This document shows positions 1-64,000 of a stretch of DNA of 64,000 nucleotides, in pieces. This stretch comes from Maribacter cobaltidurans (lineage in GTDB: Bacteria > Bacteroidota > Bacteroidia > Flavobacteriales > Flavobacteriaceae). The notes beneath the pieces were generated by a model. That model worked only from the letters and a program-made list of their open reading frames with translations. It had not been told where the DNA came from and made no database searches. Both the position numbers and the translations under genes were made by a program. The stretch covers positions 3,401,001 through 3,465,000 of the forward strand of contig NZ_CP022957.1 of assembly GCF_002269385.1 (NCBI RefSeq), in the 5' to 3' direction. Numbering within the stretch: the stretch's first letter is position 1; every line of letters begins with the position of its first letter.

Positions 1-813
1 ATCAATCGATGATGATTCTGGTTCTCCCAAATCCAAGTGATTGGGCGAAGTAGGTATAAAAATGGATACATTCTTAATATAGGTATAACACAATTGAAAG
101 ATATCATCATCCTCTTCAATATGCCCAAAAAACTTTACTACTGCCGACTCCGTATTCAAATCTAACTGTTCCATGACAAAGAGAAGGTAGTAGGCAAAAT
201 CTTCTTTGGTTTCAAACATAAAACTGTTGTATAATAAAAGTTTTTTCTGTTTTAAAACGAGGACATCCATTTGCTTTATACCCACTTGTACAAAACAAAT
301 AGGATTCTTCTGGTTGCTATAGTGATCCAATAATGATTGTATAAGTACGGTACCGTTATGCACATAGGTAAATTCACCAAACAATTCATAGATGTAATTA
401 TTGATGTTCATATAGGGAACATATACATTCATCATTTCATGGTTCTCCAGTTCATCGAATGCAATGGCATCCGTTGCTAAGAGTTTTATGTTGAATTTTA
501 GGTAGTTTTCTAGTTCTTTCTCCTCAAAAAGTGGTTTGGGAACCAAAGAGAAGAGGTTGTTTTTATGAATAACCACGACCTCGTCAAAGAGCATGGTATC
601 CAATCCATGTTTTGTTAAAAGTAGTTTTACCTGCTTAAGTAATTCCTGTGGATTGAGTTCTTCCGGAAAGACTTTGTTTCCAGATAATAAAACTTTATGC
701 GAAACAGTATCCGCAATACAAAAAGAAAGTCCATTCAAGCTAACCTGAATGGACAATTTCTTAAAATTCTTATCGGATATATCTAAATCTTTATTGATCG
801 TTCTTTTTGTCAT
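1..813 (-). CDS. DUF3822 family protein (3' end cut by window)
   Basis: A minus-strand frame stays open from an ATG at 811-813 to the window edge, so about 271 codons are present. The N-terminus begins MTKRTINKDLDISDKNFKKL and the visible C-terminal part contains IFIPTSPNHLDLGEPESS. This pattern matches the DUF3822 family of Bacteroidota, which has an actin/ASKHA-like fold by family description and no firmly assigned function; members are about 260-280 residues, so nearly all of the gene is here. Its start overlaps the end of the preceding gene by 23 bases, indicating translational coupling and a shared operon. In related genomes this gene is usually followed by an RsmD-type rRNA methyltransferase, which would lie outside the window (established context, not seen). 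Confidence 0.8.
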   Translation of the reverse strand, partial: MTKRTINKDLDISDKNFKKLSIQVSLNGLSFCIADTVSHKVLLSGNKVFPEELNPQELLKQVKLLLTKHGLDTMLFDEVVVIHKNNLFSLVPKPLFEEKELENYLKFNIKLLATDAIAFDELENHEMMNVYVPYMNINNYIYELFGEFTYVHNGTVLIQSLLDHYSNQKNPICFVQVGIKQMDVLVLKQKKLLLYNSFMFETKEDFAYYLLFVMEQLDLNTESAVVKFFGHIEEDDDIFQLCYTYIKNVSIFIPTSPNHLDLGEPESSSID

Positions 814-1441
814 AGATTGGAGGCCAGTTACCACTGGTACTAACTTCGGTTAGAGAACCTACTTTAATTTCAGATCCATTCACCTCTTCCACGCTCATTT
901 GTGCATTTTCACGTGTCAATAAATCTTTTGGTTGGTCATACAAAATAACGTCCTTCGCAACCTTGGCTTCGAATACGGGAGCCCTGTAACCGCTTTTTTC
1001 TATTATATCAGCTTTCATGGTGAATTTTTCGCCATTTGGTGCTGTAGGTACTGTTGCCAAATCCTTATATCTGGTATCGCTCTTAAACAAGGAATCCTTT
1101 ACGGAAACGAAATCAAGTGTATCCACGATTACCGTGTCTTGTTGTAAGTCAATTTGGTATGTTTTATCATATCTCATGAAAGAAGAGTCCCTTTGTTGGG
1201 TAATTACATAATTCCCTGTATCTATGAACTTGATCAAGCTTGGGAAATCATTGGCATATTTTCCGTTTGCGCTCTTATATGCCTCCTGTGAATTTCTGAT
1301 ATCCTTTAGTTTTGCAATTACTTTACCAAATCGCTCTACTTTCGCTTCGTTAAACTTAATGGGTCCGGTTACGGAATTGTATATCATGTAACCTAAACCG
1401 ATACATGCAATCCAAAGTACAATCTGTATTATGGTCTTCAT
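791..1441 (-). CDS. Membrane-anchored hypothetical protein
   Basis: A 216-residue protein that I cannot name. Residues 4-24 form one hydrophobic helix (IIQIVLWIACIGLGYMIYNSV) with a short positive N-terminus, so it is probably a single-pass inner-membrane protein with the rest in the periplasm. Residues 38-80 are helical and charged (KVIAKLKDIRNSQEAYKSAN), slightly reminiscent of the stalk of type IV pilin-like proteins, but no prepilin cleavage motif is visible. It is the first gene of the operon with the DUF3822 gene, overlapping it by 23 bases, and is divergent from the helicase gene upstream. A -7/-33 promoter pair lies 34 bases before its ATG. Confidence 0.7.
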   Translation of the reverse strand: MKTIIQIVLWIACIGLGYMIYNSVTGPIKFNEAKVERFGKVIAKLKDIRNSQEAYKSANGKYANDFPSLIKFIDTGNYVITQQRDSSFMRYDKTYQIDLQQDTVIVDTLDFVSVKDSLFKSDTRYKDLATVPTAPNGEKFTMKADIIEKSGYRAPVFEAKVAKDVILYDQPKDLLTRENAQMSVEEVNGSEIKVGSLTEVSTSGNWPPIYDKKNDQ

Positions 1442-1474
1442 TTCTTAAGTGTTAATTTAATTTAGTGGTTGTCA

Positions 1475-1503
1475 CAAATCTACAATTTTTTTTTAATCGC
1501 AAA
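1475..1503 (-). promoter_or_regulatory. Bacteroidota-type promoter for the DUF3822 operon
   Basis: On the minus strand, TTTG (1503-1500) is followed after 17 bases by TAGATTTG (1482-1475). This fits the Bacteroidota sigma-A consensus TTTG-N17-23-TAnnTTTG. The ATG of the first gene follows 34 bases downstream. Called from the motif only. Confidence 0.55.
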
Positions 1504-1526
1504 AGTTTTTCCCCTAAAAATCCTGT

Positions 1527-1534
1527 TATATTTG
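1527..1534 (+). promoter_or_regulatory. Possible -7 box of the helicase gene
   Basis: TATATTTG matches the Bacteroidota -7 consensus TAnnTTTG. It lies only 7 bases before the ATG at 1542, so transcription would start at or just before the start codon and give a nearly leaderless mRNA. The -33 region is only T-rich. Weak support. Confidence 0.3.
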
Positions 1535-1541
1535 GGGTTCC

Positions 1542-2975
1542 ATGAAGTTACAGACACCGGCTACTTTCTTTAAAGAGTTGGAAACCAAGTTTCCACATAT
1601 ACCAACCCTAAAACAACAGGTTGCACTGGAGAAAATATCGGCCTTTGTTCTGTCAAAAAATAAGGATGAGGTTTTCGTTCTCAAAGGTTTTGCGGGTACG
1701 GGAAAAACTACATTGGTGGGTACACTGGTAAATAGTTTATGGAAAACCGGAATGAAATCCGTTTTAATGGCACCTACCGGTAGGGCCGCAAAGGTAATGT
1801 CCAACTACTCCGGAACACAGGCATTTACTATTCATCGAAAAATCTACTTTCCAAAGAAGCAAAGTGGTGGAGGTGTTCAATTTGTTATGGCCCCAAATAA
1901 ACATAGGGATACTATTTTTATAGTGGACGAGGCTTCCATGATACCGGACACCCCTGCAGATTCGAAATTGTTCGAGAATGGATCACTTTTGGATGATTTG
2001 TTGATGTTTGTATATTCAGGCCATAATTGCAAATTGCTCCTAATAGGTGACACTGCTCAATTACCCCCAGTGCACTTGGATTTAAGTCCTGCCCTGGATG
2101 AGGACAAGCTCTCGTTGAATTATAACAAGGAGGTGATTCGTTTGGAGTTGGATGAAGTGGTTAGACAAGCAGAAGACTCCGGTATTTTGGTGAATGCGAC
2201 AATGCTCCGAGAACAATTGCATGGAGATTATTTTGATAGTTTCAAGTTTGATGTTGGGCCATATTCAGATATTGTTCGCCTAATAGATGGTCATGATATT
2301 CAAGAGGCGATAGATGAGTCCTATTCCCAAAACGGAAAGGAAGAGACTGCAATCATCGTTAGGTCCAATAAAAGGGCCAATTTATATAACCTTAATATTA
2401 GGGAACGTATCCTATTTTTAGAACATGAATTGGCGCCCGGTGATTTTATGATGGTCGTTAAAAATAATTATTTCTGGCTTAAACCAAATTCAGAAGCAGG
2501 ATTTATTGCCAATGGTGATATTATAGAAATCTTGGAAATCTTTGCATTTAAAGAGTTATACGGTTTCAAATTTGCAGAAGTAAAAGTTCAAATGGTAGAT
2601 TACCCAAACATGAAGCCTTTTGAGACCGTTCTTTTGTTGGATACCATAAAGGCGGAATCCCCATCACTCTCCTATGAAGACGGTAATCGGTTGTATCAAG
2701 AGGTAATGAAAGACTATGCAAATGAAAAATCGAAATACAAGAAATTCCTAGGGGTTAAAAACAATAAATATTTCAATGGCCTCCAAGTAAAGTTTTCTTA
2801 TGCCATTACCTGCCATAAATCCCAAGGGGGCCAATGGAATACGGTATTTGTGGAACAGCCTTATCTGCCCAATGGTCCAGATAAGGAGTATTTAAGATGG
2901 CTCTACACGGCAGTTACCAGGGCCAAGGAAAAACTTTACCTTATTGGCTTCAAAAGTGATTTTTTTCTTGAATAG
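1542..2975 (+). CDS. RecD-like ATP-dependent DNA helicase (SF1)
   Basis: A 477-residue superfamily 1 helicase. Walker A is GFAGTGKTTL (about residues 48-57), Walker B is FIVDEASMI (about 126-134), motif III is LLIGDTAQLPP (about 167-177), and the C-terminal UvrD_C_2 motifs are TCHKSQGGQWNTVFVE and LYTAVTRAKEKLYLIG. The family unwinds DNA with 5'-3' polarity using ATP and acts in repair or replication; this short form lacks the RecBCD-specific N-terminal region of RecD. The ATG at 1542 is the first in frame after the divergent promoter region. Its position beside the DUF3822 operon, transcribed divergently, is common in Flavobacteriia. The exact biological role is not known from sequence. Confidence 0.9.
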   Translation: MKLQTPATFFKELETKFPHIPTLKQQVALEKISAFVLSKNKDEVFVLKGFAGTGKTTLVGTLVNSLWKTGMKSVLMAPTGRAAKVMSNYSGTQAFTIHRKIYFPKKQSGGGVQFVMAPNKHRDTIFIVDEASMIPDTPADSKLFENGSLLDDLLMFVYSGHNCKLLLIGDTAQLPPVHLDLSPALDEDKLSLNYNKEVIRLELDEVVRQAEDSGILVNATMLREQLHGDYFDSFKFDVGPYSDIVRLIDGHDIQEAIDESYSQNGKEETAIIVRSNKRANLYNLNIRERILFLEHELAPGDFMMVVKNNYFWLKPNSEAGFIANGDIIEILEIFAFKELYGFKFAEVKVQMVDYPNMKPFETVLLLDTIKAESPSLSYEDGNRLYQEVMKDYANEKSKYKKFLGVKNNKYFNGLQVKFSYAITCHKSQGGQWNTVFVEQPYLPNGPDKEYLRWLYTAVTRAKEKLYLIGFKSDFFLE

Positions 2976-3050
2976 GAAACCTTTACTTTAGTGAAGGAAT
3001 TAAGGTAGTTTTAAATTTAATTTCCATCGGAAAGCTAAAAATCATGATTT

Positions 3051-3620
3051 ATGACATCCGATAGCATTATAAGTATTTTCCTTGGAGTGGGGTTGGCAGC
3101 ATCGGTAGGATTTAGGGTCTTCTTGCCCTTGTTTGCTTTAAGTCTGGCCTCATATTTTAATGTATGGGAGTTGAATGAAAACTGGGAATGGATAGGCAGT
3201 TTGGCCGCACTGATTACTTTGGGGGTAGCTACTGTAGTAGAGATATTCGCTTATTTTATACCTTGGGTAGACAATTTACTGGACAGCTTTGCCGTACCCC
3301 TTGCTGCCATTGCGGGCACAGCGGTCATGGTGTCTACGGTGGCAGACTTGAATCCCGTTGTAACCTGGTCTTTGGCCATTATTGCAGGAGGAGGTACGGC
3401 CACGGCAATTAAAGGTGCGGGAGCAACGGGGCGACTTGCCTCGACCACATCAACTGGAGGATTGGCAAATCCCATTTTGGCTACTGTGGAAACAGGTACG
3501 GCCACGGTAGTGAGCATAGCATCTATTTTTGCACCTATTTTGGCGGCCGTTTTGGTCATTATCATATTGATTATCATCTTTCGTATTTACAGGGGTCTCA
3601 GACCTAAGACAAAAACATAA
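3051..3620 (+). CDS. DUF4126 family membrane protein
   Basis: A 189-residue integral membrane protein. It opens with a hydrophobic segment ([20 protein letters not shown]), has several further helices rich in Gly/Ala/Thr (for example [19 protein letters not shown] and the repeat-like [20 protein letters not shown]), and ends in a strongly hydrophobic helix followed by basic residues ([12 protein letters not shown]). This matches DUF4126, a small membrane family of unknown function. The stop is followed 10 bases later by the GTG start of kdsB, so it probably heads the operon with kdsB, the HAD phosphatase and the dehydrogenase. Confidence 0.8.
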
Positions 3621-3630
3621 TATAGTTTAC

Positions 3631-4359
3631 GTGAAAATAATAGCAATGATACCCGCCCGCTATGCGGCTTCCCGATTTCCCGCCAAATTGATGCAAGATC
3701 TTTCCGGTAAGCCCGTGATTGTACGTACTTATGAAGCTGCAGTAAGAACAGGTCTTTTTGATGAGGTTTATGTGGTTACGGATAGCGAGGTCATCTATCA
3801 AACCATAGAGGATGAAGGGGGCAAGGTTCTTATGAGTAAAAAAGAGCATGATTGTGGAAGCGACAGAATTGCCGAAGCCGTGGCTGATATGGAGGTGGAC
3901 ATTATAGTTAACGTTCAAGGTGATGAACCATTTACAGATAGGGAAAGTTTGGCAGGAGTAATAGAAGTTTTTAAGAGCGATACCGAAAAGGAAATAGACT
4001 TAGCTTCTTTAATGGTAAGAATAGGGGATGAGGAAGAAATAAAAAACCCCAATACGGTCAAAGTTATTGTAGATAACAGAAACTTTGCACTTTATTTTTC
4101 TAGATCGCCCATTCCTTACCCAAGGGCTAAAGACGATTATACTATATATTATAAGCATAAGGGTATTTATGCCTTTAGAAAGCGAGCTTTAATGGACTTT
4201 CAGCATTTGCCCATGTTGCAATTGGAGGCAACGGAAAAAATTGAAGCTATTAGATATTTGGAATACGGCAAGAAAATAAAAATGGTAGAAACTATCGTGA
4301 CAGGAATAGAAATAGATACACCTGAGGACTTGGAGAGAGCAAAGGCAGCATGGAAATGA
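3631..4359 (+). CDS. kdsB: 3-deoxy-manno-octulosonate cytidylyltransferase
   Basis: A 242-residue CMP-Kdo synthetase, the normal family length. It starts at a GTG ([20 protein letters not shown]), which places the nucleotide-binding [13 protein letters not shown] loop at residues 7-19; VNVQGDEPF and the late [13 protein letters not shown] motif are also characteristic. The enzyme activates Kdo with CTP in the cytoplasm for transfer to lipid A. The next gene starts inside its last codons. Because a KdnB-like dehydrogenase is encoded two genes downstream, the natural substrate could instead be the 8-amino sugar Kdo8N, as reported for the Shewanella Kdn pathway. Sequence alone does not separate the two substrates. 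Confidence 0.93.
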
Positions 4360-5048
4360 ATTTAGACAATATAAAAGTAATAGGGTTTGATGCCGATGAT
4401 ACCCTTTGGGTAAACGAAACTTACTTTAGGGACGCCGAAGAGAAGTTTGCCGAGATGTTAGAACAGTACGAGACCAAAAATAAAATAGACCAAGAGCTCT
4501 TTAAAATGGAAATCAAAAATTTGGAGCTATATGGGTATGGTATCAAAGGATTTATGCTCTCCATGATAGAGGCAGCCTTGGAATTGTCCAACAACGGGGT
4601 ATCCCAAAATACACTTTCAGAAATTTTAGATGTCGGTAAGAAGATGATATCGCATCCGGTAGAACTTTTGGACGGGGTAGTGGATGTACTTGAAAAATTA
4701 CAGGGTAAATATCGGCTGATTGTATTGACCAAAGGTGATCTTTTGGATCAGGAAAGAAAGTTGGAAAGATCTAACCTTTCTAAATATTTTCATCATGTAG
4801 AGGTGCTCAGTGACAAAAAGGAAAAAAACTATCAGGATTTGTTGGACCATCTGGAAATAAATGTTAAGCACTTTTTAATGATAGGCAATTCCCTTAAATC
4901 AGACGTACTCCCTTTGGTAAATATTGGGGCAAAGGCCGTCCATGTGCCTTTTCATACAACCTGGCAACATGAGGAGGTAGAGGAACCAATAGAGAAAAAA
5001 GGATATATGACCGTTTCAAAACTGACGGACGTGCTGGAGTATCTTTAA
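4350..5048 (+). CDS. HAD family hydrolase (phosphatase-like)
   Basis: A 232-residue haloacid-dehalogenase fold protein. Motif I is GFDADDTLW (nucleophile Asp and the +2 Asp), motif II is the LTKGD stretch (about residues 126-130), and motif III/IV is [12 protein letters not shown] followed by [21 protein letters not shown]. The insertion after motif I suggests a subfamily I cap. Substrate is unknown; small phosphorylated metabolites are typical. Two starts are possible: ATG at 4350 or ATG at 4356, the latter forming an ATGA overlap with the kdsB stop. Either way it is translationally coupled to kdsB. It is too long and too divergent to be the Kdo-8-phosphate phosphatase KdsC. Confidence 0.85.
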
Positions 5049-5057
5049 CAAAAACGA

Positions 5058-6185
5058 ATGGAGACTAAAAAAGAAATAGCATTGAAGAATATCCCAACAA
5101 AAGCTTCGGAAAAGTATAGAAACTTCCCCATGGTGCCCCGGGTAGTTTTTGGTAATGGTAGTTTTGACCAGTTGGGTGATATACTATTGGCCAAGAGGAA
5201 ACATTCAGAGGCTCCAGTCATTTTTTTGGTCGATGATGTTTTTGAAGGCTCACAGCTATCTTCAAGAATACCACAAATATTTTCAGATCAAATCATCTAT
5301 GTCTCAGCGAATGAAGAACCCAAGACACAACAAGTAGATACACTTGTGGGAATGATAAGGGAAAATTTTTCGGAACTTCCTTCCGGCATTGTTGGTATTG
5401 GGGGCGGAACATTATTGGATTTGGCAAAGGCCGTTGCCATACTGCTAAATAACAAGGGTAGCGCCGCAGACTATCAGGGCTGGGACCTTGTTCAGAGGAA
5501 ATCCATCTATCACGTAGGAATCCCTACCATAAGTGGCACAGGGGCCGAAGTTTCCAGGACAACGGTGCTGTTAGGTCCAGAAAAAAAATTGGGTATCAAC
5601 TCGGATTACACCACCTTCGATCAAGTGCTTCTTGATCCGGAGTTGACCAATGGCGTTCCCAAGGAACAATGGTTTTATACCGGTATGGATTGTTTTATCC
5701 ATTGCATAGAATCTCTCAAGGGCACGTACCTCAATGCGTTCAGTCAGAGCTATGGGGAGAAGGCATTAGATCTTTGTAAGGAGGTTTTTTTGGGCAATCT
5801 ATCCGAGGAAGAATCCCGAAATAAGTTGATGATGGCCTCTTGGCATGGGGGTATGAGTATTGCTTATTCGCAGGTAGGGGTGGCACATGCCATGAGCTAT
5901 GGATTGGGATATCAATTGGGAATAAAACATGGTTTGGGCAATTGTTTGGTGTTTCAATATTTAGAAGAATTTTATCCAGATGGTGTTCAACTTTTCAAGC
6001 AAATGATGGAAAAACATCAAATAGAGTTACCTAAAGGAATTTGCAGGAATCTGGATGAACATGAAATGGACGCTATGATTTCCATAGCTATGGGCATGGA
6101 GCCTCTTTGGGAAAATGCTTTGGGTCAAAACTGGAGAAATTTGATAACACCGGCTAAATTGAAATCAATTTACCGGAAGATTTAA
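5058..6185 (+). CDS. Iron-containing alcohol dehydrogenase, KdnB-like (Kdo 8-oxidase)
   Basis: A 375-residue group III Fe-dependent dehydrogenase. Nucleotide binding is shown by GIVGIGGGTLLDLAKAVAI (about residues 111-129) and TISGTGAEVSRTTVL; the metal site is formed by D in the GMDCFIHCIE region plus the His residues of HAMSYGLGYQLGIKHGLGN. The start region YRNFPMVPRVVFGNGSFDQL resembles KdnB, which oxidises Kdo at C8 so that the aminotransferase KdnA can make Kdo8N. The gene lies 9 bases after the HAD gene, downstream of kdsB, which fits a sugar-acid role. KdnA is not in the window, so the KdnB assignment is inference from family resemblance and context; a generic Fe-ADH is the alternative. 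Confidence 0.75.
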   Translation: METKKEIALKNIPTKASEKYRNFPMVPRVVFGNGSFDQLGDILLAKRKHSEAPVIFLVDDVFEGSQLSSRIPQIFSDQIIYVSANEEPKTQQVDTLVGMIRENFSELPSGIVGIGGGTLLDLAKAVAILLNNKGSAADYQGWDLVQRKSIYHVGIPTISGTGAEVSRTTVLLGPEKKLGINSDYTTFDQVLLDPELTNGVPKEQWFYTGMDCFIHCIESLKGTYLNAFSQSYGEKALDLCKEVFLGNLSEEESRNKLMMASWHGGMSIAYSQVGVAHAMSYGLGYQLGIKHGLGNCLVFQYLEEFYPDGVQLFKQMMEKHQIELPKGICRNLDEHEMDAMISIAMGMEPLWENALGQNWRNLITPAKLKSIYRKI

Positions 6186-6235
6186 GCTTTTTGAGTAGGT
6201 TGATCTCGCCAATTTCAAAAACCCATACATTCTAA

Positions 6236-6778
6236 ATGCAAAAACTTTCCCATTTTATTTACTTCAAACTTTTAGGATGGACAATGGAAGGGGAATTTCC
6301 TTCCCACCTGAACAAGTTTGTGCTTATCGTAGTACCGCACACAAGTTGGTGGGACTTCCTTCTTGGACTTTTGGTTAGAAAGGTATTGAATGAAGAAATC
6401 AATTATATTGGAAAAAAAAGTCTTTTTGACTCACCGTTTGGTTGGTTTTTTCGTTGGACCGGTGGAGCACCTATAGACCGAAGCAAAAGCAATGATACGG
6501 TCAGTGCCATTGTAAATATATTTAGCCAAAGAGAAAAATTTAGGTTGGCCTTATCTCCGGAAGGTACCCGCAAAAAGGTGGAGAAATGGAAAACGGGCTT
6601 TTATCATATCGCCAAACAGGCCAACGTTCCCATTGTCATGGTCGCCTTTGATTATGGGAAGAAAGAGGTCAGGTTTTCGGAGCCTCAAATGCCTACGGAA
6701 CATCGGGAAGTGGATATGGAACAATATACCGCTTATTTCAAAGGCGTGAAAGGTAAGGTTGATAGGGCGATTACATGA
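6236..6778 (+). CDS. 1-acyl-sn-glycerol-3-phosphate acyltransferase family protein
   Basis: A 180-residue PlsC-type acyltransferase, on the short side for the family. The catalytic HX4D box appears as HTSWWD (about residues 35-40), the phosphate-binding motif as SPEGTRKKVEKWKTGF (about 104-119), and a substrate-pocket segment as GGAPIDRS. The family transfers acyl groups to lysophospholipids at the inner membrane. It follows the Kdo cluster after 50 bases and may share its transcript, linking lipid and LPS functions. There is no clear N-terminal membrane helix. Exact substrate unknown. Confidence 0.82.
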   Translation: MQKLSHFIYFKLLGWTMEGEFPSHLNKFVLIVVPHTSWWDFLLGLLVRKVLNEEINYIGKKSLFDSPFGWFFRWTGGAPIDRSKSNDTVSAIVNIFSQREKFRLALSPEGTRKKVEKWKTGFYHIAKQANVPIVMVAFDYGKKEVRFSEPQMPTEHREVDMEQYTAYFKGVKGKVDRAIT

Positions 6779-6859
6779 CAAACAAGTTCAGTATTTGAGA
6801 GATGGATTATGAATGTTGTATTTAACCAAAAATAAACGGGTACAAGCGGCTTTAGCTAT

Positions 6860-7573
6860 TTAGTTCTCTTCCATAGTATGATACACGTTCTGAACGTCAT
6901 CATCTTCCTCGATTTTCTCGAGTAATTTTTCAACATCGGCTGCCTCTTCCTCACTCAAGGGTTTGGTGACCTGAGGTATGCGTTCAAAACCAGATGACAG
7001 AATTTCGATTCCTCTATTTTCCAATTCCTTTTGGATAGCACCAAAACTTTCAAAAGGAGCATAGATCAGTATACCATCATCATCTACGAATACTTCCTCA
7101 GCCCCAAAATCTATCATTTCCAGTTCCAGCTCTTCAGGGTCGATACCCTCAGCCGGAATCCTAAAATTACAGGTATGGTCGAACATAAATTCAACAGATC
7201 CGGAGGTTCCCAAACTTCCATCGCATTTATTGAAATAGCTTCTAATGTTGGCTACGGTTCTCGTATTGTTATCCGTGGCCGTTTCTATTAATATGGCTAT
7301 TCCATGTGGGCCGTAGCCTTCAAAAAGCACTTCCTTATAATCCCCAAGACTTTTATCGCTTGCTCTTTTAATGGCTCGCTCAATATTGTCCTTGGGCATG
7401 TTCACTGCCTTGGCATTTTGTATAACAGCTCTTAATCTTGAATTCGAATCCGGATCTGGACCTCCTTCCTTTACGGCCATTACAATATCCTTCCCTATTC
7501 GGGTGAATGCCTTGGACATTGCTGCCCATCTCTTCATTTTACGTGCTTTTCTAAACTCAAAAGCTCTTCCCAT
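6860..7573 (-). CDS. yebC: YebC/PmpR family protein
   Basis: A 237-residue protein, the usual YebC/TACO1 length. Family signatures seen are RKARKMKRWAAMSKAFTRIG near the N-terminus, NAKAVNMPKDNIERAIKRA, and YEGYGPHG-type text as FEGYGPHGIAILIET, plus an acidic C-terminus (EKIEEDDDVQNVYHTMEEN). Members were annotated as transcription regulators; the family is also linked to translation of proline-rich stretches (established knowledge). The start is the first ATG after an AT-rich leader. It is convergent with the acyltransferase gene. Confidence 0.93.
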   Translation of the reverse strand: MGRAFEFRKARKMKRWAAMSKAFTRIGKDIVMAVKEGGPDPDSNSRLRAVIQNAKAVNMPKDNIERAIKRASDKSLGDYKEVLFEGYGPHGIAILIETATDNNTRTVANIRSYFNKCDGSLGTSGSVEFMFDHTCNFRIPAEGIDPEELELEMIDFGAEEVFVDDDGILIYAPFESFGAIQKELENRGIEILSSGFERIPQVTKPLSEEEAADVEKLLEKIEEDDDVQNVYHTMEEN

Positions 7574-7652
7574 AATTTTATTTTTTTGATGCAGGCAAAT
7601 TTAGCAAAATTCCCAAACGATAATATCGAAACTGATTTATGAATCCTTAAGC

Positions 7653-7940
7653 TTAATCACTTTCTATAATGTCCTCGATACTTCTTGCGAGCACAAAGTC
7701 TTTTTCAGTAACCCCATTGGCATCATGGGTACTTAGACGAATATTTACGGTTTTATAAACATTGCTCCAATCAGGGTGGTGTCCTTGGGCTTCACATTCG
7801 AAAGCAATTCTGGTCATGACCGAGAAAGCTTCCTTAAAATCCTTAAATTCAAAGGTAGTCTCAATTGCTCCATCCACATATTCCCAGCCATCCAATTGGC
7901 CCAAATAGTCTTCTATTTGTTTATCTGTAAATTTTTCCAT
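7653..7940 (-). CDS. 4a-hydroxytetrahydrobiopterin dehydratase
   Basis: A 95-residue pterin-4a-carbinolamine dehydratase, full length for the family. The diagnostic stretch EAQGHHPDWSNVYKTVNIRL carries the paired His residues and the Pro-Asp-Trp motif of the active site, followed by STHDANGVTEKDFVLA. It recycles the pterin cofactor after aromatic amino acid hydroxylation by dehydrating the 4a-hydroxy form. It begins 6 bases after the stop of the sugar-nucleotide reductase gene, so the two are probably cotranscribed. No aromatic amino acid hydroxylase is in the window. Confidence 0.93.
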   Translation of the reverse strand: MEKFTDKQIEDYLGQLDGWEYVDGAIETTFEFKDFKEAFSVMTRIAFECEAQGHHPDWSNVYKTVNIRLSTHDANGVTEKDFVLARSIEDIIESD

Positions 7941-7946
7941 TTTAAA

Positions 7947-8768
7947 TTATTTTATAATGTGATGATCTATAATTTCTTGATATGTAAATCGCAAGTTCTT
8001 TGGCAATAGGTTGGATTTTGGTAGTACAGCCAAATACCTATCCTCATTGGTCGTATATACCCTTTTGATAAGAGGGTTGAATTTTCCCACTCGTTCCAAA
8101 ACCTCTTTCACAAAGTCCTCATGATGCACTAAATCGGTACTGCCAAGATGAAATATACCAGTTTTGTTCCTATTGATAAGATAATGAATTTGCTGCGTTA
8201 GCTTGTCATCATCGGTCACATTTAAGATTAAGTTAGGAAAAACCTCTATAGGTTCGTTATTTAAAATCAGGTTTTTCATATCCCGAATACGTGGAGAACT
8301 ATTTCCAAAGACCATGGGTACCCTTAAAATACCCATTTTATCTTTTGGCAAGCGCATCAACATGTTTTCAATCTTTATTTTTAACCTACCATAGATGCTC
8401 TCAGATAGCGTTTTGTCAGTTTCGTATGATGGATATTTACTGTAAGCATCAAAAACATTTGCAGAGGAAAGGAAATAAATTTTACAGTTTTTTTCATCTA
8501 CATATTCCGCTAAATGTTGATGTGTTATGATTTGGGCCGCAAAATTCCCCCGGAGTGCAGAAATGATGACCTGGGGTTTAACAGCATCCAATATTTCAAA
8601 AATGTCATCTTCTTCCATATTGAAATGAAAAAACTGCTTATTGCCTTCAAATGACCTTCTGGAATTAAAGTATGTACCGTAGGTATCAAAATAGTTGCAG
8701 AGTTCCTTGTAAATGGCATTGCCCAGGAACCCGCTTCCTCCTAATATTAAGACCTTCTTCTTTTCCAA
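7947..8768 (-). CDS. NAD(P)-dependent sugar-nucleotide epimerase/reductase (RmlD-like)
   Basis: A 273-residue extended short-chain dehydrogenase. The Rossmann glycine motif VLILGGSGFLGNAIYKEL is at residues 6-23, a catalytic Tyr-x3-Lys is visible as SIYGRLKIKIE (about 128-138), and LSSANVFDAYSKYPSYETD resembles the SxDYVFDG segment of RmlD/dTDP-4-dehydrorhamnose reductases. The substrate cannot be assigned. It starts 1 base after the stop of glsA and is followed 6 bases later by the pterin dehydratase, so gcvT-glsA-this gene-dehydratase form one tight minus-strand run. Confidence 0.78.
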   Translation of the reverse strand: MEKKKVLILGGSGFLGNAIYKELCNYFDTYGTYFNSRRSFEGNKQFFHFNMEEDDIFEILDAVKPQVIISALRGNFAAQIITHQHLAEYVDEKNCKIYFLSSANVFDAYSKYPSYETDKTLSESIYGRLKIKIENMLMRLPKDKMGILRVPMVFGNSSPRIRDMKNLILNNEPIEVFPNLILNVTDDDKLTQQIHYLINRNKTGIFHLGSTDLVHHEDFVKEVLERVGKFNPLIKRVYTTNEDRYLAVLPKSNLLPKNLRFTYQEIIDHHIIK

Positions 8769-8769
8769 A

Positions 8770-9684
8770 CTAGAAAATTGATAAATCGGATAATGTGGTT
8801 AAACGTTCCAAAACGGCCATTCCCCTCGTGGAATTACCTTTTTTGTTTAATCCCGGCGACCAAACGGCAACGCAGAAGTTTTTTGGCAAAAGGGCAACGA
8901 TTCCACCGCCTACACCACTTTTTCCTGGTAAACCGACCCTAAAGGCAAATTCACCCGCTTCATCATAAAAACCACAGGTTAGCATTAACGCATTTATCCT
9001 TTTTACCTGATTTACGGTTAAAAATTCCTGTTGTTGTCTACATTTGCCGCGATTGATAAATAGGTAGAATGTATTGCACAACTGTGAGCAGGACATGGAT
9101 AAGGAGCACTGATAAAAATAAAAATCTAATACTTCCAGAACATCATTTTTAAGGTTGCCATAGGATTTCAGAAGATTGGCGGCTGCATAATTTTTGAATC
9201 CCGTAGCTTTTTCGGATTTTGCCACATTTTCATCGTAAGAGATGGTAGGGTCGCCACTAATTTGGCGAACAAATGCCAAAAAATCCTTTTTCGGTTCTTT
9301 TAGTTCGCTTACCAGAATATCGGCAATGACAATCGCCCCGGCATTGATTAAAGGGTTTCTAGGTATTCCATTTTCTTGTTCCAACAGGGAAAGATGGTTG
9401 AACGGATCTCCTGATGGTTCTACGTCCACTCGGTCCCAAACCTTTTCACCTATGCAGCTCATGGCCATGGCCAGTGTTAGCACCTTGGAAATACTTTGAA
9501 CTGAAAAAGATTCCTCAAAATCCCCTATATGATATGATTTCTTTTCTATATCCAATAAGCAAATCCCAAATTTATTCCCACTGATGGATGCTAATTCGGG
9601 AATATAGGTAGCTACCTTTCCAGTATCGGACAAATGCTTTGTCTCCTCGTATATGGTATTTAATATTTTTTGAAAATCTGGCAT
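8770..9684 (-). CDS. glsA: Glutaminase A
   Basis: A 304-residue serine-dependent glutaminase with beta-lactamase-like fold, normal length. The catalytic SxxK appears in FSVQSISKVLTLAMAM (about residues 79-94), with PRNPLINAGAIV, a conserved Asn-rich block, and the late GLPGKSGVGGGIVALLPK segment. It hydrolyses L-glutamine to glutamate and ammonia in the cytoplasm. It abuts gcvT directly (gcvT stop at 9685) and is followed after 1 base by the reductase gene, so it is probably expressed as part of the gcvT transcript. Confidence 0.94.
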   Translation of the reverse strand: MPDFQKILNTIYEETKHLSDTGKVATYIPELASISGNKFGICLLDIEKKSYHIGDFEESFSVQSISKVLTLAMAMSCIGEKVWDRVDVEPSGDPFNHLSLLEQENGIPRNPLINAGAIVIADILVSELKEPKKDFLAFVRQISGDPTISYDENVAKSEKATGFKNYAAANLLKSYGNLKNDVLEVLDFYFYQCSLSMSCSQLCNTFYLFINRGKCRQQQEFLTVNQVKRINALMLTCGFYDEAGEFAFRVGLPGKSGVGGGIVALLPKNFCVAVWSPGLNKKGNSTRGMAVLERLTTLSDLSIF

Positions 9685-10770
9685 TTAACCCTTGTAAAAA
9701 GGTAGTTTCATAACGGTGGCCGGAACTGAATTTTTTCTAATCTGGATATGTATTTTACTGCCAGTTTCTGAAAAAATAGCGGGTACATAACCCAGGCCAA
9801 TTCCTTTACCAAGAGACGGTGACATGGTTCCGGAGGTAACGACACCTATTTTTTTGCCCTGACCGTCCACGATATCATAATCATGTCTAGGGATACCCCG
9901 TTCATCCAATTCAAAACCAATTAATTTTTTTTCGGGACCTTTTTGCTTTTCTTTTTCAAGGGCCTCACAATTAACAAAGTCCTTGGTGAATTTTGTAATC
10001 CAGCCCAGCCCAGCTTCGATAGGGGAGGTTCCATCATTGATATCGTTCCCATATAGACAATAGCCCATTTCCAATCGCAAGGTATCCCTTGCGGCCAAAC
10101 CAATGGGCTTTATTCCAAAATCTGCACCGGCCTCAAACACCTTGTCCCACACTTGCTGTACCTCGCTATTTTTGCAGTATATCTCAAATCCACCGGAACC
10201 CGTGTATCCGGTTGCCGAGATAATAACATATTCAATGCCTGCGAAATCGGCTACCTCAAAATGATAGAATTTTATAGCTGATAAGTCAATTGACGTCAAC
10301 GACTGCATTGCTTCAACAGCTTTTGGTCCTTGTATGGCCAATAATGAATAATCTTCGGATAAATTGCGCATATCGGCATTAAAGTCGGTATTGTATTTTG
10401 AAATATGCTCCCAATCTTTTTCAATGTTCGAGGCATTGACCACTAATAAATACTGCTCTTCCTTTATCTTATAAACAATCAAATCATCTACAATTCCGCC
10501 GGTTTCATTTGGCAAACAACTATACTGAGCCCTGCCAATGGTCAATTTGGAAGCGTCGTTGGAGGTCACTTTTTGAATCAAATCCAAGGCGTTAGGCCCA
10601 CTGATTAGAAACTCTCCCATGTGAGAAACATCAAAAACACCAACACCATTCCTTACGGTTTCATGTTCAACATTGACTCCTTCGTAGGAAACGGGCATAT
10701 TATAACCGGCAAAAGGGACCATTTTGGCTCCCAATTTTTCGTGTGTCTTTGTGAGGGCGGTATTTTTCAT
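9685..10770 (-). CDS. gcvT: Aminomethyltransferase (glycine cleavage T protein)
   Basis: A 361-residue T protein, full length. Signatures seen are [12 protein letters not shown] near the N-terminus, [45 protein letters not shown] and the C-terminal [10 protein letters not shown]. It transfers the methylene group of aminomethylated H protein to tetrahydrofolate, releasing ammonia. No gcvH or gcvP is nearby. It heads the minus-strand run with glsA, the reductase and the pterin dehydratase and is divergent from the aminopeptidase gene with 125 bases between. Confidence 0.96.
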
Positions 10771-10895
10771 GAATTTGCTTTATATAACGCAAATTTAAAG
10801 GAATTAAATAGGATTACATGGGATGGCAGTGCTATGTTTTACTTAAATTTTATCTTAACTTGACCTTCTTAATTTTTTAATATAAAGGAACGTTT

Positions 10896-12506
10896 ATGAA
10901 ATTATCGATGCTCTGGATTGCCATGCTTTCCCTTTTAACACTTACTTCCCAAAACCTTCCTCAGGATTATTTATCATCGGAATTCCATAAAGAAAGAAGG
11001 GAAAAAGTTCGCCAAATGATGTCGCCCAATAGTGTTTTGGTATTCTTTGCGAATGCGGAGAGAAACCGGGCAAACGATGTGGACTACGTTTACCATCAGG
11101 ATCCTAATTTTTACTATCTCACCGGTTATAAGGAACCTAATGCGGTTCTTCTAATTTTTTCCGAACCCCAAAAGGATAAGGACGGTAAAGATTTCGATGA
11201 ATTGATCTATGTTCAGGAGCGCAATGCCAAGGAGGAGCAATGGACCGGAAAACGATTAGGTGTTGAGGGGGTAAAGGAACAACTTGGTTTTGAAAATGTT
11301 TTCAATGGTGGGGATTTCAAGGATCTTCCTATAAATCTTGGTTCTTTTGACAAAGTGTCCTTCTTTGATTTTGAGAATGACTACAGGGACAAAAGTGGGG
11401 ATGCCGATTTGTTCGATTTAATAAAGACCTTCAAAATAAAGGCCAATTACCCATCCGATTATAATCCTATAAAGCAAAATCTATATGCGATGATTCAATC
11501 GGCAACTCCGGAAAATACGGCGAACGTAGCAAAGACGGTAAGTAGATATCTTGATTATTATGAAAATCTTAAAAATGATGAATTTCTGAACGATTTTGTA
11601 AATGCTTCGGACAATCTTAAAAGAATCGAAGTTCAGGAAAAAGTAAATCTGGTCCTAGCTTCAAACAATCTGGATTCCAAGATGATTTCCGAGATTATGG
11701 CGACCATACGGGAGACCAAAACACCTGAGGAAATGAAATTATTGAAAAAGGCCATCGAAATTTCCGCTGTTGGACAAATAGAAGTAATGAAGGCGATGCA
11801 CCCCAACATGTCCGAAACGGAAATACAAGGTGTCCATGAATACGTTTATAAAAAATATGGAGCTGAATATGAGGGCTATCCCTCTATTGTTGGGGGAGGT
11901 AATAATGGGTGTATTCTACATTATATTGAGAACAACAAAATGGAAGTTGGCAACGATTTGGTATTGATGGATTTGGGAGCGGAATACCATGGATATACTG
12001 CCGATGTCACCCGAACTATTCCGGCAAATGGAAAATTTACACCAGAGCAAAAGGCCATATATGATGTTGTATATGATGCCCAGGAGGCAGGAATAAAAGC
12101 CAGTGTAGTAGGTGCCGAATTTCAGGCACCGGGAAGGGCTGCATTAAAGGTTGTGGAGGATGGACTGATTACCTTGGGCATTATTAAAGAAGCTAGTGAG
12201 GCAAGGACCTATTTTCCCCATGGCACTTCACATTACTTAGGCTTGGATGTGCATGACCAAGGAACCTATCGTCCCTTTCAACCCAATACGGTCATTACCG
12301 TGGAGCCTGGTATTTATATTCCCGAAGGAAGCGATTGTGACAAGAAATGGTGGGGTATCGCCGTTCGCATTGAGGATGACATCCTAATTACTGAAAAAGG
12401 ACCGGTAAATCTTTCCGCCATGGCTCCAAGAACGACCCAGGCCATCGAGGCCATGATGAAACAACCTAGTCCGTTGGACGATTTCCAATTGCCTAAGCTA
12501 GACTAG
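10896..12506 (+). CDS. Secreted Xaa-Pro aminopeptidase (M24B)
   Basis: A 536-residue aminopeptidase P. A signal peptide is likely (MKLSMLWIAMLSLLTLTSQ), so the enzyme should act in the periplasm or outside. The pita-bread metal ligands are present in order: Asp in LMDLGAEYHG, Asp in TADVTRTIP, His in HGTSHYLGLDVHD, Glu in TVEPGIYIPEG and Glu in VRIEDDILI. The N-terminal AMP_N domain covers about residues 25-200. It removes N-terminal residues that precede proline and suits a peptide-degrading lifestyle. Its 3' end overlaps that of thrC on the other strand by 4 bases. Confidence 0.93.
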   Translation: MKLSMLWIAMLSLLTLTSQNLPQDYLSSEFHKERREKVRQMMSPNSVLVFFANAERNRANDVDYVYHQDPNFYYLTGYKEPNAVLLIFSEPQKDKDGKDFDELIYVQERNAKEEQWTGKRLGVEGVKEQLGFENVFNGGDFKDLPINLGSFDKVSFFDFENDYRDKSGDADLFDLIKTFKIKANYPSDYNPIKQNLYAMIQSATPENTANVAKTVSRYLDYYENLKNDEFLNDFVNASDNLKRIEVQEKVNLVLASNNLDSKMISEIMATIRETKTPEEMKLLKKAIEISAVGQIEVMKAMHPNMSETEIQGVHEYVYKKYGAEYEGYPSIVGGGNNGCILHYIENNKMEVGNDLVLMDLGAEYHGYTADVTRTIPANGKFTPEQKAIYDVVYDAQEAGIKASVVGAEFQAPGRAALKVVEDGLITLGIIKEASEARTYFPHGTSHYLGLDVHDQGTYRPFQPNTVITVEPGIYIPEGSDCDKKWWGIAVRIEDDILITEKGPVNLSAMAPRTTQAIEAMMKQPSPLDDFQLPKLD

Positions 12507-13798
12507 CGATTCAATAAGAAGGAACTTAAATCCGAATAGGTTTTTATTTTGATGGATTTTTTATCCTTGTCCATTACCTTTTGAATTTGAGGTGGTAAGG
12601 GAAGTTTTTTACCTATAGTTTCTTCCACCACATCCAAAAACTTGACAGGATGTGCCGTTTCCAAGAATATGCCATAGGTATTTGGATGGTTTTGCTGATA
12701 TTTTTTTAATCCCAAATACCCTACTGCACCATGCGGATCCGCACAATATCCACTTGAGTCATAGATATCCAAAAGTGCTTTTTTAGTTTCTGAATCGGTA
12801 AAGGAGTAGGAGGAGAGGTGGTCTTTTAAGGTTTCAAAATCGTCCTCAAACAAATGCCTTATTCTCACAAAATTACTGGGGTCTCCAACGTCCATAGCGT
12901 TTGAGATAGTTGCAGTAGAAGGTTTAGGTTTATAGGATTGAGTTTTCATAAACTCGGGAACCGTATCATTGACATTGGTCGCCGCTATAAAATGTTTTAC
13001 GGGCATTCCTAGTTTTTGGGCGACCATACCGGCACATATATTCCCAAAGTTACCGGAGGGCACGGAAAATACAATTTCCTTGCCCCGATTTTTAGCTTGT
13101 TTATAAGCAAAAAGAAAGTAAAACAATTGCGGTAACCAACGGGCAACATTAATGGAGTTGGCCGAGGTCAATTTCATGTTCTTCAGGAGTTTTTCGTCCA
13201 GAAAAGCTGTTTTTACCATGGCCTGGCAATCATCAAAAGTACCTTCTACTTCCAATGCCGTAATATTTTGACCTAAGGTGGTCAATTGTCTTTCTTGGAT
13301 ATCACTTACTTTTCCGCTCGGATAGAGGATAACAACCTTTACACCATCAACCCCTAAGAATCCATTAGCCACGGCGCCTCCAGTATCTCCAGATGTTGCC
13401 ACCAAAACGGTGACCTCTGTCTTGTTGTCTTGGGAAAAATAACCCAAGCATTGGGCCATGAACCGGGCACCAACATCCTTAAACGCCATGGTAGGACCGT
13501 GAAAAAGTTCCAAGGTTGCTACGTTATCTTCAATTTCAACCACTGGAAACTCAAAATCCAATGTATTATCAAGAATTTTGCGCAGCACTTCATTAGGTAT
13601 TTCGTCGCTTACAAACTGATGGATGGCATTTAAGGCTATCTCGTGGTTTGAAAGTTCCTCAATTTTTTCAAAAAAGCTTTTTGGAAGTGGTTCAATACGT
13701 TCTGGGAAGTAAAGTCCCTTATCTGGTGCTATACCATTGATTACGGCTTCCTTAAAGGAAACATCCGGTGCTTTTTTATGTAGACTGTAAAATTTCAA
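12503..13798 (-). CDS. thrC: Threonine synthase
   Basis: A 431-residue PLP enzyme of the short type II threonine synthase class. The PLP-lysine context is LFHGPTMAFKDVGARFMAQ (about residues 99-117), with the TSGDTGGAVANGF phosphate loop and PSGNFGNICAGM. It converts O-phosphohomoserine to threonine. It is the last gene of thrA-thrB-thrC, 32 bases after thrB. It converges with the aminopeptidase gene with a 4-base overlap of the coding ends, so no separate terminator fits between them. Confidence 0.96.
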   Translation of the reverse strand: MKFYSLHKKAPDVSFKEAVINGIAPDKGLYFPERIEPLPKSFFEKIEELSNHEIALNAIHQFVSDEIPNEVLRKILDNTLDFEFPVVEIEDNVATLELFHGPTMAFKDVGARFMAQCLGYFSQDNKTEVTVLVATSGDTGGAVANGFLGVDGVKVVILYPSGKVSDIQERQLTTLGQNITALEVEGTFDDCQAMVKTAFLDEKLLKNMKLTSANSINVARWLPQLFYFLFAYKQAKNRGKEIVFSVPSGNFGNICAGMVAQKLGMPVKHFIAATNVNDTVPEFMKTQSYKPKPSTATISNAMDVGDPSNFVRIRHLFEDDFETLKDHLSSYSFTDSETKKALLDIYDSSGYCADPHGAVGYLGLKKYQQNHPNTYGIFLETAHPVKFLDVVEETIGKKLPLPPQIQKVMDKDKKSIKIKTYSDLSSFLLNR

Positions 13799-13830
13799 TG
13801 TACTATTTTTTAATTGTAATTAGGACTATA

Positions 13831-14751
13831 TTAAACGAGCCTCACTCCTTCATGATTTATTTTGGAGACATGAATATCATGTTCCACACCAATATTCACA
13901 TACACTTCTTTCATGGTCCTAGCTACGTTTTCCGCGTTGTCCCTTCCCCTACACAGGGCAAAAATGGAAGGTCCCGATCCAGAAATACCCGCGCCAAGAG
14001 CGCCTGCCTCCAGTGATGCCTTTTTGACCTTATCAAAGCCAGGAATAAGTATAGAGCGTATGGGTTCTACGATATGGTCTTCTAAGGAACGGCCTATCAG
14101 TTCGTAGTCATTTTGAAGCAATCCAGCTATCAATCCGCCAACATTTCCCCATTGTTTGATGGCTGTTTCCATAGACAATGTGGTTTTTAGAATTTTTCTG
14201 GAGTCCGAAGTCTTTACTTCAATTTGCGGATGGATTATGGTTGCGTATAATTCTTCCGGAGCCTTTATTGGTACAATGTCCAAGGGTGTATAGCTTCTTA
14301 CCAGTGTAAAGTCGCCAAATAGGGCAGGGGCCACATTATCTGCATGGGCTACCTCGCTGGCCAGGCGTTCACCCTCCATGGCAAAAGTCACCAATTCGGT
14401 TTTTGTGAAAGGGTGTCCCAATAAATAGTCCATAGCCCAAACCGCTCCTGCAGAACTTGCTGCACTACTGCCAATACCGCTTCCCGGTTTTATTTTTTTA
14501 TAGATTTCTATTTCAAACCCTCCGGGATAGTTTGATTTTTCCAGTAGGGCTAAGCCCGCGACACCGGCCGCATTTTTTTCGGTTTGAAGGGGTAGGTTCT
14601 GTCCATCAATTTTGGTAATAAAAACTCCCTTCTTAATGGTTTTTCGCACGACCATTTCGTCGCCAACGGAATCGAGGGCCAAACCTAGGACATCAAACCC
14701 GCAGGAAATATTGGCAATGGTCGCCGGACAGAACACTCTTACTTCTTCCAT
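13831..14751 (-). CDS. thrB: Homoserine kinase
   Basis: A 306-residue GHMP kinase, normal length. The ATP-binding motif IKPGSGIGSSAASSAGAVWA (about residues 88-107) and the N-terminal VFCPATIANISCGFDVLGLA are typical of ThrB, as is GAGISGSGPSIFALC near the C-terminus. It phosphorylates homoserine to O-phosphohomoserine. It starts 2 bases after the thrA stop and is followed by thrC, giving the complete branch from aspartate to threonine except aspartate-semialdehyde dehydrogenase. Confidence 0.96.
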   Translation of the reverse strand: MEEVRVFCPATIANISCGFDVLGLALDSVGDEMVVRKTIKKGVFITKIDGQNLPLQTEKNAAGVAGLALLEKSNYPGGFEIEIYKKIKPGSGIGSSAASSAGAVWAMDYLLGHPFTKTELVTFAMEGERLASEVAHADNVAPALFGDFTLVRSYTPLDIVPIKAPEELYATIIHPQIEVKTSDSRKILKTTLSMETAIKQWGNVGGLIAGLLQNDYELIGRSLEDHIVEPIRSILIPGFDKVKKASLEAGALGAGISGSGPSIFALCRGRDNAENVARTMKEVYVNIGVEHDIHVSKINHEGVRLV

Positions 14752-14753
14752 AC

Positions 14754-17195
14754 TTAAAAATTACCGATTCTTATGATGTCCGCAAAAATACCAGAGGCGG
14801 TAACCTCAGAGCCCGCACCAGCACCTTTGATGATCAAGGGCAGACTTGGATATCTTTCGGTATAAAACAGAACAATATTGTCACTTCCCTCTAAATTGTA
14901 AAAATCATGGCCTTTGGGAATTTCCTGTAGTCCAACACTGGCCTGACCGTTTTCAAATTGGGCCACATACTTTAGTTTGCAGTTCTTGGCCTTGGCATTA
15001 CCATATATTTTCTGAAAATCTGCTTCGTATTTTGCCAAGGATTCAAAGAACTCCTCGTTGTTTTTGGTAGCCAAACTTTCTTCGGGTAAAAAGGAATCGT
15101 TTTTGATATCATCAATTTCCAAAACATATCCGCTCTCCCTTGCCAAGATGAGTATTTTTCGCATAACGTCAATTCCACTTAAATCTATTTTAGGATCTGG
15201 CTCGGTATAACCCTCTTTTTGCGCCCGTTTTACGATTTCCTGAAATGTAGTGGTATCGTTGAAATTATTAAAGACAAAGTTTAAACTGCCAGATAGAACG
15301 GCCTGTATCTTAAGTATTTTGTCTCCGGAGGCAATCAGATTCTTCAATGTATCTATTATGGGAAGTCCTGCGCCCACATTGGTCTCAAACAAAAAAGGAG
15401 CATTGTATTCCCTTGCGAGGGACTTTAGATTCGAATAGTTTTCATAGTCAGATGAACATGCTATTTTATTACAGGTCACCACCGATATGCTATTGCCTAA
15501 AAACGAAGGATAGGTCTCCGCTATTTCGGCACTTGCGGTATTATCCACAAAAATGCTGTTGCGGTAGTTCAAGTCATTTACCTTTTGTATAAAAAGTTGC
15601 CTATCTGCTTTTTCACCTTTGGATAAAACTTCTTCCCATTTATCGAGCTGTATTCCTTTTTCATCAAAAAGCATTGTTCTTGAATTGGACATACCAATGA
15701 CACGTACATTGAGCTTCAAGTTTTTCTTCAAATATTTTTCCTGTGCTTTTATTTGATTCAAAAATTTGGCACCCACGTTGCCAACGCCCATGACAAAAAG
15801 ATTAAGCTGTTTGACGTTTTCCTCAAAAAATTCTTCGTGAAGGGCGTTCAGGGCTTTTTTTACATCTTTTTCGTTAATTACACAGGATATATTTCTCTCA
15901 GAGGCCCCTTGTGCTATAACCCTTATGTTTACATTGTTCTTTCCTAGAGTGCTGAACATCTTACCGCTGAGTCCTTGATGACTTTTCATATTATCACCTA
16001 CCAGAGCCACAATCGCGAGTCCTTTTTCTGGGATTACCTGCTTTATTTTACCTCTCTCTATTTCATAGGCAAAGGCATCGTTTACGATTTCCACTGATTG
16101 TTCTACATCATCGGCTGATATGCCAACGCAAATAGAGTGTTCCGAGGATGCTTGGGTAATTAGGACGACACTGATATCCGCTTGCGATAATACTTCGAAA
16201 AATCTTTTTGAAATCCCGGGAATTCCAACCATTCCAGGTCCTTCCAAAGATAGAAGTGCCATATTTCCAATATGGCTTATACCACGAACCGTTTTTCCAC
16301 TGTCGTTTTTGGATTTTGTAATTAGGGTACCTGCCTCATCAGGTTTAAAGGTATTTTTTATGATGATGGATATTCCTTTTGACAACACAGGCTGTATTGT
16401 TGGGGGGTATAATACCTTGGCTCCAAAATGTGAAAGTTCCATCGCCTCCTCATAGGAAATATGGGTAATTGCCTTTGCCTGTTTCACCAACTTGGGATTT
16501 GCCGTGTACATACCACTTACATCGGTCCATATTTCAAGAATATCCGCTTCCAATGCTGCGGCGTAAATAGCTGCAGTATAATCGGAACCTCCTCTGCCCA
16601 AAGTAGTAATTTCATCATTTTTTGATGTGGCTATGAATCCTGGGCAGACACTTATTGAGGCCGTATTGGTGGCAAAAAAATCTCTACAGTTGGAATCGGT
16701 AACGGCAAAGTCTACCACGTTTTTGCCTGCCAGTTTAAATGTTTTTATCAAGTCCCTGCTATCCTTATAAACAACGTCCAGTTCCTCTGATATCAAATAT
16801 TCACTAATGATATATGAGGAAAGTAGTTCTCCAAAGCTTACTATTTTATCCGATAGTTTTGGTGTAATCTCACCTATAAAATAGGCGCCCTCCAGCAACG
16901 TTTCCAAAACGTTCAATTCTGATTTAACCTTGCTCAGTGCTTTGCTTTGTGAAGTAATGGGAATCAATTCCTTAACAGTATCCAAATGTCTGGATTCTAT
17001 TTCTCTTAATACCTCCTTATACTCCGTTTTTTGTCTTGCAGCTAAATCCCCTGCTTGCAAAAGTTGATCGGTAATTCCACCAAAGGCAGATACTACAACA
17101 ATAATTCTATCATCATAGGATGACAGAATGTTTTTGATTTTTATAATATTCTCGGGGCTAGCTACCGATGAGCCCCCAAATTTCAAGACTTTCAT
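14754..17195 (-). CDS. thrA: Bifunctional aspartate kinase / homoserine dehydrogenase I
   Basis: An 813-residue fusion. The kinase domain starts MKVLKFGGSSVASPENI and includes TTLGRGGSDYTAA; ACT-type regulatory repeats follow (about residues 310-450, for example GMVGIPGISKRFFEVLSQAD); the homoserine dehydrogenase Rossmann motif is FVMGVGNVGAKFLNQI (about 466-481), with VVTCNKIA and EPDPKIDLSGIDVMRKILIL later. It catalyses the first and third steps of threonine/methionine synthesis, presumably under threonine feedback through the ACT domains. First gene of the thr operon; a 268-base leader separates it from the divergent nnr gene. Confidence 0.96.
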   Translation of the reverse strand: MKVLKFGGSSVASPENIIKIKNILSSYDDRIIVVVSAFGGITDQLLQAGDLAARQKTEYKEVLREIESRHLDTVKELIPITSQSKALSKVKSELNVLETLLEGAYFIGEITPKLSDKIVSFGELLSSYIISEYLISEELDVVYKDSRDLIKTFKLAGKNVVDFAVTDSNCRDFFATNTASISVCPGFIATSKNDEITTLGRGGSDYTAAIYAAALEADILEIWTDVSGMYTANPKLVKQAKAITHISYEEAMELSHFGAKVLYPPTIQPVLSKGISIIIKNTFKPDEAGTLITKSKNDSGKTVRGISHIGNMALLSLEGPGMVGIPGISKRFFEVLSQADISVVLITQASSEHSICVGISADDVEQSVEIVNDAFAYEIERGKIKQVIPEKGLAIVALVGDNMKSHQGLSGKMFSTLGKNNVNIRVIAQGASERNISCVINEKDVKKALNALHEEFFEENVKQLNLFVMGVGNVGAKFLNQIKAQEKYLKKNLKLNVRVIGMSNSRTMLFDEKGIQLDKWEEVLSKGEKADRQLFIQKVNDLNYRNSIFVDNTASAEIAETYPSFLGNSISVVTCNKIACSSDYENYSNLKSLAREYNAPFLFETNVGAGLPIIDTLKNLIASGDKILKIQAVLSGSLNFVFNNFNDTTTFQEIVKRAQKEGYTEPDPKIDLSGIDVMRKILILARESGYVLEIDDIKNDSFLPEESLATKNNEEFFESLAKYEADFQKIYGNAKAKNCKLKYVAQFENGQASVGLQEIPKGHDFYNLEGSDNIVLFYTERYPSLPLIIKGAGAGSEVTASGIFADIIRIGNF

Positions 17196-17266
17196 TCTAG
17201 AATAAGATGTAAATTGAATTTATAGGAATCGTGTTAAAAAACACAGTCACGGAGGTACATATTTTC

Positions 17267-17359
17267 TTACCCCATAGGGGTGAAGAATACTGTAAGTGCA
17301 TTAAAACGTTCTTTTAATGAAGTGGATAAAAACATAGTGTCCTTACTAGTACAATTCAT
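17267..17359 (-). CDS. Possible short leader ORF before thrA
   Basis: A 30-codon frame in the thrA leader, beginning MNCTSKDTMFLSTSLKERFN and ending TPMG, 71 bases before thrA. It has 5 Thr in 30 residues but no Thr/Ile run as in the enterobacterial thr leader. A short hairpin (GTGTT/AACAC, 17231-17244) lies between it and thrA. It may be chance. A coding call needs conservation in related genomes. Confidence 0.2.
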   Translation of the reverse strand: MNCTSKDTMFLSTSLKERFNALTVFFTPMG

Positions 17360-17386
17360 TTTTAAAATGATGAGGTTCAAAAGTAG

Positions 17387-17394
17387 TACATTTG
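17387..17394 (+). promoter_or_regulatory. Possible -7 box of the nnr gene
   Basis: TACATTTG matches TAnnTTTG exactly and is the same octamer as in the tRNA-Ser promoter at 33040. It lies 69 bases before the ATG. No TTG is present at the -33 distance, only a T-run (17359-17363). Confidence 0.35.
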
Positions 17395-17463
17395 ACTAGC
17401 TATTCAAATGATTCCACAAATTTTTATGGAATCGTTACTTTTTAAATCAATTTATAGTAGTAA

Positions 17464-19011
17464 ATGAAGGTTTTTACCGCACAACAGATTTATAATGCCG
17501 ATAAGGCAACCATAGAAAGGCAACAAATATCTAGCGATGAACTTATGGAAAGGGCCGCAACCCAGATTTTTAATTGGATGCACTTGAGAATGCAAGGAGC
17601 ACCGGTAAAGATTCATTTGTTTTGCGGAATAGGTAATAATGGGGGAGATGGTCTTGCTTTGGCTAGGCAATTGTGGGAACACGGTTATAACATTGCCGTT
17701 TATGTCGTTAAGTATAGTGAAAAACGCTCAAAGGATTTTCTAACCAATTTGGACCGGTTAAAAGATCGAAAGATCTGGCCGGTTTATTTGGATGCCGATA
17801 GTGAACTTCCAAGTATTGGCCCTGATGATATTATTGTAGATGCCATATTTGGAATAGGCCTGAACAGAACTCCCGATGATTGGGTATCGCAATTGATTCA
17901 GCATTTAAACAAGACCAAGGCCTTTATACTTTCGGTTGATATTCCATCCGGACTTTTTACGGATAGCGTTCCAAAAGATTCGGCTTCCGTGATACAGTCC
18001 AATTATGTGCTGAGTTTTCAAGTTCCAAAATTGGTTTTTTTTCTTCCCCAAACAGGAATTTATGTTGAACAATGGGAGGTTTTGGATATTGGATTGGATA
18101 CGGCCTATTTAATGGAGACCGAAACGGAGTATGAACTGATAGCAAAGAATGAAGTGCTTCAATTTTATCGGCCTAGAACTAAATATTCTCACAAAGGAAC
18201 CTATGGACATTCCCTGATCATTGGTGGAAGTTATGGAAAAATTGGTGCGGTGACCTTGGCGAGTAAATCCGCCTTAAAAGCCGGAAGTGGATTGGTAACG
18301 GCCTATGTCCCGGAGTGTGGTTATCAAATCGTACAGACTTCGGTTCCAGAAGTAATGGTTTTGACTAATGGAGAATCCTTAATAGAAGCTATTGACTTTG
18401 AAATAGAACCAACGGTCATTGGTATTGGGATCGGTATGGGTACGGAGGATAAAACGGTCAAGGCCCTGGAGAAATTTTTAAAAGTAAATAAAATGCCATT
18501 GGTTGTGGATGCGGATGCTCTTAACATATTGTCCAAGAACCAAAATTTGTTGCAATTTTTGCCTAAAGAATCCATTTTAACACCTCACCCAAAGGAGCTG
18601 GAAAGGCTTGTGGGAAAATGGAAGGATGACTTTGAAAAGCTAAAAAAGGTAAAGGAGTTTTCAGAAAAACAAAATGTGGTTATGGTAATCAAGGGAGCCC
18701 ATACCATAACCTTTTTTAAGGGTAGGGGCTATATTAATACCACAGGTAATCCTGGCATGGCTACTGCGGGTAGCGGGGATACCCTTACCGGCATTATTAC
18801 CGGTTTAGTGGCTCAGGGATACCCAAGCCTACATGCGGCCATTTTGGGGGTTTATATCCATGGTAAATCTGCAGATTTATCCATAGCAAATAAGGGGTAT
18901 CAGGCTTTAACGGCCACTGATATCATAGAAAGTATGGGTAGCGCTTTTATCGATTTGTTTACTTCTCCGGAAAAGGAAGCACCGGTAGAAGTAGAGACAA
19001 ATGAAAATTAA
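17464..19011 (+). CDS. nnr: Bifunctional NAD(P)H-hydrate epimerase / ADP-dependent NAD(P)H-hydrate dehydratase
   Basis: A 515-residue fusion. The N-terminal YjeF_N epimerase domain includes GIGNNGGDGLALARQL (about residues 55-70) and DAIFGIGLNR; the C-terminal ribokinase-like dehydratase domain includes SHKGTYGHSLIIGGSYGKIG (about 239-258), LTPHPKELERL and TGNPGMATAGSGDTLTGII. It repairs damaged hydrated NADH/NADPH: the epimerase interconverts the R and S forms and the dehydratase restores the cofactor with ADP. It is divergent from thrA and convergent with the small gene at 19018. The C-terminal tail after about residue 500 is acidic and probably disordered. Confidence 0.94.
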   Translation: MKVFTAQQIYNADKATIERQQISSDELMERAATQIFNWMHLRMQGAPVKIHLFCGIGNNGGDGLALARQLWEHGYNIAVYVVKYSEKRSKDFLTNLDRLKDRKIWPVYLDADSELPSIGPDDIIVDAIFGIGLNRTPDDWVSQLIQHLNKTKAFILSVDIPSGLFTDSVPKDSASVIQSNYVLSFQVPKLVFFLPQTGIYVEQWEVLDIGLDTAYLMETETEYELIAKNEVLQFYRPRTKYSHKGTYGHSLIIGGSYGKIGAVTLASKSALKAGSGLVTAYVPECGYQIVQTSVPEVMVLTNGESLIEAIDFEIEPTVIGIGIGMGTEDKTVKALEKFLKVNKMPLVVDADALNILSKNQNLLQFLPKESILTPHPKELERLVGKWKDDFEKLKKVKEFSEKQNVVMVIKGAHTITFFKGRGYINTTGNPGMATAGSGDTLTGIITGLVAQGYPSLHAAILGVYIHGKSADLSIANKGYQALTATDIIESMGSAFIDLFTSPEKEAPVEVETNEN

Positions 19012-19017
19012 AGCACG

Positions 19018-19419
19018 TTATTTAGAAGATATCCTTCGTTTAATCCACTTTAGCGCATTATCATACTCTATGAAAAATTTCATAGGTTTTTTGTAAAAAA
19101 GCTTTTCGATTTTGAAATTGTGCATATCTATTTCCTTGACCGATACTATGGCGAATGCCTTTAGGTTCTCCAGCTCTTTTAAATAGTTATAAATGGTTGG
19201 GTCAATGGCATAAGAATTTTTCCTAAGACTTATAAAGCCAAAATTTTTGTTTCTAAAATGTATTTCAGAAATCCCTATTATTTGATACGCTCTCTCTAGG
19301 GTTAAAGTGGCACCTTCATCAAAAATGGATACCATATAATCATCAAAAACCTGAATTTTACCAACCTCGAGATTATACTCCCGTACTATGATTTTTTTGT
19401 TCACAGCTCCTACCTTCAT
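19018..19419 (-). CDS. Hypothetical protein, possibly STAS/SpoIIAA-like fold
   Basis: A 133-residue soluble protein without signal peptide or membrane helix. Alternating hydrophobic strands and a helix (YNYLKELENLKAFAIVSVKE) followed by a C-terminal basic helix (NALKWIKRRISSK) resemble the small SpoIIAA-like proteins common in Flavobacteriia, but there is no decisive motif. It is preceded by a 17-base perfect inverted repeat at 19502-19518, about 80 bases upstream of the ATG, and may be a single regulated gene. Function unknown. Confidence 0.6.
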   Translation of the reverse strand: MKVGAVNKKIIVREYNLEVGKIQVFDDYMVSIFDEGATLTLERAYQIIGISEIHFRNKNFGFISLRKNSYAIDPTIYNYLKELENLKAFAIVSVKEIDMHNFKIEKLFYKKPMKFFIEYDNALKWIKRRISSK

Positions 19420-19501
19420 TTTATGTATATTATAGTGTCTGCAACGAAAATAAATGGATCCTCCTGATGATGATAAATAATTAGATTAAAGGCGTAAATA
19501 T

Positions 19502-19518
19502 CTCACGTAATACGTGAG
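19502..19518. promoter_or_regulatory. Perfect inverted repeat, candidate operator
   Basis: CTCACGTAATACGTGAG: two 7-base arms separated by AAT. The symmetry and size suit a dimeric helix-turn-helix regulator. It lies upstream of the minus-strand gene ending at 19419 and beyond the clpC terminator, so it most likely serves the former. The regulator is unknown. Confidence 0.4.
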
Positions 19519-19571
19519 GACTATTATTTTGTATTTTAATTCTTACGGTTGTTGACGTATTCAATTAAACA

Positions 19572-19607
19572 TAAGGAAGGGCATCTCGAATGAGATGCCC
19601 TTCCTTA
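19572..19607 (-). terminator. Strong hairpin terminator of clpC
   Basis: A 16-base-pair perfect stem (arm AAGGAAGGGCATCTC, loop GAAT) lies 24 bases after the clpC stop. The T-tract on the minus-strand side is weak, and on the plus-strand side AATTTTTG follows, so it could work in both directions. Confidence 0.75.
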
Positions 19608-19630
19608 ATTTTTGCAATTACTTAAATTTC

Positions 19631-22198
19631 TTATTCAGATTTTGGAGATTCCTCTGGTTTATCGATTTTAATGGTAAGCTCTTCTTTCTTCTCATCCAAA
19701 TCCATGTTTATGGTATCTCCTTCCTTCAATTTGGAATTGACTATTTCCTCTGCCAAGGCGTCTTCAATATACTTCTGTATTGCCCTTTTTAAAGGTCTGG
19801 CACCATATTGTTTGTCAAAACCCTTTTCAGCAATGTAGTCCTTTGCAGCTTCGGAAAGCTTTAATTCATACCCTATTCCTTTGATTCGGTTATACAATTT
19901 GGATAGCTCGATATCTATAATTTGATGGATATGTTCCCTTTCCAATGGGTTAAACACAATGACATCGTCAATTCGGTTCAAGAATTCTGGGGCAAAGGCC
20001 TTTTTCAAGGCATTTTCTATAACCCCTTTTTGATGCGTGTCAGCTTGTTCCTTTTTAGCCGAAGTTCCAAAACCTACTCCTTGGCCAAAATCCTTCAATT
20101 GTCGGGCCCCAATATTCGAGGTCATAATGATTATGGTGTTTCTGAAGTCGATTTTGCGTCCAAGACTATCGGTTAGGTAGCCATCATCCAAAACTTGCAA
20201 CAACATGTTGAATACATCTGGATGGGCCTTTTCCACTTCGTCCAAAAGAATCACCGAATATGGTTTTCTCCTAACCTTCTCAGTCAATTGACCGCCCTCT
20301 TCATATCCTACATAGCCTGGAGGCGCACCTACTAATCTTGATATGGCGAATTTCTCCATATACTCGCTCATATCTATCCGAATAAGTGCGTCCTCGGAAT
20401 CAAAAAGCTCCTTGGCCATTACTTTTGCCAATTGGGTTTTACCCACACCTGTCTGTCCTAAAAATATAAATGAGCCTATAGGCTTGTTGGGGTCTTTTAA
20501 ACCTGCCCTGTTCCTTTGAATAGCTTTGGATACCTTGGCCACCGCCTCATCTTGTCCAATAACATTGGCTTTAATAAGCTTGGGCAACCCTGCAAGTTTA
20601 TTACTTTCGGTTTGGGCAATTCTATTTACGGGAATACCGCTCATCATGGAAACTACATCGGCAACATTGTCCTCAGTAACCGTTTCCTTATGAAGTTTGC
20701 TTTCGTCTTCCCACTTTTCCTGGGCAATGGACAAATCTTTTTCTAGTCTTTTTTCATCGTCCCTCAATTTGGCAGCCTCTTCATACTTTTGCTTTTTAAC
20801 TACCGAATTTTTAAGTTCCCTAACATCTTCCAGTTTCTTTTCAAGTTCTAAAATTTGTTTTGGAACGTCCATATTTACTATGTGGACTCGGGAACCTGCC
20901 TCGTCCAAGGCGTCAATGGCCTTGTCCGGTAGAAATCTGTCCGTCATATACCTATTCGTTAACTTAACGCAGGCTTCAATAGCTTCATCCGTATAGCTAA
21001 CATTGTGGTGATCTTCGTACTTGCCTTTAATATTGTGTAGAATCTCTATGGTTTCATCTACTGTTGTAGGCTCTACTATTACTTTTTGGAACCTTCTTTC
21101 CAAGGCTCCATCTTTCTCGATGTACTGTCTGTATTCATCTAGCGTAGTAGCACCTATACATTGTATTTCACCCCTGGCCAAAGCAGGTTTGAACATATTG
21201 GAGGCATCCAAACTACCGGTAGCACCTCCTGCCCCTACAATCGTATGTATCTCATCAATGAACAGGATTACGTCATCGTTTTTCTCCAATTCGTTCATTA
21301 CGGCCTTCATACGTTCCTCAAACTGGCCACGATACTTCGTACCCGCTACCAAGGAAGCTAAATCTAAAGTGACTACCCTTTTATTGTAAAGTATACGGGA
21401 TACTTTTTTGTTTATTATTCTTAGGGCCAACCCTTCGGCTATGGCACTTTTACCAACGCCGGGCTCTCCAATTAGAAGAGGGTTGTTTTTTTTCCTTCTA
21501 CTAAGAATTTGTGAAACACGTTCTATTTCCTTCTCCCTTCCCACGACAGGGTCCAATCTGTTTTCCTCCGCCATAAGGGTAAGATCTCTTCCAAAATTGT
21601 CCAACACCGGAGTTTTGGATTTTTTGGAGCTTTTGTTTCCTGGGTTGGTTCCAAAAGTACTTTCCTTTCCTTCATTAGATTCATCCGAATCACTTGGGAA
21701 CGATTCCGATGTTGGGGAATCCACTATATCGTCATCGCTGGTTATCATAAACTTGAATTGCTCTTTAACCCCATCATAATCTACTTTCAGCTTGTGAAGT
21801 AATTTGGTTGTAGGGTCGTTTTCATTGCGCAAAATACATAGCAGCAAATGAGCGGTATTTATTGATGAACTTTGGAATAGCTTGGCCTCTAAAAAGGTCG
21901 TTTTTAAGGCCCGTTCCGCTTGTCTTGTCAGATGAAGATTTTTCTTGTCTTTTTGTACGTTCCCAGCATTGGGATTGGAAGGACTAAGTATTTCCACCTT
22001 TCTCCGCAAATGATCCAAGTCTACGTCCAAGGCATCCAAAATACTTATTGCTTTTCCACTTCCATCCCTCAACAGCCCAAGCATTAAATGCTCGGTGCCG
22101 ATAAAATCGTGTCCAAGCCTTAAAGCTTCCTCTTTACTGTAAGCAATTACATCTTTTACTCTAGGTGAAAAATTGTCGTCCATATATTGAGTTATCAA
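19631..22198 (-). CDS. clpC: ATP-dependent Clp protease ATP-binding subunit ClpC
   Basis: An 855-residue class I Clp/Hsp100 unfoldase. It has an N-terminal Clp repeat region (SKEEALRLGHDFIGTEHLML and LTRQAERALKTTF), AAA domain 1 with Walker A GEPGVGKSAIAEG (about residues 244-256) and VILFIDEIHT, a middle region with a UVR-type motif (VVKKQKYEEAAKLRDDEKRL), AAA domain 2 with GQTGVGKTQLAKVMAKELF and VILLDEVEKAHPDVF, and the C-terminal D2-small domain. It feeds substrates to ClpP. No ClpP, McsA/B or CtsR gene is adjacent. It is divergent from gyrA across 243 bases. Confidence 0.95.
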   Translation of the reverse strand: MITQYMDDNFSPRVKDVIAYSKEEALRLGHDFIGTEHLMLGLLRDGSGKAISILDALDVDLDHLRRKVEILSPSNPNAGNVQKDKKNLHLTRQAERALKTTFLEAKLFQSSSINTAHLLLCILRNENDPTTKLLHKLKVDYDGVKEQFKFMITSDDDIVDSPTSESFPSDSDESNEGKESTFGTNPGNKSSKKSKTPVLDNFGRDLTLMAEENRLDPVVGREKEIERVSQILSRRKKNNPLLIGEPGVGKSAIAEGLALRIINKKVSRILYNKRVVTLDLASLVAGTKYRGQFEERMKAVMNELEKNDDVILFIDEIHTIVGAGGATGSLDASNMFKPALARGEIQCIGATTLDEYRQYIEKDGALERRFQKVIVEPTTVDETIEILHNIKGKYEDHHNVSYTDEAIEACVKLTNRYMTDRFLPDKAIDALDEAGSRVHIVNMDVPKQILELEKKLEDVRELKNSVVKKQKYEEAAKLRDDEKRLEKDLSIAQEKWEDESKLHKETVTEDNVADVVSMMSGIPVNRIAQTESNKLAGLPKLIKANVIGQDEAVAKVSKAIQRNRAGLKDPNKPIGSFIFLGQTGVGKTQLAKVMAKELFDSEDALIRIDMSEYMEKFAISRLVGAPPGYVGYEEGGQLTEKVRRKPYSVILLDEVEKAHPDVFNMLLQVLDDGYLTDSLGRKIDFRNTIIIMTSNIGARQLKDFGQGVGFGTSAKKEQADTHQKGVIENALKKAFAPEFLNRIDDVIVFNPLEREHIHQIIDIELSKLYNRIKGIGYELKLSEAAKDYIAEKGFDKQYGARPLKRAIQKYIEDALAEEIVNSKLKEGDTINMDLDEKKEELTIKIDKPEESPKSE

Positions 22199-22441
22199 CT
22201 ATAAAATTACTAAATATCAATGAATCATAGGCAAATACCGTACCTATATTCGTTAAAGTTGTTCTAAATGACGAAAAAAGTTCGCTAAATCAAAATCCCA
22301 ATACGTATAATTATTAACCGATGCGACTTGGTTTTATGTTAATAAAATATTGAATAAATACTTTTTAGGGTTCTTCAGACCCCTCGATTTTGCGTATATT
22401 GGCATGCTTTTTTACTAATAAAAAACATTTAAAAATTTACC

Positions 22442-24931
22442 ATGGCTGAAGGAGAAAAATTGATTCCTATCAATATAGAAGAAGAAATGAAATCTGCCTA
22501 CATTGATTATTCAATGTCGGTCATAGTGTCACGAGCACTGCCAGATGTGCGAGATGGTCTTAAACCTGTTCACAGAAGGGTACTTTTTGGAATGCATGAA
22601 CTTGGTGTGAGGAGTACAAGTGCCCATAAAAAATCGGCACGTATCGTAGGTGAGGTCCTAGGTAAGTATCACCCTCATGGAGATACCTCCGTTTACGATA
22701 CCATGGTCAGAATGGCACAGGAGTGGAGTTTGCGCTATATGTTGATCGATGGGCAGGGCAACTTTGGTTCAGTCGATGGTGATAGTCCGGCGGCCATGCG
22801 TTATACCGAGGCACGTATGCGTAAGATTGCCGATGAAATGTTAGCGGATATCGATAAGGATACCGTAGATCATCAGTTAAACTTTGACGATTCCTTGCAG
22901 GAGCCCACAGTATTGCCCACGCGGATTCCTAATCTTCTGGTAAACGGTGCTTCCGGTATTGCAGTGGGAATGGCTACCAACATGCCTCCCCATAATCTCG
23001 CTGAAGTAGTTGACGGCACTGTAGCTTATATCGACAACCACGACATTGAAGTGGATGAGTTGATGAACCATATAAAAGCGCCTGATTTTCCTACTGGTGG
23101 AATTATTTATGGATATGATGGCGTAAAGGAAGCCTTTCATACAGGTAGGGGTAGAATAGTCATGCGCGCCAAGGCAACTTTTGAAGAAGTTCAAGGGCGT
23201 GAATGTATTATTGTCACGGAAATACCATATCAAGTCAACAAGGCCGACATGATCAAGAAAACGGCCGACCTTATCAACGATAAAAAGATTGAAGGTATTT
23301 CAACCATTAGGGATGAGTCTGACCGTAAAGGGATGCGAATTGTTTATATATTAAAGAGGGATGCTATACCTAATATCGTCCTAAATACATTATATAAATA
23401 TACGGCACTTCAAACCTCCTTTAGTGTTAACAATATAGCATTGGTAAAAGGTAGGCCTCAACTGCTTAATGTTAAGGATATGATACATCACTTCGTGGAG
23501 CATAGACACGAAGTAGTAGTAAGACGTACTGAGTTTGAACTTAAAAAGGCCGAGGATAGGGCCCATATTCTTGAAGGTCTCATAATCGCTTCGGATAATA
23601 TTGACGAGGTTATTGCCATAATTCGGGCTTCCTCAAATGCGGATGAAGCTAGGGAAAACCTAATGGAGCGTTTCAAGCTGACCGAGATTCAGGCGAAGGC
23701 TATCGTGGAAATGAGGCTGCGTCAATTGACCGGTCTGGAACAGGATAAATTACGTTCCGAATATGAAGAAATTATAAAGACAATCGCCGACTTAAAGGAT
23801 ATTTTAGCCAAAAAGGAGCGAAGAATGCAGATTATTAAGGATGAACTTCTTGAGGTAAGGGAGAAATACGGTGATGAACGTCGTTCCGAAATAAATTTTG
23901 CAGGCGGAGACCTTAGCATGGAGGATATGATACCTAATGAGCAGGTGGTCATAACAATCTCTAGGGCAGGTTATATCAAAAGAACGCCCTTAACCGAATA
24001 TAAAACCCAAAATAGAGGTGGTGTAGGACAAAAGGCTTCTTCTACAAGAAATGAAGACTTTTTGGAATATTTGTTTGTAGGTACCAACCACCAATACATG
24101 TTGTTCTTTACCCAAAAGGGTAAATGTTTCTGGATGAGGGTATTCGAAATTCCCGAGGGAAGCAGAACTTCAAAAGGTAGAGCTATCCAAAACCTTATCA
24201 ATATTGAACAGGATGATATGGTAAAAGCATTTATCTGTACGCAGGATCTTAAAGATGAAGATTATGTGAACAGTCATTACGTGATCATGGCTACCAAAAA
24301 GGGGACTGTTAAGAAAACATCCTTGGAACAGTATTCCCGTCCAAGACAGAACGGCATCAACGCCATTACGATAAAGGATGGTGACGAGCTTTTAGAGGCT
24401 AAGTTGACAACAGGTACGAGCCAGATATTCTTAGGATTAAAATCTGGAAAGGCGATTCGGTTTGAAGAAAGTAAAACTAGGCCGATGGGAAGAAATGCTT
24501 CCGGTGTAAGAGGTATTACCTTGGCCAATGATGACGATGAGGTTATTGGAATGGTTTCCGTACATAATTTCGAGGATGAGCTTTTGGTCGTATCGGAAAA
24601 TGGTTATGGAAAAAGATCAAGCATCGAGGATTATCGAATTACCAATCGTGGAGGTAAAGGTGTCAAGACTATTAGCATAACCGAAAAAACCGGTAATTTA
24701 GTAGCCATTAAAAATGTAACCGATTCTGATGATTTAATGATTATCAATAAATCTGGAATAGCTATTAGAATGAGCGTAGAGGATCTGCGCGTGATGGGAA
24801 GAGCTACTCAAGGAGTAAAACTAATAAATATTAAAGGTGACGATTCAATTGCCGCGGTAGCCAAGGTGATGAAGGAGGAAGATGATTTGGATGGAGCCGA
24901 TATTAAGGATATTGAAGTTAACCCTGAATAA
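22442..24931 (+). CDS. gyrA: DNA gyrase subunit A
   Basis: An 829-residue type IIA topoisomerase A subunit. The N-terminus has [24 protein letters not shown] text ([20 protein letters not shown]); the quinolone-resistance region shows [17 protein letters not shown] (Ser/Asp equivalents present as Thr-Ser and Asp); the catalytic Tyr is in AMRYTEARM. The C-terminal beta-pinwheel repeats are visible, with the GyrA box as [10 protein letters not shown]. It introduces negative supercoils together with GyrB. The ATG is preceded by the AT-rich leader shared with the divergent clpC. The acidic C-terminal tail ([18 protein letters not shown]) is common in Bacteroidota. Confidence 0.96.
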
Positions 24932-24950
24932 AATTGGCACGGGAATTGAT

Positions 24951-24958
24951 TAATTTTG
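24951..24958 (+). promoter_or_regulatory. Possible -7 box of the TPR gene
   Basis: TAATTTTG matches TAnnTTTG and lies 47 bases before the ATG at 25005, between gyrA and the TPR gene. The nearest upstream TTG is only 14 bases away, shorter than usual. Confidence 0.4.
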
Positions 24959-25004
24959 CACCGAAAGATAAATAACACTAATTAATAACAAATAGATTCG
25001 AAAA

Positions 25005-26267
25005 ATGAAAACTAAGATTTCAATAATAGCGGCCCTGTCATTAACAATGGTAGGATTTGCCCAAAAAAACGAGATAAAGGATGCTGAGAAGGCATTAAAA
25101 GATGGGGACGCAGCAGCGGCGAAAACCTCAATTGAGTCCGCAATGGGCAGTATATCTGGAGCTGACGAAAAGTTACAAGCCCAATATTATTACACAAGAG
25201 GTAAGATTTATGCCGATTTGGCAAAAAAAGGAGATGACTCCGCATTTGAACCAGCAGCCAACTCCTTTCAAAAAGTTTTGGACATTGAAGAACAATCCGG
25301 TAAAAACAAGTACTCGGACGAAGCTACCCAATACATGGCAAGTGTTTCTGCCGACTTGGTGAATTCAGCCGTATCCGATAATGAGCAAAAAAAATTCGAC
25401 TCTGCCGCGGACAAACTATATATGAGCTATAAATTAAGTCCTAAAGATACTACATACTTGTATTATGCAGCAAGTAGTGCAGTCAATGGAGGTCATTATG
25501 AAAAGGCCCTTAAATATTATAATGAACTGCAAGATATAGGATACGATGGTAGCGGTATTGTATACAAGGCTACGAACGTAGCGACCGGGGAGGAAGAAAT
25601 TATGGACAAGGTACAACGAGATCTTATGATCAAATCAGGTACTTATAAAGATCCGGTTGATGAAAAAACACCTTCCAAAAAAGCTGAAATAGTTAAAAAC
25701 ACAGCATTGATATACACACAGTTAGGTCAGGATGATAAGGCTTTGGACGCCTACAAGGCGGCAAGGGCAAATGACCCTAATGATGTGAACCTTATCTTGA
25801 ACGAAGCCAACCTATATTTCAAATTAGGGGATAAAGATAAATTCAAGGAGTTAATGGCCGAGGCCATTGCATTAGCTCCAGACAATCCAGACCTTCACTA
25901 TAATGTTGGTGTTATTAACATGGAACAAGGTAATTTTGAAGAGGCTAGGGAATCTTACAAAAAGGCCATAGAAATTAATCCAGGATACACAAATGCTTAT
26001 TTGAATCTTTCCACGACATACGTTAACGAAGGTAACGCCCTTATTGATGAAATGAATTCTTTGGGTAACTCCAGGGCCGATATTGCAAAATATGATGAGC
26101 TTAAGACCAAAAAGGATGATTTGTTCACGCGGGGTGCGAATATTTTGGAGGACGCTTTAAAAACTAATCCAGATAATCAAGGTATTCTTACTCAGTTAAA
26201 GAATATTTATGGTGCCATGGGCGACAATGAAAATTTCATGAGAATTAAAAAGATGTTAGGGGAGTAA
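25005..26267 (+). CDS. Secreted/periplasmic TPR protein
   Basis: A 420-residue protein with a probable signal peptide (MKTKISIIAALSLTMVGFAQ, cleavage after Ala-Gln). Tetratricopeptide repeats follow; the clearest are NTALIYTQLGQDDKALDAYK, NEANLYFKLGDKDKFKEL and VGVINMEQGNFEEARESYKK, with canonical Gly/Ala spacing. The first about 100 residues carry helical Lys/Asp/Ala-rich repeats. It is probably a protein-protein interaction scaffold in the periplasm or on the cell surface. It has its own candidate promoter after gyrA and ends at a bidirectional terminator. Confidence 0.85.
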   Translation: MKTKISIIAALSLTMVGFAQKNEIKDAEKALKDGDAAAAKTSIESAMGSISGADEKLQAQYYYTRGKIYADLAKKGDDSAFEPAANSFQKVLDIEEQSGKNKYSDEATQYMASVSADLVNSAVSDNEQKKFDSAADKLYMSYKLSPKDTTYLYYAASSAVNGGHYEKALKYYNELQDIGYDGSGIVYKATNVATGEEEIMDKVQRDLMIKSGTYKDPVDEKTPSKKAEIVKNTALIYTQLGQDDKALDAYKAARANDPNDVNLILNEANLYFKLGDKDKFKELMAEAIALAPDNPDLHYNVGVINMEQGNFEEARESYKKAIEINPGYTNAYLNLSTTYVNEGNALIDEMNSLGNSRADIAKYDELKTKKDDLFTRGANILEDALKTNPDNQGILTQLKNIYGAMGDNENFMRIKKMLGE

Positions 26268-26290
26268 TACTCCTAAAACTATATCTTCTA

Positions 26291-26317
26291 AAAGGGTCCT
26301 AATTTTTAGGGCCCTTT
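26291..26317. terminator. Bidirectional terminator between the TPR and NlpC/P60 genes
   Basis: AAAGGGTCCT pairs with AGGGCCCTTT (one G-T pair) over a TA-rich loop, followed by T-runs on the plus side and preceded by A residues, so it can serve both converging genes. Confidence 0.8.
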
Positions 26318-27067
26318 TTATATAATTTTTTTTATGACCCGGAGCTGATGGGAATAAATTCTTAAGTCATTATTGAAAATCCCGGTATGGTCAATCCGGT
26401 CTATTCTAACCATCCCATTTACATGGATGATATAATTATTTTCCATGATAATGCCTACATGATTGATTGCTCCATTCGAATCATCAAAAAATGCAAGATC
26501 TCCGGGTTCGCTCTCCTCTACAAAACTTAAAGCTTCGCCCTGTTTAGCTTGCTGTTCAGAGGTTCGCAATAGATTATATCCGTTTATTTTATAGACCATT
26601 TGTGTAAACCCCGATGCATCTATTCCAAATGGAGATTTACCTCCCTTCAATTCCGGGGAATTAAGGTACAAAAGAGCAGTATTGATGAGGTTTTCCTTTG
26701 TCTGTTTACCTTTAGTCTTATTACCATCTACAGTTATTGGAAAACAATTCAATAGGGGAATGGCTGAGCCTAAAAGAATAGACGTAAGCATACCATTTGG
26801 CCTTTCGGCAAAACCAATCAAATCAGAGGCAAATACGGGGGTTTTTTCCTCTATTGCGTCAAACTCCTCCTTTGTAATAAATTGCAGTTGATTATTGGGA
26901 ATCCATCCTTCGCATTTATCGGCTAGTACCCTTATTTTTGACCAGTATTTTCTGGACTCCAATATTTTGAAATGTTCACCGAAGAGTAACTGGGTGGTCA
27001 TTTCCGAAGTTTCATCTGGCGAACGTCTTAAAGGGACCAAGCTTAAAGGGCAAATTCCGTATTGCAT
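26318..27067 (-). CDS. NlpC/P60 (C40) family protein lacking the catalytic Cys
   Basis: A 249-residue protein with an N-terminal SH3b-like region (about residues 1-80, PLRRSPDETSEMTTQLLFGE and WSKIRVLADKCEGWIPNNQL) and a C-terminal NlpC/P60 domain. The domain keeps the His context (AINHVGIIMENNYIIHVNG) and SEPGDLAFFDD, but the catalytic motif, normally DCSGF, reads GIDASGFTQ; the codon is GCA at 26617-26619 (minus strand). If the base is right, cysteine peptidase activity on peptidoglycan stem peptides should be lost. No signal peptide is visible, as is common for this family in Flavobacteriia. It is convergent with the TPR gene and just downstream of the thiolase gene. Confidence 0.8.
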   Translation of the reverse strand: MQYGICPLSLVPLRRSPDETSEMTTQLLFGEHFKILESRKYWSKIRVLADKCEGWIPNNQLQFITKEEFDAIEEKTPVFASDLIGFAERPNGMLTSILLGSAIPLLNCFPITVDGNKTKGKQTKENLINTALLYLNSPELKGGKSPFGIDASGFTQMVYKINGYNLLRTSEQQAKQGEALSFVEESEPGDLAFFDDSNGAINHVGIIMENNYIIHVNGMVRIDRIDHTGIFNNDLRIYSHQLRVIKKII

Positions 27068-27084
27068 GTAAACTCAAAAGATGT

Positions 27085-28260
27085 TTAGACTTTCTCTAAA
27101 ATCATGGAAGAAGCACCTCCGCCCCCATTGCATATGGCCGCTGCACCTATTTTTCCATTTTTTTGCTCCAAAACATTCAATAATGTCACTAGAATCCTTG
27201 CCCCGGAACAACCTAATGGATGGCCTAAAGAAACCGCCCCACCGTGAACATTTACCTTATCATCGGTTAGTCCCAAAATTTTCATATTGGCCAAACCAAC
27301 AACTGAGAATGCTTCATTAAATTCAAAAAAATCTACATCCTCAATATTTAGACTTGCTTTATTCAATGCCTTTGGCAATGCTTTGGCCGGTGCCGTTGTA
27401 AACCATTTGGGCTCTTGGGCTGCATCTGCATAACTCTTAATTCTTGCCAGAGGTTTCAAGTTCAATTCCTTTGCTTTGTCCGCACTCATCAATACTAATG
27501 CCGCAGCCCCGTCATTAATGGTTGAAGCATTAGCTGCGGTAACCGTACCATCCTTGGAGAAGGCAGGTCTTAAATTCGGTATCTTGTCCAAAAACACATT
27601 TTTATACTCTTCATCTTCGGATACAACGACAGGTTCACCATGTTTCTGTGGTACGGAAATGGGGATAACTTCATTTTTGAACAGATTATTTTTCCAGGCA
27701 TCCGCCGACCTTTTATAGGATTGAACGGCAAATCTGTCCTGATCCTCCCTTGAGAATTCGTATTTTGTAGCACAGGCATCTGCACAGACTCCCATAGCAT
27801 TTTGGTCATAAGCATCCACAAGGCCGTCTTTCTGCATTCCATCTATCATAGAGGAAGGCCCGAATTTCACTGGAGATCTTAAGTATGAATAATGTGGAAT
27901 CAAGCTCATATTTTCCATACCACCTGCCACAATAATCGAAGCGTCTCCTAAGGCTATTGCCTGTGCTGCTTGCATTACGGCCTTCATTCCAGACGAGCAA
28001 ACTTTGTTGACCGTGGTACAGGGTACAGTATCCGGTATTCCTGCATAGAGAGCCGCTTGCCGTGCAGGGGCTTGTCCGGTTCCCGCCTGTACAACATTAC
28101 CCATGAGAACTTCTTCCACCATTTCCGGTTTCAGGTTAATTTTTTGAAGAGCTCCTTTTATAGCCTCAGCACCTAGTTTAGGTGCTGGAATAGTGGATAA
28201 TGCCCCCATAAAACTTCCTATAGGTGTTCGTACTGCAGAAACTATTACAACCTCTTTCAT
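27085..28260 (-). CDS. Acetyl-CoA C-acetyltransferase (thiolase)
   Basis: A 391-residue thiolase of normal length. The nucleophile Cys lies in TVNKVCSSGMKAVMQAAQ (about residue 88), followed by VAGGMENMS; the C-terminal catalytic His and Cys are in GGAVSLGHPLGCSGARILV and AAICNGGGGASSM. It condenses two acetyl-CoA or cleaves acetoacetyl-CoA. Biosynthetic versus degradative direction cannot be told from the sequence. It precedes the NlpC/P60-like gene by 17 bases. Confidence 0.94.
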   Translation of the reverse strand: MKEVVIVSAVRTPIGSFMGALSTIPAPKLGAEAIKGALQKINLKPEMVEEVLMGNVVQAGTGQAPARQAALYAGIPDTVPCTTVNKVCSSGMKAVMQAAQAIALGDASIIVAGGMENMSLIPHYSYLRSPVKFGPSSMIDGMQKDGLVDAYDQNAMGVCADACATKYEFSREDQDRFAVQSYKRSADAWKNNLFKNEVIPISVPQKHGEPVVVSEDEEYKNVFLDKIPNLRPAFSKDGTVTAANASTINDGAAALVLMSADKAKELNLKPLARIKSYADAAQEPKWFTTAPAKALPKALNKASLNIEDVDFFEFNEAFSVVGLANMKILGLTDDKVNVHGGAVSLGHPLGCSGARILVTLLNVLEQKNGKIGAAAICNGGGGASSMILEKV

Positions 28261-28386
28261 ATGAAAAATCGACTTTTGTTCTGGCGAAATTACTAAATTC
28301 TAAATCAAACTGCCGGTAACACCATCAAATCCTTATCGTAAGTTTATATTTTCTATTTTTGATACAGGTATACTAAAATCAGGCTC

Positions 28387-30423
28387 TTGGATAACCTTTA
28401 TAAAAAACAGTCCCTTATTTACAAATATGTTTTATATGTAGTGGCTATAGGATTCATTGTTTTCTTTTTTCCCAAAGGGGGGAAGTTCAAGTATGAATTC
28501 CAAAAGGGTAAACCTTGGCAGTTTGAGACCCTTTATGCTCCTTTTGACTTTTCCATCAAAAAGACAGATGCGGAAATAGCAGAGGAAAAGCAAAATATAA
28601 ACGAAATCAGTGGTCAATATTTTAGGTATGATCAAAAGAAGGTAAATAATGTATATGAGGAATATGAGGATTCATTCAATAGGAGATTCGGTAATTCCGA
28701 TTACACCAATTCACAAAGACGATTTTTAAAGAATATTGGGGAAACACTGCTCGACTCCATTTATAAAAATGGAATTCTTGATAGTAGTGCGGAGCAAATT
28801 AAGGGTAATTCCATATTCTTGGTACGAAATAATGAGGCAACGACTAAACAAGTTTCATCATTCTATAGGATTTCGGACATAAGCAATTTGGTCAAGAATA
28901 AATTGGAGGATGAAAACCTGCAGCAGTTAAGGAATGATTTTGAAAATATTTTTTTCAACCTAATCGTGCCCAATGTGAGTTATGATGCGAGCCTTACCCA
29001 AAAAAGTAGGGAGGATGCCCTTTCAAAAATAAGCTATACAAGGGGTACTGTTGATGAGGGTAAATTAATCATTGCCAAAGGGGAGGTTGTTGAAGGAGAA
29101 AACCTTAAGATATTGGAATCGCTTAAGGCCGAATATGAATCTGAACTATGGACCGCAAACAATTACTACATTATTCTCATAGGTTATACGGTTTTGGTAG
29201 CATTGGTGTTGCTGATGCTCTTACTTTTCCTAAAAAAATATAGGGCTACCATTTATAAAAACAATACGAAGGTAACCTTTATTGTTTTCAACATTTTACA
29301 TATGGTTTTCATAACCACCATGGTGGTCAAATATGACGATTCATTGGTGTTTGTGGTACCCCTTTGTATACTTCCATTAATTTTAAAGACTTTCTTTGAC
29401 GCTAGATTGGGTCTTTTTTCACATGTGCTTACCGTATTGATTTTGGGGTTTGTGGTCCCTAATAGTTTTGAGTATATATTTTTACAGATTATTACGGGAA
29501 TCGTGACCATTTTAACGGTTTCGGAGCTTTACAAAAGAGCCAATCTTTTTATATCCATAGGACAGATTATATCCATTTATGTTGTGGGTTATTTAGCTTT
29601 CCATATAATTCATGAAGGCAACCTGAACAATATTTCCTGGTTTACTTTGGGTCTTTTCTTGCTCAATGGTATGATTACACTTTTTGTACAGCCTTTAATT
29701 TATATTTATGAAAAGATATTTGGTCTAGTTTCCGATGTCTCTTTATTGGAACTTTCGGATACCAACTCAAAATTGCTTAAGGAACTTTCCAATAAAGCTC
29801 CGGGAACATTCAATCACTCCTTACAAGTGGCGAACCTTGCGGAATCGGCCGCCAATGAAATAGGGGCGAATGCCATGTTGGTTAGGGTAGGGGCGTTGTA
29901 TCATGATATTGGTAAGATGAATAATCCTACTTACTTTACCGAAAACCAGATTACCAATGTAAATCCCCATGATGAGATTACACCAAAGGAAAGTGCAAAA
30001 ATCATTATTGATCATGTAATAAAGGGCATAGAACTGGCTCGAAAGAATAATTTACCGGATCGTATTATCGATTTTATACGGTCCCACCATGGAACAACCT
30101 TGGTTTTTTATTTTTATAAAAAGCAAAAGGAACTGGGGTTGGAATTCAACGAAGAAGAATTTAGATATCCTGGGCCCTTGCCCTTTTCGAAGGAGACGGC
30201 AATTTTGATGATGGCAGATTCCGTGGAAGCTGCTTCGAAGAGTCTTAAGGACCCAACCTTTACCATTATCGATGAATTTGTAGATAAGATCATCTCAGGA
30301 CAAATGAAGGCAAATCAGTTCTTAAATGCCGATATCACTTTTAAGGAGATAGAAATCATAAAAAAAATCTTCAAACAGAAGTTGACGAACATCTACCATT
30401 TGAGGGTAGAATATCCAGAGTAG
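28387..30423 (+). CDS. HDIG domain membrane protein (7TMR-HD, PgpH-like)
   Basis: A 678-residue protein with one N-terminal helix (YKYVLYVVAIGFIVFFFP), an extracytoplasmic 7TMR-HDED domain (about residues 40-255), a cluster of about seven transmembrane helices (about 258-460), and a cytoplasmic HD domain. HD motifs seen are NHSLQVANLAESAANEIGAN, GALYHDIGKM and IIDFIRSHHGTTLVFYFYKK. PgpH-type members hydrolyse cyclic di-AMP. The start used is TTG at 28387; no in-frame ATG lies just upstream, and the next methionine is far inside the protein. It stands alone between the thiolase gene (divergent) and the TonB-plug gene. Confidence 0.9.
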   Translation: MDNLYKKQSLIYKYVLYVVAIGFIVFFFPKGGKFKYEFQKGKPWQFETLYAPFDFSIKKTDAEIAEEKQNINEISGQYFRYDQKKVNNVYEEYEDSFNRRFGNSDYTNSQRRFLKNIGETLLDSIYKNGILDSSAEQIKGNSIFLVRNNEATTKQVSSFYRISDISNLVKNKLEDENLQQLRNDFENIFFNLIVPNVSYDASLTQKSREDALSKISYTRGTVDEGKLIIAKGEVVEGENLKILESLKAEYESELWTANNYYIILIGYTVLVALVLLMLLLFLKKYRATIYKNNTKVTFIVFNILHMVFITTMVVKYDDSLVFVVPLCILPLILKTFFDARLGLFSHVLTVLILGFVVPNSFEYIFLQIITGIVTILTVSELYKRANLFISIGQIISIYVVGYLAFHIIHEGNLNNISWFTLGLFLLNGMITLFVQPLIYIYEKIFGLVSDVSLLELSDTNSKLLKELSNKAPGTFNHSLQVANLAESAANEIGANAMLVRVGALYHDIGKMNNPTYFTENQITNVNPHDEITPKESAKIIIDHVIKGIELARKNNLPDRIIDFIRSHHGTTLVFYFYKKQKELGLEFNEEEFRYPGPLPFSKETAILMMADSVEAASKSLKDPTFTIIDEFVDKIISGQMKANQFLNADITFKEIEIIKKIFKQKLTNIYHLRVEYPE

Positions 30424-30547
30424 CCCCTTGTTTTTGTAGCTATTTATATGTTAAAATTTAGTTAGGCCCCGGCTTGCCAGATAATTTTTTCTATATATTT
30501 AAGTCATTCCCCAAAGTTTTAAACCCACTGAAAACAACATTATAAAT

Positions 30548-32929
30548 ATGTATAAAAAACCTTTTTCCTTGGTAAGTACCATAATTTTTTTGTCATTCCA
30601 TATTTTGCTAATGTCACAGGATAGCGGACCTTTTCCGGATGATTTGGAAAGATTGTTCAATAAGGAAAACATTACCTTAATTCAGAATAATGATAAAGAT
30701 TTCCTGAGAACCTGGCAGGAGCATATTGTGCTGCAAACGAATAGGAACGAATTGGATAGTGAGGAGCCTTTGTTTTTTAAGGCATTTATCCTTACGGGAC
30801 CGGAAAGGGTAAGGGCTACATTAAGCAAGGTGTTGCGTATAGATCTATTGGATGACAAAGACCAGGTTCTGGCAACACAGTATCACCGTATTGAAGATGG
30901 TATGGCACAAGGAGCTATTTCTGTACCTAAAAAAATGAAAGAAGGGAATTATCTACTAAAGGCTTATACACAATGGATGAAAAACTACAGAAAGGATACC
31001 TACTACGAGAGGAGTTTTGATTACAATGGAAGAGGGCAGAAAAGAAACGAAAGTAGGCAAGAAAATGTGGAAATACATGTTGCGTTTTATCCTGAAGGTG
31101 GAAAACTTATTGCAGATTTGGAAAATCGATTACTGCTCAAAACTACCAACCAAGATGGTACCGTCTTACATGTTGAAGGTGCGATAGTCGATGAAACAGA
31201 ATCCATAAGCATTCCGATAAAAACTTATTTTGATGGTATGTCTTCAGTGATATTTGTACCAAAGGCAGGAAAAAAGTATAATTTCAGGACTACCAATAAT
31301 GAGTCTTTTGCCCTTCCTGAAATAAAAGAAAGTGGATTTGCAGTTAATGTTAGTTCCTTAAATCCAAAAAATTTAATGGTCAGGGTCCAGTCATCTCATG
31401 AGCTTTTGGGTTCAAACATTTTTCTGCGGGGTGTCATGGACAATGTGCCATACTTTGAGAAAGAATTGGAAGTCAAAACTTCGAGTATGACTTTAGATAT
31501 ACCCAAAGAAGGAATACCTCAAGGTGTACTTGAAATACAGTTGGTTGGCCAAGATAACGCACTTTTGGCCAAAAGACCTGTGGAAATTGGTTCAAATGAA
31601 CTGAATATTTCCATTACACCAATGGAAAATAAAAATGCATTTACCTTAAGGATAACCGATTTGGAAGGAAAACCCGTTGAGGCGGACCTTAGTTTGGGAA
31701 TTTCCCAAGCAGATAGTTTGGATAGTATCTTTTTGGAAAAACCTATTGATAGGGAGATTGGAAAAAATAGGCCTTTTAAACTTCAAAATAAGGACAGGGT
31801 AACGCTGTTTAGGAAAGATTTGGATATAATGACCTCTCAGGAAATTTTGCAACAAACCAAAGTGGAAGGTCTACCAAATACTATTAAATATCCATTTCAA
31901 AGGGGACTTAACCTTTATGGTTATGCTTATAACATGGATGATGAACTTCTAACCAATACCAATATCCAAATTTTTGGTGTTTCCAATGGCGGAGTATTTA
32001 CCAAGGAAATCATGACAGACGCATCAGGAGTGTTGAGACTAGAGGACTTACAATTTGAAGGGGAAACCGAATTGGTATTCAGAACCAATGGTGACGATAC
32101 CAAGTCAAGATTGGTACGATTTGAGCCCAAGGAAGATAATATTAACAATGCTGATAGGAGCGATGAAGAAAATAGAACTAAAGATAAAGCAGTCGATAAA
32201 GGAGACATTGTACAGTCCTCTGCATGGGAGCCAGTTGAGCCTGACCGTTTGATAGAATTGGATGAGGTTTCTGTTACAGATAAAAAACAAAGTGAAAGAA
32301 AAAAAACTGCACCTTCGGTTTATGGAGTTATACCTACAAAAGTCAAGTTTCAGGATTTGGAGACTCCACAAACTATTCCCCAGTTATTCTTAGGGATTCC
32401 AGGGGTACGCGTTCAAGGATTAGGAACCATTGAACCTACGGTTTTATTGCCAAGGGCTGCTGGGATGGGCCAAGTTTTATGGGTTCTTGATGGAATGCCG
32501 TTAGTACAGCCCACCAAACTTTCAGAAATTATTTCTATGGTAAATTATGTCGATGTGGATAGAATTGAAATATTATATGGAGCACAGGCCTCAATTTATG
32601 GTTCAAGAGCAGGCGGAGGAGCTATTATTATTTATACACGCTCCGGATCTTTTTTGGATTCATATAATAGAAAAGATGCCAATATTAAATTTCAAGGTTA
32701 TCATGATTCGTTAAATTTTGAGAAATACCTTGAAGAATTGGAAAAAAAGTCAAGAAGACAACAAAATAACCTTAATACACTTTACTGGAACCCTAATTTG
32801 AAGGCCGATGATAATGGAGAGATTAAGGTAGAATTTAAGTCGCCCATTGAAAATGTTTCGTTCATAAAATTGGAGGCTACCGCCGTAACTGAAAAAGGTG
32901 AGATGGGTAGGTTAAAAGTTGTCTATTAA
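30548..32929 (+). CDS. TonB-plug domain protein without beta-barrel (MG2-like N-terminal part)
   Basis: A 793-residue exported protein with signal peptide (LVSTIIFLSFHILLMSQDSG). The N-terminal half resembles macroglobulin-type domains (NRNELDSEEPLFFKAFILTG, EVHVAFYPEGGKL-like text at about residues 175-190). A TonB-dependent receptor plug domain follows at about residues 595-705 (IPQLFLGIPGVRVQGLGT, GQVLWVLDGMPL, VDRIEILYGAQASIYGSRAG), but there is no downstream 22-strand barrel; the end (IKVEFKSPIENVSFIKLEA) is another Ig-like piece. Such proteins are common in Bacteroidota, with unknown role in the outer envelope. Full length for that architecture, so not a truncation. Confidence 0.85.
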   Translation: MYKKPFSLVSTIIFLSFHILLMSQDSGPFPDDLERLFNKENITLIQNNDKDFLRTWQEHIVLQTNRNELDSEEPLFFKAFILTGPERVRATLSKVLRIDLLDDKDQVLATQYHRIEDGMAQGAISVPKKMKEGNYLLKAYTQWMKNYRKDTYYERSFDYNGRGQKRNESRQENVEIHVAFYPEGGKLIADLENRLLLKTTNQDGTVLHVEGAIVDETESISIPIKTYFDGMSSVIFVPKAGKKYNFRTTNNESFALPEIKESGFAVNVSSLNPKNLMVRVQSSHELLGSNIFLRGVMDNVPYFEKELEVKTSSMTLDIPKEGIPQGVLEIQLVGQDNALLAKRPVEIGSNELNISITPMENKNAFTLRITDLEGKPVEADLSLGISQADSLDSIFLEKPIDREIGKNRPFKLQNKDRVTLFRKDLDIMTSQEILQQTKVEGLPNTIKYPFQRGLNLYGYAYNMDDELLTNTNIQIFGVSNGGVFTKEIMTDASGVLRLEDLQFEGETELVFRTNGDDTKSRLVRFEPKEDNINNADRSDEENRTKDKAVDKGDIVQSSAWEPVEPDRLIELDEVSVTDKKQSERKKTAPSVYGVIPTKVKFQDLETPQTIPQLFLGIPGVRVQGLGTIEPTVLLPRAAGMGQVLWVLDGMPLVQPTKLSEIISMVNYVDVDRIEILYGAQASIYGSRAGGGAIIIYTRSGSFLDSYNRKDANIKFQGYHDSLNFEKYLEELEKKSRRQQNNLNTLYWNPNLKADDNGEIKVEFKSPIENVSFIKLEATAVTEKGEMGRLKVVY

Positions 32930-33016
32930 AATGTACTATTGGTTTTAGGTATTTATTTGAAACAGGGAAAGTTAAAGCGAATGTTACACTGTTTTTTAAA
33001 AAACCTTCTAAAATAG

Positions 33017-33047
33017 TTGCGTGCTTCTGAGGTAAAAATTACATTTG
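33017..33047 (+). promoter_or_regulatory. Promoter of the tRNA-Ser/tRNA-Pro operon
   Basis: TTG (33017-33019), a 20-base spacer, then TACATTTG (33040-33047), an exact TAnnTTTG. tRNA-Ser starts 40 bases downstream. Confidence 0.6.
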
Positions 33048-33087
33048 CATCCGCAATTTGAGCGAACGTTCATAGAAATAAATTATA

Positions 33088-33171
33088 GGAGAGGTGCCGG
33101 AGTGGTAACGGAGCAGATTGCTAATCTGTCGACGCGCAAGTGTCGCATGGGTTCGAGTCCCATTCTCTCCG
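33088..33171 (+). tRNA. tRNA-Ser (anticodon GCT)
   Basis: Cloverleaf of 84 bases. The acceptor arm GGAGAGG pairs with TCTCTCC (last pair G-T), discriminator G. The anticodon arm CAGATTGCTAATCTG gives GCT. A long variable arm (GTCGACGCGCAAGTGTCGC) is typical of tRNA-Ser; the T arm is GGGTTCGAGTCCC. CCA is not encoded. Confidence 0.95.
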
Positions 33172-33197
33172 CAATTTCTTTTAATTTAATAGAGTTT

Positions 33198-33272
33198 CGG
33201 GGTGTAGCGTAGCCCGGTTATCGCGCCTGCTTTGGGAGCAGGAGGTCGCAGGTTCGAATCCTGCCACCCCGA
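33198..33272 (+). tRNA. tRNA-Pro (anticodon TGG)
   Basis: Cloverleaf of 75 bases. The acceptor arm CGGGGTG pairs with CACCCCG, discriminator A. The anticodon arm CCTGCTTTGGGAGCAGG gives TGG; the T arm is GCAGGTTCGAATCCTGC. CCA is not encoded. It is the last core gene before the accessory region. Confidence 0.95.
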
Positions 33273-33282
33273 CCTGAAAATC

Positions 33283-33318
33283 AGAGGTTTATGGATTAAT
33301 TTTCATAGACCTCTTTTT
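33283..33318 (+). terminator. Terminator of the tRNA operon
   Basis: AGAGGTTTATG pairs with CATAGACCTCT (11 pairs, one G-T) with a 10-base loop, followed by a run of five T. Confidence 0.75.
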
Positions 33319-33319
33319 A

Positions 33320-33341
33320 TTTGCACTCAATTTGCACTTAA
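33320..33341 (+). repeat. Tandem 11-base repeat at the tRNA border
   Basis: TTTGCACTCAA is followed directly by TTTGCACTTAA, right after the tRNA terminator and at the point where core gene content stops. It could be a recombination scar (att-like), but no partner copy was found in the window. From here to 33423 no other feature is seen. Confidence 0.35.
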
Positions 33342-33439
33342 ATACTGGTTTTGTATGGTCTTATGTGGATTAATTTGTAGTATAAAAAGATTTTTTGATC
33401 CTACTACTCCGTCCCTATGTAGCTGTAGCCTTCCCCTTC

Positions 33440-34216
33440 TTAGGACATCGCTAAATTCATAAAATTATCATTAATGTTGTCCGTTTCGGGGAAGAATTCT
33501 TCCCCGAAACGGTTCTTGTATTCCCTAGGCGGCATATCCCCGATGGATGAATGGGGATGCCTTGTATTGTAATCCTCCCTCCATTTTTGGGTCAGCGCCC
33601 TTACTTGGTGCAGGTCGTTGAACCAGTATGCATCGAGTACGTCCTCCCTGTAAAACCTGTTCAGGCGTTCCATATATCCATTCTGCATGGGCTTGCCCGG
33701 TTGGATGAACCTGAGTTCGACCCTTTTCTTTTTGCACCATGCCGCCAAGGTCTTGGAGATGAACTCGGGACCGTTGTCGCACCGTATCGTTTTGGGAAGG
33801 CCTATCTCCTCTTCCAGGTGCCCAAGGGTCTCCACGACCTTTCTTGCCGGGTAGTTCAGGCCAACGTCCATTGCCAGTGCCTCACGGTTGCAATCGTCCA
33901 TGACGTTGAACACCCTTACCTTTCTTCCATCGGACAGTACATCGGCCATGAAGTCCATGCTCCATACCTCGTTGAGCTCGATCGGGGCCTCCAACGGGTT
34001 CTTTACCCTTGCCGGGAGTCTTTTCTTATGTTTTCTGCGCAACTTTAGACCCATGTTCCTGTAGACCCTAAGTACACGTTTCCTGTTCCATTTATGGCCT
34101 TCGCGACGAAGCCGTTTAAAATATACCTCGAAACCCCTGGTCGGCAGTTCTTCCGCCAACCTCGATAACGCATCGATGACTTCCGTATCGTCCTTTTTGG
34201 TACGGTAGTACCACAT
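33440..34216 (-). CDS. IS3-family transposase orfB (DDE integrase core)
   Basis: The 258 residues from the internal ATG hold an HTH_21 region (GHKWNRKRVLRVYRNMGLKL) and the rve core: first Asp in VWSMDFMADVL, second in TIRCDNGPEFISK, and Glu in MQNGYMERLNRFYREDVLDA. The frame continues upstream without stop to about 34322, where it meets orfA at an A6G slippery sequence, so the natural product is an OrfAB fusion made by -1 frameshifting. The tail PETDNINDNFMNLAMS runs into the left inverted repeat. Confidence 0.9.
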   Translation of the reverse strand: MWYYRTKKDDTEVIDALSRLAEELPTRGFEVYFKRLRREGHKWNRKRVLRVYRNMGLKLRRKHKKRLPARVKNPLEAPIELNEVWSMDFMADVLSDGRKVRVFNVMDDCNREALAMDVGLNYPARKVVETLGHLEEEIGLPKTIRCDNGPEFISKTLAAWCKKKRVELRFIQPGKPMQNGYMERLNRFYREDVLDAYWFNDLHQVRALTQKWREDYNTRHPHSSIGDMPPREYKNRFGEEFFPETDNINDNFMNLAMS

Positions 34217-34311
34217 CGAACGGGCAAGCCCGATTACCCGGCAGGAACGCGATACGCAGACCGAATAGGCCTCCTGGAGATATTTTGCGCGGTGCTTCTT
34301 GTCGGAAGGCC

Positions 34312-34578
34312 CTAGAACTTTTTTGACAGTACATCCTTTAACATACGAACGTCCAGACTTACATCGGCGTACATCTGTTTGAGCTTGCGGTTCTCATCCT
34401 CGAGCTCTTTGAGCCGCTTCATATGGGCCACTTCCATGCCCCCGTACTTCTTCCTCCAATAGTAAAAGGTGCTCTTGTCAACACCCATCTCGCGGGAGAT
34501 GTCCCCGACACTTCTTCCTTGTTCGTTCTCTTTTAATGCCTTGATGATCTGGCTCTCGGTAAACTTGCTTTTTTTCAT
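34312..34578 (-). CDS. IS3-family transposase orfA
   Basis: 88 residues with an HTH_Tnp_1 domain: KFTESQIIKALKENEQGRSV and VDKSTFYYWRKKYGGMEV, then a leucine-zipper-like helix (LKELEDENRKLKQMYADVSL). The end DVLSKKF is encoded by GATGTACTGTCAAAAAAGTT; the AAAAAAG heptamer allows a -1 shift into orfB. Confidence 0.9.
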   Translation of the reverse strand: MKKSKFTESQIIKALKENEQGRSVGDISREMGVDKSTFYYWRKKYGGMEVAHMKRLKELEDENRKLKQMYADVSLDVRMLKDVLSKKF

Positions 34579-34663
34579 ATGACAGTTAAAATTTAAAGTT
34601 AGAAAATTCTAATTTTAAGCTGTCCTATTTTTAGGGAAGGCTACATTTTTAGGGAAGGCTACA

Positions 34664-35140
34664 ACTCCACGGGCACATCGTTTAATACGGAGTTATTTTG
34701 TAGAGGCATCTTGGCAGGCGATACGAGCCGATCCGGTCATGCAAGCTTACTATCGTAAACACCAAGGTAGAAACGTAAAGAGTATCATTATCAAAGTAGC
34801 GAGAAAACTACTTAGTAGAACATTAGCTGTTATTAAAACAGAGACCCCTTATTGCATAGGAGTACTAGAATAAAAGACAAACCATAACAAAGCTCACAAA
34901 ATAGTAGTGAAACTCGTACCACAAAACAACGTGGGTGATCCAAGGAATTGAAATCACATCTTTATAGCAAGTGGCCGAGTTTATTATAATTTATAATCAT
35001 ACAGATGCTGGTGAACCCTAATAAAAAAGGTGTATCACAAATAGGATGCGGAGCAAGTTATATTAAAAGAAAAAAGGTGGTTTAAAGCAAAAACAAAATA
35101 TTATTTAACTTTAGAGAACTGGACTAGGGCTTTTCATAGG
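34664..35140 (+). mobile_element. Remnant of an IS110-type element (3' part)
   Basis: It contains the last 67 codons of an IS110/IS116 transposase followed by about 270 bases of non-coding DNA that runs to the attC-like core at 35141-35158. The 5' part is missing, probably removed with the IS3 insertion. The right edge (CATAGG before ATACGTTGTT) coincides with the integron core site, as for the two intact IS110 elements. I see no gene in 34874-35140. In IS1111-type members the guide RNA is expected in this 3' part, which is inference only. Confidence 0.6.
34670..34873 (+). pseudogene. IS110-family transposase, C-terminal fragment
   Basis: A frame of 67 residues without start codon. It reads RAHRLIRSYFVEASWQAIR then MQAYYRKHQGRNVKSIIIK and VARKLLSRTLAVIKTETPYC, the conserved Transposase_20 C-terminus with the YRKH motif. 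It is different in sequence from the intact IS110 transposases at 51024 and 55391. Truncated and certainly inactive. Confidence 0.75.
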
Positions 35141-35158
35141 ATACGTTGTTAGGCAACG
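35141..35158. other. attC-like core at the end of the cassette array
   Basis: ATACGTTGTTAGGCAACG. The GTTAGGC part fits the integron core GTTRRRY and is mirrored at 35816-35825 (GTTGCCTAAC) at the other end of the same cassette. The palindrome body on the left side is lost to the IS110 remnant. This is the last cassette boundary recognisable toward the tRNA genes. Confidence 0.6.
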
Positions 35159-35451
35159 TTTTTATTTCCGTAATGTTTTATTTCGTTCAGTTCATTTTCT
35201 TTTGCATCCTTTTCTTCTTCGATATCATAATCGTCTTGAATTCCGAGCCAGAATTTGGCAGAATTGCCAAAATATTTACTCAATCGTAAAGCTGTGTCGG
35301 CTGTTATTCGACGTTTTCCTTTTATGATTTCAGATATTCGAGTTTGCGGAATTTTCAAGTCCTTTGAAAGTCGGTATGCAGTAATTTCAAGTGGCTCAAG
35401 AAATTCAAAATTCAAAATTTCTCCTGGATGTACGTTTGCTAGCTTTTCCAT
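35149..35451 (-). CDS. higA: HigA-type antitoxin
   Basis: A 100-residue XRE-family antitoxin of the VapI/HigA group. The helix-turn-helix spans about residues 22-75 (YRLSKDLKIPQTRISEIIKG, RRITADTALRLSKYFGNSA), preceded by the typical HPGEILNFEFLEPLEIT. It neutralises the toxin encoded just upstream and probably represses the pair. Its stop codon TAA lies inside the cassette core site (GCCTAAC on the minus strand), so gene end and cassette end coincide. Toxin-antitoxin pairs are frequent stabilising cassettes of chromosomal integrons. Confidence 0.9.
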   Translation of the reverse strand: MEKLANVHPGEILNFEFLEPLEITAYRLSKDLKIPQTRISEIIKGKRRITADTALRLSKYFGNSAKFWLGIQDDYDIEEEKDAKENELNEIKHYGNKNVA

Positions 35452-35463
35452 TATTTTACTTTT

Positions 35464-35745
35464 TTAGTGATAGTCGATTATTTCCACCTCGCTTGCGTTT
35501 GCGCTTTGCCAAATGAATATAATGCGCCATTGTTTGTTAATCCGAATACTATAAAACTCTTTTAATTTTCCAGTCAGTTTTTCAAGTCGGTTTGAAGGCG
35601 GAATTCTCAAATCAGCAATATCTTGGGAATTATTCAACATTCTTAATTTTCGACGTCCAACGTTCTGTATTTCAATCGGCATTTTTTTTACTCGGATTCC
35701 GTTCCAAATTTGTTCGGTTTGTTTCGAGCCAAAAGAAATAATCAT
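35464..35745 (-). CDS. higB: HigB/RelE-type toxin
   Basis: A 93-residue toxin with RelE fold: LRIPPSNRLEKLTGKLKEFY and SIRINKQWRIIFIWQ carry the conserved basic and Arg residues of ribosome-dependent mRNA interferases. The toxin-first, antitoxin-second order with a 12-base gap is characteristic of HigBA. The start could also be the internal ATG at residue 22 (MPIEIQNVGRRKL); the first about 20 residues (MIISFGSKQTEQIWNGIRVK) fit the family well. Confidence 0.88.
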   Translation of the reverse strand: MIISFGSKQTEQIWNGIRVKKMPIEIQNVGRRKLRMLNNSQDIADLRIPPSNRLEKLTGKLKEFYSIRINKQWRIIFIWQSANASEVEIIDYH

Positions 35746-35815
35746 AGTTTTGTTTTACGTTACTAACGCCAAAGATAAGCAAATTTTTGAATGTTTTCAG
35801 AATTTTTTTTCAAAT

Positions 35816-35827
35816 GTTGCCTAACGG
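35816..35827. other. attC-like site 2, first part (interrupted)
   Basis: GTTGCCTAACGG closes the HigBA cassette. The site continues at 37480 after an IS1182 insertion flanked by the 4-base duplication ACGG (35824-35827 and 37480-37483). Confidence 0.65.
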
Positions 35828-37479
35828 CAGTCTGTCTCAAAACCACCTTTGATTTTGAATAAATTTACACAATTTGGGATATACGAGATATGGGCCTGAA
35901 AGCTGGGTGGATTTTCATAAATGCGGATATATGGGCCAAGACACCATCCTTCAGCCTTTTAACGGTTGGAAGGGGCGTTTTTAAGATGTTCGTTCGGTGA
36001 TTTTCCCTGATTTCGGACTTCCAACCTAATTTGATAAGTCTTTTTAAATTATACGCCAATGCAATAAGCCCAAAGTCTGCACCGGCCGCAGGGATTCCCT
36101 TTTTGGTAATGATGTGGTCAAAGCCCCATTGCCTTTTTATGGTACCGAAGGGATGTTCGACAAGGGCCTGCCGTTTTTTGTAAACATCTGGTCGCTGCGC
36201 TACCCTACGAGCGTTACGTTCGATAAACGTTGTGAATTCGCTGCGCTGCAATATCTTTCCATTTTGCTTTGCCGATGTGCATCGGTTGCGCACCGGGCAA
36301 TTTTTGCACGCTTTCGTTTTGTATTGCTTGAACCGGTAGTTTCGTGCCCTGTACCAGTTTCCGTTACTGGTAAGCTCATGGCCCTGTGGGCAGCGATAGC
36401 TCTCCCGTTGTGGGTCGTAGTTGAAATGTTCGGCATTATATGTCGGGTCCGGTGCCTGGCTGGCACGGCCGATACCGGGCACGGCCACCAGGGTGTCGAC
36501 CCCAAGGTCGTCGGCCACCTTGAACTCGCTTCCGGTATGGTAGCCCTTGTCATACAGTGCGGTAAAGGAGTTGGTGCCCAAAATGGCCTTTGCCCTTCTG
36601 AGCATACCGCCCATGGCCTTTTTGTCGTTTTGGTTGGTGATCTTGTAATCGATCAAGAGCTTATGGTCGGCATCCACCGTTGTCTGTGCGGTATAACAGA
36701 CCTCCGTTATGGTGCCCCTTACGATCTGGTGTCGGCTGTCCGGGTCACTGGTGGAGATCTGTGGGTTTTCCGTGGAGGTATCGTCACGCAGTTCCTTTTG
36801 GATGCGTACATACCTTTCCCGTAGCCGTTCCCTGTTCTTTGCCAGCTTACGGATATCCTCCTTTCGGTCGCCGTCCGCCTCGGCCAGTTCCCGTTGGTGT
36901 TCTTCGAGCTTTTTTTCGATGTATTCCAGGTGGCGTGCGACCTTCTTTAGGTTAAAGTTGTTCTTTTTGCTGTTCTGCGCCCTGAGTTTGGTGGAATCTC
37001 CGGCAATGAGGATTGCGCCGATCAGCTCGTGGTTCCTGGCTATGGACACCGTGGCTCGGAACACCCGTTTTATCGCCTTGGGATTGTCCTTTCTAAAACG
37101 GGCAATAGTATTATGGTCGGGTTTTAGGTTGCCGAGCAGCCACATCAGTTCGATGTTGCGGGCACACTCCAGCTCTAAATTTCTAGATGAACGTATCCGG
37201 TTCAAATACCCATAGATGTAAAGCTTCAAGAGATCGGCGGGGTCATAGGGCGGACGCCCTTGCGATGCCATGGGCCCAAACCCTAAGGCCTGTAGATCCA
37301 GACCGTCCACAAAACGGTCAATGGTGCGTGCCGAATTTTCCTCGGCGATCATATCGTCCAGACAAGTGGTGTAGAGGGTAAGCTGGGTACGGGATTGTTT
37401 CTGTTGATACTCCATACTTAAAGATAAGGAATATCGAACCTTGCGAGGTAAAGCTATCTTTAAGTATTGAGACAGTCTG
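35828..37479 (-). mobile_element. IS1182-family element (1652 bp) inside attC site 2
   Basis: Terminal inverted repeats CAGTCTGTCTCAA (35828-35840) and TTGAGACAGTCTG (37467-37479) are perfect, with a 4-base target duplication ACGG on both sides. One transposase gene. Single copy in the window. Confidence 0.9.
35865..37415 (-). CDS. IS1182-family transposase
   Basis: 516 residues, apparently intact. The N-terminal DUF772 region is YDPADLLKLYIYGYLNRIRS and GNLKPDHNTIARFRKD; the DDE core includes LIAGDSTKLRAQ (first Asp), TALYDKGYHTGSEF (second) and ALVEHPFGTIKRQWG (Glu). A coiled-coil insert covers about residues 165-215 (LEEHQRELAEADGDRKEDIR), and a Cys cluster CKNCPVRNRCT binds zinc by family knowledge. 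More GC-rich than neighbouring cassette genes. Confidence 0.92.
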   Translation of the reverse strand: MEYQQKQSRTQLTLYTTCLDDMIAEENSARTIDRFVDGLDLQALGFGPMASQGRPPYDPADLLKLYIYGYLNRIRSSRNLELECARNIELMWLLGNLKPDHNTIARFRKDNPKAIKRVFRATVSIARNHELIGAILIAGDSTKLRAQNSKKNNFNLKKVARHLEYIEKKLEEHQRELAEADGDRKEDIRKLAKNRERLRERYVRIQKELRDDTSTENPQISTSDPDSRHQIVRGTITEVCYTAQTTVDADHKLLIDYKITNQNDKKAMGGMLRRAKAILGTNSFTALYDKGYHTGSEFKVADDLGVDTLVAVPGIGRASQAPDPTYNAEHFNYDPQRESYRCPQGHELTSNGNWYRARNYRFKQYKTKACKNCPVRNRCTSAKQNGKILQRSEFTTFIERNARRVAQRPDVYKKRQALVEHPFGTIKRQWGFDHIITKKGIPAAGADFGLIALAYNLKRLIKLGWKSEIRENHRTNILKTPLPTVKRLKDGVLAHISAFMKIHPAFRPISRISQIV

Positions 37480-37664
37480 ACGGTCTTGTATATGGCTCGT
37501 AGCGTGCAAAATAGCTGTTTCTATTCGGTTGAGCACAAGCCAGATTTTTAAATTTTACTATTTATTTTTTTCTTGGAAATCGTCAAATTTAAAAATTTGG
37601 CGACTTTCCAAATATGCCTTAACTTCGATTAAGCAACTAATTAGCTATGAGCTATATACGTTGT
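37480..37664. other. attC-like site 2, second part (long class)
   Basis: It starts ACGGTCTTGTATATGG and ends AGCTATATACGTTGT at the next IS. The outer arms are complementary (TATATGGCTCGTAG against TTAGCTATGAGCTATATA), and an inner stem is formed by GCCAGATTTTTAAATTT and AAATTTAAAAATTTGGC. It shares most of its sequence with site 7 (50619-50811). Confidence 0.65.
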
Positions 37665-37735
37665 GCCTGTTGCACAAGTTAAGAAAAAAACGGTCTTGAT
37701 CATTGCCGTTCGGTAGATCGATCGTAACTTTAGGT

Positions 37736-39346
37736 ATGCAGGGAAAAAAGGATTACCAGGAAAAACTGTTCGCACATTTCCAGTTGAGCGAGCGTATACC
37801 CGAGAACAATTTCTACAGGCGTTTGAAAGGGGCTTTGGACCTTGACTTTCTCTACCCTTTGACCAAGGGGTATTATGGCGAAAGCGGCCAGAAGAGCATC
37901 GACCCGGTGGTCTTCTTCAAACTGTGCCTTGTGGGCTATCTGGAGAACATTATCAGCGACCGCAAGCTGATCGACCATTGTTCGATGCGCTTGGACGTCC
38001 TTTACTTTATCGGCTACGATATCGACGAGGAGCTGCCATGGCATTCTACGATAAGCCGTACGCGCCAACTGTTCCCGGAAAGTGTGTTCGAGGAAGTCTT
38101 CACCAAGGTTTTGAGTATGTGCGCGGACAAGGGTATGGTCAGCGGGCATACCCAGGCGATCGACAGTGCGCCGGTAAAGGCGAACGCGAGCATGGATACC
38201 TTGGAACTGAAGGTACCGGAGGAAGAGCTGCAAGAACACCTGCGGAAGGTGCGGGTCCTTAGTTCGATGGATAAAGAAGTGCCCCACCGCAAGAGCAAGG
38301 GCGACAGGTCCGATAAAGGACAACGAAGTGTTACCGCCAACGCCAATGAGCTCTCCGCCATAAAGGGCCGCAACAAGAAGTGGGCGAAGGACCAGGACCA
38401 ACGGCCGGGGGCCGGTAACAAGGGGGCCAAGTATACCAGTAACAAAACACATTACAGCCCCACGGACCCCGATGCGCGTATAAGCGTAAAACCGGGCAAG
38501 GCGAGAAAGCTGAACTACCTGGGCCAACTGAGCGTTGATACGGCCCACCACGTCATTACGGACATCAGGGCCTACCATGCGGACGGGAAGGACAACCAAC
38601 ACCTCCCGGACATCGTAAAGCGCGTAAAACGCAGGCTCTGGAAAGAAGGCCTGGTATGGGAGAACTGCGTAGCGGACACCGGTTACAGCAGTGGGGAGAA
38701 CTACGCCTTTCTGGAAGCCCGGGGACTGAAGAGCTTCATCCCGCCCCATGGCACGTACAAGGGTGGTCCGGACGGGTTCACCTATAACAATACGGAAGAT
38801 CATTATATCTGTCCACAGGGCAAGGTGATACCATTTACCAAAGTGTTTTTGGATTACCGCACCAAGACAAAGAAGAAGGAGTACCGCGCAAGAAAGCATG
38901 TCTGCCTTGGCTGTCCCTTACGGGCACGGTGCCTGGGCAAAAGCGCACAGGAAAAGAAGTTCACCGTTACCTATTACCGGGCCGAGTACGAAAGGAACAT
39001 TGCCCGGGTCGAGGGCCCACAGGGCAGGTATATGAAGGGCAAACGGCAGAGCACGGTCGAGCCCGTTTTCGGCACCCTTACCCAGTTTATGGGGCTCAGG
39101 AAGATAAATACCATAGGATTGAAACAGGCCAACAAGGCGATGCACCTCTCGGCAATCGCGTACAACCTGAAAAAATACCTGAAATTCGACCAAAAACGTT
39201 CCATCCCGATAGCTATCGGGAGCGGGGCGGGGAAACTTGCTTTGTTATTTTTTATAAAAAACGGGTGCCAAGAACTTGAAAGAACACTTGTAGGGTTGCC
39301 CAAAAATCTAGATTGCCCGGTCGTCCTAAAAATAAAAAGCCCCTAA
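37736..39346 (+). CDS. IS1182-type transposase, copy A
   Basis: The ATG at 37736 (MQGKKDYQEKLFAHFQLSER) is preferred over an upstream TTG at 37703; the product is 536 residues. The N-terminal DUF772 part is FFKLCLVGYLENIISDRKLI and LPWHSTISRTRQLFPES; the DDE core has QAIDSAPVKANAS (first Asp), CVADTGYSSGENYAFLE (second) and STVEPVFGTLTQFMGLRK (Glu). Zinc cluster CLGCPLRARC. GC-rich relative to the cassettes. The end SP is followed by a hairpin terminator. Confidence 0.92.
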   Translation: MQGKKDYQEKLFAHFQLSERIPENNFYRRLKGALDLDFLYPLTKGYYGESGQKSIDPVVFFKLCLVGYLENIISDRKLIDHCSMRLDVLYFIGYDIDEELPWHSTISRTRQLFPESVFEEVFTKVLSMCADKGMVSGHTQAIDSAPVKANASMDTLELKVPEEELQEHLRKVRVLSSMDKEVPHRKSKGDRSDKGQRSVTANANELSAIKGRNKKWAKDQDQRPGAGNKGAKYTSNKTHYSPTDPDARISVKPGKARKLNYLGQLSVDTAHHVITDIRAYHADGKDNQHLPDIVKRVKRRLWKEGLVWENCVADTGYSSGENYAFLEARGLKSFIPPHGTYKGGPDGFTYNNTEDHYICPQGKVIPFTKVFLDYRTKTKKKEYRARKHVCLGCPLRARCLGKSAQEKKFTVTYYRAEYERNIARVEGPQGRYMKGKRQSTVEPVFGTLTQFMGLRKINTIGLKQANKAMHLSAIAYNLKKYLKFDQKRSIPIAIGSGAGKLALLFFIKNGCQELERTLVGLPKNLDCPVVLKIKSP

Positions 39347-39355
39347 AAAGGGCTT
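39337..39355 (+). terminator. Hairpin at the 3' end of IS1182-type copy A
   Basis: AAGCCC pairs with GGGCTT across CTAAAAA; the same hairpin occurs in copies B (about 46729-46748) and C (62066-62084). Confidence 0.6.
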
Positions 39356-39431
39356 AAAAGAGGTCTCTTTTTTGCTGTTCAAGGGCTTGCGCAACGGTTA
39401 CCGTTGTTAGCTGCTGCCTTTTCTATGCTCA

Positions 39432-40328
39432 TCAATTAGGTTCTATTTTTAAAGAAGTCATTGACAATGAACCTCCAACAGATTTGTCGTTAAACAATGT
39501 TACCTTTTCATTTTCTTCTTTCAATGCCAAGGTATAAAGTAAAGGCAAATAATGCTCAGGTGTTGGGATGGCTAAATCAAATGCTTTTCCTTGCGATTTA
39601 AAGTCGATAAGTTTTTGATGGTCTCCACTTAAAATATGGCTTTTCATTTTTTCGTTGGCTTCGATAGCCCAATCGAAAGCAAATTCTTCGTTTAGCTTGT
39701 TCCAGGACACCCTACGCAGGTTGTGCACCATATTACCGCTTCCAATAATTAAAACGCCTTTATGGCGAAGGCTATTTAGCTCTTGAGCCAATTCGTAATG
39801 ATACCTTGCCGGTTTCGAATAATCAATGCTCATTTGTATGACCGGAATATCGGCATTTGGATATAAATGTTTGATTACGCTCCAAGCTCCATGGTCAAGC
39901 CCCCATTTATCGTCTAATCCAACTTCTGTTTTGGTAATAATACTTTTGGTTTCTTCCGCCAATTCTGGGCTTCCTTTTGCTGGGTATTGAACGTCAAACA
40001 ATGCTTGTGGAAAACCACCAAAATCGTGAATGGTTGGTGGATTTTGCATTGCTGTTACAAATGTTCCTTTAGTTTCCCAATGTGCTGAAATACAAAGAAT
40101 CGCATTTGGTCTTATAATTTCTTGACCTAATTTTCTGAATGCCGAAACAAATTCGTTTTCTTCAATGGCATTCATAGGGCTGCCGTGACCTAAGAAAAGC
40201 ACAGGCATTTTACCTGTGTTACTCATTGTTGAGGTCATTTTGTTTAAATCTTTTAATGTCATACTGTAAGGTATTAAGGGCAATAAAGCTATTGATTTTA
40301 AAAATTGCTTTCTATTCATTTGCTGCAA
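39432..40328 (-). CDS. ygiD: 4,5-DOPA-extradiol-dioxygenase-like protein (LigB/YgiD family)
   Basis: 298 residues. The N-terminus MNRKQFLKSIALLPLIPYSM is a probable export signal, unusual for YgiD. The class III extradiol dioxygenase core shows MPVLFLGHGSPMNAIEENEF (metal His and Glu), AILCISAHWETKGTFV, KWGLDHGAWSVIKHLYP and GVLIIGSGNMVHNLR. The family opens aromatic catechol rings with a divalent metal. It is the last gene of the six-gene cassette 39406-43917. Substrate not known. The stop lies 17 bases inside the cassette start GTTAGCTGC. Confidence 0.87.
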   Translation of the reverse strand: MQQMNRKQFLKSIALLPLIPYSMTLKDLNKMTSTMSNTGKMPVLFLGHGSPMNAIEENEFVSAFRKLGQEIIRPNAILCISAHWETKGTFVTAMQNPPTIHDFGGFPQALFDVQYPAKGSPELAEETKSIITKTEVGLDDKWGLDHGAWSVIKHLYPNADIPVIQMSIDYSKPARYHYELAQELNSLRHKGVLIIGSGNMVHNLRRVSWNKLNEEFAFDWAIEANEKMKSHILSGDHQKLIDFKSQGKAFDLAIPTPEHYLPLLYTLALKEENEKVTLFNDKSVGGSLSMTSLKIEPN

Positions 40329-40336
40329 AAATTAGA

Positions 40337-40720
40337 TTAGGCCGTTTTTTTACCCAACCGATAATCAATTGAATATTTTCCTGCTCCCGTAAAAATTAGC
40401 CCCACAGCGCCAAACAAGAATAAAGCGTTCAGTTCAATAGCCCAAGCACACATTGCCCAGTTTGTTGCTATGCCGGCGGGTTGGTGCAATGCAAAATCTA
40501 TAGTGAGAATTTTATTGACCTCATCGTAATTTTTTAAAGTATAAGTGCGCACTTTAGGCTTTTTTCGGTTGGCCACAGGGAGGTGTAACTTTACATAGCA
40601 ACCTGGTTTGAATACAATAGCCGAATTAGATTGCGAAATTTCAAAATCTATGCGCAGCATATTTTTTGTTAGTTGAGTTTTCTTAATTACACGACATGTA
40701 TGTCCTGGAATAACCTTCAT
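40337..40720 (-). CDS. Chimeric remnant: siderophore-interacting protein N-terminus joined to a DoxX C-terminus
   Basis: 127 residues of two unrelated families. Residues 1-90 match the FAD-binding part of siderophore-interacting ferric reductases (KPKVRTYTLKNYDEVNKILT, IDFALHQPAGIATNWAM), which normally continues with an NAD-binding domain. From about residue 91 the sequence becomes a membrane helix and tail typical of DoxX proteins (FLFGAVGLIFTGAGKYSIDY). A deletion between two neighbouring genes best explains it. Neither activity is likely to survive. Lies 8 bases upstream of ygiD. Confidence 0.65.
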   Translation of the reverse strand: MKVIPGHTCRVIKKTQLTKNMLRIDFEISQSNSAIVFKPGCYVKLHLPVANRKKPKVRTYTLKNYDEVNKILTIDFALHQPAGIATNWAMCAWAIELNALFLFGAVGLIFTGAGKYSIDYRLGKKTA

Positions 40721-40729
40721 CTTCTATAT

Positions 40730-40879
40730 TTATATTACAATATCAATAATACCTCCTTTCATCTGCAATATTTCGCCATTGGTAGCTGAAGAAATTGGAC
40801 TGGCTATTTAACAAACCGTATTGACCACTTCTTCAGACCTATTATAGCGTTGCAATAGTGGACTAGGATCAATTAATAA
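40730..40879 (-). pseudogene. Short-chain dehydrogenase, C-terminal fragment with stop
   Basis: A minus-strand frame reads LLQRYNRSEEVVNTVC, stop (TAA, 40808-40810), IASPISSATNGEILQMKGGI and IDIVI. This fits the end of classical SDR enzymes (R-x-EEVA...FLAS...ITG..L.VDGG). The N-terminal part is absent and a stop interrupts it, so it is a decayed remnant between two cassette genes. 40880-40966 shows nothing further. Confidence 0.5.
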
Positions 40880-40966
40880 TCTATTCGTATTCTAATAACC
40901 AATTGTGTTGAATAAAGAATAAAACCGGCAATAGATTCTATGTTTCTATTGCCGTAATTTTAAAAT

Positions 40967-41812
40967 TTAATTCAATCCAGTTTTAACCGCCTGTGATAAA
41001 GAAGTAGTGGGACGGTTAATTAAACGGGCGAGTTCGCCACTTTCATCATGCAAATCGTTTTTAGAAGCGCTATAATCTAAACTCGCAAACGCTTTGGCCA
41101 TCCCTTCAGGTAATCCAATTTCCTGTAGCTTTTGTGCATATTCTGCTTCTGGAAGGTTCACAAATTCGATGTTTTTACCCGTTTGTTTGCTCACTTCGGC
41201 AGCCAAATCCTGCATGGTGAAGGTTTGATCACCAGCCAATTCATACGTTTTGCCTGTATGGTCATCGTTTATGATGGTTTCGGCTATAGCTTCGGCATAG
41301 TCTTCACGTGTTGCTGATGAAATTTTTCCATCTCCCGCACTACCAATTATAGCACCTTGCTCTACTGCTTGCTTTAATCCCGCAGTATAATTTTCGGTGT
41401 ACCATCCATTACGTAAAATCGTGTGCGGAATGCCCGAGTCTTGCAGCATTTTTTCGGTAGCAAGGTGTTCTGGAGCTAATATCATTGGCGACGTATCGGC
41501 GTGCAGCAAGCTGGTGTAGGCAATTTGCTTAACTTGAGCTTGTTTTGCCGCATTGATTACATTTTTATGTTGGGTTTCACGTTTACCTATCTCGCTTCCC
41601 GATATAAAAACCAAACGATCTATGTCCTCTAAAGCCTTTGGTAAAGCTTCTGGTTGTTCATAATCGAAAGCTTTGGCCTCTATACCTAAAGGTTTTGCCT
41701 TATCGGGATTTCGCACGAGTGCCACTAATTTGGCATCGGGATTCTTGTCTTTTAGCTTTTGTACTACTAATTGGCCCAGTTGGCCTGTAGCACCTGTTAT
41801 TCCTATTTTCAT
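40967..41812 (-). CDS. NAD(P)H:quinone oxidoreductase 2-like (QorB/YtfG, NmrA-type SDR)
   Basis: 281 residues, full length. The Rossmann motif KIGITGATGQLGQLVVQKL is at residues 2-20; VALVRNPDKAKPLGIEAKAF, RLVFISGSEIGKR and HTILRNGWYTENY are characteristic of the QorB/YtfG group of atypical SDRs that reduce quinones with NADPH. It is followed upstream by a YceI gene only 3 bases away, so they are translated from one message. A redox role fits the AraC-YceI-YceI neighbourhood. Confidence 0.85.
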   Translation of the reverse strand: MKIGITGATGQLGQLVVQKLKDKNPDAKLVALVRNPDKAKPLGIEAKAFDYEQPEALPKALEDIDRLVFISGSEIGKRETQHKNVINAAKQAQVKQIAYTSLLHADTSPMILAPEHLATEKMLQDSGIPHTILRNGWYTENYTAGLKQAVEQGAIIGSAGDGKISSATREDYAEAIAETIINDDHTGKTYELAGDQTFTMQDLAAEVSKQTGKNIEFVNLPEAEYAQKLQEIGLPEGMAKAFASLDYSASKNDLHDESGELARLINRPTTSLSQAVKTGLN

Positions 41813-41815
41813 GAC

Positions 41816-42340
41816 TTATTGTTTTACAAATTGAACTTCTGCATTAATTTTTATCTCATTTCCAACCATTACACCTCCGGCTTCCAGGGCGGCATTCCAA
41901 TTAAGGCCAAAGTCTTTTCGGTTCAGTTTACCATTTATGGAAAAACCTGCTTTCTCGTTTCCGTAAGGGTCTTTCATATAACCTCCAAACTCGGTATCTA
42001 GTGTGATTTCTTTTGTAGTACCTTTAATTGTAAGGTCACCTACTAATTGGTATTCATCATCATCTACTTTTTTAATGGATTTGCTCACAAATGTAATTTC
42101 CGGATATTTTTCAACTTCAAAGAAGTCGGGGCTTTTTAGATGCGTGTCTCGATCATCATTGTTCGTTGATATAGAACTTGCATCAATGTTTGCCGAAATG
42201 GTTGCTTTTGTAAAATCTTCGCCATCTATGGTTCCTTGAAAGGTTTTAAATTCTCCTTTTACGTTAGAAATCATCAGGTGTTTTACTTTAAATGTAATTT
42301 CGCTGTGTGTTGGGTCTATTGCCCATTTTGTTGTTTCCAT
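41816..42340 (-). CDS. YceI family protein, cytoplasmic form
   Basis: 174 residues with no signal peptide. The YceI lipocalin-like barrel is clear: TKWAIDPTHSEITFKVKHLM, DDRDTHLKSPDFFEVEKYPE, DLTIKGTTKEITLDTEFGG and NRKDFGLNWNAALEAGGVMV. The family binds polyisoprenoid or amphiphilic ligands; the exact function is not settled. It is a paralogue of the exported YceI protein encoded 41 bases upstream. Confidence 0.92.
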   Translation of the reverse strand: METTKWAIDPTHSEITFKVKHLMISNVKGEFKTFQGTIDGEDFTKATISANIDASSISTNNDDRDTHLKSPDFFEVEKYPEITFVSKSIKKVDDDEYQLVGDLTIKGTTKEITLDTEFGGYMKDPYGNEKAGFSINGKLNRKDFGLNWNAALEAGGVMVGNEIKINAEVQFVKQ

Positions 42341-42381
42341 TTTCTTATATTTTTAATGTTATTGGATAATTTTTAAACGTA

Positions 42382-42951
42382 TTACTGCTTGGCAAACTGT
42401 AAGTGCACCACTATGTTTACATCTTTGCCAATACCTGCTGCGGTAGGATCATAATTAATATTGTAGTCAAATCTGTTAATGGTGGTTTTGGCTTTCAATC
42501 CTAATTTTTCGCCCTGGTCACTTTTGGCAGTTCCGCCATAGTACACATCAAAAATCACGGGTTTGGTTACATCTTTTATGGTTAGGTCGCCATATAATAA
42601 ATACTGATCAGGTTTTCCAGTAGCTAAGATTTTCGTGCTTTTAAAAGTCATTTCTGGATATTTTTCAACTTCAAAAAAATCAGCACTTCTCAAGTGGTTG
42701 TCCCTGTCTTCTACATTGGTATTGATACTTGTTACTTTAACAGTAAAATCAACATTTGCCCCTTCTAAAGCTTCCCCATTTGTAGTAAGGTTTCCGGTAT
42801 ATTCCATAAATTTCCCATTCACGATACTAATTCCGGAATGTGAAATATTGAAATTTAAGGACGAATGGTAAGGGTCTACCTTCCAGTTTGCTTGTGCGAA
42901 TACGTTTACATTCAAAAATGTAATTGCTAATAAAATCAGTACTTTTTTCAT
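42382..42951 (-). CDS. YceI family protein, exported form
   Basis: 189 residues from the ATG at 42951 (MKKVLILLAITFLNVNVFAQ), a good signal peptide with cleavage after Ala-Gln; an ATG two codons earlier is equally possible, and the longer frame to 43017 lacks a sensible start. The barrel motifs WKVDPYHSSLNFNISHSGIS, VEDRDNHLRSADFFEVEKYP and INRFDYNINYDPTAAGIGK are present. It probably acts in the periplasm and forms a pair with the cytoplasmic paralogue. Confidence 0.9.
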   Translation of the reverse strand: MKKVLILLAITFLNVNVFAQANWKVDPYHSSLNFNISHSGISIVNGKFMEYTGNLTTNGEALEGANVDFTVKVTSINTNVEDRDNHLRSADFFEVEKYPEMTFKSTKILATGKPDQYLLYGDLTIKDVTKPVIFDVYYGGTAKSDQGEKLGLKAKTTINRFDYNINYDPTAAGIGKDVNIVVHLQFAKQ

Positions 42952-43047
42952 AATCATATAAAATTTAATTGTTAATAATATTTGTTTACAAAGATAGTAG
43001 CACTTACGATGAAGCAAATTACACTTTTCGGTAAGAGGAGTGTAGAT

Positions 43048-43881
43048 TTAGGAAATTAACCTATTTTTCATCTCTTCACGGAACTTACCTGGCGATTGAC
43101 CTGCCTTTTTTTTAAAGACGTTAGAAAAATAAGAATTCTCATTGTAGCCCAATTCATAAGCTATTTCAGATATGGTTTTTTCTGTAGAGATCAATAGGTT
43201 TTTAGCTTCAATTAATTTTCGGGTTTCGATTATTTCTGAAACACTCTGTGCTAAAATATTTTGGCAGATGATGTTCAAATTCCTTGACGACATAAAAAGT
43301 TTTTCCGCATAGAATTCCACACCAAATGGTCTTCGGTAATTTTCTTCAAGAATCGTCAGGAAGTTTCCGAAGGATATATGTTGCGTTTTTTGAATAGGCT
43401 CGTCTTGTGGTTCTAACTTTTTTCGTTCGGCTTCTATCATCGTGAACAGGACACCCAATAGTTGCCTTATTATGGAAAGGTCTGTTGTGTCTTGTTGTGT
43501 TTCGGCATAAATCATCTCACAAAGGGTAACCAGTCTCTGAAAACAATGTCCTTTTTCAAGTTCTAAATTTGCTTGAGTGTGATAAAACGAATAGAGTTGA
43601 AATGTGGTTTCTGGAATAAATTCGCTTTTAAAACGAATTGCCCAAATATCGCATTTGCCATTATGTAGCTTTGGAACTACTCTGTGTACTTTTCCTTTGG
43701 TTACGAAACTCACAAAAGGAGATTGGATTTTGGTAGTGTTAAAATCAATGAAATGCTCCAATTCACCTTCAATGCCAATTAATAACTCTTCAAACTCGTG
43801 ATTGTGGGGTTCGTCAGGTTGTCCAGAAATCTTTTTTGCTTCTTCTTCGTCAACTCTGAATATGTGGAATAGTTTGTTCAT
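43048..43881 (-). CDS. AraC family transcriptional regulator
   Basis: 277 residues. The N-terminal cupin-like sensor domain has DEPHNHEFEELLIGIEGELE and SFVTKGKVHRVVPK (about residues 22-70); the C-terminal HTH_18 domain has AYELGYNENSYFSNVFKKKA (about 240-259) and QSPGKFREEM. It is the first gene of the cassette and is likely to regulate the YceI/QorB genes that follow on the same strand. The start is 26 bases inside the cassette end, leaving little room for a promoter. Confidence 0.9.
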   Translation of the reverse strand: MNKLFHIFRVDEEEAKKISGQPDEPHNHEFEELLIGIEGELEHFIDFNTTKIQSPFVSFVTKGKVHRVVPKLHNGKCDIWAIRFKSEFIPETTFQLYSFYHTQANLELEKGHCFQRLVTLCEMIYAETQQDTTDLSIIRQLLGVLFTMIEAERKKLEPQDEPIQKTQHISFGNFLTILEENYRRPFGVEFYAEKLFMSSRNLNIICQNILAQSVSEIIETRKLIEAKNLLISTEKTISEIAYELGYNENSYFSNVFKKKAGQSPGKFREEMKNRLIS

Positions 43882-43908
43882 CTGATAAGTTGTTCGTTTT
43901 TTTAGGTT

Positions 43909-44046
43909 GCAGCTAACGGTTTCGTATAACCGTCAGTTACGGGTTCATATGCTTTAATATTCGGTTTAGCACAGACGTTAGCAATTCCGAGTGGATTCGG
44001 ACGTAGTCGAATCCGCCGTAATTGCGGTTATACATTGTTGTACTGC
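43909..44046. other. attC-like site 3 (short class)
   Basis: It opens GCAGCTAACGG (mirrors GTTAGCTGC at 39406, the start of the same cassette) and ends CATTGTTGTACTGC (start of the next cassette). The body is palindromic: TTTCGTATAACCG against CGGTTATAC, and an apex stem formed by GTGGATTCGGA and TCGAATCCGC. Confidence 0.7.
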
Positions 44047-44050
44047 GTTT

Positions 44051-44851
44051 TTATTTTTGATATTCTTTACTTTCTAATAAAAAATCAACTAGAGTCATTG
44101 TTGAGTTAACTGCTAATCTAGCGTGATGTTTTTTAGTGTTAAATTTATTCGCGTGTCTATCTCCAGAGTTATTACTTAAACCAGCAAGTCCTCCTACAAT
44201 TGAATCTAATCCAGAAAGAATTTGCAAAACTGTTTGTGGCATTGTTTTCGGGTCAATGGTCAGGTTTAGAATTTTCTTTACTTGTTTATAAAGGTTTTCT
44301 ATTTTTCCGTCATTCTTAATTTCTTTTCCTTCGTGTTCTTCGATAATTTCAATCATAACTGCTTCGGCAAGACTTCTCGCATTCGTAATCGCTCCATTGA
44401 AATCTCCTTGTTCAATTTTTTCGTTACATTTTTTAATTTGTTCTTGAATAAAATCGTGATTAATTCCAGTCACGGTCTCTGGTTCTACTAATATTCCTTT
44501 TGAGTCGGCTATTTTGTAAAAAGCTCCAACTTTTTTCAATTCATAACCATCAAAATTTAAAAGTTCATTGAATGTTTTTATGGTTTCACATATGTTAATA
44601 TCTGACTCCATAAAATCTCTTGGGTCAACAGAATCTTCTAATATCGATTTCAAAAATTTTGTTCCATTATATTCTCGAATTTTTTCTTCTGTATATCGCC
44701 ATCTTGATGGAAAGCCTTCTCCATATTGGTCGTCCGCTCCATAATTAACAAAAAAATCAACTAATTGAGGTCCACTTTTATAAGGCACTAATCCTGTGTC
44801 TCCACATAATGCTCTACCTAAAAATCTAATTGTTTTTTCTGTTATTTTCAT
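44051..44851 (-). CDS. Abortive infection family protein (Abi-C-like C-terminus)
   Basis: 266 residues. The C-terminal about 100 residues carry the pattern of abortive-infection C-terminal domains: NGAITNARSLAEAVMIEIIE, LSGLDSIVGGLAGLSNNSGD, RHANKFNTKKHHARLAVNS and TMTLVDFLLES. The RN-rich turn before RHA is conserved in that family, which is linked to phage exclusion. The N-terminal 120 residues are not recognised. It is the only gene of its cassette; the stop lies 4 bases after the cassette start. Confidence 0.75.
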   Translation of the reverse strand: MKITEKTIRFLGRALCGDTGLVPYKSGPQLVDFFVNYGADDQYGEGFPSRWRYTEEKIREYNGTKFLKSILEDSVDPRDFMESDINICETIKTFNELLNFDGYELKKVGAFYKIADSKGILVEPETVTGINHDFIQEQIKKCNEKIEQGDFNGAITNARSLAEAVMIEIIEEHEGKEIKNDGKIENLYKQVKKILNLTIDPKTMPQTVLQILSGLDSIVGGLAGLSNNSGDRHANKFNTKKHHARLAVNSTMTLVDFLLESKEYQK

Positions 44852-44864
44852 AGTTTGCTCAAAT

Positions 44865-45059
44865 GCAGTACAACGTTTTAGCTAAGCGTAGTGCGGAGAT
44901 AAGGAAACATTTTCGTTTCCGTCTGCGCACGAAGCTAAAGCTTATTGTTTAGTTTTATTTTTTCTTTTCCAAAGCTAAATCCATAAGATTTAGCGACATT
45001 ATAAATATACATAGACCTTTCGTTTTAGCCCTAAAGTCCGCATTACGTTTAGGTTGTGT
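44865..45059. other. attC-like site 4 (long class)
   Basis: It opens GCAGTACAACG (mirrors GTTGTACTGC at 44037). GCTAAGCGTAGTGCGGA pairs with TCCGCATTACGTTTAGG near the far end; inner stems are formed around CCAAAGCTAAATCC and GATTTAGC. It ends at the IS1182-type copy B, next to GGTTGTGT. Confidence 0.65.
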
Positions 45060-46795
45060 GCCTGTTGCACAAGTTAAGAAAAAAACGGTCTTGATCATTG
45101 CCGTTCGGTAGATCGATCGTAACTTTAGGTATGCAGGGAAAAAAGGATTACCAGGAAAAACTGTTCGCACATTTCCAGTTGAGCGAGCGTATACCCGAGA
45201 ACAATTTCTACAGGCGTTTGAAAGGGGCTTTGGACCTTGACTTTCTCTACCCTTTGACCAAGGGGTATTATGGCGAAAGCGGCCAGAAGAGCATCGACCC
45301 GGTGGTCTTCTTCAAACTGTGCCTTGTGGGCTATCTGGAGAACATTATCAGCGACCGCAAGCTGATCGACCATTGTTCGATGCGCTTGGACATCCTTTAC
45401 TTCATCGGCTACGATATCGACGAGGAGCTGCCATGGCATTCTACGATAAGCCGTACGCGCCAACTGTTCCCGGAAAGTGTGTTCGAGGAAGTCTTCACCA
45501 AGGTTTTGGGTATGTGCGCGGACAAGGGTATGGTCAGCGGGCATACCCAGGCGATCGACAGTGCGCCGGTAAAGGCGAACGCTTCTATGGATACCTTGGA
45601 ACTGAAGGTACCGGAGGAAGAACTGCAAGAACACCTGCGGAAGGTGCGGGTCCTTAGTTCGATGGATAAAGAAGTGCCCCATCGCAAGAGCAAGGGCGAC
45701 AGGTCGGATAATGGGCAGCGCAGTATAAGTGCAAGTGAAAAGGAGCTAAATGCAATTAAGGGCCGCAACAAGAAGTGGGCGAAGGACCAGGACCAACGGC
45801 CGGGGGCCGGTAACAAGGGGGCCAAGTATACCAGTAACAAAACACATTACAGCCCCACGGACCCCGATGCGCGTATAAGCGTAAAGCCGGGCAAGGCGAG
45901 AAAGCTGAACTACCTGGGCCAGTTGAGCGTTGATACGGCCCACCACGTCATTACGGACATCAGGGCCTACCATGCGGACGGGAAGGACAATCAACACCTC
46001 CCGGACATCGTAAAGCGCGTAAAACGCAGGCTCTGGAAAGAAGGCCTGGTATGGGAGAACTGCGTGGCCGACACGGGGTACAGCAGTGGGGAGAACTACG
46101 CCTTTCTGGAAGCCCGGGGACTGAAGAGCTTCATCCCGCCCCATGGCACGTACAAGGGTGGTCCGGACGGGTTCACCTATAACAATACGGAAGATCATTA
46201 TATCTGTCCACAGGGCAAGGTGATACCATTTACCAAAGTGTTTTTGGATTACCGCACCAAGACAAAGAAGAAGGAGTACCGCGCAAGAAAGCATGTCTGC
46301 CTTGGCTGTCCCTTACGGGCACGGTGCCTGGGCAAAAGCGCACAGGAAAAGAAGTTCACCGTTACCTATTACCGGGCCGAGTACGAAAGGAACATTGCCC
46401 GGGTCGAGGGCCCACAGGGCAGGTATATGAAGGGCAAACGGCAGAGCACGGTCGAGCCCGTTTTCGGCACCCTGATAGAGTTTATGGGGCTCAGGAAGAT
46501 AAATACCATAGGATTGAAACAGGCCAACAAGGCGATGCACCTCTCGGCAATCGCGTACAACCTGAAAAAATACCTGAAATTCGACCAAAAACGTTCCATC
46601 CCGATAGCTATCGGGAGCGGGGCGGGGAAACTTGCTTTGTTATTTTTTATAAAAAACAGGTGCCAAGAACTTGAAAGAAAACTTGTAGGGTTGCCCAAAA
46701 ATCTAGATTGCCCATCGTCCTAAAAATAAAAAGCCCCTAAAAAGGGCTTAAAAGAGGTCTCTTTTTTGCTGTTCAAGGGCTTGCGCAACGGTTAC
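45060..46795 (+). mobile_element. IS1182-type element, copy B (1736 bp)
   Basis: Same ends as copy A (GCCTGTTGCAC and GCGCAACGGTTAC), but the flanks differ: TTGTGT at the left and CATTGT at the right, so no target duplication. One base fewer than A and C because of a deletion near the transposase stop. Confidence 0.88.
45131..46723 (+). CDS. IS1182-type transposase, copy B (diverged, altered C-terminus)
   Basis: 530 residues from the ATG at 45131. All DDE motifs of copy A are retained. Differences cluster: the segment SDNGQRSISASEKELNAIKG replaces SDKGQRSVTANANELSAIKG with many silent base changes, and TLIEFMG replaces TLTQFMG. A one-base deletion at the end changes the last residues to CPSS. 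Probably still functional. Confidence 0.88.
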   Translation: MQGKKDYQEKLFAHFQLSERIPENNFYRRLKGALDLDFLYPLTKGYYGESGQKSIDPVVFFKLCLVGYLENIISDRKLIDHCSMRLDILYFIGYDIDEELPWHSTISRTRQLFPESVFEEVFTKVLGMCADKGMVSGHTQAIDSAPVKANASMDTLELKVPEEELQEHLRKVRVLSSMDKEVPHRKSKGDRSDNGQRSISASEKELNAIKGRNKKWAKDQDQRPGAGNKGAKYTSNKTHYSPTDPDARISVKPGKARKLNYLGQLSVDTAHHVITDIRAYHADGKDNQHLPDIVKRVKRRLWKEGLVWENCVADTGYSSGENYAFLEARGLKSFIPPHGTYKGGPDGFTYNNTEDHYICPQGKVIPFTKVFLDYRTKTKKKEYRARKHVCLGCPLRARCLGKSAQEKKFTVTYYRAEYERNIARVEGPQGRYMKGKRQSTVEPVFGTLIEFMGLRKINTIGLKQANKAMHLSAIAYNLKKYLKFDQKRSIPIAIGSGAGKLALLFFIKNRCQELERKLVGLPKNLDCPSS

Positions 46796-46948
46796 CATTG
46801 TTGAACTAAACCTAAAGGTAGCTTCAGGAGTTATCTAAATCTCCATTCACTACCTTTAAGATGTATAAAACTAATATTTAGCAAATTATGAAAAAAAAGT
46901 AGTACCCTGATCGAACGAGCCTGTGAACGTGTTCCAGAATTCCAGGAA

Positions 46949-47788
46949 TTGTATCTCAAACTAAAACGTTCTGTTGAACTATCGGGCAAAAGCCAAAGCA
47001 CCCTGACCAACTATGCCCGCTGTCTTTCACACATAGCCCTGCATTTTAAGTGCAGTCCACTCGATCTGGATGAAGAACAGGTGCTGGATTATCTACATGT
47101 TTTAAAGTCCCGGCACAAGACCCCGTCGAGCAGCTTCTTCAAGCATACCGTTTATGGTCTGAGGTATGCCTACCGGATATCAAATCGTAAAGAGATGCAG
47201 GTAATGCTCCCCGCTATTGAGCGTCCCAAAAAACTCCCTGTAGTTTTAAGTTGTAGGGAAGTAAAGCAACTCTTAAAAGCCCCAAAACTACTGAAGCACC
47301 GTCTGGTATTGGCGCTGCTTTATGGCTGCGGACTGCGCTGTTTTGAACTGTGCAACCTACAGTTAAAAGATCTGGATTTTGATCGTATGATGCTTCACGT
47401 CCGCCAAGGCAAAGGCAGGAAAGATCGGTATGTACCCTTGTCGAGGATGCAGATCCGCGGACTTAAAACATATCTTGCGGCAGAAAATCCTTGCACCTGG
47501 TGCTTCACTGGGAACAATACCGAAGGGCGTCCAGTCCCGCTTTCTACCCAAGGGGTTCGCTGGATTGTACGGGAAGCCCGTAAACATAGTGGTATTCAAA
47601 AGGAAGTGACCACCCACAGCCTGCGCCACAGTTATGCTACCCACCTTCTGGAAATGGGCTTGGATATTATGAGTGTAAAGGACCTTTTGGGGCACGCAGA
47701 TATACAGACCACACTGACCTACCTTCACGTGGCACAACTGGGCAGGCAAAAGCCTTTCAGTCCACTGGATCGGCTCTACAAAGAGTAA
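46949..47788 (+). CDS. Tyrosine recombinase of the IS91-type element, copy 1
   Basis: 279 residues from a TTG at 46949. Core-binding domain SQSTLTNYARCLSHIALHFK; catalytic residues Arg in LLYGCGLRCFELCNLQLKDL (reads G-C-G-L-R), Lys in GKGRKDRYVPL, H-x-x-R as THSLRHSYATHLLEMG, His/Trp position as LLGHADIQTT and Tyr in LTYLHV. The open frame continues upstream past the TTG. A sensible N-terminus (SSTLIERACERVPEFQEL) would start at the ATG at 46888 but is out of frame by one base in a run of eight A. Phage_int family; not an integron integrase. Confidence 0.85.
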   Translation: MYLKLKRSVELSGKSQSTLTNYARCLSHIALHFKCSPLDLDEEQVLDYLHVLKSRHKTPSSSFFKHTVYGLRYAYRISNRKEMQVMLPAIERPKKLPVVLSCREVKQLLKAPKLLKHRLVLALLYGCGLRCFELCNLQLKDLDFDRMMLHVRQGKGRKDRYVPLSRMQIRGLKTYLAAENPCTWCFTGNNTEGRPVPLSTQGVRWIVREARKHSGIQKEVTTHSLRHSYATHLLEMGLDIMSVKDLLGHADIQTTLTYLHVAQLGRQKPFSPLDRLYKE

Positions 47789-48918
47789 TGGCATCCGCTG
47801 CTCACGAAGTGGCCCAGGTATTAAATCGCAACAGGGAGTCTTTAGCAGACTGTTGTGCCACCAGCTGGCAACTAAGGACCCTGCACGCCCTGCGCAAATG
47901 TCGTACGGCTGCCCTGGGCGGTCACATTGACCACTGCACGAATCCATCCTGTAATACCTTGCACCTGAGCTACAACAGTTGCCGCAACCGGCATTGCCCA
48001 AAGTGTCAGGGGCACAAAAGGGAACAATGGATCAGGGCACGGGAAGAAGAGCTCTTGAACGTTCCTTACTTCCACGTGGTATTTACCCTGCCTTCAGAAC
48101 TCAACCGCCTGTGCCTGTACGAACCCAAACTGCTGTATGGCCTGCTGTTCAAAACTTCATGGGAAGTCATAGCGGGGTTTGCTTCCAATCCTAAGTTTTT
48201 AGGTGCCGGTCCCGGGATGATCGCCATCCTGCATACCTGGGGACAGAACCTGTCCCTGCATCCGCACTTGCATTGTATCGTGCCCGGTGGTGGGGCAACC
48301 AAAAGTGGTAAGTGGAAACCTGCCCGGAACAAGGGGAAATACCTGTTCCCGGTCAAGGCCATGAGCAAGGTATTCCGTGCCCGCTTTGTTGCAGGGTTAC
48401 GTAAAAAAATTAAAACAGAACAACCAGAGGCCCTTTACCAAAGCCTGTTCAAAAAAGAGTGGGTCGTCTATTGCAAGCGTCCGTTTTTAGGGCCACCTCA
48501 GGTAGTGGAATACCTTGGTCGCTATACCCATAAAATTGCGATCAGCAACCACCGAATCAAAAACCTGGATGACAGCGGCGTGGTGTTTTCGGTAAAAGAT
48601 TACCGCCACGGGGGAAACAAATCCCTGATGTACCTGAGCGATACTGAATTCATCAGGCGCTTTGCCCTGCACATACTCCCTAAGGGGTTTGTGCGCATCC
48701 GCCATTATGGGATATTAAGTGCTTACCATAAACGCAAAAGTCTTGACCACTTGGGTAAAACCCTGGGGAAGGTACAGCTCCAAGAAAAACCGCCCCTGCA
48801 ACACCGAATCTGCCCATCTTGTAAAAAGGGAGAACTGGTGACCCTGCATACGTTTACCGCACGGGGACCACCGGCACACTGGATCACAAAACTTAAAAAA
48901 TACACTAAAGCACAGTAA
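47788..48918 (+). CDS. IS91-family transposase, copy 1
   Basis: 376 residues. An N-terminal zinc-binding domain (CTNPSCNTLHLSYNSCRNRH, CPKC) is followed by the HUH motif in LHPHLHCIVPGGG (about residues 154-166) and the tyrosine region YLGRYTHKIAISNHRI of the Y2_Tnp family, which cleaves single-stranded DNA and drives rolling-circle transposition. It overlaps the recombinase gene by one base (TAATG), so the two are coupled. C-terminal zinc cluster CPSCKKGEL. Confidence 0.92.
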   Translation: MASAAHEVAQVLNRNRESLADCCATSWQLRTLHALRKCRTAALGGHIDHCTNPSCNTLHLSYNSCRNRHCPKCQGHKREQWIRAREEELLNVPYFHVVFTLPSELNRLCLYEPKLLYGLLFKTSWEVIAGFASNPKFLGAGPGMIAILHTWGQNLSLHPHLHCIVPGGGATKSGKWKPARNKGKYLFPVKAMSKVFRARFVAGLRKKIKTEQPEALYQSLFKKEWVVYCKRPFLGPPQVVEYLGRYTHKIAISNHRIKNLDDSGVVFSVKDYRHGGNKSLMYLSDTEFIRRFALHILPKGFVRIRHYGILSAYHKRKSLDHLGKTLGKVQLQEKPPLQHRICPSCKKGELVTLHTFTARGPPAHWITKLKKYTKAQ

Positions 48919-49210
48919 GAAAATAAACGCCCTTTGAACGGGATAGGGAAGCCTATGTCCGAAACCAAGCAAAAGCGGCCAAAATACCCCAAAAACAGGA
49001 GGTTCAATAGAATTTAAGAAGTGATGGACATACTCGGGAGAAAAACAAGACCTCCAAATCACTATACGGTTCAAGTGCAGACCTTAAATAACCCATCCTA
49101 AAACAGACCAATACCCATAGAAGGCTGACCGACAGAGAACCGGTTCAGTCAACACGACGTTCATGCTGGGTCGTACCGACCACACGAACGCTAGTTATTG
49201 TGCAACGTTT

Positions 49211-49606
49211 TTATTTATATTCGTCTATATTCTGTTCAACTATTATTTTAAGAGCAGAACTCGAAATATTCGCATAGTTTGATTCAATATCCTTTTTTAC
49301 TCTTTTATACAATAAATCATCCTTTTGCATTTTCTTTAGTATTGGATATATGCCATTTTTTTTTCGAATAACAACACTCAATAGAATTCTGATTGCTAAA
49401 CCCAATTTGATTTTTTTATAAGAGATGTCATCAGCATTCCAACGACTATTTCTCATTTTGCTACTTTTTTTGATGTCCTTTAATAGCAATTCGGTTTTAG
49501 TCGGTGTCTTTTCCTTTTTTTCGGTTTTTTTCTGTTCCAGATTTGCGAATGGATGGAAAGTCCTAAAACCTCTTCCTCCTTCATTTTCGTATTTTAGTTT
49601 AGTCAT
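49211..49606 (-). CDS. Hypothetical cassette protein
   Basis: 131 residues, basic and helical, with a long Lys/Glu/Thr linker (LEQKKTEKKEKTPTKTELLL) and a C-terminal part with KIKLGLAIRILLSVVIRKKN. No recognised domain and no signal peptide. It lies 14 bases after the stop of the preceding gene and both belong to one cassette (49198-49919). The stop is 13 bases from the cassette start. Confidence 0.55.
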   Translation of the reverse strand: MTKLKYENEGGRGFRTFHPFANLEQKKTEKKEKTPTKTELLLKDIKKSSKMRNSRWNADDISYKKIKLGLAIRILLSVVIRKKNGIYPILKKMQKDDLLYKRVKKDIESNYANISSSALKIIVEQNIDEYK

Positions 49607-49620
49607 AATTCTTTAGTGAC

Positions 49621-49878
49621 TTAACCAATTTTTTTAATGAATTGGTCTTTAGCTCGCAAGTAAATTCGTCCATCTGGTTTTTGGCAAACTTTTACATTTT
49701 CCGTTATGAATTTAGTTCCGATTGGATGTGATTCTCTTTCGCTTTTACTACATTCAATTACCAAGTTTGTTGGTAAGTTTTGTCCACTTAAAGGTCTTAC
49801 TCTAATTCTACCTGTTTCCTTGTCCTTAAAGTTTTCACATTTTATGTTTTCATAATAGTTACCTACAATTAATTTCAT
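49621..49878 (-). CDS. Hypothetical cassette protein (small, beta-rich)
   Basis: 85 residues from the ATG at 49878 (MKLIVGNYYENIKCENFKDK). The longer open frame upstream runs through the attC palindrome and is rejected as coding. The sequence is rich in short strands (GRIYLRAKDQFIKKIG, VIECSKSERESHPIGTKFIT). No family recognised. First gene of its two-gene cassette. Confidence 0.55.
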   Translation of the reverse strand: MKLIVGNYYENIKCENFKDKETGRIRVRPLSGQNLPTNLVIECSKSERESHPIGTKFITENVKVCQKPDGRIYLRAKDQFIKKIG

Positions 49879-49909
49879 TTTGTTCAGGTTTTTGTTGATT
49901 TGGTCAAAT

Positions 49910-50046
49910 GTTGCACAACGGTCTCGGGTATGAAACGTAGGGTATTTCGGAGCTCTTGACTGTCCGCCCGAAACGAACTTAACAAACTGCCGAAAACTTA
50001 CGGAAAGCACTGTCCGCCCTATGTTTTATACCTAATGTTAGCCACA
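49910..50046. other. attC-like site 6 (short class)
   Basis: It opens GTTGCACAACGG (mirrors TTGTGCAAC at 49198) and ends AATGTTAGCCACA. GGGTATGAAACGTAGGGT pairs with CCCTATGTTTTATACC, and TCCGCCCGAAAC has partners in the inner arm. Confidence 0.7.
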
Positions 50047-50066
50047 GTTTTATTTTATTTCTAATC

Positions 50067-50591
50067 TCACTTATGTAACAATGGGTTTGGTCCAAGTTCG
50101 TGATAACTCGTGTTGTTTTCTGGTAATATACCCACAACATTTACTGGGATTTCTCCTCGATTCATAAATGCATGCGGGACTCCTGCTGGAATTTTCACAA
50201 TGTATGGTCCATTTGCTATAAATCGTTTTCCATTTATAATATATTCCACCTTACCATCATAAACTACATGCAATTCTTCAATGTCGTGAGTGTGCAATGG
50301 TGGCCCGCCATTTGGCAATGCCTTCGCCATTATTACTGAAAGTGATTTAAAATCATAATCTTCACCCTGAGCTATGTAACCAAGTTCGCCAGGATGGTCA
50401 TAATATTTCTTTAAATTCTTAGGCTGAATAATATAATCAGACATGTCAAATTCTACCTTTGGATTAATCACAAAACTTGAATCAGGAATTTCATTGAATC
50501 CAAAAGATTTAATAGTTGTGTTCAATGATTCGTGCTTTTCAGCACATCCGAGCACGCACATAAAAGTCAGAAAGATTATAATTTTGGACAT
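50067..50591 (-). CDS. Cupin domain lipoprotein
   Basis: 174 residues from the ATG at 50591 (MSKIIIFLTFMCVLGCAEKH). The lipobox VLGC predicts lipid attachment at Cys16. A single conserved-barrel cupin follows: PPLHTHDIEELHVVYDGKVE (metal His/His/Glu) and KIPAGVPHAFMNRGEIPVNV (second motif with His). It is probably a periplasmic or outer-membrane metal-binding cupin of unknown substrate. Single-gene cassette (50037-50628). Confidence 0.85.
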   Translation of the reverse strand: MSKIIIFLTFMCVLGCAEKHESLNTTIKSFGFNEIPDSSFVINPKVEFDMSDYIIQPKNLKKYYDHPGELGYIAQGEDYDFKSLSVIMAKALPNGGPPLHTHDIEELHVVYDGKVEYIINGKRFIANGPYIVKIPAGVPHAFMNRGEIPVNVVGILPENNTSYHELGPNPLLHK

Positions 50592-50618
50592 ATTGTAATG
50601 TTTGATGGGTGTCATAAT

Positions 50619-50811
50619 TGTGGCTAACGGTTGTGTATATGGCTCGTAGCGTGCAAATTAGAAAATTATTTTCGGATTAAGCACAAGCCAGATTTTTAAA
50701 TTTTACTATTTATCTTTTTTTATTGGAAATCGTCAAATTTAAAAATCTGGCGACTTACCAAATACGCCTTAAATTCGATTTAGCAACTTACTAGCTATGA
50801 GCTATATACGT
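50619..50811. other. attC-like site 7 (long class)
   Basis: It opens TGTGGCTAACGG (mirrors GTTAGCCACA at 50037). Outer arms TATATGGCTCGTAGCGTGC and GCTATGAGCTATATACG; inner stem GCCAGATTTTTAAATTT with AAATTTAAAAATCTGGC. It ends directly at IS110 copy 1. Confidence 0.7.
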
Positions 50812-50860
50812 CTTAAGTTTGATTCTCTATAAATTGATTGTATAAATCAGAAAGAACAAA

Positions 50861-50988
50861 AGAGAGAATTAAGGTTACTATACACGGTGAAGCTTTAGAC
50901 TTCGACAACATTGATAATCCTCTCTCTTTTACTACTTAAATCACGTTCAGTTCTGTGAGACCTAGATCTCGTTTTCAAGTTGTTGTGA
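50861..50988 (+). ncRNA. Candidate bridge RNA of IS110 copy 1
   Basis: Two stem-internal-loop-hairpin modules. Module 1 (50861-50927): an outer stem with AGAGAG/CTCTCT and ATTA/TAAT, left loop strand GGTTACTATACACGGT, apical hairpin GAAG/CTTC (50889-50903), right loop strand GACAACA. The left strand copies the attC sequence CTATACACGG beside the insertion point and the right strand contains the complement of TGTT. Module 2 (50941-50988): outer TCAC/GTGA, left strand TTCAGTTCT, apical GAGA/TCTC. CAGTTCT equals the element's right end. This is the layout of target- and donor-binding loops known for IS621-type bridge RNAs. Folded by eye only. Confidence 0.6.
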
Positions 50989-51023
50989 GCAGAAGTAGCC
51001 AGTTCTTTCATAAAACATTCGTT

Positions 51024-51995
51024 ATGAATAAATATAAAGAAACTTTTGGAGTCGACATCAGTAAGGATGTCTTTGATGTACATGGTAGTAACATTGGTCA
51101 CAGCCAGTATAAGAACGATGAAACGGGATTCAGGAAATACCTTAAGGAATTGCCCCAAGGTTCATTGGTGGTTATGGAAGCTACCGGTTATTATCATTAT
51201 AGACTTGCACAGTTTCTTTACAAAAACGGAGTAATCGTTTCTGTTGTAAATCCATTGTCCATAAAGCGTTTCATACAAATGAAACTGGCCAAGGTAAAGA
51301 CGGACAAAAGTGATGCAAAGGCTATTTGTGAATACGCTTTGTCCAATGATGTTCCACTCTACAATTCCTTGACGGATACCCAGAGTGAATGTTTACAGTT
51401 GTTCCGGTTATTGGACACCTATTTAAAACAACGTACCGCAACTAAGAACAAGATACATGGAGAAGCTGTTCTGGGTATTCCCTCAAAGTTTGTCCATCGT
51501 TCCTTGGTGCGTAACAAGAAGCAGCTTGATAAGGAGGTGATAGCCATCGAATCAAAAATCCTTTCCTTGGTAAAAGAAGACCAACAAGAGCAATTGACCT
51601 TAATCACCAGTATACCGGGAATAGGTCAAAAGACCGCATTGTTCTTGATAGTTGTGACGGATGGTTTTTCCAAGTTCGAGAATGCATCACAGCTCTGTAG
51701 TTATGTCGGAATTACCCCAACGATCAGAGAATCGGGGAGCAGCGTTAGAGGTCGTGCACGGATAAGCAAAGTGGGCAATAGAAAGCTACGTAATCTTTTG
51801 TTCCTATGTTCCTTTACCGCCTGCAAGCACAACAAGGCATGTAAGGAGGTATATGAGCGAATCGTGAACAAGGGGAAGAGCAAGAAACTGGCATTGATAG
51901 CTGTAGCCAACAAGCTTCTTAAACAGAGTTTTGCAATCGCCAGATCCGGATTGCCCTATGATGAGGGTTTTGTCTCTGTTCTGACTAGAAGGTAG
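51024..51995 (+). CDS. IS110-family transposase, copy 1
   Basis: 323 residues from the ATG at 51024 (MNKYKETFGVDISKDVFDVH); an upstream in-frame start would overlap the guide-RNA region and is rejected. The RuvC-like DEDD domain shows Asp in FGVDISKDVFD, Glu in LVVMEATGYYHY, and Asp residues in KTDKSDAKAICEYA; the C-terminal Transposase_20 domain has ITSIPGIGQKTALFLIVVTD with the catalytic Ser in GSSVRGRARISKVGN. The enzyme recombines DNA guided by a bridge RNA in characterised members. Identical to copy 2. Confidence 0.93.
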   Translation: MNKYKETFGVDISKDVFDVHGSNIGHSQYKNDETGFRKYLKELPQGSLVVMEATGYYHYRLAQFLYKNGVIVSVVNPLSIKRFIQMKLAKVKTDKSDAKAICEYALSNDVPLYNSLTDTQSECLQLFRLLDTYLKQRTATKNKIHGEAVLGIPSKFVHRSLVRNKKQLDKEVIAIESKILSLVKEDQQEQLTLITSIPGIGQKTALFLIVVTDGFSKFENASQLCSYVGITPTIRESGSSVRGRARISKVGNRKLRNLLFLCSFTACKHNKACKEVYERIVNKGKSKKLALIAVANKLLKQSFAIARSGLPYDEGFVSVLTRR

Positions 51996-52255
51996 AATGA
52001 AAGTAAATGATTTTTTTGACCATAATCCTTACCTATGGGTTGTGGTAGAGGATAACTATGTTTCAAATTTAATGCGGAAAAGAGTTGTTTTTTAGCTCAG
52101 TTCTTTGTTGAACTAAACCTAAAGGTAGCTTCAGGAGTTATCTAAATCTCCATTCACTACCTTTAAGATGTATAAAACTAATATTTAGCAAATTATGAAA
52201 AAAAAGTAGTACCCTGATCGAACGAGCCTGTGAACGTGTTCCAGAATTCCAGGAA

Positions 52256-53095
52256 TTGTATCTCAAACTAAAACGTTCTGTTGAACTATCGGGCAAAAGC
52301 CAAAGCACCCTGACCAACTATGCCCGCTGTCTTTCACACATAGCCCTGCATTTTAAGTGCAGTCCACTCGATCTGGATGAAGAACAGGTGCTGGATTATC
52401 TACATGTTTTAAAGTCCCGGCACAAGACCCCGTCGAGCAGCTTCTTCAAGCATACCGTTTATGGTCTGAGGTATGCCTACCGGATATCAAATCGTAAAGA
52501 GATGCAGGTAATGCTCCCCGCTATTGAGCGTCCCAAAAAACTCCCTGTAGTTTTAAGTTGTAGGGAAGTAAAGCAACTCTTAAAAGCCCCAAAACTACTG
52601 AAGCACCGTCTGGTATTGGCGCTGCTTTATGGCTGCGGACTGCGCTGTTTTGAACTGTGCAACCTACAGTTAAAAGATCTGGATTTTGATCGTATGATGC
52701 TTCACGTCCGCCAAGGCAAAGGCAGGAAAGATCGGTATGTACCCTTGTCGAGGATGCAGATCCGCGGACTTAAAACATATCTTGCGGCAGAAAATCCTTG
52801 CACCTGGTGCTTCACTGGGAACAATACCGAAGGGCGTCCAGTCCCGCTTTCTACCCAAGGGGTTCGCTGGATTGTACGGGAAGCCCGTAAACATAGTGGT
52901 ATTCAAAAGGAAGTGACCACCCACAGCCTGCGCCACAGTTATGCTACCCACCTTCTGGAAATGGGCTTGGATATTATGAGTGTAAAGGACCTTTTGGGGC
53001 ACGCAGATATACAGACCACACTGACCTACCTTCACGTGGCACAACTGGGCAGGCAAAAGCCTTTCAGTCCACTGGATCGGCTCTACAAAGAGTAA
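52256..53095 (+). CDS. Tyrosine recombinase of the IS91-type element, copy 2
   Basis: 279 residues, same sequence as copy 1, including the H-x-x-R motif THSLRHSYATH and the nucleophile Tyr in LTYLHV. The same eight-A run (52198-52205) separates the ATG at 52195 from the reading frame, so the frame break is shared by both copies and is not a single-read error. Confidence 0.85.
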   Translation: MYLKLKRSVELSGKSQSTLTNYARCLSHIALHFKCSPLDLDEEQVLDYLHVLKSRHKTPSSSFFKHTVYGLRYAYRISNRKEMQVMLPAIERPKKLPVVLSCREVKQLLKAPKLLKHRLVLALLYGCGLRCFELCNLQLKDLDFDRMMLHVRQGKGRKDRYVPLSRMQIRGLKTYLAAENPCTWCFTGNNTEGRPVPLSTQGVRWIVREARKHSGIQKEVTTHSLRHSYATHLLEMGLDIMSVKDLLGHADIQTTLTYLHVAQLGRQKPFSPLDRLYKE

Positions 53096-54225
53096 TGGCA
53101 TCCGCTGCTCACGAAGTGGCCCAGGTATTAAATCGCAACAGGGAGTCTTTAGCAGACTGTTGTGCCACCAGCTGGCAACTAAGGACCCTGCACGCCCTGC
53201 GCAAATGTCGTACGGCTGCCCTGGGCGGTCACATTGACCACTGCACGAATCCATCCTGTAATACCTTGCACCTGAGCTACAACAGTTGCCGCAACCGGCA
53301 TTGCCCAAAGTGTCAGGGGCACAAAAGGGAACAATGGATCAGGGCACGGGAAGAAGAGCTCTTGAACGTTCCTTACTTCCACGTGGTATTTACCCTGCCT
53401 TCAGAACTCAACCGCCTGTGCCTGTACGAACCCAAACTGCTGTATGGCCTGCTGTTCAAAACTTCATGGGAAGTCATAGCGGGGTTTGCTTCCAATCCTA
53501 AGTTTTTAGGTGCCGGTCCCGGGATGATCGCCATCCTGCATACCTGGGGACAGAACCTGTCCCTGCATCCGCACTTGCATTGTATCGTGCCCGGTGGTGG
53601 GGCAACCAAAAGTGGTAAGTGGAAACCTGCCCGGAACAAGGGGAAATACCTGTTCCCGGTCAAGGCCATGAGCAAGGTATTCCGTGCCCGCTTTGTTGCA
53701 GGGTTACGTAAAAAAATTAAAACAGAACAACCAGAGGCCCTTTACCAAAGCCTGTTCAAAAAAGAGTGGGTCGTCTATTGCAAGCGTCCGTTTTTAGGGC
53801 CACCTCAGGTAGTGGAATACCTTGGTCGCTATACCCATAAAATTGCGATCAGCAACCACCGAATCAAAAACCTGGATGACAGCGGCGTGGTGTTTTCGGT
53901 AAAAGATTACCGCCACGGGGGAAACAAATCCCTGATGTACCTGAGCGATACTGAATTCATCAGGCGCTTTGCCCTGCACATACTCCCTAAGGGGTTTGTG
54001 CGCATCCGCCATTATGGGATATTAAGTGCTTACCATAAACGCAAAAGTCTTGACCACTTGGGTAAAACCCTGGGGAAGGTACAGCTCCAAGAAAAACCGC
54101 CCCTGCAACACCGAATCTGCCCATCTTGTAAAAAGGGAGAACTGGTGACCCTGCATACGTTTACCGCACGGGGACCACCGGCACACTGGATCACAAAACT
54201 TAAAAAATACACTAAAGCACAGTAA
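53095..54225 (+). CDS. IS91-family transposase, copy 2
   Basis: 376 residues, same as copy 1: zinc-binding N-terminus, HUH motif LHPHLHCIVPGGG and Y2_Tnp region YLGRYTHKIAISNHRI. It overlaps the recombinase gene by one base. Confidence 0.92.
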   Translation: MASAAHEVAQVLNRNRESLADCCATSWQLRTLHALRKCRTAALGGHIDHCTNPSCNTLHLSYNSCRNRHCPKCQGHKREQWIRAREEELLNVPYFHVVFTLPSELNRLCLYEPKLLYGLLFKTSWEVIAGFASNPKFLGAGPGMIAILHTWGQNLSLHPHLHCIVPGGGATKSGKWKPARNKGKYLFPVKAMSKVFRARFVAGLRKKIKTEQPEALYQSLFKKEWVVYCKRPFLGPPQVVEYLGRYTHKIAISNHRIKNLDDSGVVFSVKDYRHGGNKSLMYLSDTEFIRRFALHILPKGFVRIRHYGILSAYHKRKSLDHLGKTLGKVQLQEKPPLQHRICPSCKKGELVTLHTFTARGPPAHWITKLKKYTKAQ

Positions 54226-54519
54226 GAAAATAAACGCCCTTTGAACGGGATAGGGAAGCCTATGTCCGAAACCAAGCAAAAGCGGCCAAAATACCCCAAA
54301 AACAGGAGGTTCAATAGAATTTAAGAAGTGATGGACATACTCGGGAGAAAAACAAGACCTCCAAATCACTATACGGTTCAAGTGCAGACCTTAAATAACC
54401 CATCCTAAAACAGACCAATACCCATAGAAGGCTGACCGACAGAGAACCGGTTCAGTCAACACGACGTTCATGCTGGGTCGTACCGACCACACGAACGCTA
54501 GTTATTAGCAAAAGTTTTT

Positions 54520-55032
54520 TTATTCATTCTTCATAAATTCAGTCACCACAGAACTTTTTTCAGATTCCATTTCGCAAGTCCAACTATCTATCCACCATCT
54601 TCCATTTTCGTAATGAAGTTGAACGCTATTCAGTCCTCTTATATTAGATTCCGTATTTGGGTCAGTTCGTATTTCAAATGCACTCCAAACTTGTGCAATA
54701 TTTCCGTATTTGCTCACTTTTCTTTTAAGTTCCTTTTCGTAAAAATCCTCTTTCGGCGATAATCCGATTGGTATATATTCCGCTTCAAGACTATGCGATT
54801 CCGCTTTTCCATTTTCGTCCAGTCTTGTGATTACAGCATTTTCTGAATGAATAAATTTATCTCTTTCGAATTCCCAAGGGTCACTACTCGAACCTGAAAC
54901 AACATCATAATATGCATTAATTATTGCATCTATTGATTGCACATCTTTTGCATATTTTTCTTCGTTCGTCTGTCCGAAAATTGAATTACAAGCAAAAATT
55001 ATGCTTAATGATGTTAGAATTATTTTGTTCAT
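54520..55032 (-). CDS. Exported SnoaL/NTF2-like hypothetical protein
   Basis: 170 residues with signal peptide MNKIILTSLSIIFACNSIFG. The mature part resembles NTF2-like/SnoaL-like proteins: an N-terminal helix with SIDAIINAYYDVVSGS, a central RDKFIHSENAVITR, then strands VWSAFEIRTDPNTES and LHYENGRWWIDSWTCEME, typical of the family's last sheets. Ligand unknown. Single-gene cassette 54505-55059. Confidence 0.65.
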   Translation of the reverse strand: MNKIILTSLSIIFACNSIFGQTNEEKYAKDVQSIDAIINAYYDVVSGSSSDPWEFERDKFIHSENAVITRLDENGKAESHSLEAEYIPIGLSPKEDFYEKELKRKVSKYGNIAQVWSAFEIRTDPNTESNIRGLNSVQLHYENGRWWIDSWTCEMESEKSSVVTEFMKNE

Positions 55033-55049
55033 TTCAGTTGGTTTTAAAT

Positions 55050-55178
55050 TTTTGCTAACGTGTTTGTGTATGATTAGTTGCGTGGTTTAGCAACTAAGTT
55101 AGCAAACTTTTACGAACCCGTGAATATTCCGCAGGAATATTCGCAAGTAAGCTCAATGAAGCAATTAATTATACACGG
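55050..55178. other. attC-like site 8 (short class)
   Basis: It opens TTTTGCTAACG (mirrors TTAGCAAAA at 54505). GTGTATGATTAGTTGCGTGG pairs with AAGCAATTAATTATACACGG; the apex is GAATATTCCGCAGGAATATTC. IS110 copy 2 separates it from its core TGTTAGCAAA at 56473. Confidence 0.75.
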
Positions 55179-55227
55179 CTTAAGTTTGATTCTCTATAAA
55201 TTGATTGTATAAATCAGAAAGAACAAA

Positions 55228-55355
55228 AGAGAGAATTAAGGTTACTATACACGGTGAAGCTTTAGACTTCGACAACATTGATAATCCTCTCTCTTTTACT
55301 ACTTAAATCACGTTCAGTTCTGTGAGACCTAGATCTCGTTTTCAAGTTGTTGTGA
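55228..55355 (+). ncRNA. Candidate bridge RNA of IS110 copy 2
   Basis: Same sequence as in copy 1. Here the guide strand and the actual left flank of the element agree over TATACACGG, and the uninterrupted neighbouring site 9 agrees over CTATACACGGTG. Confidence 0.6.
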
Positions 55356-55390
55356 GCAGAAGTAGCCAGTTCTTTCATAAAACATTCGTT

Positions 55391-56362
55391 ATGAATAAAT
55401 ATAAAGAAACTTTTGGAGTCGACATCAGTAAGGATGTCTTTGATGTACATGGTAGTAACATTGGTCACAGCCAGTATAAGAACGATGAAACGGGATTCAG
55501 GAAATACCTTAAGGAATTGCCCCAAGGTTCATTGGTGGTTATGGAAGCTACCGGTTATTATCATTATAGACTTGCACAGTTTCTTTACAAAAACGGAGTA
55601 ATCGTTTCTGTTGTAAATCCATTGTCCATAAAGCGTTTCATACAAATGAAACTGGCCAAGGTAAAGACGGACAAAAGTGATGCAAAGGCTATTTGTGAAT
55701 ACGCTTTGTCCAATGATGTTCCACTCTACAATTCCTTGACGGATACCCAGAGTGAATGTTTACAGTTGTTCCGGTTATTGGACACCTATTTAAAACAACG
55801 TACCGCAACTAAGAACAAGATACATGGAGAAGCTGTTCTGGGTATTCCCTCAAAGTTTGTCCATCGTTCCTTGGTGCGTAACAAGAAGCAGCTTGATAAG
55901 GAGGTGATAGCCATCGAATCAAAAATCCTTTCCTTGGTAAAAGAAGACCAACAAGAGCAATTGACCTTAATCACCAGTATACCGGGAATAGGTCAAAAGA
56001 CCGCATTGTTCTTGATAGTTGTGACGGATGGTTTTTCCAAGTTCGAGAATGCATCACAGCTCTGTAGTTATGTCGGAATTACCCCAACGATCAGAGAATC
56101 GGGGAGCAGCGTTAGAGGTCGTGCACGGATAAGCAAAGTGGGCAATAGAAAGCTACGTAATCTTTTGTTCCTATGTTCCTTTACCGCCTGCAAGCACAAC
56201 AAGGCATGTAAGGAGGTATATGAGCGAATCGTGAACAAGGGGAAGAGCAAGAAACTGGCATTGATAGCTGTAGCCAACAAGCTTCTTAAACAGAGTTTTG
56301 CAATCGCCAGATCCGGATTGCCCTATGATGAGGGTTTTGTCTCTGTTCTGACTAGAAGGTAG
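55391..56362 (+). CDS. IS110-family transposase, copy 2
   Basis: 323 residues from the ATG at 55391, the same protein as copy 1: DEDD residues in FGVDISKDVFD, VVMEATGYY and KTDKSDAKA, and the SIPGIGQKTAL and GSSVRGRARISKVGN motifs. Confidence 0.93.
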   Translation: MNKYKETFGVDISKDVFDVHGSNIGHSQYKNDETGFRKYLKELPQGSLVVMEATGYYHYRLAQFLYKNGVIVSVVNPLSIKRFIQMKLAKVKTDKSDAKAICEYALSNDVPLYNSLTDTQSECLQLFRLLDTYLKQRTATKNKIHGEAVLGIPSKFVHRSLVRNKKQLDKEVIAIESKILSLVKEDQQEQLTLITSIPGIGQKTALFLIVVTDGFSKFENASQLCSYVGITPTIRESGSSVRGRARISKVGNRKLRNLLFLCSFTACKHNKACKEVYERIVNKGKSKKLALIAVANKLLKQSFAIARSGLPYDEGFVSVLTRR

Positions 56363-56497
56363 AATGAAAGTAAATGATTTTTTTGACCATAATCCTTACC
56401 TATGGGTTGTGGTAGAGGATAACTATGTTTCAAATTTAATGCGGAAAAGAGTTGTTTTTTAGCTCAGTTCTTTGTTAGCAAATCGTTTTTTATTATT

Positions 56498-57136
56498 CTA
56501 CCAATTTCCTTTTTCATATAAATCCAAAAATGAGGATGCTGACAAATTAAAAAAGTCTACCAAAAAGTGAGCCAATATAATCCATCGCAAACTGTCAGTT
56601 TTCTTATAAACCAGTCCCCAAATTATTCCCATAATGAATGTTGAAATTATTACTGTTATTCCACTATTCAATTCTGAATTCACACCGAAAACCGCGTGAT
56701 TAAGAGCAAATACTAAACTTGTAAAAATTATTGCAATCCAATTTGACCAGTTTTTTGTGTAGTCCAAAAGTAGTCCACGCCAATAAAATTCCTCAAGCCA
56801 AGGGTTAATTAGAGCTAATAAAATCCAAGGTAACCAGACTTGCCAAATGTCTAATGTTTCGTAATGCATTAAAAATAATGGAAGTGGAAGTATTCCAATA
56901 AACAAAGCCAAAATGTTCCAACCGAATGAACCTTTTGATTTTTGCAACCATTTTTTTCTTGTTTCCTTTTCAGTATATCTCAAAATAAAAAACAGAAAAA
57001 GACACCATTCAATTAAGATTATTGGTATAAAAGCCCATTTTCCAATAATATTCCCGAACAGAAAGGCAATTCCGAAGTTAATTGCAATAATCAAAAATGG
57101 TGATGCAAGAACTATTTGTTTTTTTGTTAAATTCAT
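56498..57136 (-). CDS. CPBP family intramembrane glutamic endopeptidase
   Basis: 212 residues with about six transmembrane helices. The Abi/CPBP motifs are present: EEFYWRG within NPWLEEFYWRGLLLDYTKNW (motif 1, about residues 112-131), a His in SLVFALNHAVFGVN (motif 2), and WGLVYKKTDSLRWIILAHFL (motif 3-4). The family cleaves CAAX-like or other membrane substrates and is often linked to bacteriocin immunity. Single-gene cassette 56474-57168; the start is 25 bases inside the cassette end. Confidence 0.87.
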   Translation of the reverse strand: MNLTKKQIVLASPFLIIAINFGIAFLFGNIIGKWAFIPIILIEWCLFLFFILRYTEKETRKKWLQKSKGSFGWNILALFIGILPLPLFLMHYETLDIWQVWLPWILLALINPWLEEFYWRGLLLDYTKNWSNWIAIIFTSLVFALNHAVFGVNSELNSGITVIISTFIMGIIWGLVYKKTDSLRWIILAHFLVDFFNLSASSFLDLYEKGNW

Positions 57137-57159
57137 TCAGGATTGGTTTTTGTCAAATG

Positions 57160-57297
57160 TTTGCTAACGTGTTTGTGTATGGTTAGTTGCGTGTTTTAAG
57201 CACTAAATTTAGCAAATAAAAACGGAATAGAAAATCCGCGAGGATTTTCGTAAGTAGGCGAGAACCAAGCAATTAACTATACACGGTGTTCTATGCA
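57160..57297. other. attC-like site 9 (short class, uninterrupted)
   Basis: It opens TTTGCTAACG (mirrors GTTAGCAAA at 56474) and ends CGGTGTTCTATGCA. GTGTATGGTTAGTTGCGTG pairs with AAGCAATTAACTATACAC; the apex stem is AAAATCC-GCGA-GGATTTT. Best intact reference copy of the site in the window. Confidence 0.75.
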
Positions 57298-57302
57298 GTT
57301 TT

Positions 57303-58355
57303 TTATCCGCTGTTTCTTCTTTTAAATTTCTCATATTCTTTTTCCACGAAACTTTTTCCAGGTTCCCAAAGTGAAATAATCCGACCAACTTCGTCAAATA
57401 CCTTTGCATTGTTCCTTTCGCTAATTGTTTTCATTGCTTGGTAACTACTCCTGAAATTTCTAATTCTTTCACAGGCTTTTTCGAGTTCAAAAAAAGTAAC
57501 TGGTGTTTTCTGTTCTCGCAATCTCATATAGTTAATTAAAATCTGACTGTTTTTTTGATTCGGCTTATTGAACCAAACAGGCACTTTTTTATAGATTTTT
57601 GCTAATTCGAGTTCTTTTGAAGTTCCGTTATAATTGTCCGAACTATTTTGAGGACTTTGTACATAAATTGTCCGTTGAATTTCTGTTTGGGTTGAATCGT
57701 ATATTTTAATCTTAAAATCCTCCAAAACTTTTTCGACCACGCTTTCGCTGTGTTCTCTTAAAAGTTTGTTTTTTAGTTCAGTTTTTAAATATTCCGCATA
57801 CTCGGTTGTCGTGATTTCGTTTTTGAGATTTTCAACTGTTTGGTTTTCCTTTATTGTCTCAATTTTCTTTTGGATATAGCGCTCAATATTTTCATAACTG
57901 AAAGTTTCTTTTTGAAAAAGATTGATGAAATTCAAACCTTTCGGATTGTTTTTTTTGAACGAAATTCTTTCTAAAAGTTCGGATTGGTTTGAACCGACCA
58001 AAGAGCCGTCAACAAATATTTTGATTTCATTTCCGATTAAGATTCCAAAGTTCAGGCGTAACATTCGCATATAAGACGAAAGTTGGTTTTGATAATTTGG
58101 ATTTTTCAAATCGGCAGAAGGATTTTTAACTTCAATTACGAACAGGTTTGTGTCGTCAGATTTTATTATGATATCAGGCGTAATTCTGTTGGATGCTCCT
58201 AATTGTATGTTTTCTCGAACCGAAATTTCTCGTTTAAAATGACTCCAGCCTAACTTTTCAAATGCTTGAATTACTTTAAGTTCAAAAACTTGTTCAGATG
58301 CGTTGGAAGGAATACTTTCCGAAAGTATAAAACATAGTTCATTCCATTTTTCCAT
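57303..58355 (-). CDS. HsdR N-terminal-like (PD-(D/E)XK) nuclease-domain protein
   Basis: 350 residues. Residues about 20-130 resemble the type I restriction HsdR-N / PD-(D/E)XK fold: KVIQAFEKLGWSHFKREISV, PDIIIKSDDTNLFVIEVKNP (Asp, then E-x-K) and YQNQLSSYMRMLRLNFGILI. The remainder is helical and charged (ERYIQKKIETIKENQTVENL) with a C-terminal unknown domain. Without helicase or methylase partners it may be a stand-alone defence nuclease or a decoy; inference only. Single-gene cassette 57288-58407. Confidence 0.72.
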   Translation of the reverse strand: MEKWNELCFILSESIPSNASEQVFELKVIQAFEKLGWSHFKREISVRENIQLGASNRITPDIIIKSDDTNLFVIEVKNPSADLKNPNYQNQLSSYMRMLRLNFGILIGNEIKIFVDGSLVGSNQSELLERISFKKNNPKGLNFINLFQKETFSYENIERYIQKKIETIKENQTVENLKNEITTTEYAEYLKTELKNKLLREHSESVVEKVLEDFKIKIYDSTQTEIQRTIYVQSPQNSSDNYNGTSKELELAKIYKKVPVWFNKPNQKNSQILINYMRLREQKTPVTFFELEKACERIRNFRSSYQAMKTISERNNAKVFDEVGRIISLWEPGKSFVEKEYEKFKRRNSG

Positions 58356-58397
58356 ATTCTGTATTTTTTTCTTTAATGTTCGAGTGTTCGTTTAAAT

Positions 58398-58533
58398 TGC
58401 ATAGAACGGTCTCGGCTATGAACAGTTGCGTGTGTTAGCACGGACTTTTGCAAGTACACAACAAGCTGAAAATTCCGCAGGAATTTTCAGGATATACCTG
58501 TAATAGCAATTGTTTATAGCCATTGTTGGCATT
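58398..58533. other. attC-like site 10 (short class)
   Basis: It opens TGCATAGAACGG (mirrors GTTCTATGCA at 57288) and ends CCATTGTTGGCATT. GGCTATGAACAGTTGCGTG pairs with TAGCAATTGTTTATAGCC; the apex is GAAAATTCCGCAGGAATTTTC. Confidence 0.75.
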
Positions 58534-58536
58534 TCG

Positions 58537-59715
58537 TTATTTTTTTAATCCGAGAGTTTCCAATATTTCTGTCGGTTGGTCTATCTTTTTTAGTTTTTTC
58601 TCTAAATCTCTGCTTTTACTGTCTCTTAGTCCTTTCATTTTATCTGTAAGTCGTAAGGCTAAACTTAGTAATTCGCTTTTCTCTTGCAAATCAGTCGTAT
58701 TTTTTAATTCCGAGTTAAGATGATTAATTGCGATTACATATGCATTATACAAATGTTTCTTTTTGGTCTTATAAACTGTCTCGCTAAGAAGCATCGACCC
58801 AGCTTTATCTTCAACTACATATAATTTCTCAACAGTTTTCTTTTCCCGTTCGTATTCTTTTGATTGGTCATTGACTTTTTTTGTCAGAGCAAATTTTTCT
58901 TTTTCTATTCTTTTAATTCGTTCTGCCTCTTTCTTTTCAGCCAAACGCTTTTCTTTCAGTAATTTTCTTTTTTCTTCTTCTTTCTTGGCCTTTTCTATTT
59001 CTTTTTGTTGAGTTAATTCCTTTTCTTCTTGTGTTGGTATTCTCTTGCCTAACTCATACAATTCTTTAGACTTAATAGTTCCGTCCTCTTTATATTCAAT
59101 CCATTCGCCATCCTTTTCGCCATTTATTAAAAAACCTTTTACTTCCAAATAACCAGATTTACTCCATCCTAAATATTGGCCATCAATCTGTTCATTTTCG
59201 TTTATAACATATTCAGCGAATTTATTGCCATTTTCATAATATTCGTAACTCTTTCCAATTTGCAAAATCTGCTTTTCTTGTCCATTAGGGAAGTAAATAG
59301 TATTACTAACGAGTTTGTCATTTTTATATATTTGTTTGAACTCTAAATATCGTTTGCCATCTTTACTAAAATTATATCTCAGTTGTTCGCCATTCAATTT
59401 TCCGTTTTTATAGTTTGAAACTGTAGATATTTTACCCAAACTATTTATTCCGCCATAGGTTACTGAAGCTTCATTGGCACCTAAATAGGTTGTCGATTTT
59501 CCATTCAGTTTATTATTGGTATAACTTCTTTGTTCTAACAAATTTCCATATTCATCGTACAATTTATAATATCCATTGATAGTCGGTGTGTTCGGTTTTA
59601 CTTGATATACTTCTTTTAATTTGGTTTTTGAATATGGGTCATAATATGTTTTTACCAAAGATTGAGAGTAAATAAAGTTAGATAAGAATAAAAGTAGCAA
59701 TGTAATTTTTTTCAT
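58537..59715 (-). CDS. Exported MORN-repeat (YwqK-like) protein with C-terminal coiled coil
   Basis: 392 residues with signal peptide (MKKITLLLLFLSNFIYSQSL). MORN_2-type repeats run through residues 25-235 (NGYYKLYDEYGNLLEQRSYT, NGEQLRYNFSKDGKRY, DGQYLGWSKSGYLEVKGFLI, DGEWIEYKEDGTIKSKELYE), as in YwqK antitoxin-like proteins. A long basic/acidic coiled coil follows (about 240-300, KEIEKAKKEEEKRKLLKEKR). It shares a cassette with the small gene 5 bases upstream and could be its immunity partner, which is inference. Confidence 0.78.
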   Translation of the reverse strand: MKKITLLLLFLSNFIYSQSLVKTYYDPYSKTKLKEVYQVKPNTPTINGYYKLYDEYGNLLEQRSYTNNKLNGKSTTYLGANEASVTYGGINSLGKISTVSNYKNGKLNGEQLRYNFSKDGKRYLEFKQIYKNDKLVSNTIYFPNGQEKQILQIGKSYEYYENGNKFAEYVINENEQIDGQYLGWSKSGYLEVKGFLINGEKDGEWIEYKEDGTIKSKELYELGKRIPTQEEKELTQQKEIEKAKKEEEKRKLLKEKRLAEKKEAERIKRIEKEKFALTKKVNDQSKEYEREKKTVEKLYVVEDKAGSMLLSETVYKTKKKHLYNAYVIAINHLNSELKNTTDLQEKSELLSLALRLTDKMKGLRDSKSRDLEKKLKKIDQPTEILETLGLKK

Positions 59716-59720
59716 AATTT

Positions 59721-60245
59721 TTATTTTATTGATTTGCAGGGTTTTTGAAATACGTTATCGAAAGCTTTTTCCATTTGCTCTCTGATTATTTTAGAACTAT
59801 TTTTCATTTTATGAATTATCACAATCCATTTCCAGTTTTTATAGGGTTCTTGGTTTATATTTATTCCATTGACTTTGTCTTCAATTTTTAAGCAAACCTT
59901 GTAATTCGGTTCGTTACTTTTTCTTGTTGACTTGTATTTTTCATTCGAAAGATGACTTAGAAGTCTTTTTTTGGTAAAATAGGAATGACCTCTGTAAATA
60001 GCTTTTAATCCTCTAAATTCAAATAGGCATTTATTTTCTTCAAATTGTTGGTCGGCTAATATGATATAAAAACCCCTACCGTAATAAGCTTTATCCAAGT
60101 CATCTTCTGTTTCTACATTTATAATCTGAATGTCGCTATCTGGTTTTAAGTAGTGATAGTTTCTAAAATATTCTTTTAAATCTTTTTCGATTGATTTTGA
60201 TGTGTTTTCCATCAAAGAAGTATATTTTGTAATTCTATCTTTCAA
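59721..60245 (-). CDS. GIY-YIG-like small protein
   Basis: 174 residues, not exported. The stretch GRGFYIILADQQFEENKCLF followed by YRGHSYFTKKRLLSHLSNEK looks like the two halves of a GIY-YIG nuclease domain (G-x-Y-I...Y-R-G-x-S...K-R-L-x-x-H), although the second motif reads YRG instead of YIG. A catalytic Glu could be in the C-terminal helix (REQMEKAFDNVF). First gene of the cassette, 5 bases before the MORN protein gene. Confidence 0.45.
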   Translation of the reverse strand: MKDRITKYTSLMENTSKSIEKDLKEYFRNYHYLKPDSDIQIINVETEDDLDKAYYGRGFYIILADQQFEENKCLFEFRGLKAIYRGHSYFTKKRLLSHLSNEKYKSTRKSNEPNYKVCLKIEDKVNGININQEPYKNWKWIVIIHKMKNSSKIIREQMEKAFDNVFQKPCKSIK

Positions 60246-60265
60246 TTTGAAGTTCGGTTATAATG

Positions 60266-60393
60266 AATGCCAACGTTCTCGGCTATGAGTAGTTGCGTGG
60301 TTTAGCGATTAACTTTGCAAGTACACACCAAACTGAAAATCCGCGAGGATTTTCAGAAGTAGGCGGTAACAAGCAATTACTTATAGCCATTGT
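60266..60393. other. attC-like site 11 (short class)
   Basis: It opens AATGCCAACG (mirrors GTTGGCATT at 58525). GGCTATGAGTAGTTGCGTGG pairs with AAGCAATTACTTATAGCC; the apex is GAAAATCC-GCGA-GGATTTTC. IS1182-type copy C is inserted at its core; the core reappears at 62131-62143. Confidence 0.75.
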
Positions 60394-60464
60394 GCCTGTT
60401 GCACAAGTTAAGAAAAAAACGGTCTTGATCATTGCCGTTCGGTAGATCGATCGTAACTTTAGGT

Positions 60465-62075
60465 ATGCAGGGAAAAAAGGATTACCAGGAAAAACTGTTC
60501 GCACATTTCCAGTTGAGCGAGCGTATACCCGAGAACAATTTCTACAGGCGTTTGAAAGGGGCTTTGGACCTTGACTTTCTCTACCCTTTGACCAAGGGGT
60601 ATTATGGCGAAAGCGGCCAGAAGAGCATCGACCCGGTGGTCTTCTTCAAACTGTGCCTTGTGGGCTATCTGGAGAACATTATCAGCGACCGCAAGCTGAT
60701 CGACCATTGTTCGATGCGCTTGGACGTCCTTTACTTTATCGGCTACGATATCGACGAGGAGCTGCCATGGCATTCTACGATAAGCCGTACGCGCCAACTG
60801 TTCCCGGAAAGTGTGTTCGAGGAAGTCTTCACCAAGGTTTTGAGTATGTGCGCGGACAAGGGTATGGTCAGCGGGCATACCCAGGCGATCGACAGTGCGC
60901 CGGTAAAGGCGAACGCGAGCATGGATACCTTGGAACTGAAGGTACCGGAGGAAGAGCTGCAAGAACACCTGCGGAAGGTGCGGGTCCTTAGTTCGATGGA
61001 TAAAGAAGTGCCCCACCGCAAGAGCAAGGGCGACAGGTCCGATAAAGGACAACGAAGTGTTACCGCCAACGCCAATGAGCTCTCCGCCATAAAGGGCCGC
61101 AACAAGAAGTGGGCGAAGGACCAGGACCAACGGCCGGGGGCCGGTAACAAGGGGGCCAAGTATACCAGTAACAAAACACATTACAGCCCCACGGACCCCG
61201 ATGCGCGTATAAGCGTAAAACCGGGCAAGGCGAGAAAGCTGAACTACCTGGGCCAACTGAGCGTTGATACGGCCCACCACGTCATTACGGACATCAGGGC
61301 CTACCATGCGGACGGGAAGGACAACCAACACCTCCCGGACATCGTAAAGCGCGTAAAACGCAGGCTCTGGAAAGAAGGCCTGGTATGGGAGAACTGCGTA
61401 GCGGACACCGGTTACAGCAGTGGGGAGAACTACGCCTTTCTGGAAGCCCGGGGACTGAAGAGCTTCATCCCGCCCCATGGCACGTACAAGGGTGGTCCGG
61501 ACGGGTTCACCTATAACAATACGGAAGATCATTATATCTGTCCACAGGGCAAGGTGATACCATTTACCAAAGTGTTTTTGGATTACCGCACCAAGACAAA
61601 GAAGAAGGAGTACCGCGCAAGAAAGCATGTCTGCCTTGGCTGTCCCTTACGGGCACGGTGCCTGGGCAAAAGCGCACAGGAAAAGAAGTTCACCGTTACC
61701 TATTACCGGGCCGAGTACGAAAGGAACATTGCCCGGGTCGAGGGCCCACAGGGCAGGTATATGAAGGGCAAACGGCAGAGCACGGTCGAGCCCGTTTTCG
61801 GCACCCTTACCCAGTTTATGGGGCTCAGGAAGATAAATACCATAGGATTGAAACAGGCCAACAAGGCGATGCACCTCTCGGCAATCGCGTACAACCTGAA
61901 AAAATACCTGAAATTCGACCAAAAACGTTCCATCCCGATAGCTATCGGGAGCGGGGCGGGGAAACTTGCTTTGTTATTTTTTATAAAAAACGGGTGCCAA
62001 GAACTTGAAAGAACACTTGTAGGGTTGCCCAAAAATCTAGATTGCCCGGTCGTCCTAAAAATAAAAAGCCCCTAA
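60465..62075 (+). CDS. IS1182-type transposase, copy C
   Basis: 536 residues from the ATG at 60465, identical in protein sequence to copy A (DDE residues in QAIDSAPVKAN, CVADTGYSSGEN and STVEPVFGTLTQ). The identity with A and divergence from B suggest a recent transposition from the A lineage. Confidence 0.92.
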   Translation: MQGKKDYQEKLFAHFQLSERIPENNFYRRLKGALDLDFLYPLTKGYYGESGQKSIDPVVFFKLCLVGYLENIISDRKLIDHCSMRLDVLYFIGYDIDEELPWHSTISRTRQLFPESVFEEVFTKVLSMCADKGMVSGHTQAIDSAPVKANASMDTLELKVPEEELQEHLRKVRVLSSMDKEVPHRKSKGDRSDKGQRSVTANANELSAIKGRNKKWAKDQDQRPGAGNKGAKYTSNKTHYSPTDPDARISVKPGKARKLNYLGQLSVDTAHHVITDIRAYHADGKDNQHLPDIVKRVKRRLWKEGLVWENCVADTGYSSGENYAFLEARGLKSFIPPHGTYKGGPDGFTYNNTEDHYICPQGKVIPFTKVFLDYRTKTKKKEYRARKHVCLGCPLRARCLGKSAQEKKFTVTYYRAEYERNIARVEGPQGRYMKGKRQSTVEPVFGTLTQFMGLRKINTIGLKQANKAMHLSAIAYNLKKYLKFDQKRSIPIAIGSGAGKLALLFFIKNGCQELERTLVGLPKNLDCPVVLKIKSP

Positions 62076-62084
62076 AAAGGGCTT
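62066..62084 (+). terminator. Hairpin at the 3' end of IS1182-type copy C
   Basis: Same AAGCCC/GGGCTT hairpin as in copy A; it overlaps the transposase stop codon. Confidence 0.55.
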
Positions 62085-62151
62085 AAAAGAGGTCTCTTTT
62101 TTGCTGTTCAAGGGCTTGCGCAACGGTTACCATTGTTGTGGTGTCGTTTTT

Positions 62152-63456
62152 TTATTCTTTTGATAATTTATATTCTGTTGGATTTAACCCGTGTTTTTCT
62201 AGTGATTTTTTAAAAAGTTCGGTGTGGAATTTTTCGTATTCGTTTATAGTCAAATCAATTTTACTCGATGTATGAATTGAAGCAACTTTATCCATATTTG
62301 GTTCGGTTTTTGGATTATCCCAAGGAATTATGAAGCCACTAAAGGAAATTTCTTTAATTATTTTGCTAAAAACGAATAAAAATTTGAATATATATTTAGG
62401 TTGATTATTTCTGTCAAATACTATTTGTGTATGACCACAAACTTTATTTCCCATATTATCAATAGAATTGTCAACTAATGCTAATTTAGTATTATTTTCG
62501 TTTTCGAATTTTGTGATAAATTCAATAAAATTAGGAAATTCTTCTACTGAAGAAATATTCTTTTTATTGGTTATGTCTTCTTTATTAGGTTCATTTTTAT
62601 CATTTGGAATAATTTTTTTGCCAACTTCAGTATTCATTTTATCTTTTGGAATAAATGAGCCTATTTTAAAAAAGGATAGAAGCATAGGGTCAAAAACATC
62701 TTTATCATAGGTTGTGAATATTAATGTTGTTTTATCTAAAAGTTTGTACCATTTTGCATTTTTGTTTTTAATAGAAAATTCATAAGGATTAAATGATGAT
62801 GAATTATATCCACGATAAGATGGCATCCAAGTTAATTCATCACTATCATTTGCTTTTTTGAGATTTCCTTTTATTTCGCCATCAACTTCTAAATCTCCAT
62901 TTTTATGAAATAAATATTTGTTTTTATATGTAAAATATCCTTTTTGGATTAACTCATCTCCATATTTTAAAACTCTTTTTTTGAAAGTCATTTTTGAAAT
63001 GAAATTGTAAGCAAGGTTAACTTGCTCTTTCTCTTTTTTTGAACTATTTGAGGAAATGATGCCATCTTCAATATCCCCAATTATTATGGTTCGAGTAATT
63101 TTATTTTGAGAAAGATGATGAAGAGCAAACAATATTCTAGTGTTTGATGAAAAGTTTATTGTTGTAGTTTCTGCTTTAAACTCAATTGTTTCAATATCCG
63201 CATAATTTATTGTCGTGTTAGGAAAAACACATTTGTCAGGGTAAAATTTAATAGATTGCACTATTAAAGGATTATCTGCCGTTGGAATGTATAAGTGTTC
63301 ATTTTTCTTTTTCTCAACTTTGGCTTTTTGTTCTTTTATAAAACTTTTAGCTTGAGAAAAAAGATTAGTTTTCTTTTTGTTTAACCATTCTCCGCAATGC
63401 TTACATTTAATAGCATCGTCTTGAATTAATTCTGAACAATAAGGACATTTTTTCAT
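62152..63456 (-). CDS. Zinc-ribbon hypothetical protein
   Basis: 434 residues. The N-terminus MKKCPYCSELIQDDAIKCKH-CGEW is a double-CxxC zinc ribbon (residues 4-22). A basic linker (KSFIKEQKAKVEKKKNE) follows, then a PH-like or otherwise beta-rich part (about residues 60-130, NTTINYADIETIEFKAETTT), then unrecognised sequence. No membrane segment is clear. The function is unknown; zinc-ribbon leaders of this type often sit on regulatory or membrane-associated proteins. Single-gene cassette 62135-63508. Confidence 0.65.
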   Translation of the reverse strand: MKKCPYCSELIQDDAIKCKHCGEWLNKKKTNLFSQAKSFIKEQKAKVEKKKNEHLYIPTADNPLIVQSIKFYPDKCVFPNTTINYADIETIEFKAETTTINFSSNTRILFALHHLSQNKITRTIIIGDIEDGIISSNSSKKEKEQVNLAYNFISKMTFKKRVLKYGDELIQKGYFTYKNKYLFHKNGDLEVDGEIKGNLKKANDSDELTWMPSYRGYNSSSFNPYEFSIKNKNAKWYKLLDKTTLIFTTYDKDVFDPMLLSFFKIGSFIPKDKMNTEVGKKIIPNDKNEPNKEDITNKKNISSVEEFPNFIEFITKFENENNTKLALVDNSIDNMGNKVCGHTQIVFDRNNQPKYIFKFLFVFSKIIKEISFSGFIIPWDNPKTEPNMDKVASIHTSSKIDLTINEYEKFHTELFKKSLEKHGLNPTEYKLSKE

Positions 63457-63499
63457 CTTTGGTCGGTTAGTTTAATTTTTTTCGGTTGGTTGTAAAATG

Positions 63500-63634
63500 C
63501 ACCACAACGGTCTCGGCTATGAGTAGTTGCGTGGTTTAGCACTTAACTTAGCAAGTACACACCAAACTGAAAATCTGCGAGGATTTTCAGAAGTAGGCGA
63601 GAACAAGCAATTACTTATAGCCATTGTTGTAAGC
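63500..63634. other. attC-like site 12 (short class)
   Basis: It opens CACCACAACGG (mirrors GTTGTGGTG at 62135) and ends CCATTGTTGTAAGC. GGCTATGAGTAGTTGCGTGG pairs with AAGCAATTACTTATAGCC; the apex is GAAAATCT-GCGA-GGATTTTC. The next cassette boundary beyond the window should read GCTTACAAC. Confidence 0.75.
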
Positions 63635-63640
63635 CGTTTT

Positions 63641-64000
63641 TTATTTAATTTTTATTTTGTCCAGTAAATTCTTTAGTCTTTCGAGAAGTTCATCGTATAA
63701 TACAAATTCAATGTCTTTTAGACTTTCTCGAAGGTTTTTAAAGTGATTAAGCTTTTTCGTTGTATTCAGCTCTTTTGTTGAACCTGCTACAATTATTACT
63801 CTTGGATTAATGATGTTAACATCAATTCCTTCTTCACTTTCTGTTTCAGTTTCTTCCTTAATTGCTTTTGTATAGCTAATTGCATTTTCCTTTGATTTTT
63901 GTAAATAATCAGTTGCTTGTGCGATTACCATAGAAACATCTTTTGTCCAATACCAAGTTTTATGACTTGAATCGTATTGAATTAAAGGCGTACTACTTTT
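63641..64000 (-). CDS. Shedu-like (DUF4263) protein, C-terminal part
   Basis: The minus-strand frame is open from the window edge to the stop at 63641, giving about 119 residues. It reads LIQYDSSHKTWYWTKDVSMV then VIAQATDYLQKSKENAISYT, NPRVIIVAGSTKELNTTKKL and LKDIEFVLYDELLERLKNLL. The Q-x3-Y helix, the P-R-V-I-I-V-A-G strand and the final YDELL-x-R helix match the C-terminal part of Shedu/DUF4263 nucleases, a phage-defence family; the E-x-K catalytic region would be just outside the window. An internal ATG at 63931 is not the start. Confidence 0.65.
   Translation of the reverse strand, partial: KSSTPLIQYDSSHKTWYWTKDVSMVIAQATDYLQKSKENAISYTKAIKEETETESEEGIDVNIINPRVIIVAGSTKELNTTKKLNHFKNLRESLKDIEFVLYDELLERLKNLLDKIKIK

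Follow-up and report, generated by a model that had tools for sequence, protein, structure and literature searches.

The window, the whole 64,000-nucleotide stretch analysed here (positions 3401001-3465000 of a 4.64 Mb source genome), carries two copies of an IS110-type insertion sequence lying in attC-like sites, and we consider it highly probable that the 5′ non-coding end of this element gives rise to a two-loop bridge RNA that guides the transposase to such sites. Very likely, this is a bridge-RNA (seekRNA) element of the IS110 type with a specialisation for the attC-like sites of flavobacterial cassette arrays. The evidence comes from the insertion sites, the element boundaries, the covariation between guides and flanks, the covariation within the RNA stems and a motif at the abutted element ends.

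Insertion sites and cassette context

50812..52105, + strand: IS110-type insertion sequence, copy 1; 1294 nt, CTTAAG...CAGTTCTT; ends set from eight identical copies with differing flanks and from uninterrupted sites
55179..56472, + strand: IS110-type insertion sequence, copy 2; identical to copy 1
51024..51995, + strand: IS110 transposase gene; 323 aa from the ATG at 51024; PF01548 E 1.4e-22, PF02371 E 4.9e-22
52085..52105, + strand: right end; its TTG is the -33 element of a promoter predicted at the circle junction
50802..50811, + strand: left half of the target of copy 1, CTATATACGT; attC partner arm upstream at ~50620-50650
52106..52110, + strand: TGTTG, the right target half for copy 1; an IS91-like element comes next
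57148..57290, - strand: attC-like site, uninterrupted; contains CTATACACGGTGTT, the exact target of the guide (guide match 10/10; target at 57277-57290)

Eight full copies of the element are present in the genome, with zero differences over the 1293 nt compared. The transposase has the DEDD/RuvC-like domain and the C-terminal serine domain of the IS110 family (IS110 type), and scores 216.7 bits against the NCBIfam model NF033542, ‘IS110 family RNA-guided transposase’ (cut-off 140). It matches the IS621 structure 8wt6 (E 3.3e-30), with the ESGSSVRG motif aligned, and is homologous to the ISCro4 recombinase (PDB 9t56; E 6.7e-29). The layout is also that of the IS110 type, with 212 nt of non-coding DNA upstream of the transposase gene against 110 nt downstream, and with co-varying structure in the upstream region.

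The right end of the element reads AGCTCAGTTCTT, with its last base at 52105. In two relatives (L094, 2600-2800; L095, 230-445) the left end abuts 12 nt of right-end sequence, giving AGCTCAGTTCTT|CTTAAG beside a single transposase gene, which agrees with the boundaries as set. This abutment may be either the leftover of a neighbour or an insertion next to an old right end. Three diverged remnants of element ends lie at genome positions 4241507, 1687888 and 2870230; the left-end remnant is preceded by ATACACCG, and both right-end remnants are followed by TGTT.

The left flanks of all eight copies read TATAYACNN, where NN is GG in four, GT in two, TT in one and AA in one, and all eight right flanks read TGTT. 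For the two copies in the window the flank pairs are CTATATACGT|...|TGTTG and TTATACACGG|...|TGTTA. Each of the eight insertions has a paired attC arm with AAC upstream, and the two flanks are the halves of a single arm of an attC-like site; these sites have outer cores of AAC and GTT and inner arms that pair, with cassettes in between. Sites of these families that are uninterrupted elsewhere in the genome have the sequence TATAYACNNTGTT. This sets the insertion point between NN and TGTT, and shows that the element inserts without duplicating any base of the target. The flanks of both copies and an attC-like target cut before TGTT had been put forward in the preliminary description, and both stand; the uninterrupted site, which it placed at 57279, is present as CTATACACGGTGTT, but at 57277-57290. 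The site folds as a long hairpin, with an energy z of -1.2 to -1.6.

Across the genome there are 15 uninterrupted matches to the TATAYACNNTGTT pattern, against five for a reversed control pattern. A partner arm is clear in five of the 15 (10-11 of 13), and of the rest, three are attC-like by eye and seven are not; this classification was made by hand, with L218 (partner score 9) taken as not attC, and L207, L216 and L217 (scores 6-7) as attC-like. Within the source genome's own array, the element's TATAYAC class makes up 8/8 of the occupied sites against ~5/17 of the empty ones (p 0.0016), a comparison that is indicative only, as the empty sites were counted by hand. Among the insertion sites of the wider family, an attC partner arm with AAC upstream is found at 85/119 loci, compared with 6.3% in shuffles, and 34/119 have no partner arm at the threshold used. 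The left flank of one locus (L044), TTAATAACTG, is not attC-like.

The sites thus have the AAC/GTT outer cores and the imperfect inverted inner arms of integron attC sites. It could still be argued that they belong to some other intergenic hairpin repeat, which the element would then target as such, given that no protein in the source genome matches above the curated IntI cut-off. A search of 60 relatives for IntI (TIGR02249) at E <= 1e-60 likewise returned nothing, although its control was also silent, so that this result is uninformative. We regard such a repeat as rather unlikely. Against it stand the AAC...GTT outer cores, the inner arms that pair across spacers of unequal length, a G|TT cassette boundary that matches the next cassette's own AAC core, and a duplicated cassette with an attI-like junction beside an Xer/IntI-like recombinase. 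This 371-aa recombinase (genome 3639193-3640305; L182 1225-2337) lies directly upstream of the attI-like junction, a tandem pair of identical cassettes and more attC-like sites. It scores 205.6 bits against the IntI cut-off of 265, and its alignment to the model is split into two parts (2-181 and 241-315) that leave out the middle. It is possible that proteins of this type form an integron integrase class without the IntI-specific insertion. Of 15 genomes selected for carrying the element family, 14 (the source genome included) have a relative of this recombinase at E <= 1e-40, and in 10 of these 14 it is no more than 30 kb from one of the listed element copies; random placement, the sole comparison made, gave a mean of 0.86 and a maximum of 5. 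A further Xer/IntI-like recombinase was noted at L019 12620-14065.

The attC-like target of the preliminary description is supported, and the sites form cassette arrays, whereas its term ‘integron’ needs care, since nothing in the genome exceeds the curated IntI cut-off. The passages of the IntegronFinder 2.0 report that concern Bacteroidetes proper name one complete integron, in Salinibacter, and so flavobacterial arrays may be under-described.

Crossover point and predicted bridge RNA

The element's own junctions read NN|CT and TT|TG and the empty sites NN|TG, and the donor (TT|CT) and the target (NN|TG) share no crossover dinucleotide. This differs from IS621, for which a conserved CT core inside all four guide pairings is described (PMC11208160, PMC11208158). 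A conventional shared CT core of the IS621 type, with attC variants TATACACNNCTTTGTT as the true targets, is formally consistent with the fact that both junctions carry CT (NN-CT-TAAG and AGTT-CT-TTGTT). We find it very unlikely, as no TATAYACNNCTTTGTT site occurs in the 464 kb of the source genome examined, on which ground a canonical CT core was rejected, whereas the same attC families do include TATAYACNNTGTT sites without an insertion. L094 and L095, which show AGTTCTT|CTTAAG with both ends complete, also speak against it. The IS621 logic that had been proposed for this element accordingly holds for the two-loop guide order and fails for a core dinucleotide common to target (TG) and donor (CT); the element is IS621-like in its working, but is not a strict copy of IS621.

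The features predicted in the upstream non-coding region are as follows.

50850..51009, + strand: predicted bridge RNA (seekRNA) region; closing stem of 50850-50857 with 51002-51009 around both loops
50858..50930, + strand: predicted target-binding loop module, from covariation in 84 family sequences
50878..50887, + strand: left target guide CTATACACGG, with TG next; matches the element's own flanks and co-varies in 121 loci
50904..50910, + strand: right target guide GACAACA, the complement of TGTTGTC; the right flank is TGTT in 97/103
50941..50988, + strand: predicted donor-binding loop module, from covariation in 84 family sequences
50948..50954, + strand: left donor guide CAGTTCT, the same as the element's right end
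50974..50979, + strand: predicted right donor guide TTCAAG, pairing with the left end CTTAAG with one mismatch and one wobble

In the alignment of 84 sequences the helices have 89-99.6% of their cells paired, and in six of the seven the number of two-sided changes exceeds that of all 500 shuffles. The counts, with the shuffle maximum in brackets, are 14 (7) for the closing stem, where 93.4% of cells are paired, 62 (26) for the target base stem, 36 (10) for the target apical hairpin, 81 (42) for the donor base stem and 19 (7) for the donor apical hairpin. The donor mid-stem, with seven changes and a shuffle maximum of seven, is no better than shuffles. When the helices are shifted by one or two columns, pairing falls to 16-70% of cells; the linker stem shifted by one column does give 28 two-sided changes against 24 in its own place, but with 25% of cells paired. 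The folding energy of the 168-nt region, on the other hand, is not significantly different from that of dinucleotide shuffles (z -0.92), with z -1.87 for the target loop and +1.12 for the donor loop taken separately. As the fold energy is ordinary, the structure rests on covariation and not on energy. A scan of 50600-52300 with Rfam returned microRNA models only, all below their gathering scores.

Covariation thus supports two modules, with the target loop 5′ of the donor loop. The two halves of the target are each matched by the target loop, in the order known from IS621. The donor guide CAGTTCT equals the right end, and the left-end guide of the window's own element has one mismatch. In two relatives both partners have changed from CAGTTCT, the donor guide and the right end each reading CAATTCA (L169, L170); the right donor guide is AAAGG with left end CCTAAG in L169, and TTAAG with left end CTTAAG in L170. 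The preliminary description had read two stem-loop modules with guide logic from the 5′ non-coding end, with CTATACACGG, GACAACA and CAGTTCT as the loop strands and the last identical to the right end. The three strands are found as it gave them, at 50878-50887, 50904-50910 and 50948-50954, and the two-loop logic gains its support from the stems that co-vary, the folding check having succeeded for six of the seven helices and not for energy or for a match in Rfam.

Palindromic inserts (e.g. TCCCGAAGCTTCGGGA) occur within the right target guide strand of L034, L048, L049, L100 and L155, and L155 has a further palindromic insert in the donor loop.

Guides and insertion sites across the family

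Family loci were drawn from the best 80 of 133 relatives, in genomes that are mostly Flavobacteriaceae, and from 397 further Flavobacteriaceae genomes, of which 95 have a homologous transposase (E <= 1e-30). From 185 tblastn matches, 20 that did not begin at the N-terminus were removed, leaving 165 distinct starts; removal of 18 exact duplicates and of 21 without a recognisable left end left 126. Five of these were dropped (L053, an old copy, and L081, L120, L148 and L176), giving 121 loci, with the eight copies of the source genome included. Loci with misplaced guides (L070, L156), a one-base shift (L108) or abutted ends (L094, L095) were kept despite lowering the score. The guide was taken as 10 nt at a fixed place, and compared with the last 10 nt of the element's own left flank.

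Guide and flank match on average at 7.42 of 10 positions, against 6.30 (sd 0.09) when permuted, a value reached in none of 10,000 permutations. With each of the 39 distinct guides counted once, the match is 7.17 against 5.53 (sd 0.18), again with 0/10,000. Permutation leaves part of the relatedness among elements in place. The excess persists within identity bands of >=80%, 70-79% and <70% (reached in 4, 0 and 0 of 10,000 permutations) and within the TATAYAC-type guides alone (0/10,000). The match is also confined to the proper register: for the 98 loci with a right flank it is 7.3 in register, and drops to 1.1-4.6 when the flank is shifted by one to four bases either way. The preliminary description had asked that collected insertions be compared with their guides, and left flanks do follow their own guides across the 39 guides.

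The signal is unevenly spread along the guide. Position -5 is strongest, matching in 95/121 loci against 46 expected, followed by position -8 (100 against 74); position -1 has little signal (42/121 against 33.8, sd 3.5), position -3 is nearly invariant, and at position -10 the match over the 121 loci is no better than in the permutations. In the source genome itself, CTATACACGG matches the left flanks of all eight copies at 7-9 of 10, and in four of the eight, position -5 is a T against the C of the guide. Right flanks read TGTT in 97/103 loci, a count that includes the right-end variant CAGTACTT. The six others are L045, L093, L110, L140, L151 and L173, the right end of the last being probably misassigned. 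Altered right guides are seen in L137, AAACA with flank TGTTT, and in L140, GAACT with flank AGTT.

Relatives with quite different left guides provide individual examples. In L127 the guide is CTATAGCCGT and the site is identical (10/10). Three Robertkochia loci (L096-L098) share the guide ATATAGCCAG, and lie at ATATAGCCGA twice and at ATATAGCCAG once (8, 8 and 10). The guide TGTTAAGCAT of L137 and L149 is found with sites GTTTAAGCAT and ATTTGAGCAT (8 and 7), the guide TCTCAAACAA of L170 and L171 with CCTCAAACAT and GCTCAAACAA (8 and 9), and the guide TTTATACCAA of L169 with ATTATACCAA (9). Poor matches also occur among the relatives, with 5/10 in L092 and 6/10 in both L037 and L033.

The least likely of the explanations considered, that the transposase itself recognises attC, by sequence or as a folded hairpin, and that the guide-like sequence is incidental, can draw on the contrast between the 8/8 own insertions that are attC-like and the 7/15 uninterrupted TATAYACNNTGTT sites that are non-attC and empty (hand classification; Fisher p 0.05), and on the long-hairpin folds of attC-like sites generally (z -1.2 to -2.0), but it is opposed by similar transposases with different guides that occupy different, guide-following sites, by several relatives (L137, L169-L171) at sites that are not attC-like by eye, and by a guide-flank match that exists only in register.

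In two further loci (L134, L146) the guide GGTCTACCGT is found with the flanks CATCTACCAT/CATCTACCAA, matching at 7 and 6 of 10. By eye, this flank resembles the terminus of a different transposable element that adjoins an attC core, and the guide may have followed that junction.

Relation to known elements and proposed mechanism

In outline the element resembles IS621, in its guide order, its upstream RNA and its insertion without duplication (PMC11208160, PMC11208158). Its closing stem around both loops is a feature that the passages describing IS621 do not mention, and its target is attC-like, whereas those passages name REP elements as targets of the family (PMC11208160, PMC11208158). It is also like ISEc21 as described, in the upstream non-coding region, the abutted circle ends, the insertion without duplication and the order within the RNA, where the bottom-strand match lies 5′ of the top-strand match; unlike our element, ISEc21 is directed to a conserved segment within transposase genes of the IS3 family, and its transposase has 358 aa (PMC11187229).

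That RNA-guided insertion sequences target attC is already known from the IS1111 type. For ISKpn4 and ISPst6, a seekRNA purified with the transposase is described, and the target is one end of certain integron attC sites; ISPa21, found in P. aeruginosa, is described as disrupting attC sites, and ISPa25 also belongs to this group. In the IS1111 type, as described, the RNA lies downstream of the transposase gene and the guide order is reversed, whereas here the RNA region is upstream, which places the element outside the IS1111-attC group.

The IS1111-attC group is known from Gammaproteobacteria. The present element differs in that it is of the IS110 type and is found in Flavobacteriaceae; guides in its family have been retuned naturally many times, donor and target have no core dinucleotide in common, and the targeting of attC probably had an independent origin here. 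In the literature covered (mostly open-access, without preprints) we found neither an account of IS110-type elements, with upstream RNA, that target attC, nor a description of guide-following insertions in flavobacterial arrays.

When the ends of the element are abutted in silico, they form TTG-N20-TAAGTTTG. The motif TTG-N20/21-TANNTT[TA]G is present at 81/103 such abutted junctions, and at 3/103 integrated left junctions. The usual promoter pattern of Bacteroidota is TTG, ~19 nt and TANNTTTG, and the predicted motif is of this type, in which it differs from IS621. A promoter at the abutted ends would fit with what is described for IS621 and ISEc21, both of which have promoters at the circle junction (PMC11208160, PMC11208158, PMC11187229).

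We therefore propose the following course of events, judged from the sequences. The ends CTTAAG and CAGTTCTT would abut in an excised circle, an end-to-end abutment being seen in the two relatives noted above, and the junction would create the TTG-N20-TAAGTTTG promoter, from which the RNA could be transcribed. The donor loop (CAGTTCT, TTCAAG) would hold both ends of the element, and the target loop would pair with an attC-like site. The transposase would then join target-left|CTTAAG and CAGTTCTT|TGTT without duplication of the target, leaving the junctions that are seen. Insertion splits the attC-like site, and the adjoining cassette is probably frozen as a result. Relatives with changed guides occupy other attC classes or other sites.

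We are evenly divided on a wider reading, in which an entire clade within the IS110 type would consist of RNA-guided parasites specialised on flavobacterial integron arrays, with guides retuned dozens of times to different attC families and neighbouring junctions, recombination needing nothing but RNA pairing and no core dinucleotide in common, and the arrays being run by an integrase without the IntI-specific insertion. If so, RNA-guided elements have come to use attC sites as a refuge on at least two occasions, in the IS1111 and the IS110 type, and insertion in attC would lock cassettes and so shape integron evolution. A crossover without a shared core dinucleotide, if real, would widen the target space of programmable recombinases. 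The pairing rules that bridge recombinases follow in AT-rich Bacteroidota could be learned directly from the 39 distinct natural guides and their insertion sites.

Other mobile elements were noted in the window. An IS91-like element, with a tyrosine recombinase and a Y2 transposase, is present at ~46800-49200 and at ~52107-54506, and its recombinase has matches at eight places in the genome. In the cases seen it starts at GTTG|AACTAAACC, adjoining an attC-like site, an IS110 right end or the end of another element. A DDE element (DUF772) lies at ~45042-46803 and at ~60376-62138; the copy at 60376 is preceded by CTTATAGCCATTGTG, which is part of an attC-like site, and has a right end similar to half an attC (GGTTACCATTGTTG).
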